Part shown: piece after piece, positions 1 through 64,000 of the stretch
Numbering within the stretch: the first letter of the stretch is position 1
Layout: the number at the start of each line of letters is the position of its first letter
Assembly (NCBI GenBank): GCA_028281785.1
Contig: JANQJG010000004.1
Location: forward strand, 1 to 64,000
Origin: Rhodospirillales bacterium
Lineage (GTDB): Bacteria > Pseudomonadota > Alphaproteobacteria > Rhodospirillales > Shumkoniaceae
Direction: 5' to 3'
Length of the DNA stretch: 64,000 nt
Notes under the pieces: generated by a model
What the model saw: the letters and a program-made list of their open reading frames with translations, nothing else
What the model was told of the DNA's origin: nothing
Databases searched by the model: none
Program-made: the position numbers and the translations under genes

Positions 1-52
1 TGCCAACCCTAAACCCTTCCTGTGGACCGCCACTGCAGACTCAATCCTCGCA

Positions 53-132
53 AAAGTCGAACGACTTTGTTCATATATTTCCAGGACAGAACACTAGCCA
101 GGATCCGCCGGCCGCGTTTGGGCGTGGCCGGC
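53..132. other. two hairpins in the gene-free left edge
   Basis: Bases 1-197 hold no convincing gene. Two perfect inverted repeats are visible: AAAGTCG-aa-CGACTTT (53-68) and GCCGGCC with GGCCGGC (107-113 and 126-132). They could be the terminator of a gene left of the window or an operator. No T-run follows either on the plus strand, so the role is open. Confidence 0.3.
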
Positions 133-197
133 CGGAGGGCGGCATCGGCCGTCCGCTGAAGGTTGTCGCCAGGCGACCGCGCGGCTACGATTTTGGC

Positions 198-398
198 ATG
201 GTCGATACGTCTGGGCCCCCGGATTTCCTCATCGATCTCGTCTTCCTTCTGGTCACGGGTCTCGTGGCTTGGCACGGGATTCGCTATCGCGACAGCGAAG
301 GGCGACCCGACCTCGTGCGCCTTCTCTTCGCCTCGATCGCGGCCCTTTTTTTCGTCGTGGTGCTGTTTCGGGATGTCCTCGGGCTCGTCCAGATCTGA
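198..398 (+). CDS. small two-helix membrane protein, unknown function
   Basis: A 66-residue protein with two hydrophobic segments, roughly residues 10-25 (FLIDLVFLLVTGLVAW) and 42-60 (LLFASIAALFFVVVLF), joined by a charged loop RYRDSEGRPD. This two-helix hairpin layout is typical of small inner-membrane proteins. There is no clear Shine-Dalgarno sequence before the ATG, which is why confidence is moderate. It converges on the TPR gene that ends at 437. No family is recognised. Confidence 0.55.
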   Translation: MVDTSGPPDFLIDLVFLLVTGLVAWHGIRYRDSEGRPDLVRLLFASIAALFFVVVLFRDVLGLVQI

Positions 399-436
399 GC
401 CGGCTTTCGACCTTGACTTACGGGAAATCTCAAGCC

Positions 437-1051
437 TCACGGCTTGTGCATGCGCTGACGGGCATCGATCTCGGGCCGCGTGAGCACTCGCTCCTCCTCC
501 GGGAGGGCAAGCTGCCGCGCCAGATAGTCCGCTCGTTTTTGCACGGTCGCCGGATCGGGCGTACCGTAGAGCACGCGATCAATCAAACCGGGACCGGACA
601 CGGCCTCGGCATCGATGGCCAGCGCGATCCGGTAATCGGCCAGAGCCTCGGCATGTCGTCCGGCACGATCATGGAGGATGCCCCGGTTAGCATGGGCGGC
701 GGCGAGCACCGCCCAGTCCGTGGGGTCGTCCACCTTCAGGGTTCGGCCAATGACCCCGATCAGCTCGTTGAACGCGGCCTCGGCCTCCTCGAAGCGTCCG
801 GACTGCAGAAAGGCGATGGCGCGTCCCATCATCGCTCCGCGATGATGGGGAGATTTTTCCAAGGCCTCGTCGAAACGGAGCAGAGCGTCTTCGTATTTGC
901 CATCACCCAGCAGAATGTCGCCTTGACGCACCTGGTAATCGCCGGGCGGGGCGTCGGCCACGTAACGCAGGACACCCCAGACCGCGAACAGCGTCACTGT
1001 CAGGATCGCGATGAGCGAGATGTAACGTTTGAGGCGAGGTGACTCCGTCAT
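437..1051 (-). CDS. membrane-anchored TPR protein
   Basis: A 204-residue protein with one N-terminal transmembrane segment (about residues 10-30, YISLIAILTVTLFAVWGVL) and a periplasmic part made of tetratricopeptide-like helices. The repeat signature is visible at about 38-72 (GDILLGDGKYEDALLRFDEAL), 73-105 (AFLQSGRFEEAEAAFNELI) and 118-150 (ANRGILHDRAGRHAEALADY). TPR domains are protein-binding scaffolds; the partner is not known. It lies 49 bp downstream of the symporter gene on the same strand and may be cotranscribed with it. Confidence 0.75.
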   Translation of the reverse strand: MTESPRLKRYISLIAILTVTLFAVWGVLRYVADAPPGDYQVRQGDILLGDGKYEDALLRFDEALEKSPHHRGAMMGRAIAFLQSGRFEEAEAAFNELIGVIGRTLKVDDPTDWAVLAAAHANRGILHDRAGRHAEALADYRIALAIDAEAVSGPGLIDRVLYGTPDPATVQKRADYLARQLALPEEERVLTRPEIDARQRMHKP

Positions 1052-1100
1052 CGCCAGGACTCCCGCGAGGAGAGATCGATGCGGTGAATGTCAACAGGCC

Positions 1101-3476
1101 CTAAGGCGTCCGAGACTCTTCGGCGATGTCGTCGACGAGGGCTTCGACCTGTTTCTGGGGCACGACCGACATCTCCATCCGATAGGCGAGGAACCACATC
1201 AATACGACGCCAAGCAGCCAGAATAGAATCTGCCAAGCCCAGATTGAGGGAATGCCGAACAACCATCCGTCTGGTCCCACGTCCGGAGAGCCGAACAGAT
1301 CGTTTCCTAAAACCGCGCCGGGCCCCACACCGAAGATAAGCCAGGCAAACGTCATGAGCCAAGCGAGGGGAACGAGCTTGCGTTTGCGGTCCGGAAGCTG
1401 CGCATGATCCCGCAGGAAATTGTGATACTTCATGCGGCGGGCACGGTCTCCGTTGTTCTGGGTGACGGCGGAGAACAGCGCGCAGACGACCAGATTGAGC
1501 GCCAGCCCCCACCCCGCCGAATGGATCGTCAGCGGCCAGCGGCCCCAATAGTCGAGGCCGACCGAATTCAACATCGCGACGCCGAAGTTCTCGGTCGCGA
1601 TCACGCCCACGATTCCGGCGACCAGCCCCCAGGTCGCGCCTTGCCGGGTGATCCAAGGAAACCAGGTTACGGCCGCCAGAGACGGCGCCATCTGGAGTCC
1701 GAAGGCAACCGCCAGCCCGCCGAGGATGACCAGCGCGTCCCGCGAATATGTGGAGACCAGCAGTGCCGCCAGGAGCAGCAGCGACATGGCGACCCGCCCG
1801 AAGAACTTCTGGGTCTGGTGGGACGACGCCGGGCGCAAATAGCGTTTGTGGAAATCCCTGGTCAGCATTCCAGCGGCGGCGGAGATGTAGGCCGCGCCCG
1901 TGGACTGCATGGCCGCCAGGGCGCAGACGGCGAGAAGCGCGATCAACCAGGCCTGGTCCGCGGCGATGAGCCGGAAGTATTCGGGCACAAGGAAGTCCGG
2001 GTTTTCCTTGATGGGGCCGGAAGGCAGCGGCGTCAAAACGAACTGGGCGCCGGCGAGGACCGCCGGCAGAGCGGCCCGCCGCTCGACCCTGTAGACCGCT
2101 TCAAATCCGGGGCGTAGGTCCGGGTTTTTGTCGAAGTAAGGATCAAGTCCGCCGGGATCGCCGACCAGGATCGCGACCTCGTCCGGCTCGATCCCGATCT
2201 TCAGCAGGGCGCTTTCCTGGGCCGCGGATTCGGCATCGACTGCGGCTTCGACACCGGACCGCAGGGCTTCCTGAAGGGTGGCCTGGTCCATGTCCTTCGA
2301 AATGTCGGTGCCGATCAGGGGAACGGCGCCCTGGTCATAGAGCGCGATGAGGACGCCGGCGTCCTGCGGCGCCGGAACGATGGTCGACTGCTCTCCCGCA
2401 AGAATGCCCTCGAGAATCGCCGGGTCGCGATTGGCCAGCGGATTGGCGCCGAGCAGATGGGCGCCGGCGCCCTGAAACACGGAAAAGGAAAGAAGGATAA
2501 AGCCGATCGCCAGCGACGACGCCCAGACCTGCTGGGGAGCGAAGGGGCGGGGATCGCGATTGGCGAAGGCCCACATGGAAAAGGCGGGCGAGGACTGAAT
2601 TCCCATCATCGCGAGCATGTAGGTGAGAATCATGACACCCGTCCACAGGCCTCCCACCGGCGTGCCCTTGCCCAGACCGGCCGTGTACTGGATGACCCCT
2701 GGAATGGCGAAATAGGCGTTGTAGTCGCCGCCGCCACGGCCCTCGGTGGTGGGCCACAACCCGCTGTCGTTCACGCCGATGCTCGCCAATCCCTGGCGGA
2801 AGGCGTCCCATCCTCCGACGGCCTCAAGGGCCACCAGCCCGGTGAGCACGATGCCCGTGATCATCAGAACGCATTGAAGAGCATCGACATAGGCCACGGC
2901 GCGCAGGCCCCCGGTGACCAGATAGGCGAACATGATCAGGGCCAGCAGCCACATGCCCGCATTCTGGTTCACCAGATTGTCGGTCAGGACGGTGAACAGG
3001 TAGCCCGAGGCGCCGAGCTGGATCCCGAGATAGGGGATCGAGAACAGCAGGGCGACGAGGAGCGTGAGGAATCGAATCGCGTCCCCACGGAAATAGTCCG
3101 CCAGCATTTCCCCCGGCGTGACATACCCGAAACGCTTGCCGAGCATCCATTGCCGTTTGAGGAAGAGCACACCGGCGAAGGGAATGGCGATCGTATAGAA
3201 GGCGGCATAGGCGTACGAGAATCCATCCCGGTAGACAAGTCCGGGATGCCCCATGAAGGTCCAGCCGGAGAAGGATGTCGCGGTGGCGGCCAGGATGAAC
3301 ATCCACAGCGACAGCCGCCTGCCGACGATGAAAAAATCGCTGACCGTCTTGGCGCGACGGGCGCTCAGGAACCCGGCAATGATGCAGTAGGCCCAATACA
3401 ACCCGACAAAGGCCAGGAGCCAAAGGACTTTTTCCGATAAGCCGAGTTCGGCCACGAAGTCCAGCAACGCGGTCAC
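1101..3476 (-). CDS. sodium:solute symporter family protein with large hydrophilic insertion
   Basis: A member of the SSS (PutP/SglT-like) family of Na+-coupled importers. Near the N terminus it shows the family features: a helix ending SARRAKTVSDFFIVGRR, then ATATSFSGWTFMGHPG, and later QCVLMITGIVLTGLV. About 13 hydrophobic helices are visible. SSS proteins usually have about 500-600 residues; this one has about 791. The extra length comes from a hydrophilic block at about residues 340-505, between two helices, and from C-terminal helices. A GTG at 3476 is preferred as start because GGGGGGA lies 7 nt upstream; the ATG at 3491 has no such site. The substrate cannot be read from the sequence. 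Confidence 0.85.
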   Translation of the reverse strand: MTALLDFVAELGLSEKVLWLLAFVGLYWAYCIIAGFLSARRAKTVSDFFIVGRRLSLWMFILAATATSFSGWTFMGHPGLVYRDGFSYAYAAFYTIAIPFAGVLFLKRQWMLGKRFGYVTPGEMLADYFRGDAIRFLTLLVALLFSIPYLGIQLGASGYLFTVLTDNLVNQNAGMWLLALIMFAYLVTGGLRAVAYVDALQCVLMITGIVLTGLVALEAVGGWDAFRQGLASIGVNDSGLWPTTEGRGGGDYNAYFAIPGVIQYTAGLGKGTPVGGLWTGVMILTYMLAMMGIQSSPAFSMWAFANRDPRPFAPQQVWASSLAIGFILLSFSVFQGAGAHLLGANPLANRDPAILEGILAGEQSTIVPAPQDAGVLIALYDQGAVPLIGTDISKDMDQATLQEALRSGVEAAVDAESAAQESALLKIGIEPDEVAILVGDPGGLDPYFDKNPDLRPGFEAVYRVERRAALPAVLAGAQFVLTPLPSGPIKENPDFLVPEYFRLIAADQAWLIALLAVCALAAMQSTGAAYISAAAGMLTRDFHKRYLRPASSHQTQKFFGRVAMSLLLLAALLVSTYSRDALVILGGLAVAFGLQMAPSLAAVTWFPWITRQGATWGLVAGIVGVIATENFGVAMLNSVGLDYWGRWPLTIHSAGWGLALNLVVCALFSAVTQNNGDRARRMKYHNFLRDHAQLPDRKRKLVPLAWLMTFAWLIFGVGPGAVLGNDLFGSPDVGPDGWLFGIPSIWAWQILFWLLGVVLMWFLAYRMEMSVVPQKQVEALVDDIAEESRTP

Positions 3477-3777
3477 GTTCAGTCCCCCCATTTGCGCGCG
3501 GTTGGCGCGGAATACCTTCGGCGGCGCGGCGACATCGAACTTTTGCTACGCAAAACCCATAAGGAATAGAAGTCAACCCCGGAGTGTTAAACAGGTTGGA
3601 CGAGTCTCACGGCTGCCGGCTGTCCGAAGGGCGGGTTCGTTCGCCGTCGGGTGACAAACCGCGTGTTGCGGCGCGCCCCCGGCATTCCCACCTGACTCGT
3701 CAATACGGTCGGCGGCCATGCCCGGCGCCGGCATCGTGGTCTTAGGCCGCAAGCTTGAGGAGGCACGAGGAATCCCC

Positions 3778-4260
3778 ATGCGTATCTTGTATTCCTTCAT
3801 CCTGGCCCTTGGCTTGATCCTGGCGGCTCAGCCTGTCCTCGCGGCGGGCGGTGGCGGCGGTTCCAACTGGTCGTCCGAAGAGAAGGCGGATCCCAATTTC
3901 ACGGCCGGCACGCAGGCTATCGACGCCAAGGACTGGGCCCGGGCGGTCACGTTTTTTCAAAAAGTGGTGACCAAGGATGATCAGAACGCCGACGCGTTCA
4001 ACTATCTTGGCTTCGCCCAGCGCAATCTCGGTGACTACGAGTCGGCGTTCAAGAGCTACGCCGCCGCCCTGGCCATCGATCCGAAGCATCGCGGCGCGCA
4101 CGAATACATTGGCGAGGCCTACCTTCAGACCGGCAATCTCGCCAAGGCCGAGCAGCATCTCGGAGAGCTCGACCGCATCTGCTTTTTCGGTTGCGAGGAA
4201 TACCGCGAGCTCAAAGAGAAAATCGCCGCGTACAAGGCGAAGAACGGCAAATCGAGCTGA
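3778..4260 (+). CDS. secreted TPR protein
   Basis: A 160-residue protein with a signal peptide (MRILYSFILALGLILAAQPVLAAG, cleavage likely after VLAA) followed by a Gly-rich linker and TPR units at about 40-75 (IDAKDWARAVTFFQKVV), 76-108 (ADAFNYLGFAQRNLGDYESAF) and 109-140 (HEYIGEAYLQTGNLAKAEQHL). Two Cys near the C terminus (CFFGCEEY) could form a disulfide in the periplasm. The ATG at 3778 is preceded by GAGGCACGAGG; an upstream in-frame ATG at 3718 would bury the signal peptide and is rejected. Function is unknown. Confidence 0.85.
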   Translation: MRILYSFILALGLILAAQPVLAAGGGGGSNWSSEEKADPNFTAGTQAIDAKDWARAVTFFQKVVTKDDQNADAFNYLGFAQRNLGDYESAFKSYAAALAIDPKHRGAHEYIGEAYLQTGNLAKAEQHLGELDRICFFGCEEYRELKEKIAAYKAKNGKSS

Positions 4261-4417
4261 CTGCGGGCTGTCCCGCGCGAGCAACCTCGGTCAACCGAGT
4301 CGAGGATTTTTCGGCGCGCGCTCCGCTCGATCGGGGCGCGCGTTGCGATTCCCGGCCGCCATGCGCTATGTAGCGTGGCGAGCGAAAAGTTTTTCTCATC
4401 TTGACGGGTCGTGAGCG

Positions 4418-6100
<1,683 letters not shown>

Positions 6101-6108
6101 GGCCTGTT

Positions 6109-6747
6109 TTACCCTGCTTTCTTTAGCTCCTCCGCCTTCTCGCGGAGGACTTCCAGAAGGGCCGACACCTTGCCGCCTTGACGGCGGATGATGGAGCCGA
6201 AGTCGGAGCGTAACGTCGTTCCCATACTCACCCCTTCGACCACGAGATCGACGATCTTGGGCGTACCGTCGGCATCCTGGATCCGCCACTCCACCCGGAT
6301 GGGCTTGCTCTCCGAGCCGGGCACGAAGATCTCCGTAAACACGTTGGTTGTCGTGCCGTCGGACGTGGTTTTGAGCGTACGTAGCTCCTCACCGGTGTAT
6401 TGGGCGAAACGGTCGACATAGGCGGCGATGATGTAGTCCTCGAAGAGGTTTAGGTATTCATCACGCTCCTCGGGTGTCGCGCGTCGCCAGTTGGGACCGA
6501 GCACCCATTTGCCGATGGCGTTGACCGCGAAGTGGCCCGTGAACATTTCGCGAAACCTCTGGATGCGTTCGCCACGCGACACATCTTCCTCGGTCAGCGC
6601 GTGAACGGCCTGATCGGCCAAGGACTCGACCAGTGACCGGGCGTCCGTTCCCGAATCCGCGTTTGCCATCGTCGCAAGGGCGCATATTCCGAGAAGTACT
6701 GCTCCCCCAAGGGGCATCACGAGACACCGTTGAAGCATTCTGCCCAT
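6109..6747 (-). CDS. MlaC/Ttg2D family phospholipid-binding protein
   Basis: About 212 residues with an N-terminal signal peptide (hydrophobic LGGAVLLGICALATMANA). The mature part carries the MlaC fold features: an opening helix (SLVESLADQAVHAL), FREMFTGHFAVNAIGKWVLG, WRRATPEERDEYLNLFEDYI and the strands VEWRIQDADGTPKIVDLVVEGVSM split by turns. MlaC shuttles phospholipids between the outer-membrane MlaA complex and the inner-membrane MlaFEDB transporter; HpnM in hopanoid clusters is a paralogue. Neither mlaFED nor hopanoid genes are in this window, so which role applies is unknown. The start at 6747 is one of three in-frame ATGs. Confidence 0.85.
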   Translation of the reverse strand: MGRMLQRCLVMPLGGAVLLGICALATMANADSGTDARSLVESLADQAVHALTEEDVSRGERIQRFREMFTGHFAVNAIGKWVLGPNWRRATPEERDEYLNLFEDYIIAAYVDRFAQYTGEELRTLKTTSDGTTTNVFTEIFVPGSESKPIRVEWRIQDADGTPKIVDLVVEGVSMGTTLRSDFGSIIRRQGGKVSALLEVLREKAEELKKAG

Positions 6748-6777
6748 CAACCTTTCGATTCCCCCCCGTCCTCGCAA

Positions 6778-7199
6778 TTCATCTCATCCTACCGCATATG
6801 CAATCGCAGAAACGAGTGTCCGGCTGCACGGGCGGACATCGGTTGCGGATTGGGCACACCATTACGGCACGGCCGGCTTTGCGCGCCTCTTTTTGGCGGG
6901 GGCCAGTCGGACCGGTGAGCCCGCCGCCAGTGCGTTCGCATATCCTGCGACGCCATTAGGATGGCGGGGCGCCCGCCATCCATAGACTACTTCCTCCGGC
7001 CAGTGTCCGACCGAAACCCAACTTGCCTGTGAGAGCCCCCACCGCAACCGCTGAACCCCTAGCACAGAACGTGTCGAAATACCACCGGGCATGGAGTCCG
7101 GGGTAGCGGCTGGTCGTATGGTGCTGCCGTGACCGTATCTCGCGCGTCATAGGCGATTGCCGACAGCTCTCAGAAACCGCTGGACGTCAATGGCGAAAA
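6778..7199. other. gene-free interval with strong hairpin, possible structured RNA
   Basis: No open frame in these 420 bases looks like a protein. The clearest structure is a perfect 10-bp hairpin, GGATGGCGGG-gcg-CCCGCCATCC, at 6959-6981, and 7000-7110 is rich in short GC blocks. No T-run follows the hairpin on either strand, so a simple terminator is not obvious. Read on the minus strand, about 6955-7110 could be a small structured RNA (a 6S-like RNA was considered), but no diagnostic motif could be confirmed by eye. The right part must hold the promoter of the methionine operon. Confidence 0.3.
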
Positions 7200-7219
7200 C
7201 ATATAAAGAAATCTTTATG
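7200..7219 (+). promoter_or_regulatory. SahR-type operator upstream of the methionine operon
   Basis: A near-perfect palindrome, ATAAAGA-aa-TCTTTAT (arms 7203-7209 and 7212-7218), sits at the very start of the regulator gene. It resembles the AT-rich ATAAAGA/TCTTTAT operator described for SahR, the ArsR-family repressor of S-adenosylhomocysteine recycling and methionine genes in Proteobacteria. Its place before an ArsR-methyltransferase gene and metF/metH fits autoregulation. It overlaps the ATG at 7217, so translation may begin further down or on a leaderless mRNA. Confidence 0.75.
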
Positions 7220-8251
7220 TCAAGAACGGACCACCGGGTGGATATCGGGTGCAGCGGCCCGGAGTTGGCGTCGCGTGACCTTTTGACGATGTTGCGGGCG
7301 GCGGCGGAGCCGACGCGGCTGCGCATTCTCGCCCTGTGCGTCAAGGGCGAGCTGACGGTGAGCGAGCTTGTCCGCATTCTCGGGCAGAGCCAGCCCCGCG
7401 TCTCCCGGCATCTCAGGCTGCTGGTGGATGCCGGCCTCCTGGAACGATTTCCGGACGGAAGCTGGGTCTTCTATCGCCTTCCATACAACGGGCCGAAGGC
7501 GGCATTCGTGCGTGGCCTGCTCGACGGGCTTCGCACGGACGATCCCATGCTCTCCCGGGATTTCGAACAGCGATCGGCAATCGAGCGCGAACGGGCGGCT
7601 GCGGCCAATCGCTACTTCCAGCGCAATGCCGGGCGTTGGGGCCAGCTCCGCTCTCTCCATATCGACGAGCGCGAGGTCGAACGGCGCATGGGCGACATGC
7701 TGCCGGCGGGCCAATTGGGCGAGTTGCTCGATATCGGCACGGGCACGGCGCGTATTCTCGAGATCCTCGCACCCCGTGTCACGCGCGGCGAGGGCATCGA
7801 CATCTCGCGTGAAATGCTGGCCGTCGCGCGCGCCAATCTTGATCGGGCCGGGCTCGATCACTGCGGCGTGCGCCACGCCGATATGTACGACCTGCCATTC
7901 TTGAATGCTTCCTTCGACACGGTGACCATCCATCAGGTTCTCCATTTCGCCGAGGAACCGGCCCGCGCTCTCGCCGAGTCGGCGCGTGTTTTGAGGCCGG
8001 GCGGCCGCGTGCTCGTCGTCGACTTCGCGCCCCATGTCTTGGAGGACCTTCGCCGCGAGCACGCGCATCGTCGGCTGGGGTTCTCCGACGACGAGGTGGC
8101 GGCATGGTTCAAGTCCGCCGATCTCGCGCTTCTTGAGATCGATCATCTTCCCGGCAAGCGGCTGACCGTGGCCATCTGGTGTGCGACCAAACCGTCTGTG
8201 GAGCGGGCGGCGCTGCCCACGTCGCCGGAAGCGGCGGGGATGAGCCAATGA
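7217..8251 (+). CDS. ArsR-family regulator fused to a SAM methyltransferase domain, SahR-like
   Basis: A 344-residue two-domain protein. Residues 15-95 are a winged helix of the ArsR family (LLTMLRAAAEPTRLRILALC, then SELVRILGQSQPRVSRHLRLL as recognition helix). Residues 165-310 are a class I methyltransferase with the SAM motif LLDIGTGTARILEILAP and acidic strand end GEGIDIS. Such fusions next to metF/metH are the alphaproteobacterial form of the SAH-responsive regulator SahR; the methyltransferase fold is thought to be the effector-binding part. The stop overlaps the metF start (ATGA). Starts at 7190 or a GTG at 7238 are also possible, because the operator covers 7217. Confidence 0.85.
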   Translation: MSRTDHRVDIGCSGPELASRDLLTMLRAAAEPTRLRILALCVKGELTVSELVRILGQSQPRVSRHLRLLVDAGLLERFPDGSWVFYRLPYNGPKAAFVRGLLDGLRTDDPMLSRDFEQRSAIERERAAAANRYFQRNAGRWGQLRSLHIDEREVERRMGDMLPAGQLGELLDIGTGTARILEILAPRVTRGEGIDISREMLAVARANLDRAGLDHCGVRHADMYDLPFLNASFDTVTIHQVLHFAEEPARALAESARVLRPGGRVLVVDFAPHVLEDLRREHAHRRLGFSDDEVAAWFKSADLALLEIDHLPGKRLTVAIWCATKPSVERAALPTSPEAAGMSQ

Positions 8252-9213
8252 CCGATAGCGGACAGACCGCCGTCCTGAACTCCGACACCGCCCGGCTGCT
8301 GGAGCGGCGGCTCGGGGTGTGTCTGACCGAAATCGTGGCCCCGCGGGACGATATCGAGGTCTCCTTCGAGTTCTTCCCGCCCAAAACGGAAAAGATGGAG
8401 CAGGGGCTGTGGGCGTGCATCCAGCGTCTGGCGCCGCTGCATCCAAGCTATGTCTCCGTTACCTACGGCGCCGGCGGCTCGACCCGCGACCGCACCCATG
8501 AGACGGTGGCGCGGATCCGCCGGGAAACCGAGCTGGAGCCCGCCGCCCATCTCACCTGTGTCGACGCCAGCCGCAAGGAAGTCGACGATGTGGCGCGCAG
8601 GTACTGGGATGCCGGCATTCGGCAGGTCGTCGCCCTTCGCGGCGATCCCCCGGCCGATCAGGAACGCTATGTTCCCCGCCCGGACGGGTATGTCTATGCG
8701 TCGGATCTGGTGGCGGGTCTCAAGCGCGTGGCGGATTTCGAGATCAGCGTCGCCGCCTATCCCGAGCCCCATCCCGAGGCGCCGACGCCGGAGGCCGATC
8801 TCGAGAACCTGAAGCGCAAGGTCGACGCCGGGGCGAGTCGCGCGATCACCCAATACTTCTTCGATCCGGATCTTTTCCTGCGGTTCCTGGATCGTGCCCA
8901 AGCCGTCGGCATCACCGTGCCCATCGTGCCGGGAATCCTGCCGGTGACCAACTTCGCGCGCGTGGCGCAGTTCAGCCGGAGCTGCGGCGCCACCGTGCCC
9001 GGCTGGATGGCCGATCTGTTCGAAGGGCTCGACGATGATCCCGAGACGCGAAAGCTGGTCGCCGCCACGGTGGCGGCGGAACAATGCCGGGTCCTGCTTG
9101 CCAACGGCATCCGGCATTTCCATTTCTACACGCTGAACCGGGCCGATCTGAGCTTCGCCATTTGCCACATTCTGGGCGTTCGACCGCGGCCGTCTCATAA
9201 GGGTGCCGACTGA
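8248..9213 (+). CDS. metF: 5,10-methylenetetrahydrofolate reductase
   Basis: A 321-residue TIM-barrel flavoenzyme that reduces 5,10-methylene-THF to 5-methyl-THF, the methyl donor for MetH. Family hallmarks are FEFFPPKTEKMEQGLW (catalytic Glu in the first strand), VSVTYGAGGSTRDRTHE, VVALRGDPP and ITQYFFDPDLFLRFLD. The ATG at 8248 overlaps the stop of the regulator gene by four bases, and metH starts 2 bp after the metF stop, so the three genes form a translationally coupled operon. An upstream in-frame ATG at 8179 would lie inside the regulator gene and is rejected. Confidence 0.96.
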   Translation: MTDSGQTAVLNSDTARLLERRLGVCLTEIVAPRDDIEVSFEFFPPKTEKMEQGLWACIQRLAPLHPSYVSVTYGAGGSTRDRTHETVARIRRETELEPAAHLTCVDASRKEVDDVARRYWDAGIRQVVALRGDPPADQERYVPRPDGYVYASDLVAGLKRVADFEISVAAYPEPHPEAPTPEADLENLKRKVDAGASRAITQYFFDPDLFLRFLDRAQAVGITVPIVPGILPVTNFARVAQFSRSCGATVPGWMADLFEGLDDDPETRKLVAATVAAEQCRVLLANGIRHFHFYTLNRADLSFAICHILGVRPRPSHKGAD

Positions 9214-9215
9214 CC

Positions 9216-12200
9216 ATGGCCGATCTGCTGGACATTTTGAAGGAGCGGGTGCTGCTCTGCGACGGGGCGATGGGAAGCCGTGTCCAGGCGCTGACTCTGG
9301 ACGTCGAGAAGGATTATTGGGGGCAGGAAAACTGCACCGACATTCTCACCCGGTCGCGGCCGGATATCGTTCGCGACGTCCACCGTGGCTATCTGGCCGC
9401 GGGCGCCGACCTGATCATCACCAACACCTTTGGCGCATCGCCGGTGACCCTGGGCGAGTTCGACCTGGCGAGCGAGGCCTTCGCGCTGAACAAGGAGTCG
9501 GCCGAACTGGCCCGCGAGGTGGCCGAGGAGTTCGCCGGCGATGGCCGGAACCGCTTCATCCTGGGCGATGTCGGCCCCGGCACGAAGCTCCCGAGTCTCG
9601 GCCATATCGACTATGACACCCTTGAGGACGCGCTGACGGAGCAGTGCCGGGGGCTCATCGCCGGCGGCGTCGACGCGATCCTCATCGAGACCTGCCAGGA
9701 CCCGCTGCAGATCAAGGCGGCCGTGAATGGGGCCAAGCGCGCCCGCACCGAGGCGGCAAGGCCGATTCCCGTCATCGTGCAGGTCACGGTCGAGACGACC
9801 GGCACCCTTCTCGTCGGGGCCGATATCGCGGCCGCGGCCACGATCGTCCACGCGCTCGACGTCGACGTTCTGGGTCTCAACTGCGCAACCGGTCCGCAGG
9901 AGATGGCGGAGCATGTCCGCTGGCTGAGCGAAAACTGGCCCGGACCGATTTCGGTCCAGCCCAACGCCGGCCTTCCCGAGCTGGTGGACGGCCAGCCGCA
10001 CTATCCGCTCGGCCCGGACGAGTTGGCGAAATGGTTGGAGCGCTTCGTCGAGGAGGATGGGCTCAACATCATCGGCGGCTGCTGCGGCACGTCCGAACGC
10101 CATATCGCCGCCCTCGACACCATGTTGCGAGGTCGGGCGGAGAAGGGAAATCATCGTCCCGCGCCGGTGCATCGAGAGGTCCATTGGGTGCCGGCCGTGG
10201 CCTCTCTCTACGGCCAGGTGCCGCTCCGCCAGGAGAACGCCTTTTTCTCGATCGGCGAGCGTTGCAACGCCAACGGTTCCAAGCGCTTTCGAGAGCTCCA
10301 GGAAGCCGGCGATTGGGAGGGCTGCGTGGCCATGGGCCGCGATCAGGTAGCCGAGGGCTCGCACGCCATCGATGTCTGTACGGCCTTCGTCGGGCGCGAC
10401 GAGATCGCGGAGATGAATGAGGTCGTGAGCCGCATGCGGGGCTCGGTCGCGGCACCGCTGGTGATCGACTCGACGGAATACCCGGTCCTCGACTCCGCCC
10501 TCAAGCTCTATGGCGGCAAGGCGGTCATCAACTCCATCAATTTCGAGGACGGTGAGGAGGCCGCGGCCAAGCGCATGGAACTGGCGCGGCGTTTCGGCGC
10601 GGCCGTAATCGCCCTGACCATCGACGAGCAGGGCATGGCCAAGGACCCCGAGGGTAAGCTGCGCATCGCCCGGCGACTCCACGATTTCGCCTGCGGACGT
10701 TATGGCCTGCCGCCCTCGGACCTGCTCATCGACCCGCTGACCTTCACGGTCTGCACGGGCAACGAGGACGACCGCCGGCTCGCGATAAACACGCTCGACG
10801 GCATCGAGCTGATTGCCCGGGAACTGCCGGACTGCCAGATCATTCTCGGCCTGTCGAACGTTTCCTTCGGCCTCAACGCGGCGGCGCGGCACGTTCTCAA
10901 CTCTGTCTTTCTCGACCACGCGGTGAAGCGGGGCATGACCGGTGCCATCGTCCATGTCTCCCGGATTCGGCCCCTGCACCAGATCCCGGAGGAGGAGGTG
11001 CGCACGGCCGAGGATCTGATTTTCGACCGCCGGCGCGACGGCTACGACCCACTACACGCCTTAATGGCCCTGTTCGAGGGGCGCAGCGCGGCGGCGGCGA
11101 AGAAGCGCGAGCGGCCGGAAACGGTCGAGGAGCGCCTCAAGTTCCGCATCGTCGACGGGGACCGGCAAGGGCTGGAGGAGGATCTGGCGACCGCGCTCGA
11201 ACGCTACGGGCCGGTCGAGATCATCAACGAGATCCTGCTCGACGGCATGAAGGTGGTCGGCGATCTGTTCGGCGCCGGCAAGATGCAGCTTCCCTTCGTC
11301 CTGCAATCGGCGGAGACGATGAAGGCGTCGGTCGCCTATCTCGAACCGTTCATGGAGAAGGTGGACGGCCAGGAGAAAGGCACGATCGTCCTCGCCACGG
11401 TCAAGGGCGACGTTCATGACATCGGCAAGAATCTCGTGGACATCATCCTCTCGAACAACGGCTACCGGGTGGTCAATCTCGGCATCAAGCAGCCGATCCA
11501 GAACATCCTCGCCGCGGCCGAGGAGCACAGCGCCAACGCGATCGGCATGTCGGGGCTCCTGGTCAAGTCCACCGTGATCATGCGTGAGAACCTGCAGGAG
11601 ATGACGCGGCACAAGCTCGATCTGCCGGTCCTTTTGGGCGGCGCGGCCCTGACGCGGAAGTATGTGGAGGAGGACTGCACCGACTCTTATGGCTGCGGCC
11701 GCGTGGCCTATGCACGCGACGCCTTCGACGGCCTGACCTTGATGGACAAGGTCATGGGCGGCGGTTTTCAGGACCATTTGGCCGAGACTCAACGTAAGCG
11801 GGTCGGCCGGCCATCGAGTCAAAAGCGCGCGCTCGGCGCCGAGCCCGAGCCGCCGCCGCAGCGCCCGGTCGACCTCAAGGAGATCCAGATCCGCCGGGCC
11901 GATCTCCATGCCCAGGTCGAGGTGCCGGAGCCGCCATTCTGGGGCGCCCGGGTGCTGGATCGGGTTTCGCCCCGGGCGCTTCTGCCCTTCCTTAACGAAA
12001 CCATGCTCTATCAGTTCCATTGGGGCTACAAGAAGCAGGGGCGGACGCGCCAGGCCTGGAAGGAGTGGGCGTCGCGCGAGGTCCGGCCAATCCTGCACCG
12101 GCTCATGGAAACCTGCGAGGAGCAGGACATTCTCCAGCCCCAGGCGGTGTACGGGTTCTGGAAATGCGCTTCGGAAAACGACACGCTGATCCTGTTCGAG

Positions 12201-12713
12201 GAAGACGGGGAAACCGAGGCCGGCCGCTTCGCTTTTCCCCGCCAGAATCGGCCGGGGGGGCTCTGCATCGCCGATTTCTTCCGCGAGGTGAATTCGAGTT
12301 CGCGCGACGTGATCGGCCTGCAGGTGGTTACGGCCGGGTCCCGAGCCAGCGATGTCGCCCGCCAGTGGTTCGGCGACAACCGGTACCAGGATTATCTCTA
12401 TCTCCACGGCCTCGGTGTCGAGATCGCCGAGGCCCTGGCCGAGTATGTTCACAAGCGCATCCGTGGGGAGCTCGGCTTCGGCCATGAGGACGCGCGCGAC
12501 ATCGAAAAGCTGATCAAGCAGGGCTATCGGGGATCACGCTATTCCTTCGGCTACCCCGCCTGTCCCAACATGGCCGATCAGCGCATCCTGCTCAGCCTGC
12601 TCGGGGCCGAGCGCGTCGGCGTCGAGATGGCGGATGAGGACCAGCTCCATCCCGAGCAATCCACCTCGGCCTTCGTCGTCCATCATCCTCAGGCCAAGTA
12701 CTTCTCCGTCTGA
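9216..12713 (+). CDS. metH: cobalamin-dependent methionine synthase
   Basis: A 1165-residue four-module enzyme that transfers the methyl group of 5-methyl-THF to homocysteine. The homocysteine module (1-320) has its zinc Cys at C223 (LNCATGP) and C289-C290 (GGCCGTS). The pterin module (about 350-610) has FSIGERCNANGSKRF and VIDSTEYPVL. The cobalamin module (about 630-870) contains the lower-ligand motif DVHDIGKN at 732 with His734. The C-terminal activation module (about 900-1160) has RYSFGYPACPN, which binds SAM for reductive reactivation. All modules are present and in the usual order. The MetH type implies that the cell makes or imports cobalamin. Confidence 0.97.
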   Translation: MADLLDILKERVLLCDGAMGSRVQALTLDVEKDYWGQENCTDILTRSRPDIVRDVHRGYLAAGADLIITNTFGASPVTLGEFDLASEAFALNKESAELAREVAEEFAGDGRNRFILGDVGPGTKLPSLGHIDYDTLEDALTEQCRGLIAGGVDAILIETCQDPLQIKAAVNGAKRARTEAARPIPVIVQVTVETTGTLLVGADIAAAATIVHALDVDVLGLNCATGPQEMAEHVRWLSENWPGPISVQPNAGLPELVDGQPHYPLGPDELAKWLERFVEEDGLNIIGGCCGTSERHIAALDTMLRGRAEKGNHRPAPVHREVHWVPAVASLYGQVPLRQENAFFSIGERCNANGSKRFRELQEAGDWEGCVAMGRDQVAEGSHAIDVCTAFVGRDEIAEMNEVVSRMRGSVAAPLVIDSTEYPVLDSALKLYGGKAVINSINFEDGEEAAAKRMELARRFGAAVIALTIDEQGMAKDPEGKLRIARRLHDFACGRYGLPPSDLLIDPLTFTVCTGNEDDRRLAINTLDGIELIARELPDCQIILGLSNVSFGLNAAARHVLNSVFLDHAVKRGMTGAIVHVSRIRPLHQIPEEEVRTAEDLIFDRRRDGYDPLHALMALFEGRSAAAAKKRERPETVEERLKFRIVDGDRQGLEEDLATALERYGPVEIINEILLDGMKVVGDLFGAGKMQLPFVLQSAETMKASVAYLEPFMEKVDGQEKGTIVLATVKGDVHDIGKNLVDIILSNNGYRVVNLGIKQPIQNILAAAEEHSANAIGMSGLLVKSTVIMRENLQEMTRHKLDLPVLLGGAALTRKYVEEDCTDSYGCGRVAYARDAFDGLTLMDKVMGGGFQDHLAETQRKRVGRPSSQKRALGAEPEPPPQRPVDLKEIQIRRADLHAQVEVPEPPFWGARVLDRVSPRALLPFLNETMLYQFHWGYKKQGRTRQAWKEWASREVRPILHRLMETCEEQDILQPQAVYGFWKCASENDTLILFEEDGETEAGRFAFPRQNRPGGLCIADFFREVNSSSRDVIGLQVVTAGSRASDVARQWFGDNRYQDYLYLHGLGVEIAEALAEYVHKRIRGELGFGHEDARDIEKLIKQGYRGSRYSFGYPACPNMADQRILLSLLGAERVGVEMADEDQLHPEQSTSAFVVHHPQAKYFSV

Positions 12714-12747
12714 GCGGCGGTCAGACCCCCGGTCCACCCAGAGACTG

Positions 12748-12785
12748 TTGACTTAACCATAACCCTTGAGTTATGAAATAACTCA
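12748..12785 (+). promoter_or_regulatory. promoter and ArsR-type operator of the arsR-AHSA1-wrbA operon
   Basis: A perfect palindrome TGAGTTAT-gaa-ATAACTCA occupies 12767-12785. A -35-like TTGACT lies at 12748-12753 and a weak -10-like TTATGA at 12771-12776 with a 17-bp spacer, so the operator covers the -10 element. This is the classic arrangement for autorepression by an ArsR-family dimer. The stretch is clearly richer in AT than its surroundings. Confidence 0.65.
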
Positions 12786-12808
12786 TAACCTAAAGGTGAT
12801 GAGTTCAG

Positions 12809-13129
12809 GTGAGATCCTCTGCGGACATTCTCTTCGCGGCGCTGGCCGATCCAACCCGCCGGGCGATCTTTGAGCGGCTGTCACGGGAAGGCGAGCGGTC
12901 GGTGCACGCCCTGACCGACCATTCCGGCGTGTCGCAACCGGCGGTATCGAAGCATCTCGCGGTGCTCAAGCGCGCCGGGCTGGTCAACGGTCGGCGCGCA
13001 GGCCGCGAAACCTACTATCGCGTCCGGGTCGAAGGGCTTGCCCCTCTGATCGACTGGATGGGCTTCTACGGCGCCTTCTGGCCCGAGCGGCTCGACGCCC
13101 TCGAAGACCTGCTTGGAAGGATGGATTGA
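12809..13129 (+). CDS. ArsR-family transcriptional regulator
   Basis: A 106-residue winged-helix protein, the usual length for single-domain ArsR repressors: ILFAALADPTRRAIFERL, then VHALTDHSGVSQPAVSKHL as recognition helix, and a wing GRRAGRETYYRVR. No metal-binding CxC motif is present, so it is unlikely to sense arsenic or cadmium; pairs with AHSA1 genes usually respond to other signals. The start is GTG at 12809 with AAAGGTGATGAG upstream. Its stop overlaps the ATG of the next gene (TGATGA). Confidence 0.9.
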   Translation: MRSSADILFAALADPTRRAIFERLSREGERSVHALTDHSGVSQPAVSKHLAVLKRAGLVNGRRAGRETYYRVRVEGLAPLIDWMGFYGAFWPERLDALEDLLGRMD

Positions 13130-13569
13130 TGACCGGCCCAACCGAAGACACCCGCTCGCTGGTGTTCGAACGGCAGATGCCCCATTCGGCCGAGAAGATC
13201 TGGCGCGCGCTCACCCAGTCCTGGCTCATCGAGGAATGGCTGATGAAGAACGATTTCGTCGCCGAGGTCGGGCATCGCTTCACCGTTCGCGCGAAGCCGC
13301 TTCCGGGCTGGTCTGGCGTCACGAACTGCGAGGTCGTGATCGTTCAGCCGCCGCGTCTGCTCGCCTATCGCTGGGGTGACGGGACGGAATCGGACAGCGG
13401 CCTCACGACGCTCGTCACCTGGACGCTGACCCCGCGGAACGGCGGAACGCTGCTGCGCATGGAGCAATCCGGCTTCCGTCCGCGAGACGAACTTGGCTTC
13501 AAGCGCATGGGCGGCAAGTGGCCACAATGGATCGAACGGCTCGGACGGGTCGCGGGAGGCGTTGAATGA
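13129..13569 (+). CDS. SRPBCC/AHSA1-family protein
   Basis: A 146-residue START/Bet v1-like domain related to the Aha1 C-terminal domain. Typical signs are VFERQMPHSAEKIWRALTQ at the start, WLMKNDFVAEVGHRFTVR, the strand VVIVQPPRLLAYRW and the closing helix MGGKWPQWIERLGRV. The fold makes a hydrophobic cavity for a small ligand; the ligand is unknown. ArsR-AHSA1 gene pairs are common in bacteria. The ATG overlaps the arsR stop and its own stop overlaps the next gene, so the three are coupled. Confidence 0.88.
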   Translation: MTGPTEDTRSLVFERQMPHSAEKIWRALTQSWLIEEWLMKNDFVAEVGHRFTVRAKPLPGWSGVTNCEVVIVQPPRLLAYRWGDGTESDSGLTTLVTWTLTPRNGGTLLRMEQSGFRPRDELGFKRMGGKWPQWIERLGRVAGGVE

Positions 13570-14159
13570 ACCCGAACACGCTCATCGCCATCGTCTATCA
13601 CAGCGGCTACGGCCATACGGGGCGGCAGGCCGAGGCCGTGAAAGCAGGCGTGGAACAGGTGGAAGGCGCAGAAGCCCTGCTTCTCACCGTCGAGGACGCG
13701 CAAACGCGCTGGGACGATCTGGCCGCCGCGGAAGCCATCATCTTCGGTGCGCCAACCTACGTCGCCAGCGTCTCGGCTGCGTTCAAGGCCTTCCAGGAGG
13801 CGACCTCCCATGCGGTGATGGCCAAGGGACTCGCGTGGAAGGACAAGATCGCGGCCGGCTTCACCAACTCGGGCTCTCGTTCCGGAGACAAGCTGGCGGC
13901 GCTGATGCAGATCGCTCTCTTCGCCGCCCAGCACGGCATGCACTGGGTCAATCTCGACCTGCCGCCCGCGAACAATTCCACGACGGGGTCGGAGGAGGAT
14001 CTGAATCGACTCGGCTTCTGGCTGGGCGCCGGTGCCCAGTCGAATACCGACCAAGGCCCCGACATCGCGCCTCCCGAGGCGGATCTCGCCACCGCGCGCC
14101 ATCTCGGACAGCGCGTGGCCGAGACGACGCTTCAGTTTGTCCGTGGCCGCGCCGCCTAA
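13566..14159 (+). CDS. WrbA-like flavodoxin-family NAD(P)H:quinone oxidoreductase
   Basis: A 197-residue flavodoxin-fold protein. The FMN phosphate loop is visible at 10-19 (VYHSGYGHTG), the second loop at GAPTYVASVSAAFKAF and the third at FTNSGSRSGDK. WrbA proteins bind FMN and carry out two-electron quinone reduction, which avoids semiquinone radicals. The position as third gene of an ArsR-controlled operon suggests a response to an electrophile or quinone-like compound, an inference only. The stop codon overlaps that of the convergent epimerase gene by three bases. Confidence 0.85.
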   Translation: MNPNTLIAIVYHSGYGHTGRQAEAVKAGVEQVEGAEALLLTVEDAQTRWDDLAAAEAIIFGAPTYVASVSAAFKAFQEATSHAVMAKGLAWKDKIAAGFTNSGSRSGDKLAALMQIALFAAQHGMHWVNLDLPPANNSTTGSEEDLNRLGFWLGAGAQSNTDQGPDIAPPEADLATARHLGQRVAETTLQFVRGRAA

Positions 14160-15412
14160 TCAAGCTTGAGCAGCGAGAGATGCTTGTCGAAATGGCGTTC
14201 GACGAACGCGGTATGCAGATCTGCATTTTTATGCAGGATCTCCATCAGGCGGTCGCGATAGGGCCGCCCATCCGCGCCCACGCCCTTGGTGAGAACGGAG
14301 CCGTAGGTCACGTGCATCAGCTGGCGCCCGACATCCTCGTCCAGGAACACGCGTTCAAGGTCGGCATCGGCGACATTCCCCAGGCCCGCGATAAGCGCGT
14401 CCGTGGTGAACAGGTGGTAGGACGCGCGATCCTCTGCGAAGCGCCCCTTGCTGTATTCGACCAGCTCGCGGAAGAAGCCGGGGTCGCGATGCACGACGAC
14501 GCGAAGGGCCTCCAGATAGCTGGTGCCCGCCGTCTTCACGTGCAGCAGGTCGCCGCACAGACGGGCGAAGATCGGATAGACCGAGAATTTGTCGGAGCCG
14601 CTGTGCAGGCTCAGCTTGTAGGGGCCGCAATACCGGGCGATGGCCGCGTGCTCGGCGATCGACGCCTCGAAGGCGACGAGGTCGCCGCGATAGTCGATGG
14701 CCTTTTCGAACTCGCCGATGAAGCGGGGGGCGAGGCTGACGAAATCGATGCCGCGCCGCTGCAGCTCGCGGGCGACGAAAAGGTGCTCGAGCGGCGTGGT
14801 CGGGGATTCCGATTCATCGACCGACATCTCGATCTCATAGGCCTGCCCGCCATTCGCTTCCTTCAGGGCCTCGGCCAAGCTCTCGCAATGTCGGATGGCG
14901 CGGCCATACTTGACCGCCGCGCGCAGAAGCGGTTCCTCGCCGAAGCTTAGGGTAAGGTTGTCGTCGATCTGGAAGTTCTTGCCGAGATAAAGGTCGCGCA
15001 GGCTGGAGCCCTCGAACACGCCCTCCGAGGTTAGCCGTGTCTCCTCCTCGCGCAGCTGCTCCATCGGCATCTCGTCGGCCTCGTTGATCACGTGGTCCGA
15101 CGGATCGAAGGTGAAAAAGCGATAGCCCGCCGCCTGGGTGCTTCGCACGTCCTCGACCGTCTTCAGATGATCGGCGTCGGCGCCCCAGGGCCGGTTGAAT
15201 CCGGTCTCGGCCACGGCCCGGCGGGCGTCCTCCATGACATCCGAGGGCGTGCGGTTGGTCCGAACCATCTCGCGGATGGACTGCTGCGCGAAAACGGGCA
15301 GGAAGTCGGTCTTGACGCAGCTTTTGATGTGGCCGGGCGTGGCCAAGCCAAGGCGGTCGCCGAAACCGAAGGACTTCTTGAGGCCGATCACCGATGGCGC
15401 GGGCTGGGTCAT
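14156..15412 (-). CDS. tagaturonate epimerase (UxaE) family protein
   Basis: About 418 residues. It resembles the UxaE family (tagaturonate/fructuronate 3-epimerase-like sugar acid enzymes): FGFGDRLGLATPGHI near the start, VDESESPTTPLEHLFVARELQRR in the middle and KLSLHSGSDKFSVYP, whose His could be a metal ligand. No other hexuronate genes are nearby, so the physiological substrate is uncertain. The ATG at 15412 (MTQPAPS) is chosen over 15490, since the extra residues are not protein-like. Confidence 0.75.
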   Translation of the reverse strand: MTQPAPSVIGLKKSFGFGDRLGLATPGHIKSCVKTDFLPVFAQQSIREMVRTNRTPSDVMEDARRAVAETGFNRPWGADADHLKTVEDVRSTQAAGYRFFTFDPSDHVINEADEMPMEQLREEETRLTSEGVFEGSSLRDLYLGKNFQIDDNLTLSFGEEPLLRAAVKYGRAIRHCESLAEALKEANGGQAYEIEMSVDESESPTTPLEHLFVARELQRRGIDFVSLAPRFIGEFEKAIDYRGDLVAFEASIAEHAAIARYCGPYKLSLHSGSDKFSVYPIFARLCGDLLHVKTAGTSYLEALRVVVHRDPGFFRELVEYSKGRFAEDRASYHLFTTDALIAGLGNVADADLERVFLDEDVGRQLMHVTYGSVLTKGVGADGRPYRDRLMEILHKNADLHTAFVERHFDKHLSLLKLD

Positions 15413-15565
15413 GTTCAATCCCCCCAAGGGCATAGACGTTGAATGGTTTGTTGGATCGTCGCAGGCGGCGAAGGCCCGAGCATATTGCACGGCGCCAGCA
15501 GGTCAAGCTGCCTGCCTGCCAACGGCGCCAAAGGCGAAGCCGGATTCGAGAACGATGGCCTCGGT

Positions 15566-16021
15566 TTAGAACCGGCCTTTGTCGAGATAGCGCTGGTGAT
15601 AGTCCTCGGCCCGCCAGAATGTCGCCGCCGGCACGATTTCGGTCACGATCGGCCGGCTCGCGGCGCCGGATTGCTCCAGCTTCTTCTTCGAGGCTTGGGC
15701 CGCCTGTTCCTGCTCCCCGTCATGAAAGAAGATGGCGGATCGATACTGGCTGCCGATATCGGGCCCCTGCCGGTTGAGCTGGGTCGGGTCGTGGATGCGC
15801 CAGAAAACGTCGAGAAGCTCCTCATAGGAGACCTGAGCCGGGTCGAATTCGACGCGGACGGCCTCGGCATGTCCCGTGCGGCCGGTGCAGACATCCTCAT
15901 AGGTGGGGTTCTTCGTGGAGCCGCCGGTGTAGCCGACCTCGGCGTCGGTCACGCCTTTGACTTGCCGAAAGGAACGCTCGATGCCCCAGAAGCACCCCGC
16001 CGCGAATGTCGCTGTTGCCAT
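15566..16021 (-). CDS. msrA: peptide-methionine (S)-S-oxide reductase
   Basis: A 151-residue MsrA, compact compared with longer forms. The catalytic Cys is C10 in [33 protein letters not shown] and [13 protein letters not shown] are also family blocks. It repairs oxidised methionine S-sulfoxide in proteins, with thioredoxin as reductant. The usual C-terminal recycling Cys is not obvious after YHQRYL, where the protein ends at DKGRF. The start MATATF is supported by the motif position; the longer frame to 16096 is Arg-rich and not protein-like. Confidence 0.94.
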
Positions 16022-16152
16022 GGAAAAAGTCTCGACGCTGATTTTTGACGTTTTGCGATGTCCTCCTCTATGTGGGGCGCGTCGTCCCCGATGCAATCGG
16101 CCTCGGGCTGGGGTAGCATCCGACGCGGGAAACAGTTGGAAAGGAGCAGGTC

Positions 16153-16929
16153 ATGGCCGCATCGGACGGGGATATTCGCCTCACAAAGGACGGATTCGTC
16201 GCCACCATCACGATCGATCGCCCCGAGAAGCTGAACGCGATCACGCCGCATATGGCGACGCGGTTCTTCGAGGTCGCGGACGAGATCAACGAAACCGACG
16301 AGATCCGGGTGGCCGTCATCCTCGGCGCCGGGGAACGGGCGTTTTCGGCCGGCAGCGACATCAACATGCTGCGCGAGTATGGCACGCCCTGGCAGATGCG
16401 GACGCGCAAGGACTACGCGCGGGCCGTCTGGACCATCCGCAAGCCGGTGATCGCGGCGATCCGCGGCCATTGCATCGGTGGCGGGGGTGAGATCGCGCTC
16501 TATTCAGACATCCGCATCGCTTCCGAGACGGCGCGTTTCGGTTTCGCGGAGATCCATCGGGGCTGGCATGCGGGGATCGCGCCGTTGATGCTGCCGCGAC
16601 TCGTGGGCCAAGGGAAGGCCATGGAATTGTTGTTGACGGGCGATCCCATCGACGCCGAGGCGGCCTTGCGTCTGGGGCTGGTCGAAAGGCTGGTCGCCGA
16701 CGCCGAACTCGAAGGCACCGCCGGGGAGCTCGCCGAGCGCATCGCCCGCCTGAGCCCGATCGGTGTGCAGGCGACCAAGCATCTGGTGCGCGTCGGCTCC
16801 AATGTGGGAGTCGAGCAGGGAATTGCCTGGCAGAACGACCTGATCGCCTGCTGCTTCGCCACCGAGGACGCGGAGGAGGGCATGCGCGCCTTCCGTGAAA
16901 AGCGCGAGCCCGAGTTCAAGGGTCGATGA
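16153..16929 (+). CDS. enoyl-CoA hydratase/isomerase family protein
   Basis: A 258-residue crotonase-fold protein. It has IDRPEKLNAITPHM near the N terminus, the oxyanion-hole block AGERAFSAGSDINML and IRGHCIGGGGEIALYSDIRIASE, followed by FGFAEIHRGWHAG. A Glu in FAEIHRG sits where one catalytic Glu of hydratases is found, while the other position is less clear, so hydratase, isomerase or another crotonase reaction are all possible. GGAAAGGAGCAGGTC upstream gives a good ribosome-binding site. There are no other beta-oxidation genes next to it. Confidence 0.88.
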   Translation: MAASDGDIRLTKDGFVATITIDRPEKLNAITPHMATRFFEVADEINETDEIRVAVILGAGERAFSAGSDINMLREYGTPWQMRTRKDYARAVWTIRKPVIAAIRGHCIGGGGEIALYSDIRIASETARFGFAEIHRGWHAGIAPLMLPRLVGQGKAMELLLTGDPIDAEAALRLGLVERLVADAELEGTAGELAERIARLSPIGVQATKHLVRVGSNVGVEQGIAWQNDLIACCFATEDAEEGMRAFREKREPEFKGR

Positions 16930-16935
16930 CTGGCG

Positions 16936-17514
16936 CTACAGCTCCTCGAAGCCGAACTCGCGGATGAGTTCCAATCCCTTCCGCGCCGGCAGATAGTCGG
17001 GATCGTAGGACAAGGCCCGTTCGAAGGCGCGTTTCGCCTTGGCCATGTCGCCCCGCATCAAATGAATGCGGCCCATGTTCATATGCGGGAACTGATGGCA
17101 GCAATAGCGCTTGGCCGCCATCGCCTGTTCCAGCCAGGGGACCGCCTCCTCCGGCCGGTTCAGATCGATAAGGTAAACCCCGATGTCGTTGTAGGGATTG
17201 CCGTAGTCGGGATCGATCTCGATCGCCTTCTTGCATTCCGCGATGGCCTCCTCCAGGCGATCGAGATAGCTGAGGGACCAGCCGAGAAAGGTGTGGGCTT
17301 CCGCCGTCGGATGGAGGTCGATCGACTTTCGAAACAGGGCCGCCGCTTCTTCGTAGCCGCCCAGAATATGGACCGCGTATCCTTGCTTCCACAGGATATA
17401 GGCCGCGAGCTGCTCAGACCCGTCCGGCTCTTCCGCCAGAGCGGATCCCGTGCCGCCGGCTGCAAACAACCACAGGACAAGCGAAAAAGCTGTAATCTTG
17501 CGACGCAACGACAT
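16936..17514 (-). CDS. secreted TPR protein
   Basis: About 192 residues with an N-terminal signal sequence (ITAFSLVLWLFAAGGTGSALA) and four or more TPR helices: YEEAAALFRKSIDLHP, AHTFLGWSLSYLDRLEEAI, NPYNDIGVYLIDLNRPEEAV and MNMGRIHLMRGDMAKAKRAF. It is likely a periplasmic scaffold. It lies 33 bp downstream of a SEL1-repeat gene on the same strand, and the pair may be one transcript. No function is recognised. Confidence 0.82.
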   Translation of the reverse strand: MSLRRKITAFSLVLWLFAAGGTGSALAEEPDGSEQLAAYILWKQGYAVHILGGYEEAAALFRKSIDLHPTAEAHTFLGWSLSYLDRLEEAIAECKKAIEIDPDYGNPYNDIGVYLIDLNRPEEAVPWLEQAMAAKRYCCHQFPHMNMGRIHLMRGDMAKAKRAFERALSYDPDYLPARKGLELIREFGFEEL

Positions 17515-17547
17515 TTCGCACCCCCGCCAGAGGCGCCGGAACCACAA

Positions 17548-18018
17548 TCACCCGCCCGTCGGCTGCCAAGCCTGTAGGCGCTTTTCAGCCTCGGCGATCT
17601 CGGAGGCTGACATCGAGGCGGCGATTTCCTTCTGTCTGTCGGCGGCCCATGTTCGCCCCTGGGCCGCGGCCAGACCCAGCCACATATAGCCCTTGATCCT
17701 ATCCCTGGGCACCCCGACACCCCGACTCAGCAGATCGCCGATGTTGAGTTGGCCGACGGCGTTCCCGAGTTCCGCGGCGCGGCGGTACCAACCGGCGGCC
17801 CGCGTCGGATCGCGCGGCACGCCCAGCCCCTGCATATGCAGGTTGGCCAGGGACGTCATGGCCAGCGGATTTCCGGCCGCGGCCGCACGCTCCCACGCCT
17901 CGCGAGCGCCAACATAGTCGCCGCCGTCATAGGCCTGAAGGCCGTCGGCAAGATCGCTCGCGATGACGGGAGATGCCATCAGCCACGCCGCCACCGCGAG
18001 AAACAGCAGCCTCCACAT
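17548..18018 (-). CDS. secreted SEL1-repeat protein
   Basis: About 156 residues: a signal peptide (MWRLLFLAVAAWLMASPVIAS) followed by SEL1-like repeats of about 36 residues, for example AREAWERAAAAGNPLAMTSL, AAGWYRRAAELGNAVGQLNI and IKGYMWLGLAAAQG. Each shows the G-(x)GVPRD and WY/A-A-G pattern of the family. SEL1 proteins are adaptors, often in envelope stress or host interaction. The start at 18018 puts the signal peptide first; GGGAGGTGGGACAG is immediately upstream. Confidence 0.85.
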   Translation of the reverse strand: MWRLLFLAVAAWLMASPVIASDLADGLQAYDGGDYVGAREAWERAAAAGNPLAMTSLANLHMQGLGVPRDPTRAAGWYRRAAELGNAVGQLNIGDLLSRGVGVPRDRIKGYMWLGLAAAQGRTWAADRQKEIAASMSASEIAEAEKRLQAWQPTGG

Positions 18019-18113
18019 CTGTCCCACCTCCTGGGTTAAGACATGGATGCGGCGAAAACGGATTCCAAGAGCGTGGGCAGGGGCACTCGGCTCCGAGCCA
18101 AACCTTTCGGCGG

Positions 18114-19118
18114 TCAACTCGGGGCCGGGGCCTCGGACGGCCACGGTTTGAGATCTTCGGCGTAGTGGCAGGCGACGAGGCGTTCGTCAACCTCTCGCAG
18201 CACCGGCGCGTCGCGCGCGCATCTCTCGGTGGCAAAGGGGCAGCGTCGGTGGAAGGCACAGCCGGATGGCGGATCCAGGGGCGAAGGAAGCTCTCCCTTG
18301 AGGACCACTCTTTGGGTTCGGGCGCTCGCTTCGACGCGCGGGGTCGAGGCGAGCAGCGCGCGCGTGTAGGGATGGCGCGGCCGCTCGAAGATCCGCTCCT
18401 TCGGGCCCTGCTCGGCCGGGCGTCCGAGATACATGACGAGAAGCTCGTCGGCGATATGGCGGACGACACTGAGATCGTGGGAGATGAACAGATAAGCGAG
18501 CTGCAGCTCTTCCTGTAGATCCATCATCAGGTTCAGGACCTGCGCCTGAATCGAAACGTCCAGCGCCGAAACCGGCTCGTCCGCGACGACGACGCCGGGC
18601 CTCAGCATCAGGGCGCGGGCAATGGCGATTCGCTGGCGTTGGCCGCCGGAGAACATATGGGGATAGCGCCCGTAATGCTCTGGCCGCAGCCCGACCCTTC
18701 CCATCATGTCCCGAGCCGCCTCGGCGCGCGAACGGCGATCCATGTCGGTGTTGATGGCCAGCGGTTCTTCCAGGATGGTGCCGATCTTCTTGCGCGGGTT
18801 CAGGGAGCCATAGGGATCCTGGAAGATCATTTGCACCGAGCGACGCAGCTCCGCGCGGCTGCCTCGATCGGCGGCGGAGACGTCGGTGCCGCCGATGCGA
18901 AGAACACCCTCGGTCGGCGGTTCGATAAGGGTGATCAGCCGCGCAAGCGTGGACTTACCGCAGCCGGATTCGCCAACGACCGCCAGCGTGCGGCCCGGCC
19001 TCATGTCGAAGGAAACGCCGTCCAGTGCCTTCAAGGTCCGCACGCTTCTCAAGGGGCCGCGCCGGACCCGATAGTGTCGGCGCAGATCTCGCGCCTCGAG
19101 GACGGAAGACGCCGTCAT
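18114..19118 (-). CDS. dppF: peptide ABC transporter ATP-binding protein, DppF type
   Basis: A 334-residue ATPase of an oligopeptide/dipeptide importer. It shows Walker [14 protein letters not shown], the signature [15 protein letters not shown], Walker [14 protein letters not shown] and the C-terminal oligo_HPY block with [14 protein letters not shown], whose Cys can bind an iron-sulfur cluster in this family. The ATG overlaps the dppD stop by four bases. It is the last gene of dppABCDF. Confidence 0.93.
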
Positions 19119-20092
19119 GGGCCGACCCCACCGTCATCGAGGGGATAGTGGCAGCGCACCACATCGCCGCCGATCCGGCGCGCCTCGGGCATCTCCTGTC
19201 GGCACCGGTCCTGCGCATACTGGCAGCGGGGATGAAACAGGCAGCCGCTGGGGCGGTCGTAGGGCCCCGGGACGATCCCCGGGATCGTATCCAGGCGTCG
19301 TTTGCCCTCCGCCCGCTCCGGAAGCGCCTCGAGCAGGGCCGCCGTGTAGGGATGCCGCGGGGCTGCGAACAAATCGGCGACGGCGCGTTGCTCCACCACC
19401 TGCCCCGCATACATGACGACGACACGCTGTGCCGTCTCGGCAACGACCGCCATGTCATGGGTGATCAGAATCAGGGCCATGTCCCGCTCCTGCTGCAGGT
19501 GCAGAAGAAGATCGAGGATCTGGGCCTGAATCGTGACGTCGAGCGCGGTGGTCGGCTCGTCGGCGATAAGCAGGCGGGGGCTGCAGGCGATCGCCATGGC
19601 GATCATCACCCGCTGGTTCATGCCGCCGGAGAGCTGATGGGGAAACGCCCGCAGGCGGGTCTCGGCCGCGGGGATGCCGACCTGATCCAGCAGCTCGACC
19701 GCGCGTGCGCGCCGGGCGGCGCGGGTTCCGCCTTCGTGGACCTTGAGCGCCTCCGTGATCTGGAACCCGACCGTGAAGCACGGGTTGAGGCTGGTCAGCG
19801 GCTCCTGGAAGATCATGGCCATATCCTTGCCCGTGATCCGCCGCCGGTCCGACGCCGGAAGGGAGGCGAGATCAACCGTGTCGAAGCTCAGCCTCTCGGC
19901 CTGAACACGCCCCGGGAAAGCGATCAGCCCCATCAACGCAAGCATGGAGACGCTTTTGCCCGATCCCGACTCGCCGACGATGCCGACGACCTCCCCTTCA
20001 TCGACCTCAAGGGTCACCCCGTTCACCGCCCGGAAGCCTTTGGCGGATTCGCCAAACTCGACCGTGAGATCATGGATTTCGACGAGGGGCAT
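19115..20092 (-). CDS. dppD: peptide ABC transporter ATP-binding protein, DppD type
   Basis: A 325-residue ATPase that pairs with DppF. Walker A is [14 protein letters not shown], the signature [15 protein letters not shown], Walker [17 protein letters not shown], and the C-terminal part has [29 protein letters not shown] is taken as start because its ATG shares one base with the dppC stop (TGATG), a typical coupled junction; longer in-frame starts run into dppC. Confidence 0.93.
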
Positions 20093-20991
20093 CAGCGTTT
20101 CAGCCTCGGATCGAGGGCGTCGCGAAGGCCGTCGCCCATCAGGTTGAAGGCGAGCACCGTGATCAGGATGGCGATGCCCGGAAAGGTTACGACCCACCAC
20201 GCGCGCTGAATGAACTGGAGCGCGTCGGCGAGCATCGTTCCCCACTCCGGCGTCGGCGGCTGCGCCCCGAGGCCGAGGAAGCCGAGCGCCGCGAGGTCCA
20301 GGATGGCCGTCGAGAACCCTAGGGTCGCCTGCACGATCAGGGGCGCCATGCAGTTGGGCAGCACCGTCGCGATCATCAGCCGAAACATCCCGGCCCCGCT
20401 CACGCGCGAGGCGGTGACATAGTCCTTCGACATCTCGGTGATGACAGCGGCCCGGGTCAGGCGCACGAAATGCGGCAGTTGGACGACCACGACCGCCATC
20501 GCCGCGTTGAGCAGGCTCGGCCCGAGCACGGCGACGATGACAATGGCGAGCAACAGGCTTGGCAGCGCCAGCATGATGTCCATGGCGCGCATGATCAGGA
20601 TCTCGACGGCTCCGCGGAAGAAGCCGGCGATCAGCCCGATCAAGATGCCGGAGGTCAGCGCGAGGGTGACCACCAGCGAGCCGATGGACATGGATACGCG
20701 GGCGCCGTGGATGATCCGGGACAGGATGTCGCGGCCGATATCGTCGGTTCCCAGCAGGAACTCAATGGACCCGTCATCGGTCCAGGCCGGAGGCGTCAGA
20801 AGCGCGTCGCGAAATTGGGCCTGTGGTTCATGCGGCGCGAGCATATCGGCGAAAATGGCTACAAGTCCCAGGCAGACAATCACGTAAAGCCCCGCCAGCG
20901 CGCCACGATTGGCGCTGAAATAGCGCCAGAACTCGACGACGGGATGCGGTGGCTGCTCGGCGGCGGCCAGGGTGGCGGTCTCCGTGGTCAT
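20092..20991 (-). CDS. dppC: peptide ABC transporter permease, DppC type
   Basis: A 299-residue permease with an N-terminal cytoplasmic stretch, a first helix ([17 protein letters not shown]), a periplasmic loop with [17 protein letters not shown] typical of DppC/OppC, and five further helices. The EAA loop [18 protein letters not shown] contacts the ATPases. The ATG at 20991 overlaps the stop of dppB by four bases. Confidence 0.93.
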
Positions 20992-22004
20992 GTCGACGCC
21001 CCGTGCCGAATGCGTGGATTGATGAGGCCGTACAGCAGGTCGACGATCAGGTTCACCCCCATCACGACGGAGGCGACCAGCAACACGCCGCCCTGAAGCA
21101 CCGGGTAGTCGCGGCGGTGAACCGATTCCACCAGCCATTTGCCGACGCCGGGCCAGGCGAAGATGGTCTCGGTCAGGATGGCGCCGGCGAACAGCACGCC
21201 CACCGCCAGGCCGATCACGGTGACCACGGGAATGAGCGCGTTGCGCAGAGCGTGCATGCCGATCACGCGAACCGGCGGCAGCCCCTTGGCATAGGCCGTG
21301 CGGATATAGTCTTCGCTGAGCACCTCGAGCATGGAGGATCGTGTCATGCGGGCGATGACGGCGAGAGGAATCGTTCCCAGGGCGATGGCGGGCAGGATCA
21401 AGTGCCGGACCGCCGACAGGAACGCGCCCTCCTCGTCGGACAGCAGGCTGTCGATGAGCATGAAGCCGGTCACCGGCTCGACGAAGAACAGCGCGGACAA
21501 GCGTCCCGATACCGGCGTCAGGTTCAAATGGACCGAGAAGGTCAGGATCAGCAGCAGGGCCCACCAGAAGATCGGCATCGAATAGCCGGTCAGCGAGAGC
21601 GTCATTGTCGAGTAGTCAAAGACGGTCCCCCGCCGGACCGCCGCGATCACGCCCATGGGCAGGCCGATTCCGACGGCAAACAGGATCGCGCAGAGCGAGA
21701 GTTCGATGGTTGCCGGGAACAGGGTCAGGAACTCCGTCAGGACCGGCTGCTTGGTGACGATCGAGCGGCCGAGATCGCCCTGCAGCAGATCACCGATATA
21801 GATCGCGTACTGTTCCAGAATCGGCCGGTCGAGGCCGAGCTCCGCGCGCAGGGCCGCGTGGCGGTCCGGGGCGATGCCGCGCTCCCCGACGAGCAGCTCG
21901 ATCGGATCGCCCGGCACCAGCCGGATGAGCGAGAAGGTGAGGAGAGTCACCCCGATGAAGGCCGGAATGACCAGGCTGACTCGTTTGAGGAGGAAGCCGA
22001 GCAT
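20988..22004 (-). CDS. dppB: peptide ABC transporter permease, DppB type
   Basis: A 338-residue permease: the first helix is VSLVIPAFIGVTLLTFSLIR followed by LVPGDPIELLVGERG, a DppB/OppB signature. The EAA loop is AYAKGLPPVRVIGMHALRNALIP. Six helices in all. It forms the membrane channel with DppC. It begins about 80 bp after the end of dppA, across a hairpin. Confidence 0.94.
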   Translation of the reverse strand: MLGFLLKRVSLVIPAFIGVTLLTFSLIRLVPGDPIELLVGERGIAPDRHAALRAELGLDRPILEQYAIYIGDLLQGDLGRSIVTKQPVLTEFLTLFPATIELSLCAILFAVGIGLPMGVIAAVRRGTVFDYSTMTLSLTGYSMPIFWWALLLILTFSVHLNLTPVSGRLSALFFVEPVTGFMLIDSLLSDEEGAFLSAVRHLILPAIALGTIPLAVIARMTRSSMLEVLSEDYIRTAYAKGLPPVRVIGMHALRNALIPVVTVIGLAVGVLFAGAILTETIFAWPGVGKWLVESVHRRDYPVLQGGVLLVASVVMGVNLIVDLLYGLINPRIRHGAST

Positions 22005-22019
22005 CGTCGTTTAAGGAAA

Positions 22020-22064
22020 ATGCCCCCGGGCGCGGTTAAAATGTCTACCTCGCCCGAGGGGCAT
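22020..22064 (-). terminator. hairpin between dppA and dppB
   Basis: ATGCCCCTCGGGCG and CGCCCGGGGGCAT pair with one bulged base and are followed on the minus strand by TTTTCC. The position, directly after the binding-protein gene and before the permeases, matches attenuators or RNA-stabilising stems that give binding proteins a higher level than membrane components. Partial rather than full termination is expected, because dppB has no other obvious promoter. Confidence 0.7.
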
Positions 22065-22084
22065 GGCACCGTTCCGTGCCCGAC

Positions 22085-23686
22085 CTATTTCAGATCGACG
22101 CCGTAGAAGATATGGCCTCCGAATGGATCGATCCGGAAGTCCACCACGTTTTTGGCGACCGGCTTGAAGACGACCGAATGGGCAATGGTGACCCAGGGCG
22201 CCTCTTCCTTGAAGATCACTTGGGCCTGCTCATAGAGTTTGGTCCGCTCGGCGACGTCCGACGTCCTTTTGGCCTGAATCAGCAGATCGTCGAACGCTTT
22301 ATTGCACCAGCGAGCCCGGTTGAGACCGGACTCGTCTTGGGCGGCGTCGCAGCCCAGCAGCGCGTGGAGGAAGTTGTCGGGGTCGCCGTTGTCGCCGGTC
22401 CAGCCCAGCATCACCGTCTGGTGCTCGCCCTCACTGGAACGTTTGAGATACTCACCCCATTCGAAGGTCACGATCTTGGCGGTGACGCCGACCTTGGCCC
22501 AGTCTTCCTGGACGATCTCGGCCATGCGGCGGGCGTTGGGGTTGTAAGGCCTTTGCACCGGCATCGCCCAGATGTCGGTCTCGAAGCCGTCCGCATGGCC
22601 GGCCTCGGCGAGAAGCTGTTTGGCCTTCTCGGGGTCATAGGGGTAGTCCACGACAGCGTCGTTGTAGGACCAGATGGTCGGGGGGATCGGGTTCTTGGCG
22701 GCCTTGCCGGCCCCAAGATAGATGGCCTCGATGATCGCCTGCTTGTTGATCGCCATGTTAAGCGCTTGGCGGACGCGCTTGTCCGTGAACGGCTCTTTCT
22801 GGGTGTGGAACGCGAGGTAGCCAACGTTCAGGCCCTCCTGCTCGAGGACGTTGATGTTTTCGTCCCGCTTCATCGCCTTGATGTCGGCCGGGTTCGGATA
22901 GGGCATGACATGGCATTCGCCGGCTTTCAGCTTGGCGTAACGGACAGCGGCATCCGGCGTGATCGCGAACACCAGGTTATCGAGCGGCGCTTTGCCGGCC
23001 CAGTAGCCGGGATGGGCCTTGAAGCGGATGACGGCGTCCTTCTGATAGTTCACGAGCTGGAACGGACCCGTAGCCACCGGCTCGAGGTCGATCTTCTCGG
23101 GCGTTCCGGCGGCCCGCATCTTCTCCGCGTACTCGGCCGACATGATGGACGCGAAATCCATGGCCAGATTGGCGATGAAGGGGGCCTCGGGCTTGTGGAG
23201 GACGAACCGGACCGTGTAGTCGTCAACTTTTTCGATGGCCTTGATCAGGCTAGGCATGCCCATGGCATTGAAGTACTCGTAGGTGCCGCCCGACAGCTTG
23301 TGGTCGGGGTGACTGGGGTCGAACTGACGATTGAAGCTGTAGAGCACGTCGTCGGCGTTGAACTCGCGGCTCGGCGTGAGGTTCTTGGTCGTGTGGAACG
23401 TGACGCCTTGGCGGAGCCTGAAGGTGTAGACCGTGCCGTCGTTGGAAACTTCCCAGCTTTCCGCCAGCCCAGGAACCACCTTGGTGGTTCCCCGTTCGAA
23501 CTCGACTAAACGGTTGTAGACGTTCTTCGCCGACGCATCGAACGAGGTGCCGTCGGTGTAGAGCGACGCGTTGAAACCGGAGGGGCTGCCCTCGGAACAG
23601 TAGACGAGGGTTTTCGCCTGGGCGGCGCCGGCAAGGACAAGTCCGGCCGAGGCCACCGCAATCGCAAGACTGAACCGTCGATACAT
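22085..23686 (-). CDS. dppA: dipeptide ABC transporter substrate-binding protein
   Basis: A 533-residue periplasmic class C binding protein, close to the usual DppA length. The signal peptide is MYRRFSLAIAVASAGLVLAG with AQA cleavage. The mature part begins KTLVYCSEGSPSGFNASLYTDG, and has the family blocks PGLAESWEVSNDG, REFNADDVLYSFNR and LMLGWTGDNGDPDNFL-like (VMLGWTGDNGDPDN). It captures di- or short peptides, or heme in some DppA. The ATG at 23686 has AGGGAGTC upstream. A -35-like TTGACA (23782-23787) and TAGGTT (23758-23763) precede it. Confidence 0.95.
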   Translation of the reverse strand: MYRRFSLAIAVASAGLVLAGAAQAKTLVYCSEGSPSGFNASLYTDGTSFDASAKNVYNRLVEFERGTTKVVPGLAESWEVSNDGTVYTFRLRQGVTFHTTKNLTPSREFNADDVLYSFNRQFDPSHPDHKLSGGTYEYFNAMGMPSLIKAIEKVDDYTVRFVLHKPEAPFIANLAMDFASIMSAEYAEKMRAAGTPEKIDLEPVATGPFQLVNYQKDAVIRFKAHPGYWAGKAPLDNLVFAITPDAAVRYAKLKAGECHVMPYPNPADIKAMKRDENINVLEQEGLNVGYLAFHTQKEPFTDKRVRQALNMAINKQAIIEAIYLGAGKAAKNPIPPTIWSYNDAVVDYPYDPEKAKQLLAEAGHADGFETDIWAMPVQRPYNPNARRMAEIVQEDWAKVGVTAKIVTFEWGEYLKRSSEGEHQTVMLGWTGDNGDPDNFLHALLGCDAAQDESGLNRARWCNKAFDDLLIQAKRTSDVAERTKLYEQAQVIFKEEAPWVTIAHSVVFKPVAKNVVDFRIDPFGGHIFYGVDLK

Positions 23687-23747
23687 TTGAAGACTCCCTG
23701 AAAAGTGTTTGAACAAATGGTTCTTCTCTCACCGCGGTTTACTGCGG

Positions 23748-23787
23748 GGTTGACCCCAACCTAGGAGGACTTTTCATCGAATGTCAA
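23748..23787 (-). promoter_or_regulatory. candidate dppA promoter with inverted repeat
   Basis: On the minus strand TTGACA (23782-23787) is followed after 18 bp by TAGGTT (23758-23763), a plausible sigma-70 promoter. The -10 overlaps the inverted repeat GGTTG-accc-CAACC (23748-23761), which could be an operator. Only the sequence match supports this. Confidence 0.45.
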
Positions 23788-23862
23788 TCACGCCAAAGCC
23801 GCAGTTCACCAGCATGTGACGGCGGCATGGAGCGTCTGGCCGCCCCCCGATATACTCCGCGC

Positions 23863-26625
23863 ATGATCCGCTCCGATCCCCCGCAAGTCCGCGTCCGCCT
23901 GCCCGAGGCCCCGGCCTTGGTCGCCGGCGCCGGCGGCGCGGCCTGGGTATCACCGGCCGGAGAGGTGGAGACCCTGCCCCTCGACCGCGCGGCGGCGCGT
24001 CTCGCCGTTTCGCCCCCGCCGCTGGTCTGCCATGCCCGCGCCACCGCTGTCCGGCTTGGGACCTCGCGCTTCGACGCCCACGACCTCCTTGAACTCTTTG
24101 CGTTCGTGCGCCCGGCCCGGTTCTGCGTGCCGACACCTCGAGGGTTGGCCGAGGCCTTGGGGCTTCCCCTTCCGGCGACACCCGAGCAGGCGGCGGCGTC
24201 CCTTTTCTCAGCCGCGACCGAATTGCTCGGCGAGCTTGCTCGACTGAATTCCGCGGCCCGGCAGAGCGCCAGGACCGTGGCCTGGGCCATGGCGCGCGGG
24301 GGTTGGCTCTGGGGCGGCGCGGTGCTCGCCGCATTGGGGCTGGAGGAGGACACGCCGCCGCGCAGTCTCGCCGCCGGCTTGCGCGTTTGGATGCGGCTGC
24401 CGGAGTGGAAGGAACATACTGCCGAACCGCCGGCGGGAGACTGGCCCGTCGAGGCGGTGGAGGCCCGGGCGCGTCTGATGAGACTTCTGGGGACGACGGC
24501 CGAGGATCGTCCCCAGCAGACCGACTACGCCTCCCATGTCGCGGCTGCCTTCGCGCCGCGCGAACGGGCGGACGAGCCTGCCTTCGTCATCGCCGAGGCG
24601 GGAACCGGCGTCGGCAAGACCGTCGGCTACATCGCCCCGGCCAGCGTCTGGGTCGAGAAGAACAGCGCCCCGGTCTGGATCAGCACCTATACCCGCAACC
24701 TTCAGCGGCAGCTCGACGCCGAGCTCGACCGCCTCTATCCCGACCCGGAGAGGAAGGCCGCCAAGATCGTCATCCGTAAGGGCCGGGAGAATTATTTCTG
24801 CCTGCTCAATCTGGACGAGGCGGTGTCCCGGCTGCCGGAGCGCGGCGGCGCCGACGCGGTTCCGCTCGGTTTGATGGCCCGCTGGGCCCTGGCGACCCGG
24901 GACGGCGACATGGTCGGCGGCGATTTCCCCGCCTGGCTGGCCGATCTGGTCGGAACGCGTCTGACCGTCGACCTCACAGACACGCGCGGGGAGTGCGTCT
25001 ACGCGGCCTGCCCGCACTATCGGAAATGCTTCGTCGAGCGGTCGATCCGGCGGGCCCGGGGCGCCGATATGGTCGTCGCCAACCATGCCCTGGTGATGAC
25101 CCAGGCCGCGCTCGGCGGCGGCGAGGACGGGTTGTTGCCGACGCGCTATGTCTTCGACGAGGGGCACCACTTGTTCGACGCCGCCGATTCGGCCTTTTCC
25201 GCCCATCTCAGCGGCATGGAAACGGCGGATCTTCGGCGCTGGCTGCTCGGCGCGGAGTCCCGCGGCCGATCGCGCAGCCGGGGTCTGCGGGAGCGGATCG
25301 GCGATCTCCTGACCGGGGAGGGCGAGGCGATGGAGGCGTTGGAGGGCATTCTCCACGCCGCGCGGGCGCTGCCCGGCCCGGGATGGCGGCAACGGATCGG
25401 CGGCGGCAATCCCGTCGGCGCGGCCGAAGCGTTTCTCGCGCTCGCGCGCCAACAGGTCCTCGCGCGGGAGTCCGATCCCAACTCCCCTTACGGACTCGAA
25501 GCCCATGCTCGGCCGCCAGTCCCCGGAATGCTGGAGGCGGCGGCCTCTCTCGACAAGGCGCTGGGGCGTCTCGATCACGCGCTGACGGCGCTTCTCGCCC
25601 ATCTGTCCCGGCTTCTGGACGACCAGGCGGACGAGCTCGAGACGGCGGCGAGGGCAAGGATCGAGTCGGCGCGCCGAAGCCTCGAGCGCCGAGCCGTTCT
25701 CCCGGTCCGGAGCTGGCGCGCCATGCTGGCCGCGCTTCGCGAGGATACGCCGCCGGAGTTTGCCGACTGGCTGGCCATCGACCGTGAATACGGACGCGAG
25801 CGCGATGTCGGCCTCCATCGCCACTGGCTCGATCCCATGCAACCCTTCGCAACGGTGGTGGCGGAGCCGGCGCACGGCTTGCTGGTTACTTCGGCCTCCC
25901 TCCGCGACGGCACGGGAGACGAGGACGCCGACTGGCGCGCGGCCGACATTCGCACCGGCATCCGGCATGTCCGCGTTCGGGACGCCAGGATCTCGGTGCC
26001 GTCGCCCTTTGACTACAAGCGACTGACCCGCGTGTTCGTCGTCACGGATGTCGACCGACGCGATATCGGACAGGTGTCGGCGGCCTACCGGGCTTTGTTT
26101 CTGGCGGCGGGCGGTGGCGGGCTGGGACTCTTTACCGCCATTTTACGGCTGCGCGACGTACATTCGCGGATCTCGGCGGAGCTCGAGTCCGCCGGGCTGC
26201 AACTGCTGGCCCAGCATGTGGACGGGATGGATACCTCGACACTCATCGATATCTTCCGCGCCGAGGAGCATAGCTGCCTTCTCGGAACCGATGCCGTGCG
26301 CGACGGTATCGACGTGCCTGGAAACTCGCTCAGAATGATTGTTTTCGATCGTGTGCCCTGGCCGCGACCGACGATTTTGCATCGGGCCCGCAAGGAGGTG
26401 TTGGGCGGCCGCGCCTTCGACGAGATGTTGGCCCGCCTTCGCCTCAAACAGGCTTATGGCCGATTGGTCCGCCGCGCCGACGACCGCGGCGTCTTCGTGA
26501 TGCTCGACCGGGCCTTGCCATCCCGCCTGACCAGCGCCTTTCCCACGGACGTCGCGGTCGAGCGGGTCGGCCTTGCCCGGGCGGTCGCCGAGACGCGGGC
26601 ATTTCTCGGAGAACGGGGCGATTGA
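23863..26625 (+). CDS. DinG/XPD-type ATP-dependent DNA helicase
   Basis: About 920 residues. A superfamily 2 helicase with Walker A EAGTGVGKTVGYIAP, a DEAH-like box VFDEGHHLFD, and motif VI AYGRLVRRADDRGVFVMLDR. Four Cys (C313, C378, C383, C389) between motifs I and II fit the iron-sulfur cluster of XPD/DinG helicases, which unwind 5' to 3'. The first 230 residues form an extra N-terminal domain with no recognised motif. The second motif reads DEGH rather than DEAH. The start MIRSDPP is preferred over 23827. Confidence 0.88.
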   Translation: MIRSDPPQVRVRLPEAPALVAGAGGAAWVSPAGEVETLPLDRAAARLAVSPPPLVCHARATAVRLGTSRFDAHDLLELFAFVRPARFCVPTPRGLAEALGLPLPATPEQAAASLFSAATELLGELARLNSAARQSARTVAWAMARGGWLWGGAVLAALGLEEDTPPRSLAAGLRVWMRLPEWKEHTAEPPAGDWPVEAVEARARLMRLLGTTAEDRPQQTDYASHVAAAFAPRERADEPAFVIAEAGTGVGKTVGYIAPASVWVEKNSAPVWISTYTRNLQRQLDAELDRLYPDPERKAAKIVIRKGRENYFCLLNLDEAVSRLPERGGADAVPLGLMARWALATRDGDMVGGDFPAWLADLVGTRLTVDLTDTRGECVYAACPHYRKCFVERSIRRARGADMVVANHALVMTQAALGGGEDGLLPTRYVFDEGHHLFDAADSAFSAHLSGMETADLRRWLLGAESRGRSRSRGLRERIGDLLTGEGEAMEALEGILHAARALPGPGWRQRIGGGNPVGAAEAFLALARQQVLARESDPNSPYGLEAHARPPVPGMLEAAASLDKALGRLDHALTALLAHLSRLLDDQADELETAARARIESARRSLERRAVLPVRSWRAMLAALREDTPPEFADWLAIDREYGRERDVGLHRHWLDPMQPFATVVAEPAHGLLVTSASLRDGTGDEDADWRAADIRTGIRHVRVRDARISVPSPFDYKRLTRVFVVTDVDRRDIGQVSAAYRALFLAAGGGGLGLFTAILRLRDVHSRISAELESAGLQLLAQHVDGMDTSTLIDIFRAEEHSCLLGTDAVRDGIDVPGNSLRMIVFDRVPWPRPTILHRARKEVLGGRAFDEMLARLRLKQAYGRLVRRADDRGVFVMLDRALPSRLTSAFPTDVAVERVGLARAVAETRAFLGERGD

Positions 26626-26753
26626 ACGCAACTTGGCAGCCGAGGGCGAATGCACGTCGCAAATCCGTGAGAATTGTTGCCATTTGGTCCGATAATGCTC
26701 TAAGTCCCGGGTCCGTGGGAAACCATTCGCGTTTCAACGGAAAGTCGAGAAAC

Positions 26754-27182
26754 ATGATCAGTCATCACGCTGCCCTGGTCTATACGATGGTTCTGATGTC
26801 CGCCGCCGATACCAACATGACGGACGCGGAGCTTAGAAGAATCGGCACGATCATCTCCAACCTGCCGGTTTTCAAGGATTACAACATGGATCTGCTGCCG
26901 CAGACAGCCGCCGCCTGTGCCGAACTGCTCGACGACGAGGACGGACTCGATCGCGCTTTCGAGCTGATCGTGGCGGCATTACCGCCGCGGTTACGGGAAA
27001 CGGCCTATGCCCTGGCCTGCGACGTCGCCGCGGCGGACGGCGAGGTCCATCAGGAGGAGCTGCGTCTGCTGGAGTTGATCCGTCATCGGCTGGAGATCGA
27101 TCGCCTGATCGCCGCCGCCATAGAGCGCGGCGCGCGTGCCCGCTTCACCGCGTTCAGCGAGGAGGCCGTGGAAACGGTGTGA
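26754..27182 (+). CDS. TerB-family (tellurite resistance-like) protein
   Basis: A 142-residue helical protein of the TerB/DjlA-N fold. Residues 8-40 (YTMVLMSAADTNMTDAELRRIG) and 85-115 (ACDVAAADGEVHQEELRLLEL) each carry the D-G/N-x-x-D/E pattern that binds metal in TerB. Stand-alone TerB proteins are common in alphaproteobacteria and need not confer tellurite resistance. The stop overlaps the ATG of the next gene by one base (TGATG). A longer frame from 26622 has no protein-like composition. Confidence 0.82.
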   Translation: MISHHAALVYTMVLMSAADTNMTDAELRRIGTIISNLPVFKDYNMDLLPQTAAACAELLDDEDGLDRAFELIVAALPPRLRETAYALACDVAAADGEVHQEELRLLELIRHRLEIDRLIAAAIERGARARFTAFSEEAVETV

Positions 27183-28063
27183 TGAACGCACTCACGGGCC
27201 GGGCCGTGGGGTTCATCGGGCTGGGCCTGATGGGCCAGGGGATGACGCGCAATCTGCTCCGCGCCGGGGCCCGTCTGCTGGTCAATGATCTCGATCCGGC
27301 GACCGTCGACGCTCTCGTCGCTGAGGGCGCCATCGGCAGGGAGACGCCAGCGGCCATCGCGGGCGAATCCGGGACAGTCATCCTTATGGTTACGGACACG
27401 CGGGCCGCCGAATCCGTGCTTCTCGGCCAGGGCGGCGTTCTCGAAGGCCTGAGACCCGATGCCCTGGTCATCGACATGGGAACCACCGCGGCCACCGCCA
27501 CGCGGCGCTTTGCCGAACGGGTCCGGGCGGCCGGCGGCGATTATGTCGATGCCCCCGTCTCCGGCGGCATGGTCGGCGCCCGCGACGGGACCCTGTCGAT
27601 CATGGCCGGTGGCGCCGAGGCGGCGCTGGATCGGGCGCGACCGGTCCTCGACGTTCTGGGCAGCCGGCTCACCCATGTCGGACCCGTGGGCGCGGGACAA
27701 GTGGCGAAGGCAGCGAACCAGATCATTGTCGGGCTTACGATCGGCGCCGTCGCCGAGGGTCTGACCCTTGCCCGCCGCGCCGGGGTCGACCCGGCCAGGG
27801 TGCGGGAGGCAGTGATGGGCGGCTTCGCGGATTCGCGCGTCCTCGAGCTTCACGGCAAGCGCATGATCGAGAACGATTTCGAGCCAGGCGCCCACTGCAC
27901 GGTCCAGCAGAAGGACCTGTCCCAGGCCCTCGAACTCGCCCGGGAGCTGGATCAGGAGCTGCCGGCGACGAGGCTTTGCCTGGAGCTTTATGACAGGCTG
28001 ATCGCCGAGGGCCACGGCAAGCTCGACCACGCCGCCCTGATCAAGGTCCTGGACAAAGGCTGA
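27182..28063 (+). CDS. 3-hydroxyisobutyrate dehydrogenase-family oxidoreductase
   Basis: A 293-residue beta-hydroxyacid dehydrogenase. Residues 8-30 hold the Rossmann motif GFIGLGLMGQGMTRNLL; the substrate motif is DAPVSGGMVGARDGTLSIMAGG and the catalytic Lys lies in GAGQVAKAANQI. Members oxidise 3-hydroxyisobutyrate, tartronate semialdehyde or related acids; which one applies here is not visible. It is coupled to the TerB-like gene. Confidence 0.88.
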   Translation: MNALTGRAVGFIGLGLMGQGMTRNLLRAGARLLVNDLDPATVDALVAEGAIGRETPAAIAGESGTVILMVTDTRAAESVLLGQGGVLEGLRPDALVIDMGTTAATATRRFAERVRAAGGDYVDAPVSGGMVGARDGTLSIMAGGAEAALDRARPVLDVLGSRLTHVGPVGAGQVAKAANQIIVGLTIGAVAEGLTLARRAGVDPARVREAVMGGFADSRVLELHGKRMIENDFEPGAHCTVQQKDLSQALELARELDQELPATRLCLELYDRLIAEGHGKLDHAALIKVLDKG

Positions 28064-28126
28064 GGTACGGTAGTGCTCTAGGTACCTTCGGGTCGCTACC
28101 CGACGTTTCCATGCCCGCCGCAAACA

Positions 28127-28160
28127 GGGAAGGGCCACGCCCGGAGGCATGGCCCTTCCC
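28127..28160. terminator. hairpin between oxidoreductase gene and groEL
   Basis: GGGAAGGGCCA and TGGCCCTTCCC form a perfect 11-bp stem with a 12-base loop that itself can pair GCC with GGC. It lies between two convergent genes and could terminate both. T-runs are short on each side (TGTTTG on the minus strand). Confidence 0.7.
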
Positions 28161-28194
28161 ATCATGTGCGAAAGACTTTCGTTGGGACGGTGCC

Positions 28195-29853
<1,659 letters not shown>

Positions 29854-30159
29854 TTACTTCTTCTTGCCGGACTTCACGATGATGCCGAGCAGGTCGGATT
29901 CCTTCATGATCAACAGCTCCTCGCCGTCGATCTTGACCTCGGTGCCCGACCACTTTCCGAACAGCACGCGGTCGCCGGCCTTGACATCGAGGGGAACCAA
30001 CTTCCCATCGTCCTGGCGGGCGCCCGGCCCGGCGGCGACGATTTCACCCTCCATCGGTTTTTCCTGGGCCGTATCGGGAATGATGATACCGCCCGATGAT
30101 TTTTCATCTTGCTCGACACGCCGGACCAGCACACGATCGTGCAGCGGCCTGAAATTCAT
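29854..30159 (-). CDS. groES: co-chaperonin GroES
   Basis: A 101-residue lid protein of GroEL. Typical blocks are [39 protein letters not shown] (mobile loop) and [20 protein letters not shown]. The first gene of groESL; a ribosome-binding site GGAGGGTTGTC sits just before the ATG. Confidence 0.98.
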
Positions 30160-30208
30160 GACAACCCTCCGTCAACTCAGTCGAAATCCAAAGGAGACAA
30201 AGTGCTTG

Positions 30209-30265
30209 TTAGCACTCCCCCGTAGTGAGTGCCAACGATCTATGGCGATCGGCGGCAACTGTCAA
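30209..30265 (-). promoter_or_regulatory. groESL promoter with CIRCE element
   Basis: TTAGCACTC-N9-GAGTGCCAA at 30209-30235 matches the CIRCE consensus with one mismatch; it is the HrcA repressor site. On the minus strand TTGACA (30260-30265) and TAGATC (30237-30242) with a 17-bp spacer form a promoter whose start region lies within CIRCE. This fits heat-inducible HrcA control. hrcA is not in the window. Confidence 0.93.
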
Positions 30266-30331
30266 GGGTCGGAAGAAAAATTGCGCTGAATGCGTGGTTC
30301 GCGGGGCTTTCAGACAGGTGACCGGGGACCT

Positions 30332-31102
30332 TCAGGCCGGTTTGTCCGGAGACGGGGTTCCCATTTCGAGCCCGGACGATGATGGCTGCGATCCCGCCAG
30401 GCTCTGGTCGATGCCCTCGTCGAAGCTCTTTCCGCGCCGATAGCGGCGGTAGAGATAGACGCCAAGAAGCGTCGATACCAGGAAGAGCACGACGGCCAGG
30501 GTGGTCCGGAGCCCGGTCTCGACATTGATGCCGCTGCCGACGAGGGTGAAGACGGCGGTTTGGGGCAGGTGGCCCAGGGCCGTTCCGGCCAGGAAAGGCA
30601 GCATGGCGACGCTCGAAACGCCGGCGACCAGATTGGTGAGCAGGTTGCTGCCCACCGGAAGAAGGCGGATCAGAAGGGTCATGGTGAAGGGATTGTCGCG
30701 CAGGAAGTCGTCCGCCTGCCGGACGCGCCGGGGAAACCGTGACAGAACCAGATCGCGTCCCAGCAGCCGGGCATAGGCAAAGGCGGCGGCGCAGCCGGCG
30801 ACCGTGGCCAGGAGCGCGAGCAGCGTACCCAGGACAAGCCCGAAGGCATAGCCGCCGAGGAAGGCGATGACCTGCCGCGGCAGACCCACGGCCGTGAACA
30901 CCATTCCGACCAGCAGGAACACGGCTTCGCCGACCAGGCCGCGGCCGCGGACCTCGGCATCGATCCAGCCGACATCGACGATGCTCTCGACCTCGATGGC
31001 GCGGAGCAGAAAACCGGCGGCGACCAGGGTCGCCATGAACACCAACCCCCGGATAAGGATGCGCGGGGGCACCGAGAGTCCCTTTTCGGCGACCCACCGC
31101 AT
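30332..31102 (-). CDS. TVP38/TMEM64-family membrane protein
   Basis: About 256 residues with five to six hydrophobic segments. The family block FTAVGLPRQVIAFLGGYAFGLVLGTLLALLA-like region (split by turns) and FTMTLLIRLLPVGSNLLTNLVAG are present; the conserved R-L-x-P and the F/V-G-x-P elements mark the SNARE-associated/DedA-related fold. Members may act in lipid scrambling or transport. ATG 31102 is chosen because AAGGTGAG lies 8 nt upstream; ATG 31123 overlaps the previous gene. It is in operon with the glycosyltransferase. Confidence 0.85.
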   Translation of the reverse strand: MRWVAEKGLSVPPRILIRGLVFMATLVAAGFLLRAIEVESIVDVGWIDAEVRGRGLVGEAVFLLVGMVFTAVGLPRQVIAFLGGYAFGLVLGTLLALLATVAGCAAAFAYARLLGRDLVLSRFPRRVRQADDFLRDNPFTMTLLIRLLPVGSNLLTNLVAGVSSVAMLPFLAGTALGHLPQTAVFTLVGSGINVETGLRTTLAVVLFLVSTLLGVYLYRRYRRGKSFDEGIDQSLAGSQPSSSGLEMGTPSPDKPA

Positions 31103-31103
31103 C

Positions 31104-31901
31104 TCAGGACTCACCTTTTCCATATTCTCGCTCGACCACCGGGCGAAGCTGCCGGCGGCGCAGCCACAAAACACCCAAAAGGTCGCTGATGCCCACCCAC
31201 AAGCGGTCGAAGGTGCCGTACTTGGTGGCGCCCGCTCCGCGCGGCCGGTGATTGACGGGAACGGACCTTACTTCGCCGCCAGTGCTCAGCATCAGGGCCG
31301 GGAGAAAGCGATGCATGTGATCGAAGCGCGGAAGGTTCAGGAAGGCGTCCCGGGTGAAGAGTTTCAGGCCGCAGCCGGTATCGGGGGTGCGATCCCCCAG
31401 CAGCCGGCTGCGCACGCCGTTGGCAATGCGCGAGGACAGGCGCTTGACCGCCGTGTCGCGCCGCTTGGCGCGCAGGCCGGCGAGCATGAGTCCCTCCGGT
31501 GAGCCGCTCTCGGCATGAATCCGCATGAGCTGGGGGATGTCGGCCGGGTCGTTCTGGCCGTCGCCGTCCAGGGTCGCGATCACGGGCGCGCGCGCCGCCT
31601 GGACCCCGGTGAGGATCGCGGCGCTCTGCCCGAAGCAGCCCCGGTGCGCGATGACGCGCAGCGGCGGCGTTTCGGCCATGGCTTCGCGGAGACGCTGCGG
31701 CGTCGCGTCGGTGCTGCCATCGTCGACATAGACGATTTCATAGGCCGTGCTCGATCCCATCGCGGCCGAGATTTCGTCGATCAGCGGGCGGACGTTTTCG
31801 GCTTCATTGTGAACGGGCACGACGATCGACAGCTGTGGAGATGAAGGACTCTGTTTCCGGCGGCTCGAATCGGGGCGCCCTCGGCGTGGTTGCGTGGACA
31901 T
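31104..31901 (-). CDS. family 2 glycosyltransferase, dolichyl/polyprenyl-phosphate mannosyltransferase-like
   Basis: About 265 residues. A GT-A fold with LSIVVPVHNEAENVRPLI, VYVDDGSTDATPQRL and the DxD motif region ATLDGDGQNDPADIP. GCFGQSAAILTGVQAA is typical of DPM1/ArnC-like enzymes. It has no C-terminal membrane helices, so it is probably a peripheral enzyme that loads a sugar onto polyprenyl phosphate. The TVP38 gene follows directly. Start at 31901 or 31910. Confidence 0.85.
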   Translation of the reverse strand: MSTQPRRGRPDSSRRKQSPSSPQLSIVVPVHNEAENVRPLIDEISAAMGSSTAYEIVYVDDGSTDATPQRLREAMAETPPLRVIAHRGCFGQSAAILTGVQAARAPVIATLDGDGQNDPADIPQLMRIHAESGSPEGLMLAGLRAKRRDTAVKRLSSRIANGVRSRLLGDRTPDTGCGLKLFTRDAFLNLPRFDHMHRFLPALMLSTGGEVRSVPVNHRPRGAGATKYGTFDRLWVGISDLLGVLWLRRRQLRPVVEREYGKGES

Positions 31902-32137
31902 CGTGACCATACGAAAGGACGGCAAGCGCGCCGCGCCCGCGGCGCTTCGGGACCCGCTTATGACATACGGGACTTGCCTCAGCAACCGCGCACTTGCGGA
32001 TTTCACCGCCAGCCACGGCCGCGGACCAAGCGTCGCAAGAGACACCATTAGCTCTAAGGCGTCTTCTCAACCCTTTGACGACTAGGGCCAAAACCCCGTA
32101 ATCAGACGAACTAGGTGCCGTCGGGGGCATTTTCGCC

Positions 32138-33910
32138 ATGGCCAGACGTCAGATCAGTTTCAGTCGCGGGCTTATGCGGCTCAGGCGGATTGTTCGCAAC
32201 GACCAGTTGATCCTGGGGATGCTGGCCGTTCTGGTCGGGCTCGGAGCAGGCGGCTGCATCATCGTTTTTCGTGAGAGCATCAGCCTCATCCAGACGGTGT
32301 TTTACGGCTCCGGCACCGAACGCCTGTCCCAGCATATAGAGACCCTGCCCTTGTGGTGGGTGGTGGCGGCACCCGCCGTTGGCGGCTTGGTCGTTGGGTT
32401 TCTTCGCAAGTTTGTCGTGCACCGGCCGCGCTCCTCGGGCGTGGCCGACGTGATTGCCGCGACCGCGCTCAGGGGTGGACGCATGTCGCTCACCCGCGGC
32501 GCCAGGACCGCGCTGGTCGACGCCGTTTCCATCGGTGTCGGGGCTTCCGTCGGGCGCGAGGGGCCGGCCGTGCATATCGGCGCCTCCCTTGGCGGATGGG
32601 TCGCCAAATCGCTGCATCTCACGCGCTCGCTCTCTCGATCCCTGCTCGGTTGCGGGGTGGCGGCCGCGGTCGCCGCGTCGTTCAACGCGCCCATCGCCGG
32701 CGCGTTGTTCGCCAACGAGGTCGTCATCGGCCACTATGCCTTGAGCGCCTTCGCGCCGATCGTCATCGCCAGCGTCGTCGGGACCATGACATCCCACGCT
32801 TATTTCGGGCCCCATCCGGCCTTCATTATTCCCGAGCACGTGATCCGCAGCTTCTGGGAGATTCCATCCTTCGCCCTGCTCGGCGTTATCGCCGCATTCG
32901 TCGCCGTCCTGTTCATGAGGGCGACGGGGGCTGCCGCCGCCGCTGGCCGCCGCGCGCCCGGGCCGCCCTGGCTGCGTCCGGCAATCGGTGGCGCCCTTGT
33001 CGGCGGTCTTGCGGTGCTGGTTCCCCAGGTGATCGGGCTCGGCTATGGCGCGACCGAGGCGGCGCTCATGGCCGCCTTGCCCTTGAGCGTGCTGTTGGCG
33101 GCCCTGGTCGCCAAGATCGCGGCCACCGCCATCAGCTTCGGCTTTGGTTTCGGCGGCGGCGTGTTCAGCCCGTCCCTGGTGATCGGCGCCATGCTCGGGG
33201 GCGCCTACGGAACGTTGATGACCCTGTTGTTTCCCGATCTCTCGTCGGGCGCTTCGGCCTACGCCGTGGTCGGCATGGGCGCTGTCGCCGCCGCCGTCCT
33301 TGGGGCGCCGATCTCGACCACCCTCATCGTCTTCGAGATGACGGGCGACTACGCACTGACAATGGCGGTCATGGTCGCGGTCGTGGTGTGCACCGTCGTC
33401 GCCAAGCAGTTGTTCGGCCACTCCTACTTTTCTTGGCAACTCGCCGAACGCGGGCTTGATCTGACCAGCGGCCTTGAGGCGCGCCTTCTACGGGCCATCC
33501 CGGTGCGCCGGGTCATGACGCCGGAGTGTGAACGCCTGGATCTCGACGTGCGGTTGCCCGGGATCCGCGCAAAACTGCAGGCCTCCGAGGTCGGGGAACT
33601 GTTCGTGCTTCGCGGGGATGGAACCCTCTACGGCACGATCACGCTCGCCGATTTGAGCGAGCTCGCCTTCGATCCGGCGGTGGACGATCTGATCACGGCA
33701 AGCGATGTGGCCCGGCTCCATCCGCCGGTGCTCGCCGTCACAGACGGTCTGGACGCCGCGCTTCAGAAGATGCGCGATACGGGCGAGAGCCATATTGCCG
33801 TGGTCGAGAATCTCAAGACTCTCAAATTCCTCGGCTGTATCCACGAGCGCGACGTGATGGCCGCCTACAACCGGGCGCTGATCGAGAGCCGCCGTGAGGA
33901 GCGAGAGTAA
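32138..33910 (+). CDS. ClC-family chloride/proton transporter with CBS domains
   Basis: A 590-residue ClC protein. Selectivity motifs are GREGPAVHIGASLGG with the gating Glu E141, and GGGVFSPSLVIGAMLGG. A second Glu at E194 (FANEVVIG) matches the internal proton glutamate of exchangers, so Cl-/H+ antiport is more likely than a channel. Residues about 450-580 form a CBS pair (IPVRRVMTPECERLDLDVRLPG and RLHPPVLAVTDGLDAAL), which often binds nucleotides. Confidence 0.93.
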   Translation: MARRQISFSRGLMRLRRIVRNDQLILGMLAVLVGLGAGGCIIVFRESISLIQTVFYGSGTERLSQHIETLPLWWVVAAPAVGGLVVGFLRKFVVHRPRSSGVADVIAATALRGGRMSLTRGARTALVDAVSIGVGASVGREGPAVHIGASLGGWVAKSLHLTRSLSRSLLGCGVAAAVAASFNAPIAGALFANEVVIGHYALSAFAPIVIASVVGTMTSHAYFGPHPAFIIPEHVIRSFWEIPSFALLGVIAAFVAVLFMRATGAAAAAGRRAPGPPWLRPAIGGALVGGLAVLVPQVIGLGYGATEAALMAALPLSVLLAALVAKIAATAISFGFGFGGGVFSPSLVIGAMLGGAYGTLMTLLFPDLSSGASAYAVVGMGAVAAAVLGAPISTTLIVFEMTGDYALTMAVMVAVVVCTVVAKQLFGHSYFSWQLAERGLDLTSGLEARLLRAIPVRRVMTPECERLDLDVRLPGIRAKLQASEVGELFVLRGDGTLYGTITLADLSELAFDPAVDDLITASDVARLHPPVLAVTDGLDAALQKMRDTGESHIAVVENLKTLKFLGCIHERDVMAAYNRALIESRREERE

Positions 33911-33945
33911 CGATCGGTGAAAGCTTGAAAGGCGTGGCCTACCGA

Positions 33946-34989
33946 TCAGAGGCCGCGGTCCATCCTCAGCCAGTCGAGCCGGTCGCCGGAGCGCACGACG
34001 ATCCGGTTCATTGCCGTCTCGTCGGTCTTTGAGGCCGCAATATCGATGGGGACCTCGGTTCCGGCATCGCCCAGGGACCAGACCTTGCGGTAGAAATCGA
34101 CCATGTCGGAGACCTTATCGCCGCCAACCCGCATGATGATGTCGCCGGTTTTGACTCCGGCCTGGTCCGCCGGTCCCCCCGGCACGACCTGCGCCACATA
34201 GACGCGTCCCGCGGCTTCGCCCGTGTACATGCCCAGCCAGGGCCGCGGCGGGCCAGTGCGTTTTCCGTTTTCGACCAAATCCTCGAAGATCGGCTTGAGA
34301 TCGTTGATCGGCACGAACATGTTCCCGGGCTGGGCCGGAGGTCCCCGGTCGGCATCGTTGACGATCAAGGACCCGATCCCCAACAACTCGCCCGCCATGG
34401 AAATCAGCGCCGCGCCGCCAAAGCTCGGATGGGGCGGGCTCGTGAAGATCGCGTTTTCGAGAAGATACTCCCAATAGCCGGCGAAAGGCCGCCGGTCCGC
34501 GATGCGTGCCGCGACCACGTTTCCGGGCCCCGCCTGGCTCACCGCGAGCGCGGGGTCGCCGATCTCGACCTTGGAGGAGTCGCCGATCGGCAGGGGCTTG
34601 CCCGTTAGCGGCACGAGGGCACGCACGAGACCGAAGCCGGTCTCGTGGTCATAGGCGACCAGCGCGGCCGGGATCTCGCGCCCGTCGCTGTCGATCACCA
34701 TGGCCGAGGACGCCTCGAGAATCAGATAGCCGATTGTCAGCACCAGACCGTTGTCGTCGATGATGATGCCATTGCCCTCGCGATAGCCGCCGAGAGTTCG
34801 GGCGGTCCGTGCGTCGGAGGGAACGCGCGCGGTCACCCCCACCACCGCGTTGAATACGGCTTCCGTATCGGACGCCGCGTTCGCGTTGCCGGAGCCAGAG
34901 ATGACGGGAGTTGAAAGAACCAGCGCGACGACGGCGATTGCAGCTCCCAACAGCCGAAGCGCCGGATCGCACAAGCTTGCGAGTTTCAT
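33946..34989 (-). CDS. HtrA-like protein with degenerate catalytic triad and PDZ domain
   Basis: About 347 residues: a signal or anchor segment at 11-32, a trypsin-like domain (about 45-235) and a PDZ domain (about 245-335, with VVPGGPADQAGVKTGDIIMRVGG). Alignment by eye to DegP shows all three catalytic residues replaced: His by Y88 (TIGYLI), Asp by G118 (HETGFGLV) and Ser by F190 (PSFGGAAL). It is therefore probably not a protease but a binding or regulatory protein in the periplasm. The ATG at 34989 has GGAG 9 nt upstream; 35004 is possible. Convergent with the ClC gene. Confidence 0.85.
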   Translation of the reverse strand: MKLASLCDPALRLLGAAIAVVALVLSTPVISGSGNANAASDTEAVFNAVVGVTARVPSDARTARTLGGYREGNGIIIDDNGLVLTIGYLILEASSAMVIDSDGREIPAALVAYDHETGFGLVRALVPLTGKPLPIGDSSKVEIGDPALAVSQAGPGNVVAARIADRRPFAGYWEYLLENAIFTSPPHPSFGGAALISMAGELLGIGSLIVNDADRGPPAQPGNMFVPINDLKPIFEDLVENGKRTGPPRPWLGMYTGEAAGRVYVAQVVPGGPADQAGVKTGDIIMRVGGDKVSDMVDFYRKVWSLGDAGTEVPIDIAASKTDETAMNRIVVRSGDRLDWLRMDRGL

Positions 34990-35210
34990 CGACAGATTCT
35001 CCATACAACCCTTGTGAGTCATGTGGGGTTGCGGCCGGCACCGCAAAAGGGGGGCCATTGGCTGGTCTGCGGGCAGGGAAGGGAAAAAGAGACCGCGCGT
35101 CCGCACGGTTGCGGCTTACCGGGGCCCCCTCTCAACTTTGTCACCCGGGGCAGCGGCCGCGATCAATCAGAATGGCTCCATATGGGCGAGAAGTGCTTTA
35201 TATATCCCCT

Positions 35211-37484
35211 ATGACCCAACCTGCCGATTACGCCGATCACCCCGACGCGGCCGTTCCGAGCCCGTTGCCCGAGCCCGCCTATCTCGATGCCCTCAACGCA
35301 GCGCAGCGGGAGGCGGTCGAGACCACCGAGGGCCCTGTGCTCGTTCTGGCCGGTGCGGGAACCGGGAAGACCCGGGTTCTGACCACGCGACTCGCCCACA
35401 TTCTGCTCCAAGGCAAGGCCCGGCCTTGGGAGGTGCTTGCCGTCACCTTTACCAACAAGGCCGCGCGGGAAATGCGCGAGCGCGTCGCCGGCCTCCTCGG
35501 CCATGACGTCGAGGGCTGGTGGCTGGGTACCTTTCACGCCCTCGGAGCCCGCATTCTCAGGCGGCATGCCGAGGTCGTCGGGCTCAAGCCCAACTTCACG
35601 ATCCTCGACCAGGACGATCAGCTGCGCCTGATCCGGCAGCTACTCGAGGCGCGGAACATCGACGAGAAGAAGACGCCCGGCCGGGTCGTGCTCGCCGTGA
35701 TTCAGCGCTGGAAGGACCGGGGGCTGACGCCGGAGAAGGTCAGCCCCGCCGAGGGCGGCGGATCCGCCGACGGGGTCGCCCTCGACCTATACGGCGACTA
35801 TCAGCAACGGCTTCTTACCCTCAATGCCTGCGATTTCGGGGATCTGCTGCTCCATTGCCTGACTCTTTTCCAAGGCGACGCGGAAATCCTCGCCCGCTAC
35901 CGGCACCGCTTCCGCTATCTCCTCGTCGACGAGTACCAGGACACCAATGTGGCGCAATATCTCTGGCTTCGGCTGCTCGCCGGTCCGGAAGGAAATGTCT
36001 GCTGCGTCGGCGATGACGACCAGTCCATCTATTCCTGGCGCGGCGCGGAGATCGGCAACATCCTCCGCTTCGAAAAGGATTTTCCCGGCGCCCGCGTGGT
36101 CCGGCTCGAGCGCAACTACCGCTCCACCCCGAACATCCTCGGCGCGGCCTCGGAACTGATCGCCCATAACGACGGCCGCCTCGGCAAGACCCTGTGGACC
36201 GAGGGCGACGCCGGCGACAAGGTCGCGATCCACGGGATCTGGGACGGGGACGAGGAAGCACGGCTGGTCTGCGGCGAAATCGAGGCTTGGCAGTCCAAGG
36301 GCCATTCCTTGAACGAAATCGCGGTGCTGGTGCGCGCCGGCTTTCAGACCCGGGAGTTCGAGGAGCGCTTGATCACCCTCGGCGTTCCCTATCGGGTGAT
36401 CGGCGGGCCGCGGTTCTATGAGCGTCAGGAAATCCGAGACGCGGTTGCCTATCTGCGTGTGGTCGCGCAGCCCGATGACGATCTCGCGTTCGAGCGTATC
36501 GTCAACCTGCCCAAGCGTGGAATCGGCCAGGCCACCCTGCAACCGATCCATCAGATCGCGCGGATGGACGGTGTTTCGCTCACCGCGGCGGCCGGACGTG
36601 TCGTCGGCACCGACGAGATCAAGCCCCGGGCGCGCAAGACGCTGTCTGATCTGCTCGCCGATTTCGACCGCTGGCGCGGCCTGATCGAAGTCATGCCGGC
36701 AAGCGAGTTGGCCGCGCTGATCCTGGACGAGTCGGGCTACACCACCATGTGGCAGCAGAGCCGGGCGCCGGAAGCGCCCGGACGCCTCGAGAATCTCAAG
36801 GAACTCGTGGCCGCCATCAGCGAGTTCGGGACGTTGGCCGGCTTTCTCGAACATGTCAGCCTGGTCATGGAGAACGATCAGTCGGAGACCGACGACAAGG
36901 TCAATCTCATGACCCTTCATGGGGCCAAGGGGCTGGAGTTCCAGACGGTGTTCCTGCCCGGTTGGGAGGAGGGGCTGTTCCCCCATCAACGGGCACTCGA
37001 TGAGTCCGGCGCCGCGGGGCTGGAGGAGGAGCGGCGGCTCGCCTATGTCGGCCTGACTCGGGCGCGGGCGCGGGCGATCGTTAGCTTCGCCGCCAACCGG
37101 CGCGTTTACGGCAATTGGCAAAGCACCATCCCCTCGCGTTTCATCGGCGAGCTGCCGGATCAGCATGTCGAGCGGTCGGTCGCGCCCGGGCTTTACGGAG
37201 GCCGCGGAACCGGGTTTGGCGGGTCCGGAAACCCGTTTGCGGAACCGGAGCCCTCCGCCTGGCGGCCGCTTCGCCGCCGGCGCATGGTTCCTTTGATCGA
37301 GGACGTCGCGTGGCGGGCCGAGTCGGGAGCATCCCCGCGTGCCGCATTCGAACCCGGCCAACGCGTCTTTCACCAGAAGTTCGGGTATGGATGCATCCTT
37401 GCGGTTGAAGGCGATAAGCTGGAAATCGCCTTTGAGAAGGCCGGCACCAAACGGGTCATCGACCGCTTCGTCGAAGCTGTCTGA
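35211..37484 (+). CDS. uvrD: UvrD/PcrA-family DNA helicase
   Basis: A 757-residue superfamily 1A helicase. It has the Q motif LNAAQREAV, Walker A AGAGTGKTRVLTTR, Walker B LLVDEYQDTN, motif III DDDQSIYSWRGAE, motif V NLMTLHGAKGLEF and motif VI LAYVGLTRARARA. The C-terminal Tudor-like part RVFHQKFGYGCILAVEGDKL is the RNA-polymerase-binding region of PcrA/UvrD. It acts in nucleotide excision and mismatch repair. An upstream in-frame ATG is not used because the added sequence is not protein-like. Confidence 0.95.
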   Translation: MTQPADYADHPDAAVPSPLPEPAYLDALNAAQREAVETTEGPVLVLAGAGTGKTRVLTTRLAHILLQGKARPWEVLAVTFTNKAAREMRERVAGLLGHDVEGWWLGTFHALGARILRRHAEVVGLKPNFTILDQDDQLRLIRQLLEARNIDEKKTPGRVVLAVIQRWKDRGLTPEKVSPAEGGGSADGVALDLYGDYQQRLLTLNACDFGDLLLHCLTLFQGDAEILARYRHRFRYLLVDEYQDTNVAQYLWLRLLAGPEGNVCCVGDDDQSIYSWRGAEIGNILRFEKDFPGARVVRLERNYRSTPNILGAASELIAHNDGRLGKTLWTEGDAGDKVAIHGIWDGDEEARLVCGEIEAWQSKGHSLNEIAVLVRAGFQTREFEERLITLGVPYRVIGGPRFYERQEIRDAVAYLRVVAQPDDDLAFERIVNLPKRGIGQATLQPIHQIARMDGVSLTAAAGRVVGTDEIKPRARKTLSDLLADFDRWRGLIEVMPASELAALILDESGYTTMWQQSRAPEAPGRLENLKELVAAISEFGTLAGFLEHVSLVMENDQSETDDKVNLMTLHGAKGLEFQTVFLPGWEEGLFPHQRALDESGAAGLEEERRLAYVGLTRARARAIVSFAANRRVYGNWQSTIPSRFIGELPDQHVERSVAPGLYGGRGTGFGGSGNPFAEPEPSAWRPLRRRRMVPLIEDVAWRAESGASPRAAFEPGQRVFHQKFGYGCILAVEGDKLEIAFEKAGTKRVIDRFVEAV

Positions 37485-38162
37485 GCGGCTCGATAGACAT
37501 GCTCTAGCGCCCCTAGACGGGGCGGCATGACACTCTCCGCGCGACTCGGCGCGTCAAACGTCCGTTTTGATCCCCAACCCGCGGGATCACGAGCGGAGTT
37601 TCAGCCTCTATCCGAAAGGAGGGGGATGGGACCGGGAAAGCCGACCGGTCCGGTAGAGTTCCTACACATTTCGCGACCGAGAAGCGTTATCTTCTAACAC
37701 AAATCGGCTTCAAGCCCGAATGTCGACGGCATCATCAACAGCCCGGAAAACGGTCTAGATCCCGCACTCGGCTGCAGATCTTTAAGTATCAGAGGGAATA
37801 TTACAAAAAGAGCCGGACGAATACTGTTTTGATTTACTCTGTCGCGCCCGAATCCGGCCGGCTTGAGACGACGATTCATGCGTCCGGGGCTTGTTATCAC
37901 CTTCTGGTTGATCCCTCGGTTTTTTAAGCGTTCTATCGAGCGATTGCCAGCGACTCCGACCGCTGCTCTCGGCTATACGCAATTTCCGGTTGAGACCGGA
38001 AAGCGGGTTGGCTCGCTAAAATAACTAGGAGAAAATAGGTAATTGACAACACTGTCAAACGCGTGTAACGGACTAAACTGTGGGGTTGAATACTTGTGTG
38101 ACTCTTGAAATCAAACTGCGGGTAAGCGTGAGGACGCAGGGAGAAGAAACGGGGGACCCGAA
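37485..38162. other. 678-bp gene-free, AT-richer interval
   Basis: No frame here looks like a protein. Inverted repeats are present: CGCCCC-tagac-GGGGCG (37508-37524), possibly the uvrD terminator although without a T-run; TTTCCGGT-tgag-ACCGGAAA (37983-38002), perfect 8-bp arms; and TTGACA-acac-TGTCAA (38043-38058). The AT content is higher than in the flanking genes, notably 37680-38060. Confidence 0.6.
38043..38058 (+). promoter_or_regulatory. -35-like palindrome upstream of the 59-residue gene
   Basis: TTGACA-acac-TGTCAA is a perfect 6-4-6 inverted repeat whose left arm is also a consensus -35 hexamer. The -10 is not clear. It lies about 105 bp before the small gene at 38163 and may be an operator-promoter overlap. 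Confidence 0.4.
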
Positions 38163-38342
38163 ATGACCCAGGATAACACACGCTATTCCGTGGTATACGA
38201 TGACCTCGTGGCGAAGTGGGCGGTCGTCGACAATCGAGGCGCGGGGCTGGTCATCGGATTCCACGAACGTGAGGACGCGGCGTTGAACGCGGCCCGAGAC
38301 GAAGAAACCAGCTGGCCCGATTTATACAAGCAACCGGCGTAA
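38163..38342 (+). CDS. small conserved-looking protein of 59 residues, unknown function
   Basis: Begins MTQDNTRYSVVYDDLVAKW and ends DEETSWPDLYKQPA, with codon use like neighbouring genes and GGGGGACCCGAA before the ATG. The pattern of alternating strand (YSVVYDDLVAKWAVVD) and a helix with acidic residues (HEREDAALNAARDEE) looks like a folded small domain. It lies between a 678-bp AT-rich interval and prmA and may be a single-gene transcript. Confidence 0.6.
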   Translation: MTQDNTRYSVVYDDLVAKWAVVDNRGAGLVIGFHEREDAALNAARDEETSWPDLYKQPA

Positions 38343-38485
38343 GTTCGGCGCCGGGTCGTCATTGACCGAGCCGTCGGTTGATGAACGGGTTTCTACGCGG
38401 GTTGGCGCGCTAAGGCGGGCCGCCCATTGGCTGTCACAGGAAAGTCAGGCTCGCCTGCGTCTTGAACGCCCGAGAGGGGACTAAG

Positions 38486-39364
38486 ATGTTCGGGAATGCG
38501 GGCGTTTGGCGTGTGCGGCTGTTCGTGGCGGGGCATGCCCTGGACGCGTTCGCGGAGGCTTTGGAATCTCTGGGCGGTGCGGTCTCCTGGACTCATCCCG
38601 AGGCGGAACACGGTGAGGTTTGCCTGGATGGCTTCTTCGCCGAGGAACCCGAGGCCGAAGCCCTTCGCGCATGCCTTGCCGGCATGTCCGTGGCGCAGAG
38701 ATGTGTGCGGCCGAAGCCGGGTATCACTTGGCTGCCGCCCCGTGACTGGCTCGCCGAGAATCGTCGGCAGTTCGCGCCCTTCACCGTCGGGCGCTTCTTC
38801 GTCCATGGATCAGAGGCCACCGTCGGCGTTCCACCCGGCTGCCTGGGGCTTGGGATCGACGCCGGCATCGCCTTCGGGTCCGGGCGCCACGAAAGCACGG
38901 CCGGTTGCCTGCTGGCGCTCGGAGATCTCAAGGGAAGGGCGCCGCGGCGGGCGCTCGACATGGGCTGCGGCTCGGGCATTCTCAGCCTCGCGATCGCTCG
39001 GATCTGGCGCGTTCCCGTGCTTGCCGTCGACATCGATCCGGCTGCCGTGGCGACGACCGCGGCCAACGCCCGCCGCAACGCGCTCGCGCATCTGGTTCGC
39101 GCGCGCCGGCGAAACGGGTTTCACAGCCCGGAGGTCGCCGCCGCCGGCCCCTACGACTTGGTCGTGGCGAATATCCGGGCGCGCCCGCTCCGCCGCATGG
39201 CCCTCCCGCTTACCCATCAATTGCGCGAGGGCGGGCACGCCATCCTATCCGGCATCCTGAACGAGGAGGCGTCGGCGGTCGCCGCGGCGTATCGACAGGC
39301 CGGGCTCGGGCTCCGTCGCCGCCTCGACTTGGCCGCATGGTCGACCCTGGTGCTGAAACGTTAG
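38486..39364 (+). CDS. prmA: ribosomal protein L11 methyltransferase
   Basis: A 292-residue class I methyltransferase. N-terminal targeting domain (1-95), then GIDAGIAFGSGRHESTAGCL, SAM motif ALDMGCGSGILSLAIAR, VDIDPAAV and the catalytic-site motif VVANIRARPLRRMA, all in PrmA order. It trimethylates Lys and the N terminus of ribosomal protein L11. AGAGGGGACTAAG precedes the ATG at 38486. The last bases of the stop codon overlap the stop of the convergent EamA gene. Confidence 0.9.
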   Translation: MFGNAGVWRVRLFVAGHALDAFAEALESLGGAVSWTHPEAEHGEVCLDGFFAEEPEAEALRACLAGMSVAQRCVRPKPGITWLPPRDWLAENRRQFAPFTVGRFFVHGSEATVGVPPGCLGLGIDAGIAFGSGRHESTAGCLLALGDLKGRAPRRALDMGCGSGILSLAIARIWRVPVLAVDIDPAAVATTAANARRNALAHLVRARRRNGFHSPEVAAAGPYDLVVANIRARPLRRMALPLTHQLREGGHAILSGILNEEASAVAAAYRQAGLGLRRRLDLAAWSTLVLKR

Positions 39365-40275
39365 CTGGATCTGCCGGACGGGCCCAACTCTGCCCGCGCA
39401 CCCAGATAGATTCCGGCGAGAATCATCGGGCCTCCGGCCCAGGTCGCGGGTGGCACCGCCTCGCCGAAGTAAAGGTAACCCAGCGCCGAGGCGAGCACCG
39501 GCTCGCCCAGCAGGCAGACAGCGACAAATCCTGGGTTGAACGACTTCAGGGCCCAGTTATAGCCGCTATGGCCGATGATTTGGGAGAACAGGGCCATGGC
39601 GATCACCGCCTGATAGGTGACGGTCGAAAGGCCCGTGACCTGGAGCCCGAGGGCCAGCACCATGAGCCATAGCAGCCCCCCGGCCGTCCCGTAGCAGATC
39701 GCGACATAGCTCAGCAGCGAAACGCCACCCCCTCTCACGGCCCGCCCGAGCAACAGATACCCGGCGGCGCAGATCCCGCCGAGCAGCGCCAGCCCGTCGC
39801 CGTAGAGAGTCGAGGGCCCGGCACCCGCGCTGCCCCAACCGATGACGGCAGCGCCGCCGACAGCGAGTCCGACGCTGGCGAGGACCAACCCGCCCGGGCG
39901 TCGTCCCGTCATGGCGGTCGTCGCGATCGCGATCCAGACCGGGTTCAGGGTAACCAGCACGACGCTGTTGGCGATCGAGGTGTGGTCGAGTGACGTGATC
40001 CAGGCCGCGAAATGAAGGGCAAGGAAGACACCGGCACCCAGGCTGAAGGCAAGCTGCCGCCGGTCGAGCCCCTTGAGTTCGTCCCACCTCAGCGCGAGGG
40101 CCGCCGGCAGCACCACCAGCGCCGCGAGCCCGGCGCGGAAGGCGGATACGACCAGCGGGTCGGCGTCGGCCAACCGCACGAAGATCGAGCCGTGCGAGAC
40201 ACCCAGCCAGGCGACGACCAGAACCGCGATGGCGGTGAGGTTGGACGGGCGTGTCTCGGCGGAGGTCATTTTCAT
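39361..40275 (-). CDS. EamA/RhaT-family DMT transporter
   Basis: A 304-residue ten-helix membrane protein. It is made of two EamA repeats, the first with LGVSHGSIFVRLADADPLVVSAFRAGLAAL-type features (conserved FVRL and ADP/R block) and the second with LLLGRAVRGGGVSLLSYVAICYG. DMT proteins export amino acids or other metabolites; the substrate is unknown. Start 40275 or 40269. It is divergent from hisG. Confidence 0.85.
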   Translation of the reverse strand: MKMTSAETRPSNLTAIAVLVVAWLGVSHGSIFVRLADADPLVVSAFRAGLAALVVLPAALALRWDELKGLDRRQLAFSLGAGVFLALHFAAWITSLDHTSIANSVVLVTLNPVWIAIATTAMTGRRPGGLVLASVGLAVGGAAVIGWGSAGAGPSTLYGDGLALLGGICAAGYLLLGRAVRGGGVSLLSYVAICYGTAGGLLWLMVLALGLQVTGLSTVTYQAVIAMALFSQIIGHSGYNWALKSFNPGFVAVCLLGEPVLASALGYLYFGEAVPPATWAGGPMILAGIYLGARAELGPSGRSS

Positions 40276-40439
40276 CGGTGGACCGACAGGCGATTGGGGG
40301 CTCCATCATTCGCCTGGGCGCGGCGCCGGTCAACAATGCCGTGCGACCGACCGGCAGTCGGTATTTGACCGTTGGCCCCCCGCTTGCTATTGAGCGGCCC
40401 GACTTTTCGGACATTCATCGCCAAGCCCGCGAGAGAGTC

Positions 40440-41312
40440 ATGCAACCACTGCGACTCGGCATTCCCAAGGGCAGCCTGGAGGCCGCCACCGTCGAGCTGT
40501 TCGCGCAGGCCGGCTGGACGGTTTCCGGCCGCGCCCGCAACTATTTCCCCGCCATCGACGACAAGGAGTTGTCCTGCGCGCTCGTACGGTCGCAGGAGAT
40601 GGGGCCTTATGTCGCCAGCGGGGCCTTGGACTGCGGCCTCACCGGGCTCGACTGGGTCATGGAGACCGAGGCCGACGTCACGAAGATCTGCGACCTGGTC
40701 TATTCCCGGGCGTCGGATCAGCCGTCGCGTTGGGTGCTCGTCGTGGATCGCGAGTCCCCGATCCAGAAGGTCGAGGATCTCGACGGGGGCAAGGTGGTGA
40801 CCGAACTGACCGGATTCACCCGCCGCTATCTCGAAGAGCGAGGGATCAACGCATCGGTCGAGTTCTCCTGGGGCGCGACCGAGGCCAAGGTCGTTCAGGG
40901 GCTGGCCGACGCGGCGGTGGAGATTACGGAAACCGGCAGCACGATCCGCGCCCACGGGCTGCGCATCGTCTGCGATCTTTTGCATACGCACACCATCTTC
41001 ATCGCCAACAAGCAGTCGCTGGCCGATCCCCGGAAGAAGGCTAAGATCGAACAGCTCGCCCTGCTGCTGACCAGCGCCCTGGCCGCCCGTCACAAGGTGC
41101 TGCTGAAGATGAACGTGCCCGCCGACGCGCTCGACGACGTGGTCGCGGCCCTGCCCAGCCTCAACGCACCCACCGTCAACCACCTCTCCGACCGCAACTG
41201 GCTGGCGGTCGAGACCGTGGTCGACCGGGCCGACGTTCGGGAGCTGATTCCCCGGCTCAGGGCCAACGGCGCCGAAGGCATCCTCGAACTGGATATCCAG
41301 AAGATCTGCTGA
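40440..41312 (+). CDS. hisG: ATP phosphoribosyltransferase, long form
   Basis: A 290-residue HisG, the first enzyme of histidine biosynthesis. Blocks include LRLGIPKGSLEAATVELF, GALDCGLTGLDWV, TELTGFTRRYLEERG and VEITETGSTIRAHGLRI with the phosphate loop ETGSTIRA. Residues about 215-290 are the C-terminal regulatory domain of the long form (KMNVPADALDDVVAALPS), so no HisZ partner is needed. No other his gene is adjacent. ATG 40440 follows GAGAGAGTC. Confidence 0.92.
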   Translation: MQPLRLGIPKGSLEAATVELFAQAGWTVSGRARNYFPAIDDKELSCALVRSQEMGPYVASGALDCGLTGLDWVMETEADVTKICDLVYSRASDQPSRWVLVVDRESPIQKVEDLDGGKVVTELTGFTRRYLEERGINASVEFSWGATEAKVVQGLADAAVEITETGSTIRAHGLRIVCDLLHTHTIFIANKQSLADPRKKAKIEQLALLLTSALAARHKVLLKMNVPADALDDVVAALPSLNAPTVNHLSDRNWLAVETVVDRADVRELIPRLRANGAEGILELDIQKIC

Positions 41313-41318
41313 TTTGAG

Positions 41319-41639
41319 CTAACCGGCGAAATGGACAGCGAGCCAGATGGTGGGTTCGTCCCGGCTCGTCCATTCGACGCGATGGCGAACTCCGCCCGGA
41401 ATCAGGCAGTGATCGCCCGGCGCCATCTCCCGGACTCCATCCTCCCCTTCGAAGCGCAGCCCGGCGCCGCCACGCAGCACCGCCACCCACTCGGCGCGGT
41501 CCTGGGACAGCCATTCGCCTGGTGGGGTCGCCTGGCCGGTGGAAACGATCCGCTCGATCAGAAGGCCGTCGCGTTCGACGATCGCCTCGAACCTTTCTTC
41601 GGGCAGCGTGGAGGACGGCGCGTCGAGAAGGTTGGTCAT
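41319..41639 (-). CDS. small cupin-domain protein
   Basis: A 106-residue single cupin. Motif 1 is loose (WLSQDRAEWVAVLRGGAGLRFEG) and motif 2 is PGDHCLIPGGVRHRVEWT with the metal-type His. It resembles the cupins found with nucleoside or sugar genes, but activity is not known. Its ATG overlaps the psuG stop (ATGA), so it belongs to the psuG operon. Confidence 0.85.
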   Translation of the reverse strand: MTNLLDAPSSTLPEERFEAIVERDGLLIERIVSTGQATPPGEWLSQDRAEWVAVLRGGAGLRFEGEDGVREMAPGDHCLIPGGVRHRVEWTSRDEPTIWLAVHFAG

Positions 41640-42565
41640 GGGCGATCTTCCATCGAAAAAGCCGCATCGGCGACCGCGATCTCGCCAGCCAGCCGCGCAT
41701 TGGCCGCGATCAGGGCGGCGTTGACGTCGAGGCTGCGACCGTCCGTCAACTCGACGAGGCGGGCCAGCAGATAGGGGGTCACGGCCGGCCCGCCGATACC
41801 CGCCTCGGCCGCCATGGCCAGGGCCTTGTCCACGGCCGCCGCCAACTCCCCGGAATCGAGCGCGAGGTCCGCCGGCGGCGGATTGGCGATGAGCATGCCG
41901 CCGCCGAGACCGAGATCCCGCTGCGCGCGCAGCAGGCGTGCCGCGGCCTCCGGCGTGTCGACCCGCCGGGGAACTCCGAAGCAGCTCGAACGGGAGTAGA
42001 AGGCCGGGAACGCGTCGCTGCCATAGCCGATGACTGGCACGCCCCGTGTCTCCAGAACCTCCAGCGTCTTGCCGATATCGAGGATGGCCTTGGCGCCTGA
42101 GCACACGACGGCAACCGGCGTCCGCGCCAGCTCGTCGAGATCGGCGGAAACGTCGAAGCTCCGCTCGGCCCCCCGATGGACACCGCCGATCCCTCCGGTG
42201 GCAAAGATACGGATGCCGGCCAGATGCGCGCAGATCATGGTCGCCGCCACCGTCGTCGCCCCGTCCCCGCCGGCCGCGACCAGCCCGGCAATGTCGCGGC
42301 GGCTCGTCTTGTCGATGCCGCCCGCGGTCGCAAGGTGCTCGATTTCTTCGACGGTCAATCCAACGCGGATACGGCCTGCAAGGATCGCGATCGTGGCCGG
42401 AACCGCGCCGGTCTCACGCACCGCCTCCTCCGCGGCCAGCGCGGTCAGCAGATTGAGCGGACGCGGCAAGCCGTGCGAGATCAACGTCGATTCGAGCGCG
42501 ACCACGGCGGCGCCCTCGTTAAGCGCGGCCCGTACCTCGGGGTGGATGTCGAGAAGGAGGGGCAC
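41636..42565 (-). CDS. psuG: pseudouridine-5'-phosphate glycosidase
   Basis: About 309 residues. It cleaves pseudouridine 5'-phosphate to uracil and ribose 5-phosphate. Family signs are VALESTLISHGLPRP, AGRIRVGLTVEEIEHLA, FATGGIGGVHRGAERSFDVS with the catalytic Lys elsewhere (GGIDKTSRRDI), and YSRSSCFGVPRRVD. The GTG at 42565 lies 13 bp after the stop of the B3/B4 gene with AGGGACG upstream and is preferred; a longer frame reaches 42664 but overlaps that gene. A kinase PsuK is not in the cluster. Confidence 0.92.
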   Translation of the reverse strand: MPLLLDIHPEVRAALNEGAAVVALESTLISHGLPRPLNLLTALAAEEAVRETGAVPATIAILAGRIRVGLTVEEIEHLATAGGIDKTSRRDIAGLVAAGGDGATTVAATMICAHLAGIRIFATGGIGGVHRGAERSFDVSADLDELARTPVAVVCSGAKAILDIGKTLEVLETRGVPVIGYGSDAFPAFYSRSSCFGVPRRVDTPEAAARLLRAQRDLGLGGGMLIANPPPADLALDSGELAAAVDKALAMAAEAGIGGPAVTPYLLARLVELTDGRSLDVNAALIAANARLAGEIAVADAAFSMEDRP

Positions 42566-42578
42566 CTCGCCGTCGTCC

Positions 42579-43253
42579 CTAGTGCCCGGTTTGGCGGACG
42601 ATCGCGGTCTCGATGTCGCGGGCCGCGCAGTAGGCGCCGAGCGACTCGGCGGCGAAATCGACATGGCGGGGCAAATCGGGGTCGTCGCCGAAGGCGATGA
42701 TGGCCATCAGCAGGTTCTCGGTGTCGAGGGTAATCATGCTCCGCTCGCTGTCGCTGGTCGGACTGCCGAAGGCGCCCTCGCAGTCGCTGAACACCGGCAG
42801 GTTCTCCAAGTTCATGGGGCCACGGCCGATGGCCTCATAGGTCTCGCCCGCCATGGCCTTCCGGAAAAGAATCGGCGGGCTCAGCGCGTCCACGCGAAAG
42901 GCGCCGATCGAATGTCCGCAGCGTAGCGAAACCAGGTTGTTCGTATCGACGACGGTGTTGATGCGATAGATGCCCTGGCCGCGGATCAGGCGGCGCATCA
43001 GCGCCTCCGAGGACACGCGATAACGGGCCGGGTCCTTACCCAGCGCGCGATAGGCCCGCCGGGCGGCGGCGATCTCTGGGACTTCCGAGGCGGGCCGACC
43101 GCCCAGGCTTTCCAAGCGGCGCGCCTCTTCCGCGTCGAGCGCCGTGCGCAGCGCCTCTTGCGTCTTCTCGACCGTCACCCGGCAGGAGATGCACCCGAGC
43201 GCCACGGTCACGCCCGCGGCCGAGAAGTCGTTGGAAATGGCAATCTCGATCAT
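42579..43253 (-). CDS. free-standing B3/B4 tRNA-binding domain protein
   Basis: A 224-residue protein of the B3/B4 domain, which in PheRS beta edits mischarged Tyr-tRNA(Phe). Visible blocks are YRALGKDPARYRVSSEALMRR and INTVVDTNNLVSLRCGHSIGA. Stand-alone copies are common in bacteria and are of unknown, possibly trans-editing, function. It lies upstream of psuG in the same direction with 13 bp between, so cotranscription is likely. Confidence 0.87.
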   Translation of the reverse strand: MIEIAISNDFSAAGVTVALGCISCRVTVEKTQEALRTALDAEEARRLESLGGRPASEVPEIAAARRAYRALGKDPARYRVSSEALMRRLIRGQGIYRINTVVDTNNLVSLRCGHSIGAFRVDALSPPILFRKAMAGETYEAIGRGPMNLENLPVFSDCEGAFGSPTSDSERSMITLDTENLLMAIIAFGDDPDLPRHVDFAAESLGAYCAARDIETAIVRQTGH

Positions 43254-43359
43254 GCCCGAACGAATCCGTAAATCGGAAACAATCCGGGCAATTCAGCATG
43301 GACGCTGACTTTTCGCAAGCACGGCCATGCGCCGCGCTCTTGGCGATATGCGATGACGC

Positions 43360-43392
43360 GGAGGGAGAGCCTCGGAGCGGGGCTCTCCCTCC
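43360..43392. terminator. perfect 12-bp hairpin after the esterase-like gene
   Basis: GGAGGGAGAGCC and GGCTCTCCCTCC pair perfectly around a nine-base loop. It lies 16 bp beyond the stop of the minus-strand gene ending at 43408. There is no T-run, so it may be a factor-dependent terminator or an RNA stabiliser. Confidence 0.7.
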
Positions 43393-43407
43393 CTCGATAT
43401 GCGAGGA

Positions 43408-44751
43408 TTACATCGCGGCGGCTTTCAGGAACTCACCGACCTCGAGCAGGATCATCTCGTTGTTGTCTCGCTTGCCGAGCGCGCGGCCGACCGAGAAGGG
43501 GAAGTTGTTGTCGTTGGCGACGATGATATGGGTGTCGTCGACCCGGTCGACATCCTCGATGGTGACGAAGGGGAAGGTGAAGCGTCCGTCCTCGCGCTTG
43601 CCGAGGCGCGCCACGCCGTTCGGGTCCTGGATGTCCAGAAGGTCGATATAGGCGACTTTTTTGACCGGCTGGCCGGGTTCGACGCCGGCGAAGTCGATCA
43701 TGTAGACGCGCTTGAACTGCGCCGGTTTCTTGAAGCAGTTGTCGGTCTGGTTGCTCTTGCAGGCCAGTTCGGCATCGCCTTGGCCGCTATCGCGTTCGAT
43801 GACCAGCCCGCGCGTCTCGTCGATCATGTTGAAATCGCCGATGGCATGGCTGTCGTCTTCGGCCGGGTAGAACCAGCTGCGGCCGGTCCATTCGCGCGTT
43901 CTTGCCTTCATCTCCAGGATGCGCAGCGCGGCGCGGCCGTCGGGCACGCGCTCCCAGTCACCCTTGTCGGCATGCCACAGCGGGCCTTCGAGCAGGGGGT
44001 AAAGCGTCTCACCGTCCATCGAGGAGGCGAAGCCCTCATAGCCGCGCGAGCGCTTGGCCGTATATTCGGGCAGCTTGCCGTCGGGGTTGGGCAGGCGCAG
44101 GGTGTAGTGGTCGGGCGATTTCACGACCTCGCCGTCGACGATCGTCTGGTGGAACTCCTTGACGACGCCGGTGTTGACGTCGGCGACGATCACGTAGGGG
44201 CCGAACTCGTCGCCGATAACGATCTCCTCGCCCACGACCTGGAAGCCCTCGATGTCGAAATCCGCGCCGGTCAAATAGCGCGTCTCGGATCCCTCCATGG
44301 TGATCAGGAAGGGAACGACCCCGTTCGGGTCGCTCAGGAAGACGGTCTTCTCGATGGTGATCGTCCCAGCCTCGAAATCGGGTGCGACGATATGGAAGAA
44401 CAGCATGGCGTCGGGCGAGTTGGCCATCGAGCCGAAGCCATTGTCCGTAAGCACGTAGTAGCGCTTGTCGTCGATTCGCTTGATGCCGGAGAAACCCTGG
44501 ACGGGCTGTCCCTTGAAGGGCAGCTCGGCGCCGTCGGTCGGCGCGGCATCGATGCGCGCGGGATTACCGCGTTCGGTGAACTTGCCGGAAACCTGCAGCG
44601 CCGGGGGCGCGTCGTCCGGCGCGGGGATCAGCGTTTCGGCCGGCAGAACGGCGTGGCCTGCCAGAACCGCGTCAAAACGCTTGGCTTCGTCGGCGTGGGC
44701 AAGGGTGGGGATGGCGGCGGCCAACGCCGCGGCGAGAAGGGTGTTACGCAT
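43408..44751 (-). CDS. secreted esterase-like (phytase-like family) protein
   Basis: A 447-residue periplasmic beta-propeller-like protein. It has a signal peptide MRNTLLAAALAAAIPTLAHA, then GFSGIKRIDDKRYYVLTDNGFGS, SRGYEGFASSMDGETLYPLLEG and AIGDFNMIDETRGLVIERDSG, all markers of the esterase-like-activity-of-phytase family. Substrates may be phosphoesters, but this family is mostly uncharacterised. The hairpin at 43360 follows it. Confidence 0.85.
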   Translation of the reverse strand: MRNTLLAAALAAAIPTLAHADEAKRFDAVLAGHAVLPAETLIPAPDDAPPALQVSGKFTERGNPARIDAAPTDGAELPFKGQPVQGFSGIKRIDDKRYYVLTDNGFGSMANSPDAMLFFHIVAPDFEAGTITIEKTVFLSDPNGVVPFLITMEGSETRYLTGADFDIEGFQVVGEEIVIGDEFGPYVIVADVNTGVVKEFHQTIVDGEVVKSPDHYTLRLPNPDGKLPEYTAKRSRGYEGFASSMDGETLYPLLEGPLWHADKGDWERVPDGRAALRILEMKARTREWTGRSWFYPAEDDSHAIGDFNMIDETRGLVIERDSGQGDAELACKSNQTDNCFKKPAQFKRVYMIDFAGVEPGQPVKKVAYIDLLDIQDPNGVARLGKREDGRFTFPFVTIEDVDRVDDTHIIVANDNNFPFSVGRALGKRDNNEMILLEVGEFLKAAAM

Positions 44752-44866
44752 GGTGGCCTCCTGACCGGTTGTCGCAATTCGTTCGCATTTACGATGCTTC
44801 TAGGAGGCCGCCGTGACTCTCACATGTCCGCTATGTGACAGTTGCGTGATCGGCGGGAGGAGGAGC

Positions 44867-45010
44867 CCTACTCGTTCTCGAAGAGCTTGAGCTTTCCCTC
44901 TCTTTCGTTCCAGTAGATCAGCTTGAACCTCCCGACCAGATTTTCCCTCGGGATGAAACCGCCCCTCTGGTAGCGGCTGTCCATGGGATCATCCCGGTCG
45001 CTGCCGCGCT
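44867..45010 (-). pseudogene. relic of a signal peptidase I C terminus
   Basis: On the minus strand a short open stretch reads GSDRDDPMDSRYQRGGFIP, then RENLVGRFKLIYWN and ends LFENE followed by TAG. This matches the C-terminal end of LepB: GDNRDNS-x-DSR-Y-G-x-VP-x-NLVGR. A TGA lies in frame at 45011-45013, and no N-terminal part with the catalytic Ser or Lys is present. The GDN box is altered (GSD). It is a truncated remnant, not a functional peptidase; translation from the internal ATG at 44983 would give only 38 residues. Confidence 0.7.
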
Positions 45011-45063
45011 GTCATATCAGCTCGGGGAGCGTTTTCTGCTCGGACGGGGAAGAAAAGCTGCCG

Positions 45064-46128
45064 TCAGGCCCGCACGACCTGTGCGAGGTTCAGGCCGGTC
45101 TCGTCGACCACCTTGTTGCGCCCGGTGCTTTTCGCGCGGTAGAGGGCTTGGTCGGCGCGGTGGACGAAGGTCTCACGGCCCTCGCCAAAGGCATACTGGG
45201 CCACGCCGATCGAGATCGTGACGCCGCCGAAGTCCTCTCCCGTCCGGCGATTCTTGAGCTTGCGCGAGGCCAGGCCCTTGCGGATCTGCTCGGCCAGAAT
45301 CACCGCGTCGCGCAAGCCCGTCTGCGGCAGGATGACAGCGAACTCCTCGCCGCCATAGCGCGCCGGCGTGTCGCGCCCCTTCACGCACTCGGCCAGGGAT
45401 CGCGCGACGATCTTCAGCACCTCGTCGCCAATGGTGTGGCCGAAGGTATCGTTGAAGGCCTTGAAGCGGTCGATATCGGCCAGCAGGATCGACAGCCTCT
45501 CGCCCTCCTTTTTGGCGTGGTGTATGGCGTCCCGAAGCCTGAGATCGAAGTACTTGCGGTTGCCGATTCCGGTCAGGGCATCGGTCATGGTTTCTCGCTG
45601 GGCCTCCGCGAGGCTGCGTTTGAGTTCACCGATCTCCGTCGATGACTGATCCAGCCGGCCTTCCAGCGACCGCGTCTTTCCCGCGACTTCCAGCGTCTCT
45701 TCCAGAATGCTCTGCACCAGTGTGGCGATCTCGTCGGTCGCGTCCTGGTCCTGGATCTGGCTGGAATAGCGCTCCAGGCTTTGCCCGTACTCGCCCTGGG
45801 TCTTACGCGCATCGCTCACGCATTCGAGGACGCGGGCGAGCGTTCGCTCGATGCGGTGGGTCGTTCGGGTAATCTCGGCGATGGTCGTCCGATCCTGGTC
45901 CTTCGGGAAGAATTGGAGACGAATCTCTTCGGTTCGCTCCGGCGTGAAGGCGACGCCGTTGTCGAGCATTCGGTCCAGCACATCCGTCAGACGGCGATTT
46001 GTCCCCGCGAAATAGGTATACCAGATCTCATAGTTGGAAGGAGTCGCCGGGATGCCGAGACGCGCCATCATGTCATTGGCGGAACGAGCTTGAGCGTCGA
46101 CCTGATCCTCACGGTCCTGGTGGGTCAT
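45064..46128 (-). CDS. diguanylate cyclase (GGDEF-domain protein)
   Basis: About 354 residues. The first 170 are helical, with heptad-like stretches around 130-180 (ETLEVAGKTRSLEGRLDQSS), suited to dimerisation. The GGDEF domain is at about 180-345: DALTGIGNRKYFDLRL, DIDRFKAFNDTFGHTIGD and active-site GGEEF at 259-263. The inhibitory site RxxD is replaced by KGRD (K250), so product inhibition may be weak. No transmembrane segment is present. Start MTHQDRED is preferred over the ATG at 46146. Confidence 0.92.
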   Translation of the reverse strand: MTHQDREDQVDAQARSANDMMARLGIPATPSNYEIWYTYFAGTNRRLTDVLDRMLDNGVAFTPERTEEIRLQFFPKDQDRTTIAEITRTTHRIERTLARVLECVSDARKTQGEYGQSLERYSSQIQDQDATDEIATLVQSILEETLEVAGKTRSLEGRLDQSSTEIGELKRSLAEAQRETMTDALTGIGNRKYFDLRLRDAIHHAKKEGERLSILLADIDRFKAFNDTFGHTIGDEVLKIVARSLAECVKGRDTPARYGGEEFAVILPQTGLRDAVILAEQIRKGLASRKLKNRRTGEDFGGVTISIGVAQYAFGEGRETFVHRADQALYRAKSTGRNKVVDETGLNLAQVVRA

Positions 46129-46264
46129 AAACGCGTCCCAAATCAACTAAGCCTCAGTCATCCGGGTCTCGCGGCGTCCGTGCGGCGTTGCTTGACGCGC
46201 TTGCACCCGGATGTCAGATGCAATCTTATTCCAAATTGGTTAGCAGATTATTATCTTTTGAAAC

Positions 46265-46690
<426 letters not shown>

Positions 46691-46701
46691 TTAGCGGGGT
46701 T

Positions 46702-46744
46702 GAATGGTGGGCGCGGCTGGGATTGAACCAGCGACTTCTCGCGT
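46702..46744 (-). repeat. 43-bp duplicate of the tRNA-Val 3' half (putative attL/attR)
   Basis: Exact copy of 48396-48438. It covers the 3' half of tRNA-Val(CAC) from inside the anticodon loop to CCA plus three bases, in the same orientation as the intact gene. A direct repeat of a tRNA 3' end is the mark of integrase-mediated insertion. No complete tRNA can form here. Confidence 0.85.
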
Positions 46745-46794
46745 CCGGCCTTGGCTTAGAGGCGTATGACAGTGTTTTCTTGAGGGTTGCCGAC

Positions 46795-48135
46795 TCAGCT
46801 TACGGACGGTTTCGGCTTTAGATTGAGGGCCTCGAGCGCTTCATCGATCGGAATGAATAAATTAAGTCCCTCGGCGTACCGACCAACCACCTTCTGCACA
46901 CTGATACCAATCACATTTCCGTTTTCGTCAAGTAAAGGTCCACCACTGTTGCCCGGTGATATTGCTGCGTCGGATTGAATGAAAGACAGATTGGTTCTCG
47001 GGTCAACCCGTATCGCACTGACGACACCCGTGGTTACCGTGGATTGAAGGTTTTCCCTAACGGGAGTGCCGATCACATAAACTCTTTCAGGTGGCGAGGG
47101 TCGGGTCGTCCTAACCGGAAGATACAGGGGCGTTCGAAGGGGGATTTTGATCAAGGAAACATCTCGGGCCTCACTGATAGCCAAAACCGCACCTTCGACT
47201 TCAACGCCGTTATTCAATATGATGCTCACCCTGTTTGACTGACCGACAACATGTTGATTGGTTAAGACCAATCCGTCCTCGCTAATCACGAACCCCGATC
47301 CGTGTCCAAGGCCGATTCTCACTGTGACGACAGAAGGGAGGATGCGATCGACACGGTTTTCAAGGCGCCTTGAGCTCAATTCCTTTGCCGAAAAGTACCT
47401 TACCGGGTTGGATTGCTCCGCGACCTCTACTTGGACCTTTCCCCTCGCAATATCGACAAACTCCATCGATGTGAGCAGGTTTTCAGATGCGATCGCGAAT
47501 GCTTCGTGAAATGCCAAGATAATACCTTGTCGTTTAGGCTTAACCTGCAAGTAGTAACCTCTCGTGCTTGTCGTGAGTATCTCACGCTGCTGAATTGTAG
47601 AAAATATTGTCCATTCGACGTCAATAAAAACCTCTCCCGAGTATTCATTGAGAGGCCGGCCATCCCACCAATGATGAGCCTCACAGAAGTTGCTTTTTAT
47701 CTCGGTAATTCTCGCCCCAATGAGGTATTCCGCGGAGGCTACGGCCTCACCACGGCCAAACAAGTCCTTTGGGCTTCCGGAAATATTCAAGCCTTTCGAA
47801 CTCAAGGCCTGATGGAAGATCTCACCAAGCTCCGTGCTCCAGTTGCCAAGTACCGACGTGCCCGTTCCCCACTCAATGGTGGATTTGCTTTGGTGCCTGT
47901 AATTGCAAAGATGACCTTCCGCGCCCTCCACTCCCTCTGCGGGGTAGTGGCCTATCGTTGTTCCGCGCTTGATGTTTGCAATCACCTTGCTGAGCGCGAA
48001 GGATGCCTGTCTTTCGGTTGCTTCCTCTATTTCGATGAGATCGTTCTGCTCGACCACTGGGATGTCCAACCTGGAAGTTGTGTTACAGGCACCCGCCAAG
48101 GCGAGAATCGCTACGGCCACGAATACACGTTTCAT
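46795..48135 (-). CDS. trypsin-like (S1C) serine protease, lipoprotein-like
   Basis: A 446-residue protein. The N terminus MKRVFVAVAILALAGAC ends in a lipobox-like sequence with C17. Residues 30-260 are an extra domain of unknown type. The protease domain (about 262-440) has a full triad: H295 in TNQHVV, D325 in EARDVSLIK and S397 in GNSGGPLL. No PDZ domain follows, unlike DegP. Lower GC and rare codons compared with neighbours point to acquisition with the tRNA-Val island. An inverted repeat GATTGCA-g-TGCAATC at 48230-48244 lies upstream. Confidence 0.88.
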   Translation of the reverse strand: MKRVFVAVAILALAGACNTTSRLDIPVVEQNDLIEIEEATERQASFALSKVIANIKRGTTIGHYPAEGVEGAEGHLCNYRHQSKSTIEWGTGTSVLGNWSTELGEIFHQALSSKGLNISGSPKDLFGRGEAVASAEYLIGARITEIKSNFCEAHHWWDGRPLNEYSGEVFIDVEWTIFSTIQQREILTTSTRGYYLQVKPKRQGIILAFHEAFAIASENLLTSMEFVDIARGKVQVEVAEQSNPVRYFSAKELSSRRLENRVDRILPSVVTVRIGLGHGSGFVISEDGLVLTNQHVVGQSNRVSIILNNGVEVEGAVLAISEARDVSLIKIPLRTPLYLPVRTTRPSPPERVYVIGTPVRENLQSTVTTGVVSAIRVDPRTNLSFIQSDAAISPGNSGGPLLDENGNVIGISVQKVVGRYAEGLNLFIPIDEALEALNLKPKPSVS

Positions 48136-48229
48136 GTTAAATCCCCCAACGGCATTCTTTGTACGAGCAAAACATTGCAGCGCATTGAGTCCTCATGCGA
48201 GGCGCAGCACCCTGATAGTTTACAATAAA

Positions 48230-48244
48230 GATTGCAGTGCAATC
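48230..48244. promoter_or_regulatory. palindrome upstream of the island protease gene
   Basis: GATTGCA-g-TGCAATC, perfect 7-bp arms with one central base, about 95 bp before the protease ATG. It is a plausible operator, though no regulator gene is on the island. Confidence 0.35.
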
Positions 48245-48395
48245 CAGCCGGCTTGGGCTAGTGGCTTCCACATCTTCAAGCGCGATTCATTGAGCTTCGT
48301 TTGTTCTGAAAGGTCCTGCCCAGCCCCGGCGGTTCCCCGCACACGTGACTTGAAGGAGAATTGTATCGAACAAGCTCTGCTGAGGATGGCCGGGA

Positions 48396-48438
48396 GAATG
48401 GTGGGCGCGGCTGGGATTGAACCAGCGACTTCTCGCGT
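48396..48438 (-). repeat. 43-bp direct repeat copy within tRNA-Val
   Basis: Identical to 46702-46744. It ends within the anticodon loop of the intact tRNA, a common crossover point for tyrosine integrases that target tRNA genes. Confidence 0.85.
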
Positions 48439-48473
48439 GTGAGGCGAGCGCTCTCCCGCTGAGCTACGCGCCC
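48399..48473 (-). tRNA. tRNA-Val(CAC)
   Basis: The minus strand reads GGGCGCG-TA-GCTC-AGCGGGA-GAGC-G-CTCGC, anticodon loop CTCACAC, GCGAG, variable AAGTC, T arm GCTGG-TTCAATC-CCAGC, then CGCGCCC-A-CCA. All four stems pair perfectly, and CCA is encoded. The anticodon CAC is complementary to bases 48439-48441. Confidence 0.97.
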
Positions 48474-48510
48474 GAACCGGGCGCCATTAAAGGCCCGGCC
48501 CCCGACGCTG

Positions 48511-49206
48511 TCAAGCGAACCGGGCGAGTGCCGCCGGCAGATCGGTGAAATGGTCGATCACCGCGTCGGCCCCGAGTTCCTCCAGCGGGACGCGCGCGTA
48601 GCCGTGCCGGCAGAGGATGACGGGCAGGCCGGCGGCGCGGGCGGCGCGCACGTCGTTGCCGAGGTCACCCACCATCACCGCGGCCTCTGGCGCGGCTTTA
48701 AGGGCCTCCAGGGTGGCCACAAGATGCCGCGGATCGGGTTTGCGCACCCCATCGAGCGCGTCGCCCCCGAGCACCGCGCCAAAGAAGCCGTATAGTCCAA
48801 GCTTCTCCAGGACCTCGATGCTGGCTGCCTGCGGCTTGTTGGTGCAGACGCCGAGAAGCCAGCCCTCGTCGCGCAGCCGCTTCAAGGTCTCGGGAACCCC
48901 GGGGTAGACCCGTGTGAGATCGGCCCCATGCCCGCCATAGGAGTCAAGAAACTGGGAGACCCAGGCGGACAGTTCCTTCAATTCGTCACCGCCGGACGCG
49001 CCGCCCGTCGCGTCGAGGGCGCGTGCGACGAGCTTTTCGACGCCGTCGCCGATCATCCCCGTTACCTCCTCCACGGACAGGCTGCGGCGGCCCGTGTTGG
49101 CGAAAACGCGGTTGAGTGCCGCCTGCAAATCGGGCGCGCTGTCGATCAGGGTGCCGTCCAGGTCGAAGACGATCGCTGCCAGCGGTTGTCGTCGGGCATT
49201 CGGCAT
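48511..49206 (-). CDS. gph: phosphoglycolate phosphatase (HAD family)
   Basis: A 231-residue HAD hydrolase with motif I VFDLDGTLIDSAPDL (nucleophile Asp), motif II GVCTNKPQAAS, and motifs III/IV RKPDPRHL and VMVGDLGNDVRAARAAG. It hydrolyses 2-phosphoglycolate from DNA repair or oxygenase side reactions. The gene is divergent from glmU. Start MPNARRQ at 49206 or 49224. Confidence 0.9.
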   Translation of the reverse strand: MPNARRQPLAAIVFDLDGTLIDSAPDLQAALNRVFANTGRRSLSVEEVTGMIGDGVEKLVARALDATGGASGGDELKELSAWVSQFLDSYGGHGADLTRVYPGVPETLKRLRDEGWLLGVCTNKPQAASIEVLEKLGLYGFFGAVLGGDALDGVRKPDPRHLVATLEALKAAPEAAVMVGDLGNDVRAARAAGLPVILCRHGYARVPLEELGADAVIDHFTDLPAALARFA

Positions 49207-49307
49207 CGCAAGAATCCGAAACAATGTTTGACTTGGCGGAGGTCGGGCCTTGTGGCAAGGTCGACCTTGAGAGACCAGATTCCCTGTTCATAAACAACCT
49301 CTTAGAG

Positions 49308-50693
49308 ATGACCAAGCAAAAAATCGCCGTCCTCGTCCTGGCCGCCGGCCTGGGCACGCGCATGAAATCGGCGCGACCGAAGGTCCTTCATCCGCTCGCC
49401 GGACGGCCAATCATCGGCCATGTCATGGATACCTTGGCGGGGATCGACCCCGACCGGACCGTCGTTGTCATCGGTGCGGAGATGGAGGCCGTGGCAAAGG
49501 CTGTGGCGCCTCACACATGCGTCGTCCAGGAGCCGCGGTTGGGGACCGGCCACGCCGTGCTGGCGGCGAGGGAGGCGCTCGGCGAATTCGACGGTGATGT
49601 GCTGATCGCGTTCGGCGACACGCCGCTGGTATCGGCGGAGACGCTGTCGGCCTTGATTTCGGCGCGCCGTGCCGGGGAGGGGGCGGCAGAGGGAGCGGCA
49701 GTGGCCGTGCTCGGCTTCCGCCCCGCCGATCCCGGCGCCTATGGCCGCTTGATCCTGGCGCCCGACGGCTCCCTCAAGGCGATCGTCGAGGCCCGCGATG
49801 CCAGCCCCGAGGAGCGCGCCGTCGATCTCTGCAATTCCGGGGTCATGGCCGTGGACGGGCGGCGTCTGTTCGGCCTGTTGGACCGCGTCGGCAACGACAA
49901 CGCCAAAGGCGAATACTACCTTACCGATCTCGTGCATCTGGCGCGCGGGGACGGTCTGCGCTGCGTCCAAATGGAGGCCCCGGCCGAGGAGCTTCTCGGC
50001 ATCAACTCGCGGGCCGATCTCGCGGTCGCCGAGGCCGTGGTCCAGACACGGCTCAGGGCGCGGGCGATGGCCGAAGGCGTCACCCTCATCGACCCGACGA
50101 CAGTCCACTTCAGCCACGATACGCGGCTCGGCCGCGACGTGACGGTCGCGCCTTTCGTCGTCTTCGGCCCCGGGGTGACGGTTGGCGACGGCGTCGAGAT
50201 CCACGCCTTCTCCCATATCGAGAAGGCGGCGATCGAGGCGGGCGCGCGGGTGGGGCCCTTCGCCCGGCTCAGGCCCGGCGCGGCGATCGGCAGGAACGCC
50301 CATATCGGCAATTTCGTCGAGATCAAGAACGCGGCCGTCGAGGCCGGCGCCAAGGTCAACCACCTGACCTATATCGGCGATGCGCGCGTCGGGGCCGGCG
50401 CCAATATCGGGGCGGGGACCATTACCTGCAATTATGACGGCTTCTTCAAGGACCATACCGATATCGGCGCGGGCGCGTTCATCGGCTCGAACACGGCCCT
50501 GGTCGCCCCGGTCACGGTCGGCGATGGGGCGATCATCGGTGCTGGCAGCGTCATCACCAAGGAGGTGGCCGCCGATGCGCTCGCGGTGACGCGATCGGAG
50601 CAAAGGCAGCTCTCGGGCTGGGCGCGGAGCTTTCGCAAGCGCAAGCAAGCCCTGAAAGACGCGTTGGCGTCAAAGGCCAAGCGGAAGGCGTAA
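49308..50693 (+). CDS. glmU: bifunctional N-acetylglucosamine-1-phosphate uridyltransferase/glucosamine-1-phosphate acetyltransferase
   Basis: A 461-residue enzyme. The pyrophosphorylase domain (1-230) has LVLAAGLGTRMKSARPKVLHPL and FGDTPLVSAETLSAL; the left-handed beta-helix acetyltransferase domain (about 250-450) has many hexapeptide units, such as RLRPGAAIGRNAHIGNFV and IGAGTITCNYDGFFKDHTDIG. It makes UDP-GlcNAc for peptidoglycan and LPS. GlmS follows 5 bp later. ATG 49308 follows AGAG; an earlier ATG is not protein-like. Confidence 0.97.
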   Translation: MTKQKIAVLVLAAGLGTRMKSARPKVLHPLAGRPIIGHVMDTLAGIDPDRTVVVIGAEMEAVAKAVAPHTCVVQEPRLGTGHAVLAAREALGEFDGDVLIAFGDTPLVSAETLSALISARRAGEGAAEGAAVAVLGFRPADPGAYGRLILAPDGSLKAIVEARDASPEERAVDLCNSGVMAVDGRRLFGLLDRVGNDNAKGEYYLTDLVHLARGDGLRCVQMEAPAEELLGINSRADLAVAEAVVQTRLRARAMAEGVTLIDPTTVHFSHDTRLGRDVTVAPFVVFGPGVTVGDGVEIHAFSHIEKAAIEAGARVGPFARLRPGAAIGRNAHIGNFVEIKNAAVEAGAKVNHLTYIGDARVGAGANIGAGTITCNYDGFFKDHTDIGAGAFIGSNTALVAPVTVGDGAIIGAGSVITKEVAADALAVTRSEQRQLSGWARSFRKRKQALKDALASKAKRKA

Positions 50694-50698
50694 GCATC

Positions 50699-52522
<1,824 letters not shown>

Positions 52523-52533
52523 GCTAAGTGGGT

Positions 52534-52905
52534 ATGGCTTTACGTCCCGTCCTGACCCTGACCCCACTGTCGGCGGCCATTGCGATGGCCTTGGCCTGTG
52601 GGGGACCCGCGTTCGGCCAGTCCGAGGGCGAATGGGCGCTCCAGGACTGTGTCGATGCCCACACCGCCTGTGTCGCCGAATGCCGGGAGGCCGAGGATCG
52701 CTCGGAGTCCGGCGCCGGTTGTCTGATCGCCTGCGCGACGGAGGAGGTCAGATGCGCGGCCGGGCATGCCGCCAGCGGGCTGACCCCCTGGGTCGAACGC
52801 AAGTCGGACGAGCTCAAGAGGTTTCTTGACGATTTTCTACGCGACCTCCCTAAGGGCGAGCCGCCACCCCGTCCCCCTTACGATCCCGATTATGACAGCA
52901 CGTGA
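52534..52905 (+). CDS. secreted Cys-rich small protein
   Basis: About 123 residues with a signal peptide (LSAAIAMALACGGPAFG) and a core of spaced cysteines: DCVDAHTACVAECREAED and GCLIACATEEVRCAAGHAA, six Cys that could form three disulfides. A Pro-rich C terminus follows. It starts 11 bp after glmS (GTG 52528 also possible) and is probably a read-through gene of that operon. Function is unknown. Confidence 0.8.
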   Translation: MALRPVLTLTPLSAAIAMALACGGPAFGQSEGEWALQDCVDAHTACVAECREAEDRSESGAGCLIACATEEVRCAAGHAASGLTPWVERKSDELKRFLDDFLRDLPKGEPPPRPPYDPDYDST

Positions 52906-53015
52906 CCTGCGGCCACGGGAAGGAAATCATCGTCGAAACCGCGACGGATCCCGTTGCGGACGGCCCCACCGACTCGGATAATCGGCGCGGGTTCTCTCAC
53001 GCGTTGGAGGTCGGC

Positions 53016-53402
53016 ATGATCGATCACATGGGCTTCGCGGTATCGGATCTGGATCGCGCCAGGGCGTTCTATACGGCGGCGCTGCAGCCGCTCTCCATCA
53101 CCGTGATGATGGAAGTCACGGCGGAACAGACCGGGGCGGAAGCCCATATCGGGTTCGGCAGGGAGGGAAAGCCCTTCTTCTGGATCTCCACCGGTCAACG
53201 TCCCTCGGAGGGCTTGCACATCGCGTTCAACGCGCAATCGCGGGAGGAGGTCGATGCCTTCCATCGCGCGGCGCTGGAGGCCGGGGCCGAGGACAATGGC
53301 GCGCCCGGCCTGCGGCCCCACTACCATCCCTACTATTACGGCGCGTTCGTGCTCGATCTCGACGGCAACAACATCGAGGCGGTCTGCCACACACCCCAAT
53401 AG
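53016..53402 (+). CDS. VOC-family (glyoxalase/dioxygenase superfamily) protein
   Basis: A 128-residue vicinal-oxygen-chelate protein: MIDHMGFAVSDLDRARAFYTAAL with the first metal-type His, GLHIAFNAQSREEVDAFHRA and the closing YYYGAFVLDLDGNNIEAVCH with a Glu in metal position. One Bet-alpha-beta-beta-beta repeat pair makes up the length. Substrate is not visible. The upstream frame to 52902 overlaps the previous gene and is rejected. Confidence 0.85.
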   Translation: MIDHMGFAVSDLDRARAFYTAALQPLSITVMMEVTAEQTGAEAHIGFGREGKPFFWISTGQRPSEGLHIAFNAQSREEVDAFHRAALEAGAEDNGAPGLRPHYHPYYYGAFVLDLDGNNIEAVCHTPQ

Positions 53403-53596
53403 CGGTCCGGACCGGTCGAGTTCTTCCGCTGACGGTCGGCCGTTCTTGACGGCGACCACGCAAAGGTTCCCGGCGGCCGGCGTGGCTTCGGCGGCAGCGA
53501 CCCGGATTCCGAATCCGAACAGCCACGCTCAGCAGGACCTGAGACACCGGAAACAGCCGCATTCCTTGCCCGCCAGTGATGATACGAAGATGCGTT

Positions 53597-54259
53597 TCAG
53601 ACTTGTTCCTTTTCCGCCTCCTTGATCGTGATGTCGAACTGCGCGGCCGCCGCGCTTGCGGCGGATTCCAGGTTTTCCTCCGAAAAGAACTTTTCCCATA
53701 CAAGTGGCCAACCTGCTCCCAAGGCCAATGATTGGACAACGACATTGCTCGTGAGAGGAACATCCCCGGTAATACTCAAGGGAGCGCCCGGCAGCCCAAG
53801 TTGCCCGAGAAACCCGAATATCCCGGCCGTCACGCCTCCTATGAATACCGAGCTGAGGATGAGTCTCCACCCACTGAGCGCCTTCTCCCTTTCAACATCA
53901 GCTAGTCTTGTTCGCGCCTCAATAATAGCGATCTCCGATTTATTTATAGCTTCAGTAAAAGAAGCTATACGTTTTCTCTCCTCTTCAATTGCCTGTTTGA
54001 GAGCCTGTAAATCAAATTGACCTTGTTGATGTTTGATGTTCATATTGACGTAGTCGTCAAGAATCTTCTGGCGGTTCTTTAGATTTTCCCTCCTAACCGC
54101 GTTTCTCTCCACCAGGTTATCTACGTTCCGGCTAAGCGTTTTGGCCTTGGCGCCGGCCTCGAGCCCTTTCACAGCTACTGCTCGTTGTGAGATGTAGGCG
54201 GCTAACGCACCGAAAACAAACGACAGAAGCAGCACCAACCAGAGTGATAGTTGCATCAT
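53597..54259 (-). CDS. coiled-coil membrane protein, unknown function
   Basis: A 220-residue protein: an N-terminal helix (SLWLVLLLSFVFGALAAYI), a long charged coiled coil (about 30-125, e.g. QALKQAIEEERKRIASFTEAI), a second hydrophobic segment (about 130-155, LILSSVFIGGVTAGIFGFLG) and a C-terminal helical tail. Codon use is AT-richer than in the flanking genes, which suggests lateral acquisition. No family is recognised. Confidence 0.7.
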   Translation of the reverse strand: MMQLSLWLVLLLSFVFGALAAYISQRAVAVKGLEAGAKAKTLSRNVDNLVERNAVRRENLKNRQKILDDYVNMNIKHQQGQFDLQALKQAIEEERKRIASFTEAINKSEIAIIEARTRLADVEREKALSGWRLILSSVFIGGVTAGIFGFLGQLGLPGAPLSITGDVPLTSNVVVQSLALGAGWPLVWEKFFSEENLESAASAAAAQFDITIKEAEKEQV

Positions 54260-54484
54260 CCCTGTCCCCCTTATTTCTTTGCACCGTAGTCGCTTCGAAG
54301 CCCCGGAGTCATTATCAATAGTGGCATTTTATCGAATAATAATCTCTAAAAAATAGCAAAAACGAGAAACGGAAACCCTTATGTTGTTTTAGTATCGTCC
54401 TTTTATACAATCGCGGGCCTGCCTTTCGCGGCACGGCGCCGCTTCCTGGCCCTGACCGACCTTGGCCGGAAGGTTAGGTTGAGA

Positions 54485-54504
54485 GGCGACGTCGTTTTGT
54501 CGCC
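54485..54504. terminator. small hairpin downstream of the HxlR gene
   Basis: GGCGAC and GTCGCC form a 6-bp stem about 30 bp beyond the minus-strand stop at 54532. There is no T-run. The rest of 54260-54531 is AT-rich and carries no gene. Confidence 0.35.
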
Positions 54505-54531
54505 AGCCTTCACAAATATCGCTGGTTGCGG

Positions 54532-55227
54532 TTATGCCGCGTCGGATCGTTGCGACTGGACCTTGGCGAGCGGGCTCAGATTGAGCCAGGCGGCGAGCCG
54601 CCGCCGCACCGTTGCCGAGCCGATCGCTTCCAGCCTTTCGCTTTCCAGAGCCCGGGCCAGCGGCAGATCGCCACGGACGACGTGGATCATGTCCGGCAAC
54701 GTACAGGCCAGATAGAGGTCCACCTCGAAACCGGGGTCCTCTACGCACAGCTCGCAGGCGCCGTCCTGGTTGACGAACCACCAGAATTTCTTCCCCGCCG
54801 GCAAATCGGTGAACTCAAGCCGGACAACCGCGCGCTTCTCCCCGAACGCATCCGGTTTGACGCCGCGCTCGAGCGACCAGATCAACAGGCCGAGATCCAC
54901 CTCGTTCTCGGCCAGCTCCCGCCGCGACCAGCGCTGCCCCCAAACGCCGAGCGCCTCGACCAAGGGCACGAAATCCCGGCCTGCCTCCGTCAGATGGTAG
55001 GTCCAGTTCCTGGTGGTGCTCGACCGCTTCCGTTCGAGAATACCTTCTGCCTCGAGCTGCTTCAGGCGGCGGGAAAGCAACGTCGGCGACATCAGCGGCA
55101 CGCCGCGATGAAGCTCGGAAAACCGTGTCGACCCGGCCGCAAGGTCGCGCAGGATAAGCGCGTTCCAGCGCTCGCAGAACAGCTCGGCCGCCTTTGCCAC
55201 GGGACAGAACTGGCCGTAGCTCCTCAT
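54532..55227 (-). CDS. HxlR-family transcriptional regulator with C-terminal SCP2-like domain
   Basis: About 231 residues. The N-terminal winged helix reads FCPVAKAAELFCERWNALILRDL, then FSELHRGVPLMSPTLLSRRLKQL, characteristic of HxlR with a Cys near the start that may sense oxidation. Residues 130-225 resemble an SCP2-like lipid-binding fold. GGAGGGAGAAGCC gives a strong ribosome site for the ATG at 55227. Divergent from a methyltransferase gene that it may control. Confidence 0.87.
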   Translation of the reverse strand: MRSYGQFCPVAKAAELFCERWNALILRDLAAGSTRFSELHRGVPLMSPTLLSRRLKQLEAEGILERKRSSTTRNWTYHLTEAGRDFVPLVEALGVWGQRWSRRELAENEVDLGLLIWSLERGVKPDAFGEKRAVVRLEFTDLPAGKKFWWFVNQDGACELCVEDPGFEVDLYLACTLPDMIHVVRGDLPLARALESERLEAIGSATVRRRLAAWLNLSPLAKVQSQRSDAA

Positions 55228-55365
55228 GGCTTCTCCCTCCTGAACCTTAGGATAGCGATACCTCATGCGCCGATGAAACTACAAATTGTGGACTATTCTT
55301 GACGTCACCATGCTCCCAGACTTCGGCCGGGATTGAGAAGCAGTTGCAGAAGGAAGCAAGGTGAG

Positions 55366-56202
55366 ATGCTGAACAGCCTGGAGCATGCAGTTGCCGCGCA
55401 TTACGGCCGGGCGGGGCTGGCCGATGCCATTGTCAAGGGCCTGATGGCGGTCGGTGCCGATCTCGACGCGCTGGCGCCGGAGGACGTCGCGCCCGTCGAC
55501 GAATTCCACACGGCCGGCCGTCTGACGACGCTTAAGGCCCTGGCGATGATGCCAATCAAGGCGGACATGCACGTTCTCGACGCCGGCTGCGGCATCGGCG
55601 GCGCGGTGCGCTGTCTCGCCAAGGAGCACCGATGCCGGGTGACGGGCCTTGACCTGACGCCGGAATTCATCGAGGTGGCGCGGATGCTGACCGACAAGAT
55701 GGGGCTGTCGGAGACCTGCGCGTTCCAGCTCGGCAGCGCGATCGACATGCCTTTTCCCGAGGCGTGTTTCGACGCCGGTGTCAGCTTTCACGCCGCCATG
55801 AACATCCAGAACCGCGCGAGGTTCTATAACGAGCTGGCGCGCGTGCTGCGGCCCGGCGCGCCGCTCTGCGTCTTCGATGTCATGAAAGGCCCCACGCCGG
55901 GCATGATCTACCCGGTTCCCTGGGCTGAAACCGAGGCCACGAGTTTCCTGATGTCCCGCGACGACACCTGCGGCTTCCTTGTCGACGCCGGATTCGAACT
56001 CTCGGCGGAGGAGAGCTTGCGGGACTTTGCGATGGGTTATTTCCGGGAGGTATTCGCGAAGGCGGCCGAGGCCGGCGGCCCGCCGCCCCTAGGGCTTCAT
56101 CTGCTGACCGGGCACAAGACGTCCGAAAAATTCGGAAACTATGCGCGGGCATTGGAGGCGCATCAGGTCGATCCCATCATCGTCGTGGCGACTCGGATCT
56201 AA
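55366..56202 (+). CDS. class I SAM-dependent methyltransferase
   Basis: A 278-residue methyltransferase with SAM motif HVLDAGCGIGGAVRCLA, GLDLTPEFIEVARML and the later RVLRPGAPLCVFDVMKG. It resembles the gamma-tocopherol/sarcosine-dimethylglycine methyltransferase group, but the substrate is not evident. GCAAGGTGAG precedes the ATG at 55366. Its stop codon overlaps the stop of the convergent 115-residue gene. Confidence 0.85.
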   Translation: MLNSLEHAVAAHYGRAGLADAIVKGLMAVGADLDALAPEDVAPVDEFHTAGRLTTLKALAMMPIKADMHVLDAGCGIGGAVRCLAKEHRCRVTGLDLTPEFIEVARMLTDKMGLSETCAFQLGSAIDMPFPEACFDAGVSFHAAMNIQNRARFYNELARVLRPGAPLCVFDVMKGPTPGMIYPVPWAETEATSFLMSRDDTCGFLVDAGFELSAEESLRDFAMGYFREVFAKAAEAGGPPPLGLHLLTGHKTSEKFGNYARALEAHQVDPIIVVATRI

Positions 56203-56546
56203 ACCTTCGGCCCCCTGAATTTGGGAGGCAGGTTTTCCCAGGACTCGCCGGCCGCGAGCAGGCAGCTCATGCCGTTCGGCATGGTCATCACGATGCTCCA
56301 GGTCTCGCCCTCCTTGGAGGAGAAAATCTGCACCAGCCCGCCGTTGGAAGCCAGGCCAATGGAGACCGGGGCCTCCGAATAGTTGGCGGAAAGGTGCTTC
56401 GCAATATCCGTGTATTTGGCGCATAAGGACTGCGCGTTCGCTTGGTTTACGGAGGCGAGAAGGGCCGCGGCGGCAAGGATCGAGCCGCTCAACCATGTGA
56501 ACAGCCGGCTTCGGGGCGGGTCGCGAAGAACGAAGTAACGGTTCAT
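56199..56546 (-). CDS. secreted protein of 115 residues, unknown function
   Basis: An N-terminal signal segment (WLSGSILAAAALLASVNQANA) with a likely AQA-type cut, then a compact domain of about 70 residues with two Cys (LCAKYTDI and MSCLLAAG) and strand-like stretches such as WSIVMTMPNGMSCLLAAGESW. It looks like a periplasmic lone domain. No homologue is named. GGAGATGACAG precedes the ATG. Confidence 0.75.
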   Translation of the reverse strand: MNRYFVLRDPPRSRLFTWLSGSILAAAALLASVNQANAQSLCAKYTDIAKHLSANYSEAPVSIGLASNGGLVQIFSSKEGETWSIVMTMPNGMSCLLAAGESWENLPPKFRGPKV

Positions 56547-56976
56547 CTGTCATCTCCTTTCAACGTCAGCCAATGGTGGTCCGCGGCTTGGCTCGTATCC
56601 GATATCGACGAAAGCCGGCGGCGATTGGCTTTGCTCGTTAGTTGCTTTAGTTCCTTTCCACATACTCGGATCACTTCGATGCCCATAGATATGGCAGGAT
56701 GACGCCCTCTTCCCGGTGACCTGCTTCACACTTCACGGCCGCGTGAGTGGTTGTGTTTGGGCGGTTGGCTTCAGTCTCCACGGGTTTCGCTGGCCACTAC
56801 ATCATATTAGAATTCACTAATGTATTGACTTGACGGGAGCGGTCGGCGCATCCACCTATGTCGTGCCACGCAAACGAATGAACCTTCTAAGGACGCGGCC
56901 TCTCACACGTCCCGGCGCGGCCGGACGGCGAGGCGTCATGCGTCGACAACAGTGTGCCGTGCAAGAGAGGAACGCG
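56547..56976. other. 430-bp gene-free interval upstream of gabD
   Basis: No protein-like frame is visible. An imperfect operator candidate ATTAG-aattca-CTAAT lies at 56806-56821 in the AT-richest part, followed by TTGACTTGACGGG, which may hold a -35. It probably contains the promoter of the aldehyde dehydrogenase gene. Confidence 0.5.
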
Positions 56977-58431
56977 ATGAAGCTCAGCAATACCGCGCTG
57001 TTTCGCCAGCAATGTTACATTGACGGGTCATGGTCGGACGCCGACTCTGGCGAGACCCTGGAGGTCACCAACCCCGCCGACGGATCGGCCCTCGGCACGG
57101 TTCCCAAGATGGGTGCTGCCGAGACTCGGCGGGCCATCGAGGCCGCCAACCGCGCCTGGCCGGAGTGGCGGGCGCGAACCGCAAAGGAAAGGTCAGACCT
57201 GCTGCGCCGTTGGCATGACCTGATCCTCGAAAACCAGGAGGATCTCGCGCGCCTGATGACGGCGGAGCAGGGCAAGCCGCTGGCCGAGGCCCGGGGCGAG
57301 GTCGCGTTTGGCGCATCCTTCGTCGAATGGTTCGCCGAGGAGGGCAAGCGGCTCTACGGGGACACCATTCCACAGCATCAGACGGACAAGCGGATTGTCG
57401 TGATCAAGGAACCGATCGGCGTCGTCGCCGCGATCACGCCTTGGAATTTCCCGAACGCCATGATCACGCGGAAATGCGCGCCGGCCCTGGCGGTCGGCTG
57501 CACGGTGGTGATCAAGCCGGCCAGCGCGACCCCCTATTCGGCCCTGGCGCTTGTCGCCCTGGCCGAGGAAGCCGGATTCCCGGCCGGCACCATCAACATC
57601 GTGACGGGCTCGGCCGGGGTGATCGGCGGCGAGCTCTCCTCCAACCCCATCGTGCGCAAGCTTACCTTCACCGGCTCGACGGAGATCGGCAAGATCTTGA
57701 TGGCCCAATGCGCGGGCACCATCAAGAAGGTCTCGCTCGAGCTCGGCGGGAACGCGCCGTTCGTCGTTTTCGATGATGCGGATCTCGACGCCGCGGTCGA
57801 GGGCGCGATCATCTCCAAGTACCGCAACACCGGTCAGACCTGCATCTGCGCCAACCGCATCCTGGTTCAGGACGGGGTCTATGAGGATTTCGCCGAGAAA
57901 CTGGCGGCCAAGGTCGCGGAGCTGAAGGTCGCGGACGGGTTCGAGGAGGGCGCCCAGCAGGGTCCGCTGATCGACATGGCCGCCGTGGAAAAGGTGGAGT
58001 CCCATATCGCCGACGCGACCGGTAAGGGAGCCCGCGTGGTCGTGGGCGGCAAGCGTCACGCGCGCGGCGGAACGTTCTTCGAGCCGACCGTCGTTGCCGA
58101 CGTCACCACCGAGATGGCGGTCGCCCGCGAGGAAACCTTCGGCCCCCTGGCACCACTCTTCCGCTTCCGTACCGAGGACGAAGCCATCCGCATGGCCAAC
58201 GCGACGGAGTTCGGCTTGGCGGCTTACTTCTACAGCCGCGATATCGGCCGGGTTTGGCGGGTATCGGAGGGCTTGGAATACGGGCTTGTCGGCGTCAATA
58301 CCGGACTCATGTCGACTGAGGTCGCGCCCTTTGGCGGGGTCAAGGAATCGGGGATCGGCCGCGAAGGGTCGAAATACGGGCTCGACGAGTTCGTGGAGAT
58401 CAAATACCTCTGCATGGGCGGCATCGAGTAG
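56977..58431 (+). CDS. gabD: NAD(P)-dependent succinate-semialdehyde dehydrogenase-like aldehyde dehydrogenase
   Basis: A 484-residue ALDH. The catalytic Cys is C289 (GQTCICANR) and the general-base Glu E255 (LELGGNAPFV). PWNFPNAMITRKCAPALAVGC and TFTGSTEIGKILM are cofactor blocks; Arg near EVAPFGGVKESGIGREGS is the usual substrate-end motif of SSADH. It oxidises succinate semialdehyde to succinate in GABA breakdown. No GabT gene is adjacent. The ATG at 56977 has GAGAGGAACGCG upstream. Confidence 0.9.
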   Translation: MKLSNTALFRQQCYIDGSWSDADSGETLEVTNPADGSALGTVPKMGAAETRRAIEAANRAWPEWRARTAKERSDLLRRWHDLILENQEDLARLMTAEQGKPLAEARGEVAFGASFVEWFAEEGKRLYGDTIPQHQTDKRIVVIKEPIGVVAAITPWNFPNAMITRKCAPALAVGCTVVIKPASATPYSALALVALAEEAGFPAGTINIVTGSAGVIGGELSSNPIVRKLTFTGSTEIGKILMAQCAGTIKKVSLELGGNAPFVVFDDADLDAAVEGAIISKYRNTGQTCICANRILVQDGVYEDFAEKLAAKVAELKVADGFEEGAQQGPLIDMAAVEKVESHIADATGKGARVVVGGKRHARGGTFFEPTVVADVTTEMAVAREETFGPLAPLFRFRTEDEAIRMANATEFGLAAYFYSRDIGRVWRVSEGLEYGLVGVNTGLMSTEVAPFGGVKESGIGREGSKYGLDEFVEIKYLCMGGIE

Positions 58432-58466
58432 CCCCTGACAGAGGATCCGGAAAGGATGGCAGGGTC

Positions 58467-59828
58467 ATGGCCGACTACGACTACGACCTGATCACCATCG
58501 GCGCAGGCTCGGGCGGAGTCCGGGCCTCGCGCCTTGCCGGCGGGTACGGCGCGCGCGTAGCCGTCGTCGAGAAAAGCCGTGTCGGCGGCACCTGCGTGAT
58601 GCGCGGCTGCGTGCCGAAGAAGTTCCTCGTCTATGGCGCCCATTTCGCCGAGGATTTCGAGGACGCCCGCGCCTATGGCTGGACGCCGGGCCCGGCCGAG
58701 TTCGACTGGGCGTCCCTGATCGCCAACAAGAACCGGGAGCTCGACCGCCTCGAAGGCGTATACGAGCGGATCCTGAGGGACAACCATGTCGAGCTCATTC
58801 GCGGCGAGGCGCGGCTCGCCGACCCGCACACGGTCGAGATCGACGGACGGGCCCTGACCGCGGACAAGATCCTGATCTCCACCGGCAGCTGGCCGTCAAT
58901 GCCCAACATCACCGGGATCGAGCACGTCATCACCTCGAACGAGGCGCTGGACCTTCCGAGCCTGCCGAAGCGCGTGGTCATCGTCGGCGGCGGCTACATC
59001 GCGGTCGAGTTCGCGGGCATCTTCAACGCGCTCGGTGTGGAAGTGACGGTGGTGATCCGGGGCGACACCATCCTCCGGGGCTTCGATCAGGACGTGCGCG
59101 AGACTCTGGCCACCGAGATGGAGAACAAGGGCATCGTGATTCGCCGCGAATGCCTGGTGCGGTCGATCGAGAAGGCGAACGGGTCCTATTCCGTTCTGTG
59201 TTCGGACGATTGTCTGATCGAGACCGATCTGGTCATGTACGCGACCGGCCGTCTGCCGAACACGCGGGATATTGGTCTGGAAGGGGCGGGGGTCAAACTG
59301 GATAACATAGGCGCCGTCGTGGTCGACGAATGGAGCCAGAGTTCGGTCGAGAATATCTACGCCGTCGGTGACGTCACCAACCGGTCGATGCTGACGCCGG
59401 TCGCCATCGCCGAGGGGCGCGCCTTCGCCGAAACCGTCTTCAACGCATCCGCGATCCCGGTCCGGCATCGGAACATCCCGTCGGCGGTTTTCAGCCAGCC
59501 GCCCATCGGCGCGGTGGGGCTGACCGAGCAGCAGGCCCGCGAGAACGGGCCGGTGGACGTCTACGTCTCCCGATTCCGGCCGATGAAGCACACGCTCACC
59601 GGCCGCGAGGAATCGATCATGATGAAGCTGGTCGTCAACCAGGATTCGGACCGCGTTCTGGGCTGCCACATGGTCGGCCAGGACGCGCCGGAGATCATCC
59701 AGGGACTGGCCGTCGCGCTTACCTGCGGGGTTACCAAGGCGCAGTTCGACGCGACCATCGGCATCCACCCGACCGCCGCCGAGGAGTTCGTGACCATGCG
59801 CGAGAAGCGGCCGGCGGCTGCCGCGTAA
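58467..59828 (+). CDS. gor: glutathione-disulfide reductase
   Basis: A 453-residue flavoprotein disulfide reductase. It shows the FAD motif ITIGAGSGGVRASRLA, redox Cys pair C43 and C48 (GTCVMRGCVPKKFLVYG), the NAD(P) motif VIVGGGYIAVEFAGIF and the C-terminal HPTAAEEFVTM with the catalytic His. These are signs of bacterial Gor. It regenerates glutathione with NADPH. It follows gabD by 35 bp. Confidence 0.93.
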   Translation: MADYDYDLITIGAGSGGVRASRLAGGYGARVAVVEKSRVGGTCVMRGCVPKKFLVYGAHFAEDFEDARAYGWTPGPAEFDWASLIANKNRELDRLEGVYERILRDNHVELIRGEARLADPHTVEIDGRALTADKILISTGSWPSMPNITGIEHVITSNEALDLPSLPKRVVIVGGGYIAVEFAGIFNALGVEVTVVIRGDTILRGFDQDVRETLATEMENKGIVIRRECLVRSIEKANGSYSVLCSDDCLIETDLVMYATGRLPNTRDIGLEGAGVKLDNIGAVVVDEWSQSSVENIYAVGDVTNRSMLTPVAIAEGRAFAETVFNASAIPVRHRNIPSAVFSQPPIGAVGLTEQQARENGPVDVYVSRFRPMKHTLTGREESIMMKLVVNQDSDRVLGCHMVGQDAPEIIQGLAVALTCGVTKAQFDATIGIHPTAAEEFVTMREKRPAAAA

Positions 59829-59939
59829 CGATCAACCCCTCGGGGGCGCCGCGCGGCTGTCACGGGTTTTTCTGGAAAAACCGGCGTTTCCGGCGTATAG
59901 GCTCATCCTTCGGTCGAGGCGAAACGCGCGAGAACGCAG

Positions 59940-61322
59940 ATGCCGGAGAAATGGACACCAGCCAACTGGCGGGGAAAGCCCATCCGCCAAGTTCCGGACT
60001 ATCCGGATTCCCAAGCCTTGCGGGAGGTGGAGACCCTGCTCGGCCGATATCCGCCGTTGGTCTTCGCCGGCGAGGCGCGCCGCCTCAAGGCGGCGTTGGC
60101 CGATGTCGCCCAGGGCAAGGGATTCCTGCTCCAGGGCGGCGACTGCGCCGAGAGCTTCGCCGAGTTCCACCCCGACAACATCCGTGACACCTTCCGCGTG
60201 CTCCTGCAGATGGCCGTGGTCCTCACCTATGGGGCCGCCTGCCCGGTGGTCAAGGTGGGACGGCTCGCGGGGCAGTTCGCCAAACCGCGCTCCTCGGACA
60301 CCGAATCGCAGGACGGCGTGACCCTGCCCGCCTATCGCGGTGATATGATCAACGCCATGGAGTTCTCGCCCGAGGCGCGGGCCGCGGATCCCCAACGTCT
60401 GGTGCAGGCGCACAACCAGGCGGCGGCGACCCTCAACCTCCTGCGCGCCTTCGCCCAGGGCGGCTATGCCGACCTGCACAAGGTGCACCAGTGGAATCTC
60501 AGCTTCGTCGCCGACAGCCCGGCCGGCGCGCGCTATCAGGATATTGCCAACCGCCTGGACGAGACACTGGCCTTCATGGCGGCTTGCGGCGTGACCAGCG
60601 AGACGACGCCGCAGATCCGCGAGACGGATTTCTTCACCTCCCATGAGGCGCTTTTGCTCAACTACGAGCAGGCCATGACACGGGTCGATTCCACGACCGG
60701 CGAGTGGTACGACACCTCGGCCCATCTCCTTTGGATCGGCGACCGGACTCGCGATCCCCACGGCGCCCATGTCGAGTTCCTGCGCGGCATCGGCAACCCG
60801 GTGGGGCTGAAGGTCGGGCCGACGGCGGATGCGGATGGGCTGATGCGCCTGATCGACATCCTCGATCCGGCTAACGACCCCGGGCGCCTGACCCTGATCG
60901 TGCGCATGGGCGCGGACAGGATCGAGGGGCTTCTGCCGCCGCTGGTGCGTCGGCTTCGGCGGGAGGGACGGCAGGTCGTCTGGGCCTGCGATCCGATGCA
61001 CGGCAACACGGTGAAAAGCGCCAGCGGCTTCAAGACACGGCATTTCGACCGCATTCTCGCCGAGGTGCAGGCCTTCTTCGCCATTCATCGGGCAGAGGGC
61101 AGCCATGCCGGCGGCGTGCATTTCGAGATGACGGGGCAGGACGTGACCGAATGCGTCGGCGGCGCCCAGGCCATCACCGAGGCACATCTCGGGGCCCGGT
61201 ATCACACCCATTGCGACCCGCGGCTGAACGCCAAGCAGGCGCTTGAGTTGGCCTTCCTGCTGGCCGAGATGTTGAAGGAAGCGCGAACCCAGCGGCGCGA
61301 TCGCGCCGCCGCCGGGTCGTGA
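59940..61322 (+). CDS. 3-deoxy-7-phosphoheptulonate synthase, class II
   Basis: A 460-residue plant-type DAHP synthase, the entry step of aromatic amino acid synthesis. Visible motifs: [14 protein letters not shown] near residue 70, [15 protein letters not shown], the PEP-site [20 protein letters not shown] and [17 protein letters not shown], and [15 protein letters not shown]. The metal ligands C77-like Cys, His and Glu are in place. Class II enzymes are the usual form in many alphaproteobacteria. Confidence 0.95.
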
Positions 61323-61343
61323 CGGCTGGAGGCTCTCTGTTCC

Positions 61344-62510
61344 ATGGATGAACACGTCCCGCGAACGGCCGCCGGACCGGCGGGGGAGGAAGTCTCCCGC
61401 TGGACCGATCGTTACTTCCTCAAGACCAAGGAGGCGATCGCGCGCTTCGGCGACAAGACCGTCACCTATGCCGTGTTCATGCGGCGTCCCGTCATCTCGA
61501 CGCCACGCCTTACGATTGACTGGCTCACACGCATGGCCGCGGAGCGGGACACGAGCTTCGACATTCAGGTCAATTTCGAGGAGGGAAGCTGGGTTGGCGC
61601 CGGCGAGCCCTTGATGTACGTCACCGGGTCGTTCTACCACCTCGTCGATCTCGAAACGCTGTATTTGCAGAAGCTGGGCGCCGCCTGCGTCGCCGCCTAC
61701 AACGCCTACACCATGTGCACCGACCTGCCGAAGGTCGCCTTCATCGCCATGGATGCGCGCCATTGCGCCGGCACCGAGATGCAGGAGCTCATGGCCTACG
61801 CCGCCACCGTCGGCTCGGCGGCGGCGAAGCGGGAGTGCAACGCCGCCGGATTCATCGGCACCGCCAACGACGCGACGTCGCGGTATTTCGGGCTCGAGCG
61901 CGGGCTCGGCACCATGCCCCACGCGCTCATCGGCTACGCCGGCTCGACGCTGCGCGCGGCCGAGATGTTCGTCGAGACCTTCCCCGACGAGAACCTCGTG
62001 ATCCTGCCCGATTTTTTCGGCCGCGAGATCTCCGATACCCTGGAGGTCTGCCGCCGCTTCCCGGACATGGCGGCGGAGGGGCGTGTCGCGGTCCGCCTCG
62101 ACACCCATGGCGGGCGTTTCGTCGAGGGATTGGGGCCGCAGCGATCCTATGCGGCGCTGGACAAACACGCGCCGATGGCCTTCCGCCGCTACCGCAACGA
62201 GACCGAGCTCCGCCACCTCATCGGCACCGGGGTTTCGGCCGCCGCCGTCTATCACCTTCGAGACGCGCTCGACCAAGCCGGCTTCGGCAAGGTCACGATC
62301 GTCTGCTCCTCCGGCTTCAACGTCGAAAAATGCAAGGTGATGGCCTTCGCCGAGGTGCCGATCGATGTCATCGGCACCGGCTCCTACTTGCCGGAAAGAT
62401 GGTCCGAGACCTATGCCACCGCCGATATCGTCGGCTATGACGGCAAGCCGCTGGTCAAGGTCGGCCGCGAGTTCCTGCTGCGCAAGCGCAACGGGAGTGC
62501 CCCCCTGTAG
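61344..62510 (+). CDS. nicotinate phosphoribosyltransferase-family protein
   Basis: A 388-residue protein. It has WTDRYFLKTKEAIARFGDKTV near the start, an active-site-like stretch VAFIAMDARHCAGTEMQE, TANDATSRYFGLERGLGTMPHAL and VRLDTHGGRFVEGLG, which match the type II phosphoribosyltransferase barrel of PncB. It likely makes NaMN from nicotinate in the Preiss-Handler route. It starts 21 bp after the DAHP synthase stop, so cotranscription is likely, though the pathways differ. Confidence 0.8.
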   Translation: MDEHVPRTAAGPAGEEVSRWTDRYFLKTKEAIARFGDKTVTYAVFMRRPVISTPRLTIDWLTRMAAERDTSFDIQVNFEEGSWVGAGEPLMYVTGSFYHLVDLETLYLQKLGAACVAAYNAYTMCTDLPKVAFIAMDARHCAGTEMQELMAYAATVGSAAAKRECNAAGFIGTANDATSRYFGLERGLGTMPHALIGYAGSTLRAAEMFVETFPDENLVILPDFFGREISDTLEVCRRFPDMAAEGRVAVRLDTHGGRFVEGLGPQRSYAALDKHAPMAFRRYRNETELRHLIGTGVSAAAVYHLRDALDQAGFGKVTIVCSSGFNVEKCKVMAFAEVPIDVIGTGSYLPERWSETYATADIVGYDGKPLVKVGREFLLRKRNGSAPL

Positions 62511-62643
62511 AGCATGATATCACGGGCATGGGCGTCTGCGCCGGCCTGTCCCGCTCTCCCGTCATTCCTTGAACAGCATCTCGCGGTCGCGGGCGAGATT
62601 GGCCAGCGGCTCGCGCGGCCGGCCCGGTGCCGCAGGCACATTT

Positions 62644-63045
62644 TCATTGATCCAAGATAAGAATGATTTCGCCGTTCAGCGAGTTGCTGACGGTACAGAC
62701 GGTTTTCGCCCGTTTGACAATGCCTTCGGCAAGCGTGGGGTCGTCAACGAGCCCCGCGCTGACCCGAACCTCGTAGCGCCCGAACCGGCTCGGAAGGTCA
62801 TCGGCCTTCGTCGCTCGGACCTCGACGTCAAACGGGTTTACCTCCGTCTTCTTTTGCCGGGCGACAATCCCGATGGACAGCACCATGCAGGCTCCGATCG
62901 AGGCCAATAGGGTCTCGGCCGGGGTTTTCGACGTTGGAACCGGGTTGTCGATGGCTGCCCTGTCGTATCCGTACAGCAGAGTGCCTTCTTCATTGGCGCG
63001 AACGAAGATCGGCCCGTAGGTCTTGATCTTAGGTTTGATTTTCAT
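62644..63045 (-). CDS. OsmC-family protein
   Basis: A 133-residue OsmC/Ohr-fold protein. Two Cys in family positions: one in TLLASIGACMVLSIGI and one in RAKTVCTVSNSLNGE. OsmC proteins reduce organic hydroperoxides or bind small ligands; the Ohr/OsmC subtype cannot be named. It lies 32 bp downstream of the TRAP permease gene on the same strand. Confidence 0.87.
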   Translation of the reverse strand: MKIKPKIKTYGPIFVRANEEGTLLYGYDRAAIDNPVPTSKTPAETLLASIGACMVLSIGIVARQKKTEVNPFDVEVRATKADDLPSRFGRYEVRVSAGLVDDPTLAEGIVKRAKTVCTVSNSLNGEIILILDQ

Positions 63046-63077
63046 GGTCGGTCTCCGTTGGCGTCACGATAGGGGGC

Positions 63078-64000
63078 TCAGAAGGCGAGATCCGGAAGGA
63101 ACAGGGCGATGTCGGGAAAAAGGGTCAGAATCACCACCGCCAGCAGCAACAGCAACCAGTAGGGAATGGTCGCGATCGCCACCCTCCCGAGATTGATTTC
63201 ATTCTCGGTGAGGGCGGCCAGGACCGACAGGTTGAGCCCGACGGGCGGCGTCACCTGTCCGATCTCGATCATGATGGTGATGATCACGCCGATCCAAATC
63301 GGATCGAACCCCAGGCCGGTCAGCAGGGGAAAGACGATGGGCAGGGTCATGATCATCAGGGACAGGCCATCGAACACGCAGCCCAGCAGCACGTAGATGG
63401 CGACAACGATGAAAAACACCGCGTATTTGCCCAGTCCGCTGTCCCGCGTCGCTTCCAGGATGGCCTGGGGCACGCCGAGAATGCTTACCGATTGGGCGAG
63501 AATGGTCGCGCCCAGCACCACGAACCCGATGGCAGTGAACAGCAGTGCCGAGCGATAGACGCTCGACATCAGCGATGACAGGGTCAGGTTGCCCCAAAGC
63601 CAGGAGATGAGGATGGCGACGCCGACGCCGACACCGGCGGCCTCGGTGGGGGTGGCCAATCCGAAGACGATGCTCCCGATGACCGCCACCAGCAGCAGCA
63701 GAATGGGCCACACCTGCAACAGCCCCACCAGGGTGCGGACGACGCCGTGGCGGACGTCCGACCGCGGCGAGATGTTGGGCCGTCGGAGGCACAGGAAGAA
63801 GATGAAGGTCATGAAAAGCAGGCTCACCATGAGCCCCGGAACGACCCCGGCCAGGAACAGGCGGCCGATGGAGGTTTCCGTCAGGGCGCCGAATATCAGC
63901 AAGGACAGGCTCGGCGGGATCAGCAGCCCCAGGGTGCCGCCGCCGGCCAGGCTGCCGACCACCGCATCCTTGTCGTAGCCGCGCTTCGCCATCTCGGGAT
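63078..64000 (-). CDS. TRAP transporter large permease, partial (3' part only)
   Basis: The last 300 or so residues of a DctM-type permease; the N-terminal third (usual length about 430) lies right of the window. Seen are the block GGTLGLLIPPSLSLLIFGALTE, VFGLATPTEAAGVGVGVAI and QVTPPVGLNLSVLAALTE, all conserved in the family. It imports dicarboxylates or other acids with a DctP protein, not visible here. Confidence 0.92.
   Translation of the reverse strand, partial: PEMAKRGYDKDAVVGSLAGGGTLGLLIPPSLSLLIFGALTETSIGRLFLAGVVPGLMVSLLFMTFIFFLCLRRPNISPRSDVRHGVVRTLVGLLQVWPILLLLVAVIGSIVFGLATPTEAAGVGVGVAILISWLWGNLTLSSLMSSVYRSALLFTAIGFVVLGATILAQSVSILGVPQAILEATRDSGLGKYAVFFIVVAIYVLLGCVFDGLSLMIMTLPIVFPLLTGLGFDPIWIGVIITIMIEIGQVTPPVGLNLSVLAALTENEINLGRVAIATIPYWLLLLLAVVILTLFPDIALFLPDLAF

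Follow-up and report, generated by a model that had tools for sequence, protein, structure and literature searches.

A 1.7-kb protease-carrying segment between direct repeats of tRNA-Val(CAC) in a Rhodospirillales genome, probably a reduced integrative element

Organization of the locus

The 64-kb window analysed here (positions 1 to 64,000 of contig JANQJG010000004.1 from a Rhodospirillales bacterium) contains a single tRNA gene, the putative integration target tRNA-Val(CAC), which was located by ARAGORN and Rfam at 48399..48473 on the minus strand; no other CAC copy of a tRNA-Val gene was found in the assembly. A 43-bp sequence, made up of the last 40 nt of this gene plus 3 nt, is found within the intact copy at 48396..48438 (minus strand) and again, letter for letter, at 46702..46744 (minus strand), with a start-to-start spacing of 1694 bp. 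Read in the direction of the tRNA, the copied stretch starts at ACGCGAG, directly 3' of the CAC anticodon, and ends with the encoded CCA followed by TTC; the displaced copy lacks the 5' 35 nt of the gene. These coordinates bear out the first-pass annotation, which had described an exact, same-orientation copy of the tRNA-Val 3' half 1.69 kb from the gene, with the break inside the anticodon loop. With up to 3 mismatches tolerated, the 43-bp sequence is present twice in the 64 kb and no further copies are found; no other tRNA-Val fragment occurs in the window, and 0 occurrences of the repeat are expected in shuffled sequence. An intact tRNA gene and a displaced 3' fragment in one orientation form the arrangement typical of tRNA-integrated islands, and the two repeats are referred to below as att-like copies.

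The interval between them, hereafter the mini-island interval (46745..48395, 1651 bp), has a G+C content of 51.6% versus 64.4% for the window, and the compositional step coincides exactly with the interval. The only credible gene that it contains encodes a 446-aa protein with lipoprotein and trypsin features (46795..48135, minus strand), whose GC3 is 0.56 versus 0.75-0.88 in six flanking genes. No integrase gene is present in the interval, and searches of its non-coding parts for integrase remnants returned chance-level matches only (best E 0.08). The earlier description of an AT-richer segment carrying a single lipoprotein-like protease and no integrase is thus confirmed, the low G+C being in part a trait of the protease gene family. 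Another local G+C dip (53%) is found outside the mini-island, at window positions 53500-53999.

The protease and its relatives

The cargo protein has an N terminus of the lipoprotein type, in which Cys17 is invariant in 19 relatives; the first 200 residues of the protein belong to no assigned family. A Trypsin_2 domain lies at the C-terminal end (Pfam E 2e-32), and the catalytic triad His295/Asp325/Ser397 is present in a 19-sequence alignment. The predicted structure has a mean pLDDT of 68.7; when residues 254-440 were used as the query of a fold search, they matched the HtrA proteases MucD and DegQ with Z about 23. The protein has the HtrA-like trypsin domain and triad of the HtrA/Deg group; the C-terminal PDZ domain of that group is missing, since Pfam detects none and the protein stops directly after the trypsin domain. 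The differences that separate the gene from its closest relatives amount to 76-81% at synonymous sites and 18% at non-synonymous sites; judged from its sequence, the gene evolves as coding sequence. The product is a putative lipoprotein protease that would act at the outer membrane or in the periplasm. An anti-phage role was also considered and is not supported, as the PADLOC matches are nearly confined to the trypsin part of the protein (residues 252-436).

Homologues with 30-48% identity are found in other genera of the order, and the two closest relatives (71% and 70% identity) come from Proteobacteria MAGs. In both of these the locus order is purE - GGDEF - protease, purE being named from a reading of the translation, and the site is an ordinary chromosomal one unrelated to tRNA-Val. 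Their protease genes have 55.6% and 57.1% G+C versus 66-67% in the surroundings; because they too are AT-richer than their neighbours, the low G+C of the window protease gene points to recent transfer only in part. None of 20 protease relatives fetched from order-level genomes adjoins tRNA-Val, and one of the 20 has a tRNA-Leu about 5.5 kb from the gene, in a region of ~19 kb. The idea that this protease family is a habitual passenger of tRNA genes was rejected, given 0 of 20 by tRNA-Val and the purE-GGDEF position of the two closest members. In the genome of the 70%-identical protease relative, a tRNA-Val(GAC)-type 3' fragment was observed beside a gene for a 404-aa tyrosine integrase (L150, positions 4913-6218, G200:C109).

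Gene order and the empty site in related genomes

In the window, the gene order is B3_4 gene (42579-43253, Pfam), phytase-like gene, GGDEF gene, orphan brnA, left repeat copy, protease, tRNA-Val, gph, glmU and glmS; the first genes and the HAD-type gph were named by Pfam, glmU and glmS from their translations. In G001, a genome that shares the family but not the genus, the homologue of the B3_4 gene, one tRNA-Val(CAC), gph and glmU are directly adjacent, with no interval, and the 16 kb read in this genome contain no second tRNA fragment and no protease at the locus. In three further members of the family (G002, G003 and G004) different DNA surrounds tRNA-Val(CAC), no tRNA fragment was found nearby and the protease is absent from the locus. 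Because it is absent at the locus in all four genomes (G001, G002, G003, G004), the 1.7-kb segment is, on the evidence of this comparison, not ancestral to the family. The comparison relatives share about 70% nucleotide identity with the window and are too distant for a base-exact junction.

The first-pass annotation had suggested a search of relatives for an empty site with one tRNA 3' half. Such a site was indeed found in G001, as a gene order with one tRNA copy; as this genome belongs to another genus and is about 70% identical, we infer the empty site from it rather than read it to the base. Two observations that the same annotation had named as contrary to an island did not materialize: the two repeats flanking this interval are not shared by the relatives, nor does a tandem duplication of the tRNA fit, because the second copy is without its first 35 nt and unrelated DNA makes up the spacer.

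tRNA-Val(CAC) as an integration site across the order

A pattern scan for the tRNA segment, covering 150 genomes of the order, gave a match in 70 of them, eight of which have two copies. Pairs on the same contig span 27.3 kb in G028, 16.5 kb in G048, 10.1 kb in G070 and 1.69 kb in the window, and fragments on separate contigs occur in G003, G024, G053, G059, G010 and G072. In the fragments of relatives that were aligned, the start lies within the anticodon loop and precedes that of the window fragment by about 5 nt. Most of the tRNA-Val(CAC) islands inspected contain tyrosine integrases: in G048, G003, G024, G059 and G053 a gene for a PF00589 protein adjoins the distal fragment on its inner side, and in G070 and G003 one lies next to the tRNA; a simple motif search found no integrase in the G028 stretches. 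Seen against these islands, the 43-bp repeat in the window is best interpreted as the att pair of an integrated element. One of these islands (L077, G003:C50:38000-56000), with a 404-aa integrase abutting the tRNA, carries a cytosine DNA methyltransferase, recognized by reading the translation, and resembles a defence island.

The scan also bears on the possibility that the tRNA 3' half was partly duplicated by ordinary recombination, with no mobile element involved. A segmental duplication also yields a perfect repeat and would account for the absence of an integrase; however, the duplicated part has its limits precisely at the anticodon loop and immediately beyond CCA, like that of the integrase-bearing islands of relatives, and the spacer has a foreign composition and has its own relatives elsewhere, in the chromosomes of other bacteria. 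Such an origin is regarded as very improbable, even if the comparison of flanks does not clearly favour integration. In that comparison, the 3' flank of the intact copy shows a weak likeness to G002, G004 and G029, each score being reached by 2-3 of 60 shuffles, and the flank of the displaced copy shows a weak likeness, reached by 1 of 60 shuffles and including 6 further identical bases, to a displaced tRNA fragment on another contig of the same genome (C45); the two likenesses conflict with each other and are too faint to be relied on. Under the classical model, element DNA follows the intact tRNA on its 3' side, and native DNA lies beyond the displaced copy. The likeness of the intact copy's flank to G002, G004 and G029 is unexpected, since that model makes this flank element DNA.

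The C45 fragment, of about 55 nt, bounds an island of the standard type that occupies 22.9 kb at tRNA-Val(GAC) in the genome of the window (G000 contig C45, 2066-25004; L078, L079). This island encodes a 436-aa tyrosine integrase (Arm-DNA-bind_3/Phage_integrase) near the distal fragment. The tRNA-Val(GAC) of C45 was considered as the source of the window fragment and rejected, as the anticodon-stem part of the fragment matches CAC and not GAC.

Origin of the mini-island

A tyrosine integrase recombines the chromosomal tRNA gene with an attP site whose sequence corresponds to the 3' part of that gene; the copy brought by the element then makes the gene whole, and the native 3' part ends up at the far end of the element. 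The anticodon loop is an established crossover sublocation of such enzymes (PMC4383910). The arrangement observed here is the one that this mechanism predicts. The mini-island is very probably an integrative element targeted to tRNA-Val(CAC) that has lost its integrase and has been reduced to its att sites and one cargo gene. This explanation is supported by the exact repeat, the break in the anticodon loop, the compositional step and the empty-site order of G001, together with the comparable tRNA-Val(CAC) fragments accompanied by integrases, the C45 island and the position of the protease relatives at an unrelated locus. Against it count the start of the window fragment about 5 nt later than in the other tRNA-Val(CAC) islands, the absence of an integrase remnant and the conflicting likenesses of the two flanks. 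A mobile element would have entered tRNA-Val(CAC) through a site-specific exchange in the 43-bp segment that its attP and the tRNA 3' half have in common; integration would have restored the tRNA gene and displaced the native 3' half to 46702-46744. The integrase gene would have been lost afterwards, most likely through an internal deletion, leaving two att-like sites and one putative lipoprotein protease gene. We infer that an integrase made this particular junction and that it was formerly encoded in cis. The tRNA mini-island proposed in the first-pass annotation is in this way sustained by the G001 order and by the integrase-bearing islands that occupy this tRNA in other genomes of the order, and its wording "very small or decayed" remains a fair description, the data fitting either.

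The unit may also have been a minimal, non-autonomous element of the cis-mobilizable type, excised and inserted in trans by the tRNA-Val integrase of another element. This origin, possible but rather unlikely, is kept in consideration because both copies are identical and the cargo gene is intact. The att-like copies share 100% identity over 43 bp and the cargo is conserved, so that neither looks decayed; the unit is compact, with no residual non-coding tract, and genes for several tyrosine integrases exist in the genome, including one at tRNA-Val(GAC). On the other hand, the tRNA-Val(GAC) island has another core, and only this one copy is known: none at useful identity was found in the own genome, in relatives, in viral contigs, in phages or in plasmids. 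Deletion of most of a larger island is the simpler reading. A phage origin was rejected, as the viral-contig scan revealed neither a relative nor any sequence identical to the tRNA segment over 40 nt, and the matches in phages and plasmids are confined to the trypsin domain.

Relation to known elements

CIMEs are defined as elements that have kept their att sites and lost the genes for integration and transfer (PMC5704250). The mini-island resembles them in retaining attL/attR-like sites without integration or transfer genes and in carrying cargo only; it differs in its size of 1.7 kb and in that no parent ICE/IME, remnant or accretion partner was found. With the tRNA islands of the Islander type (PMC4383910) it shares the intact tRNA, the same-orientation 3' fragment and the anticodon-loop crossover class, whereas Islander demands an internal integrase gene, which the interval does not have. 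At the ssrA gene of Dehalococcoides, 15 units without an integration module were described and suggested to be cis-mobilizable (PMC3146451). These units likewise carry only cargo, between an RNA gene and the repeat of its 3' end, but they stand in tandem arrays with module-bearing islands and use serine recombinases at ssrA, whereas the mini-island is a lone unit at tRNA-Val.

The mini-island is an ordinary kind of tRNA-targeted island, notable only for its small size. It offers a clean, small case of what the loss of an integrase leaves behind at a tRNA integration hotspot, of the sort that island finders demanding an integrase miss, and is of practical use mainly for testing whether att-flanked units with a single gene are mobilised in trans. 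One can imagine from it a stable class of such passengers, each with only two tRNA-derived att sites and a cargo gene and spreading with the tRNA-targeting integrases of resident islands; this is considered quite improbable.

DNA to the left of the repeat

The 3.4 kb that separate the B3_4 gene from the left copy (43260-46702), comprising the phytase-like, GGDEF and brnA genes, are missing at the orthologous site of G001, and none of the four relatives in the family has the phytase-like gene. This stretch possibly represents older layers at the same hotspot. The 1.69-kb unit would then be the newest layer at the edge of a larger array whose older insertions lie further left, a proposal that agrees with the different DNA around the same tRNA in G002, G003 and G004; it is nevertheless held to be unlikely, as the window has no additional tRNA-Val fragment and the left DNA has a near-host composition. 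The brnA gene, for which no BrnT-like partner was noticed in the adjoining DNA, encodes an orphan BrnA-type antitoxin (46419-46673, Pfam E 2e-20) and lies just outside the left repeat.
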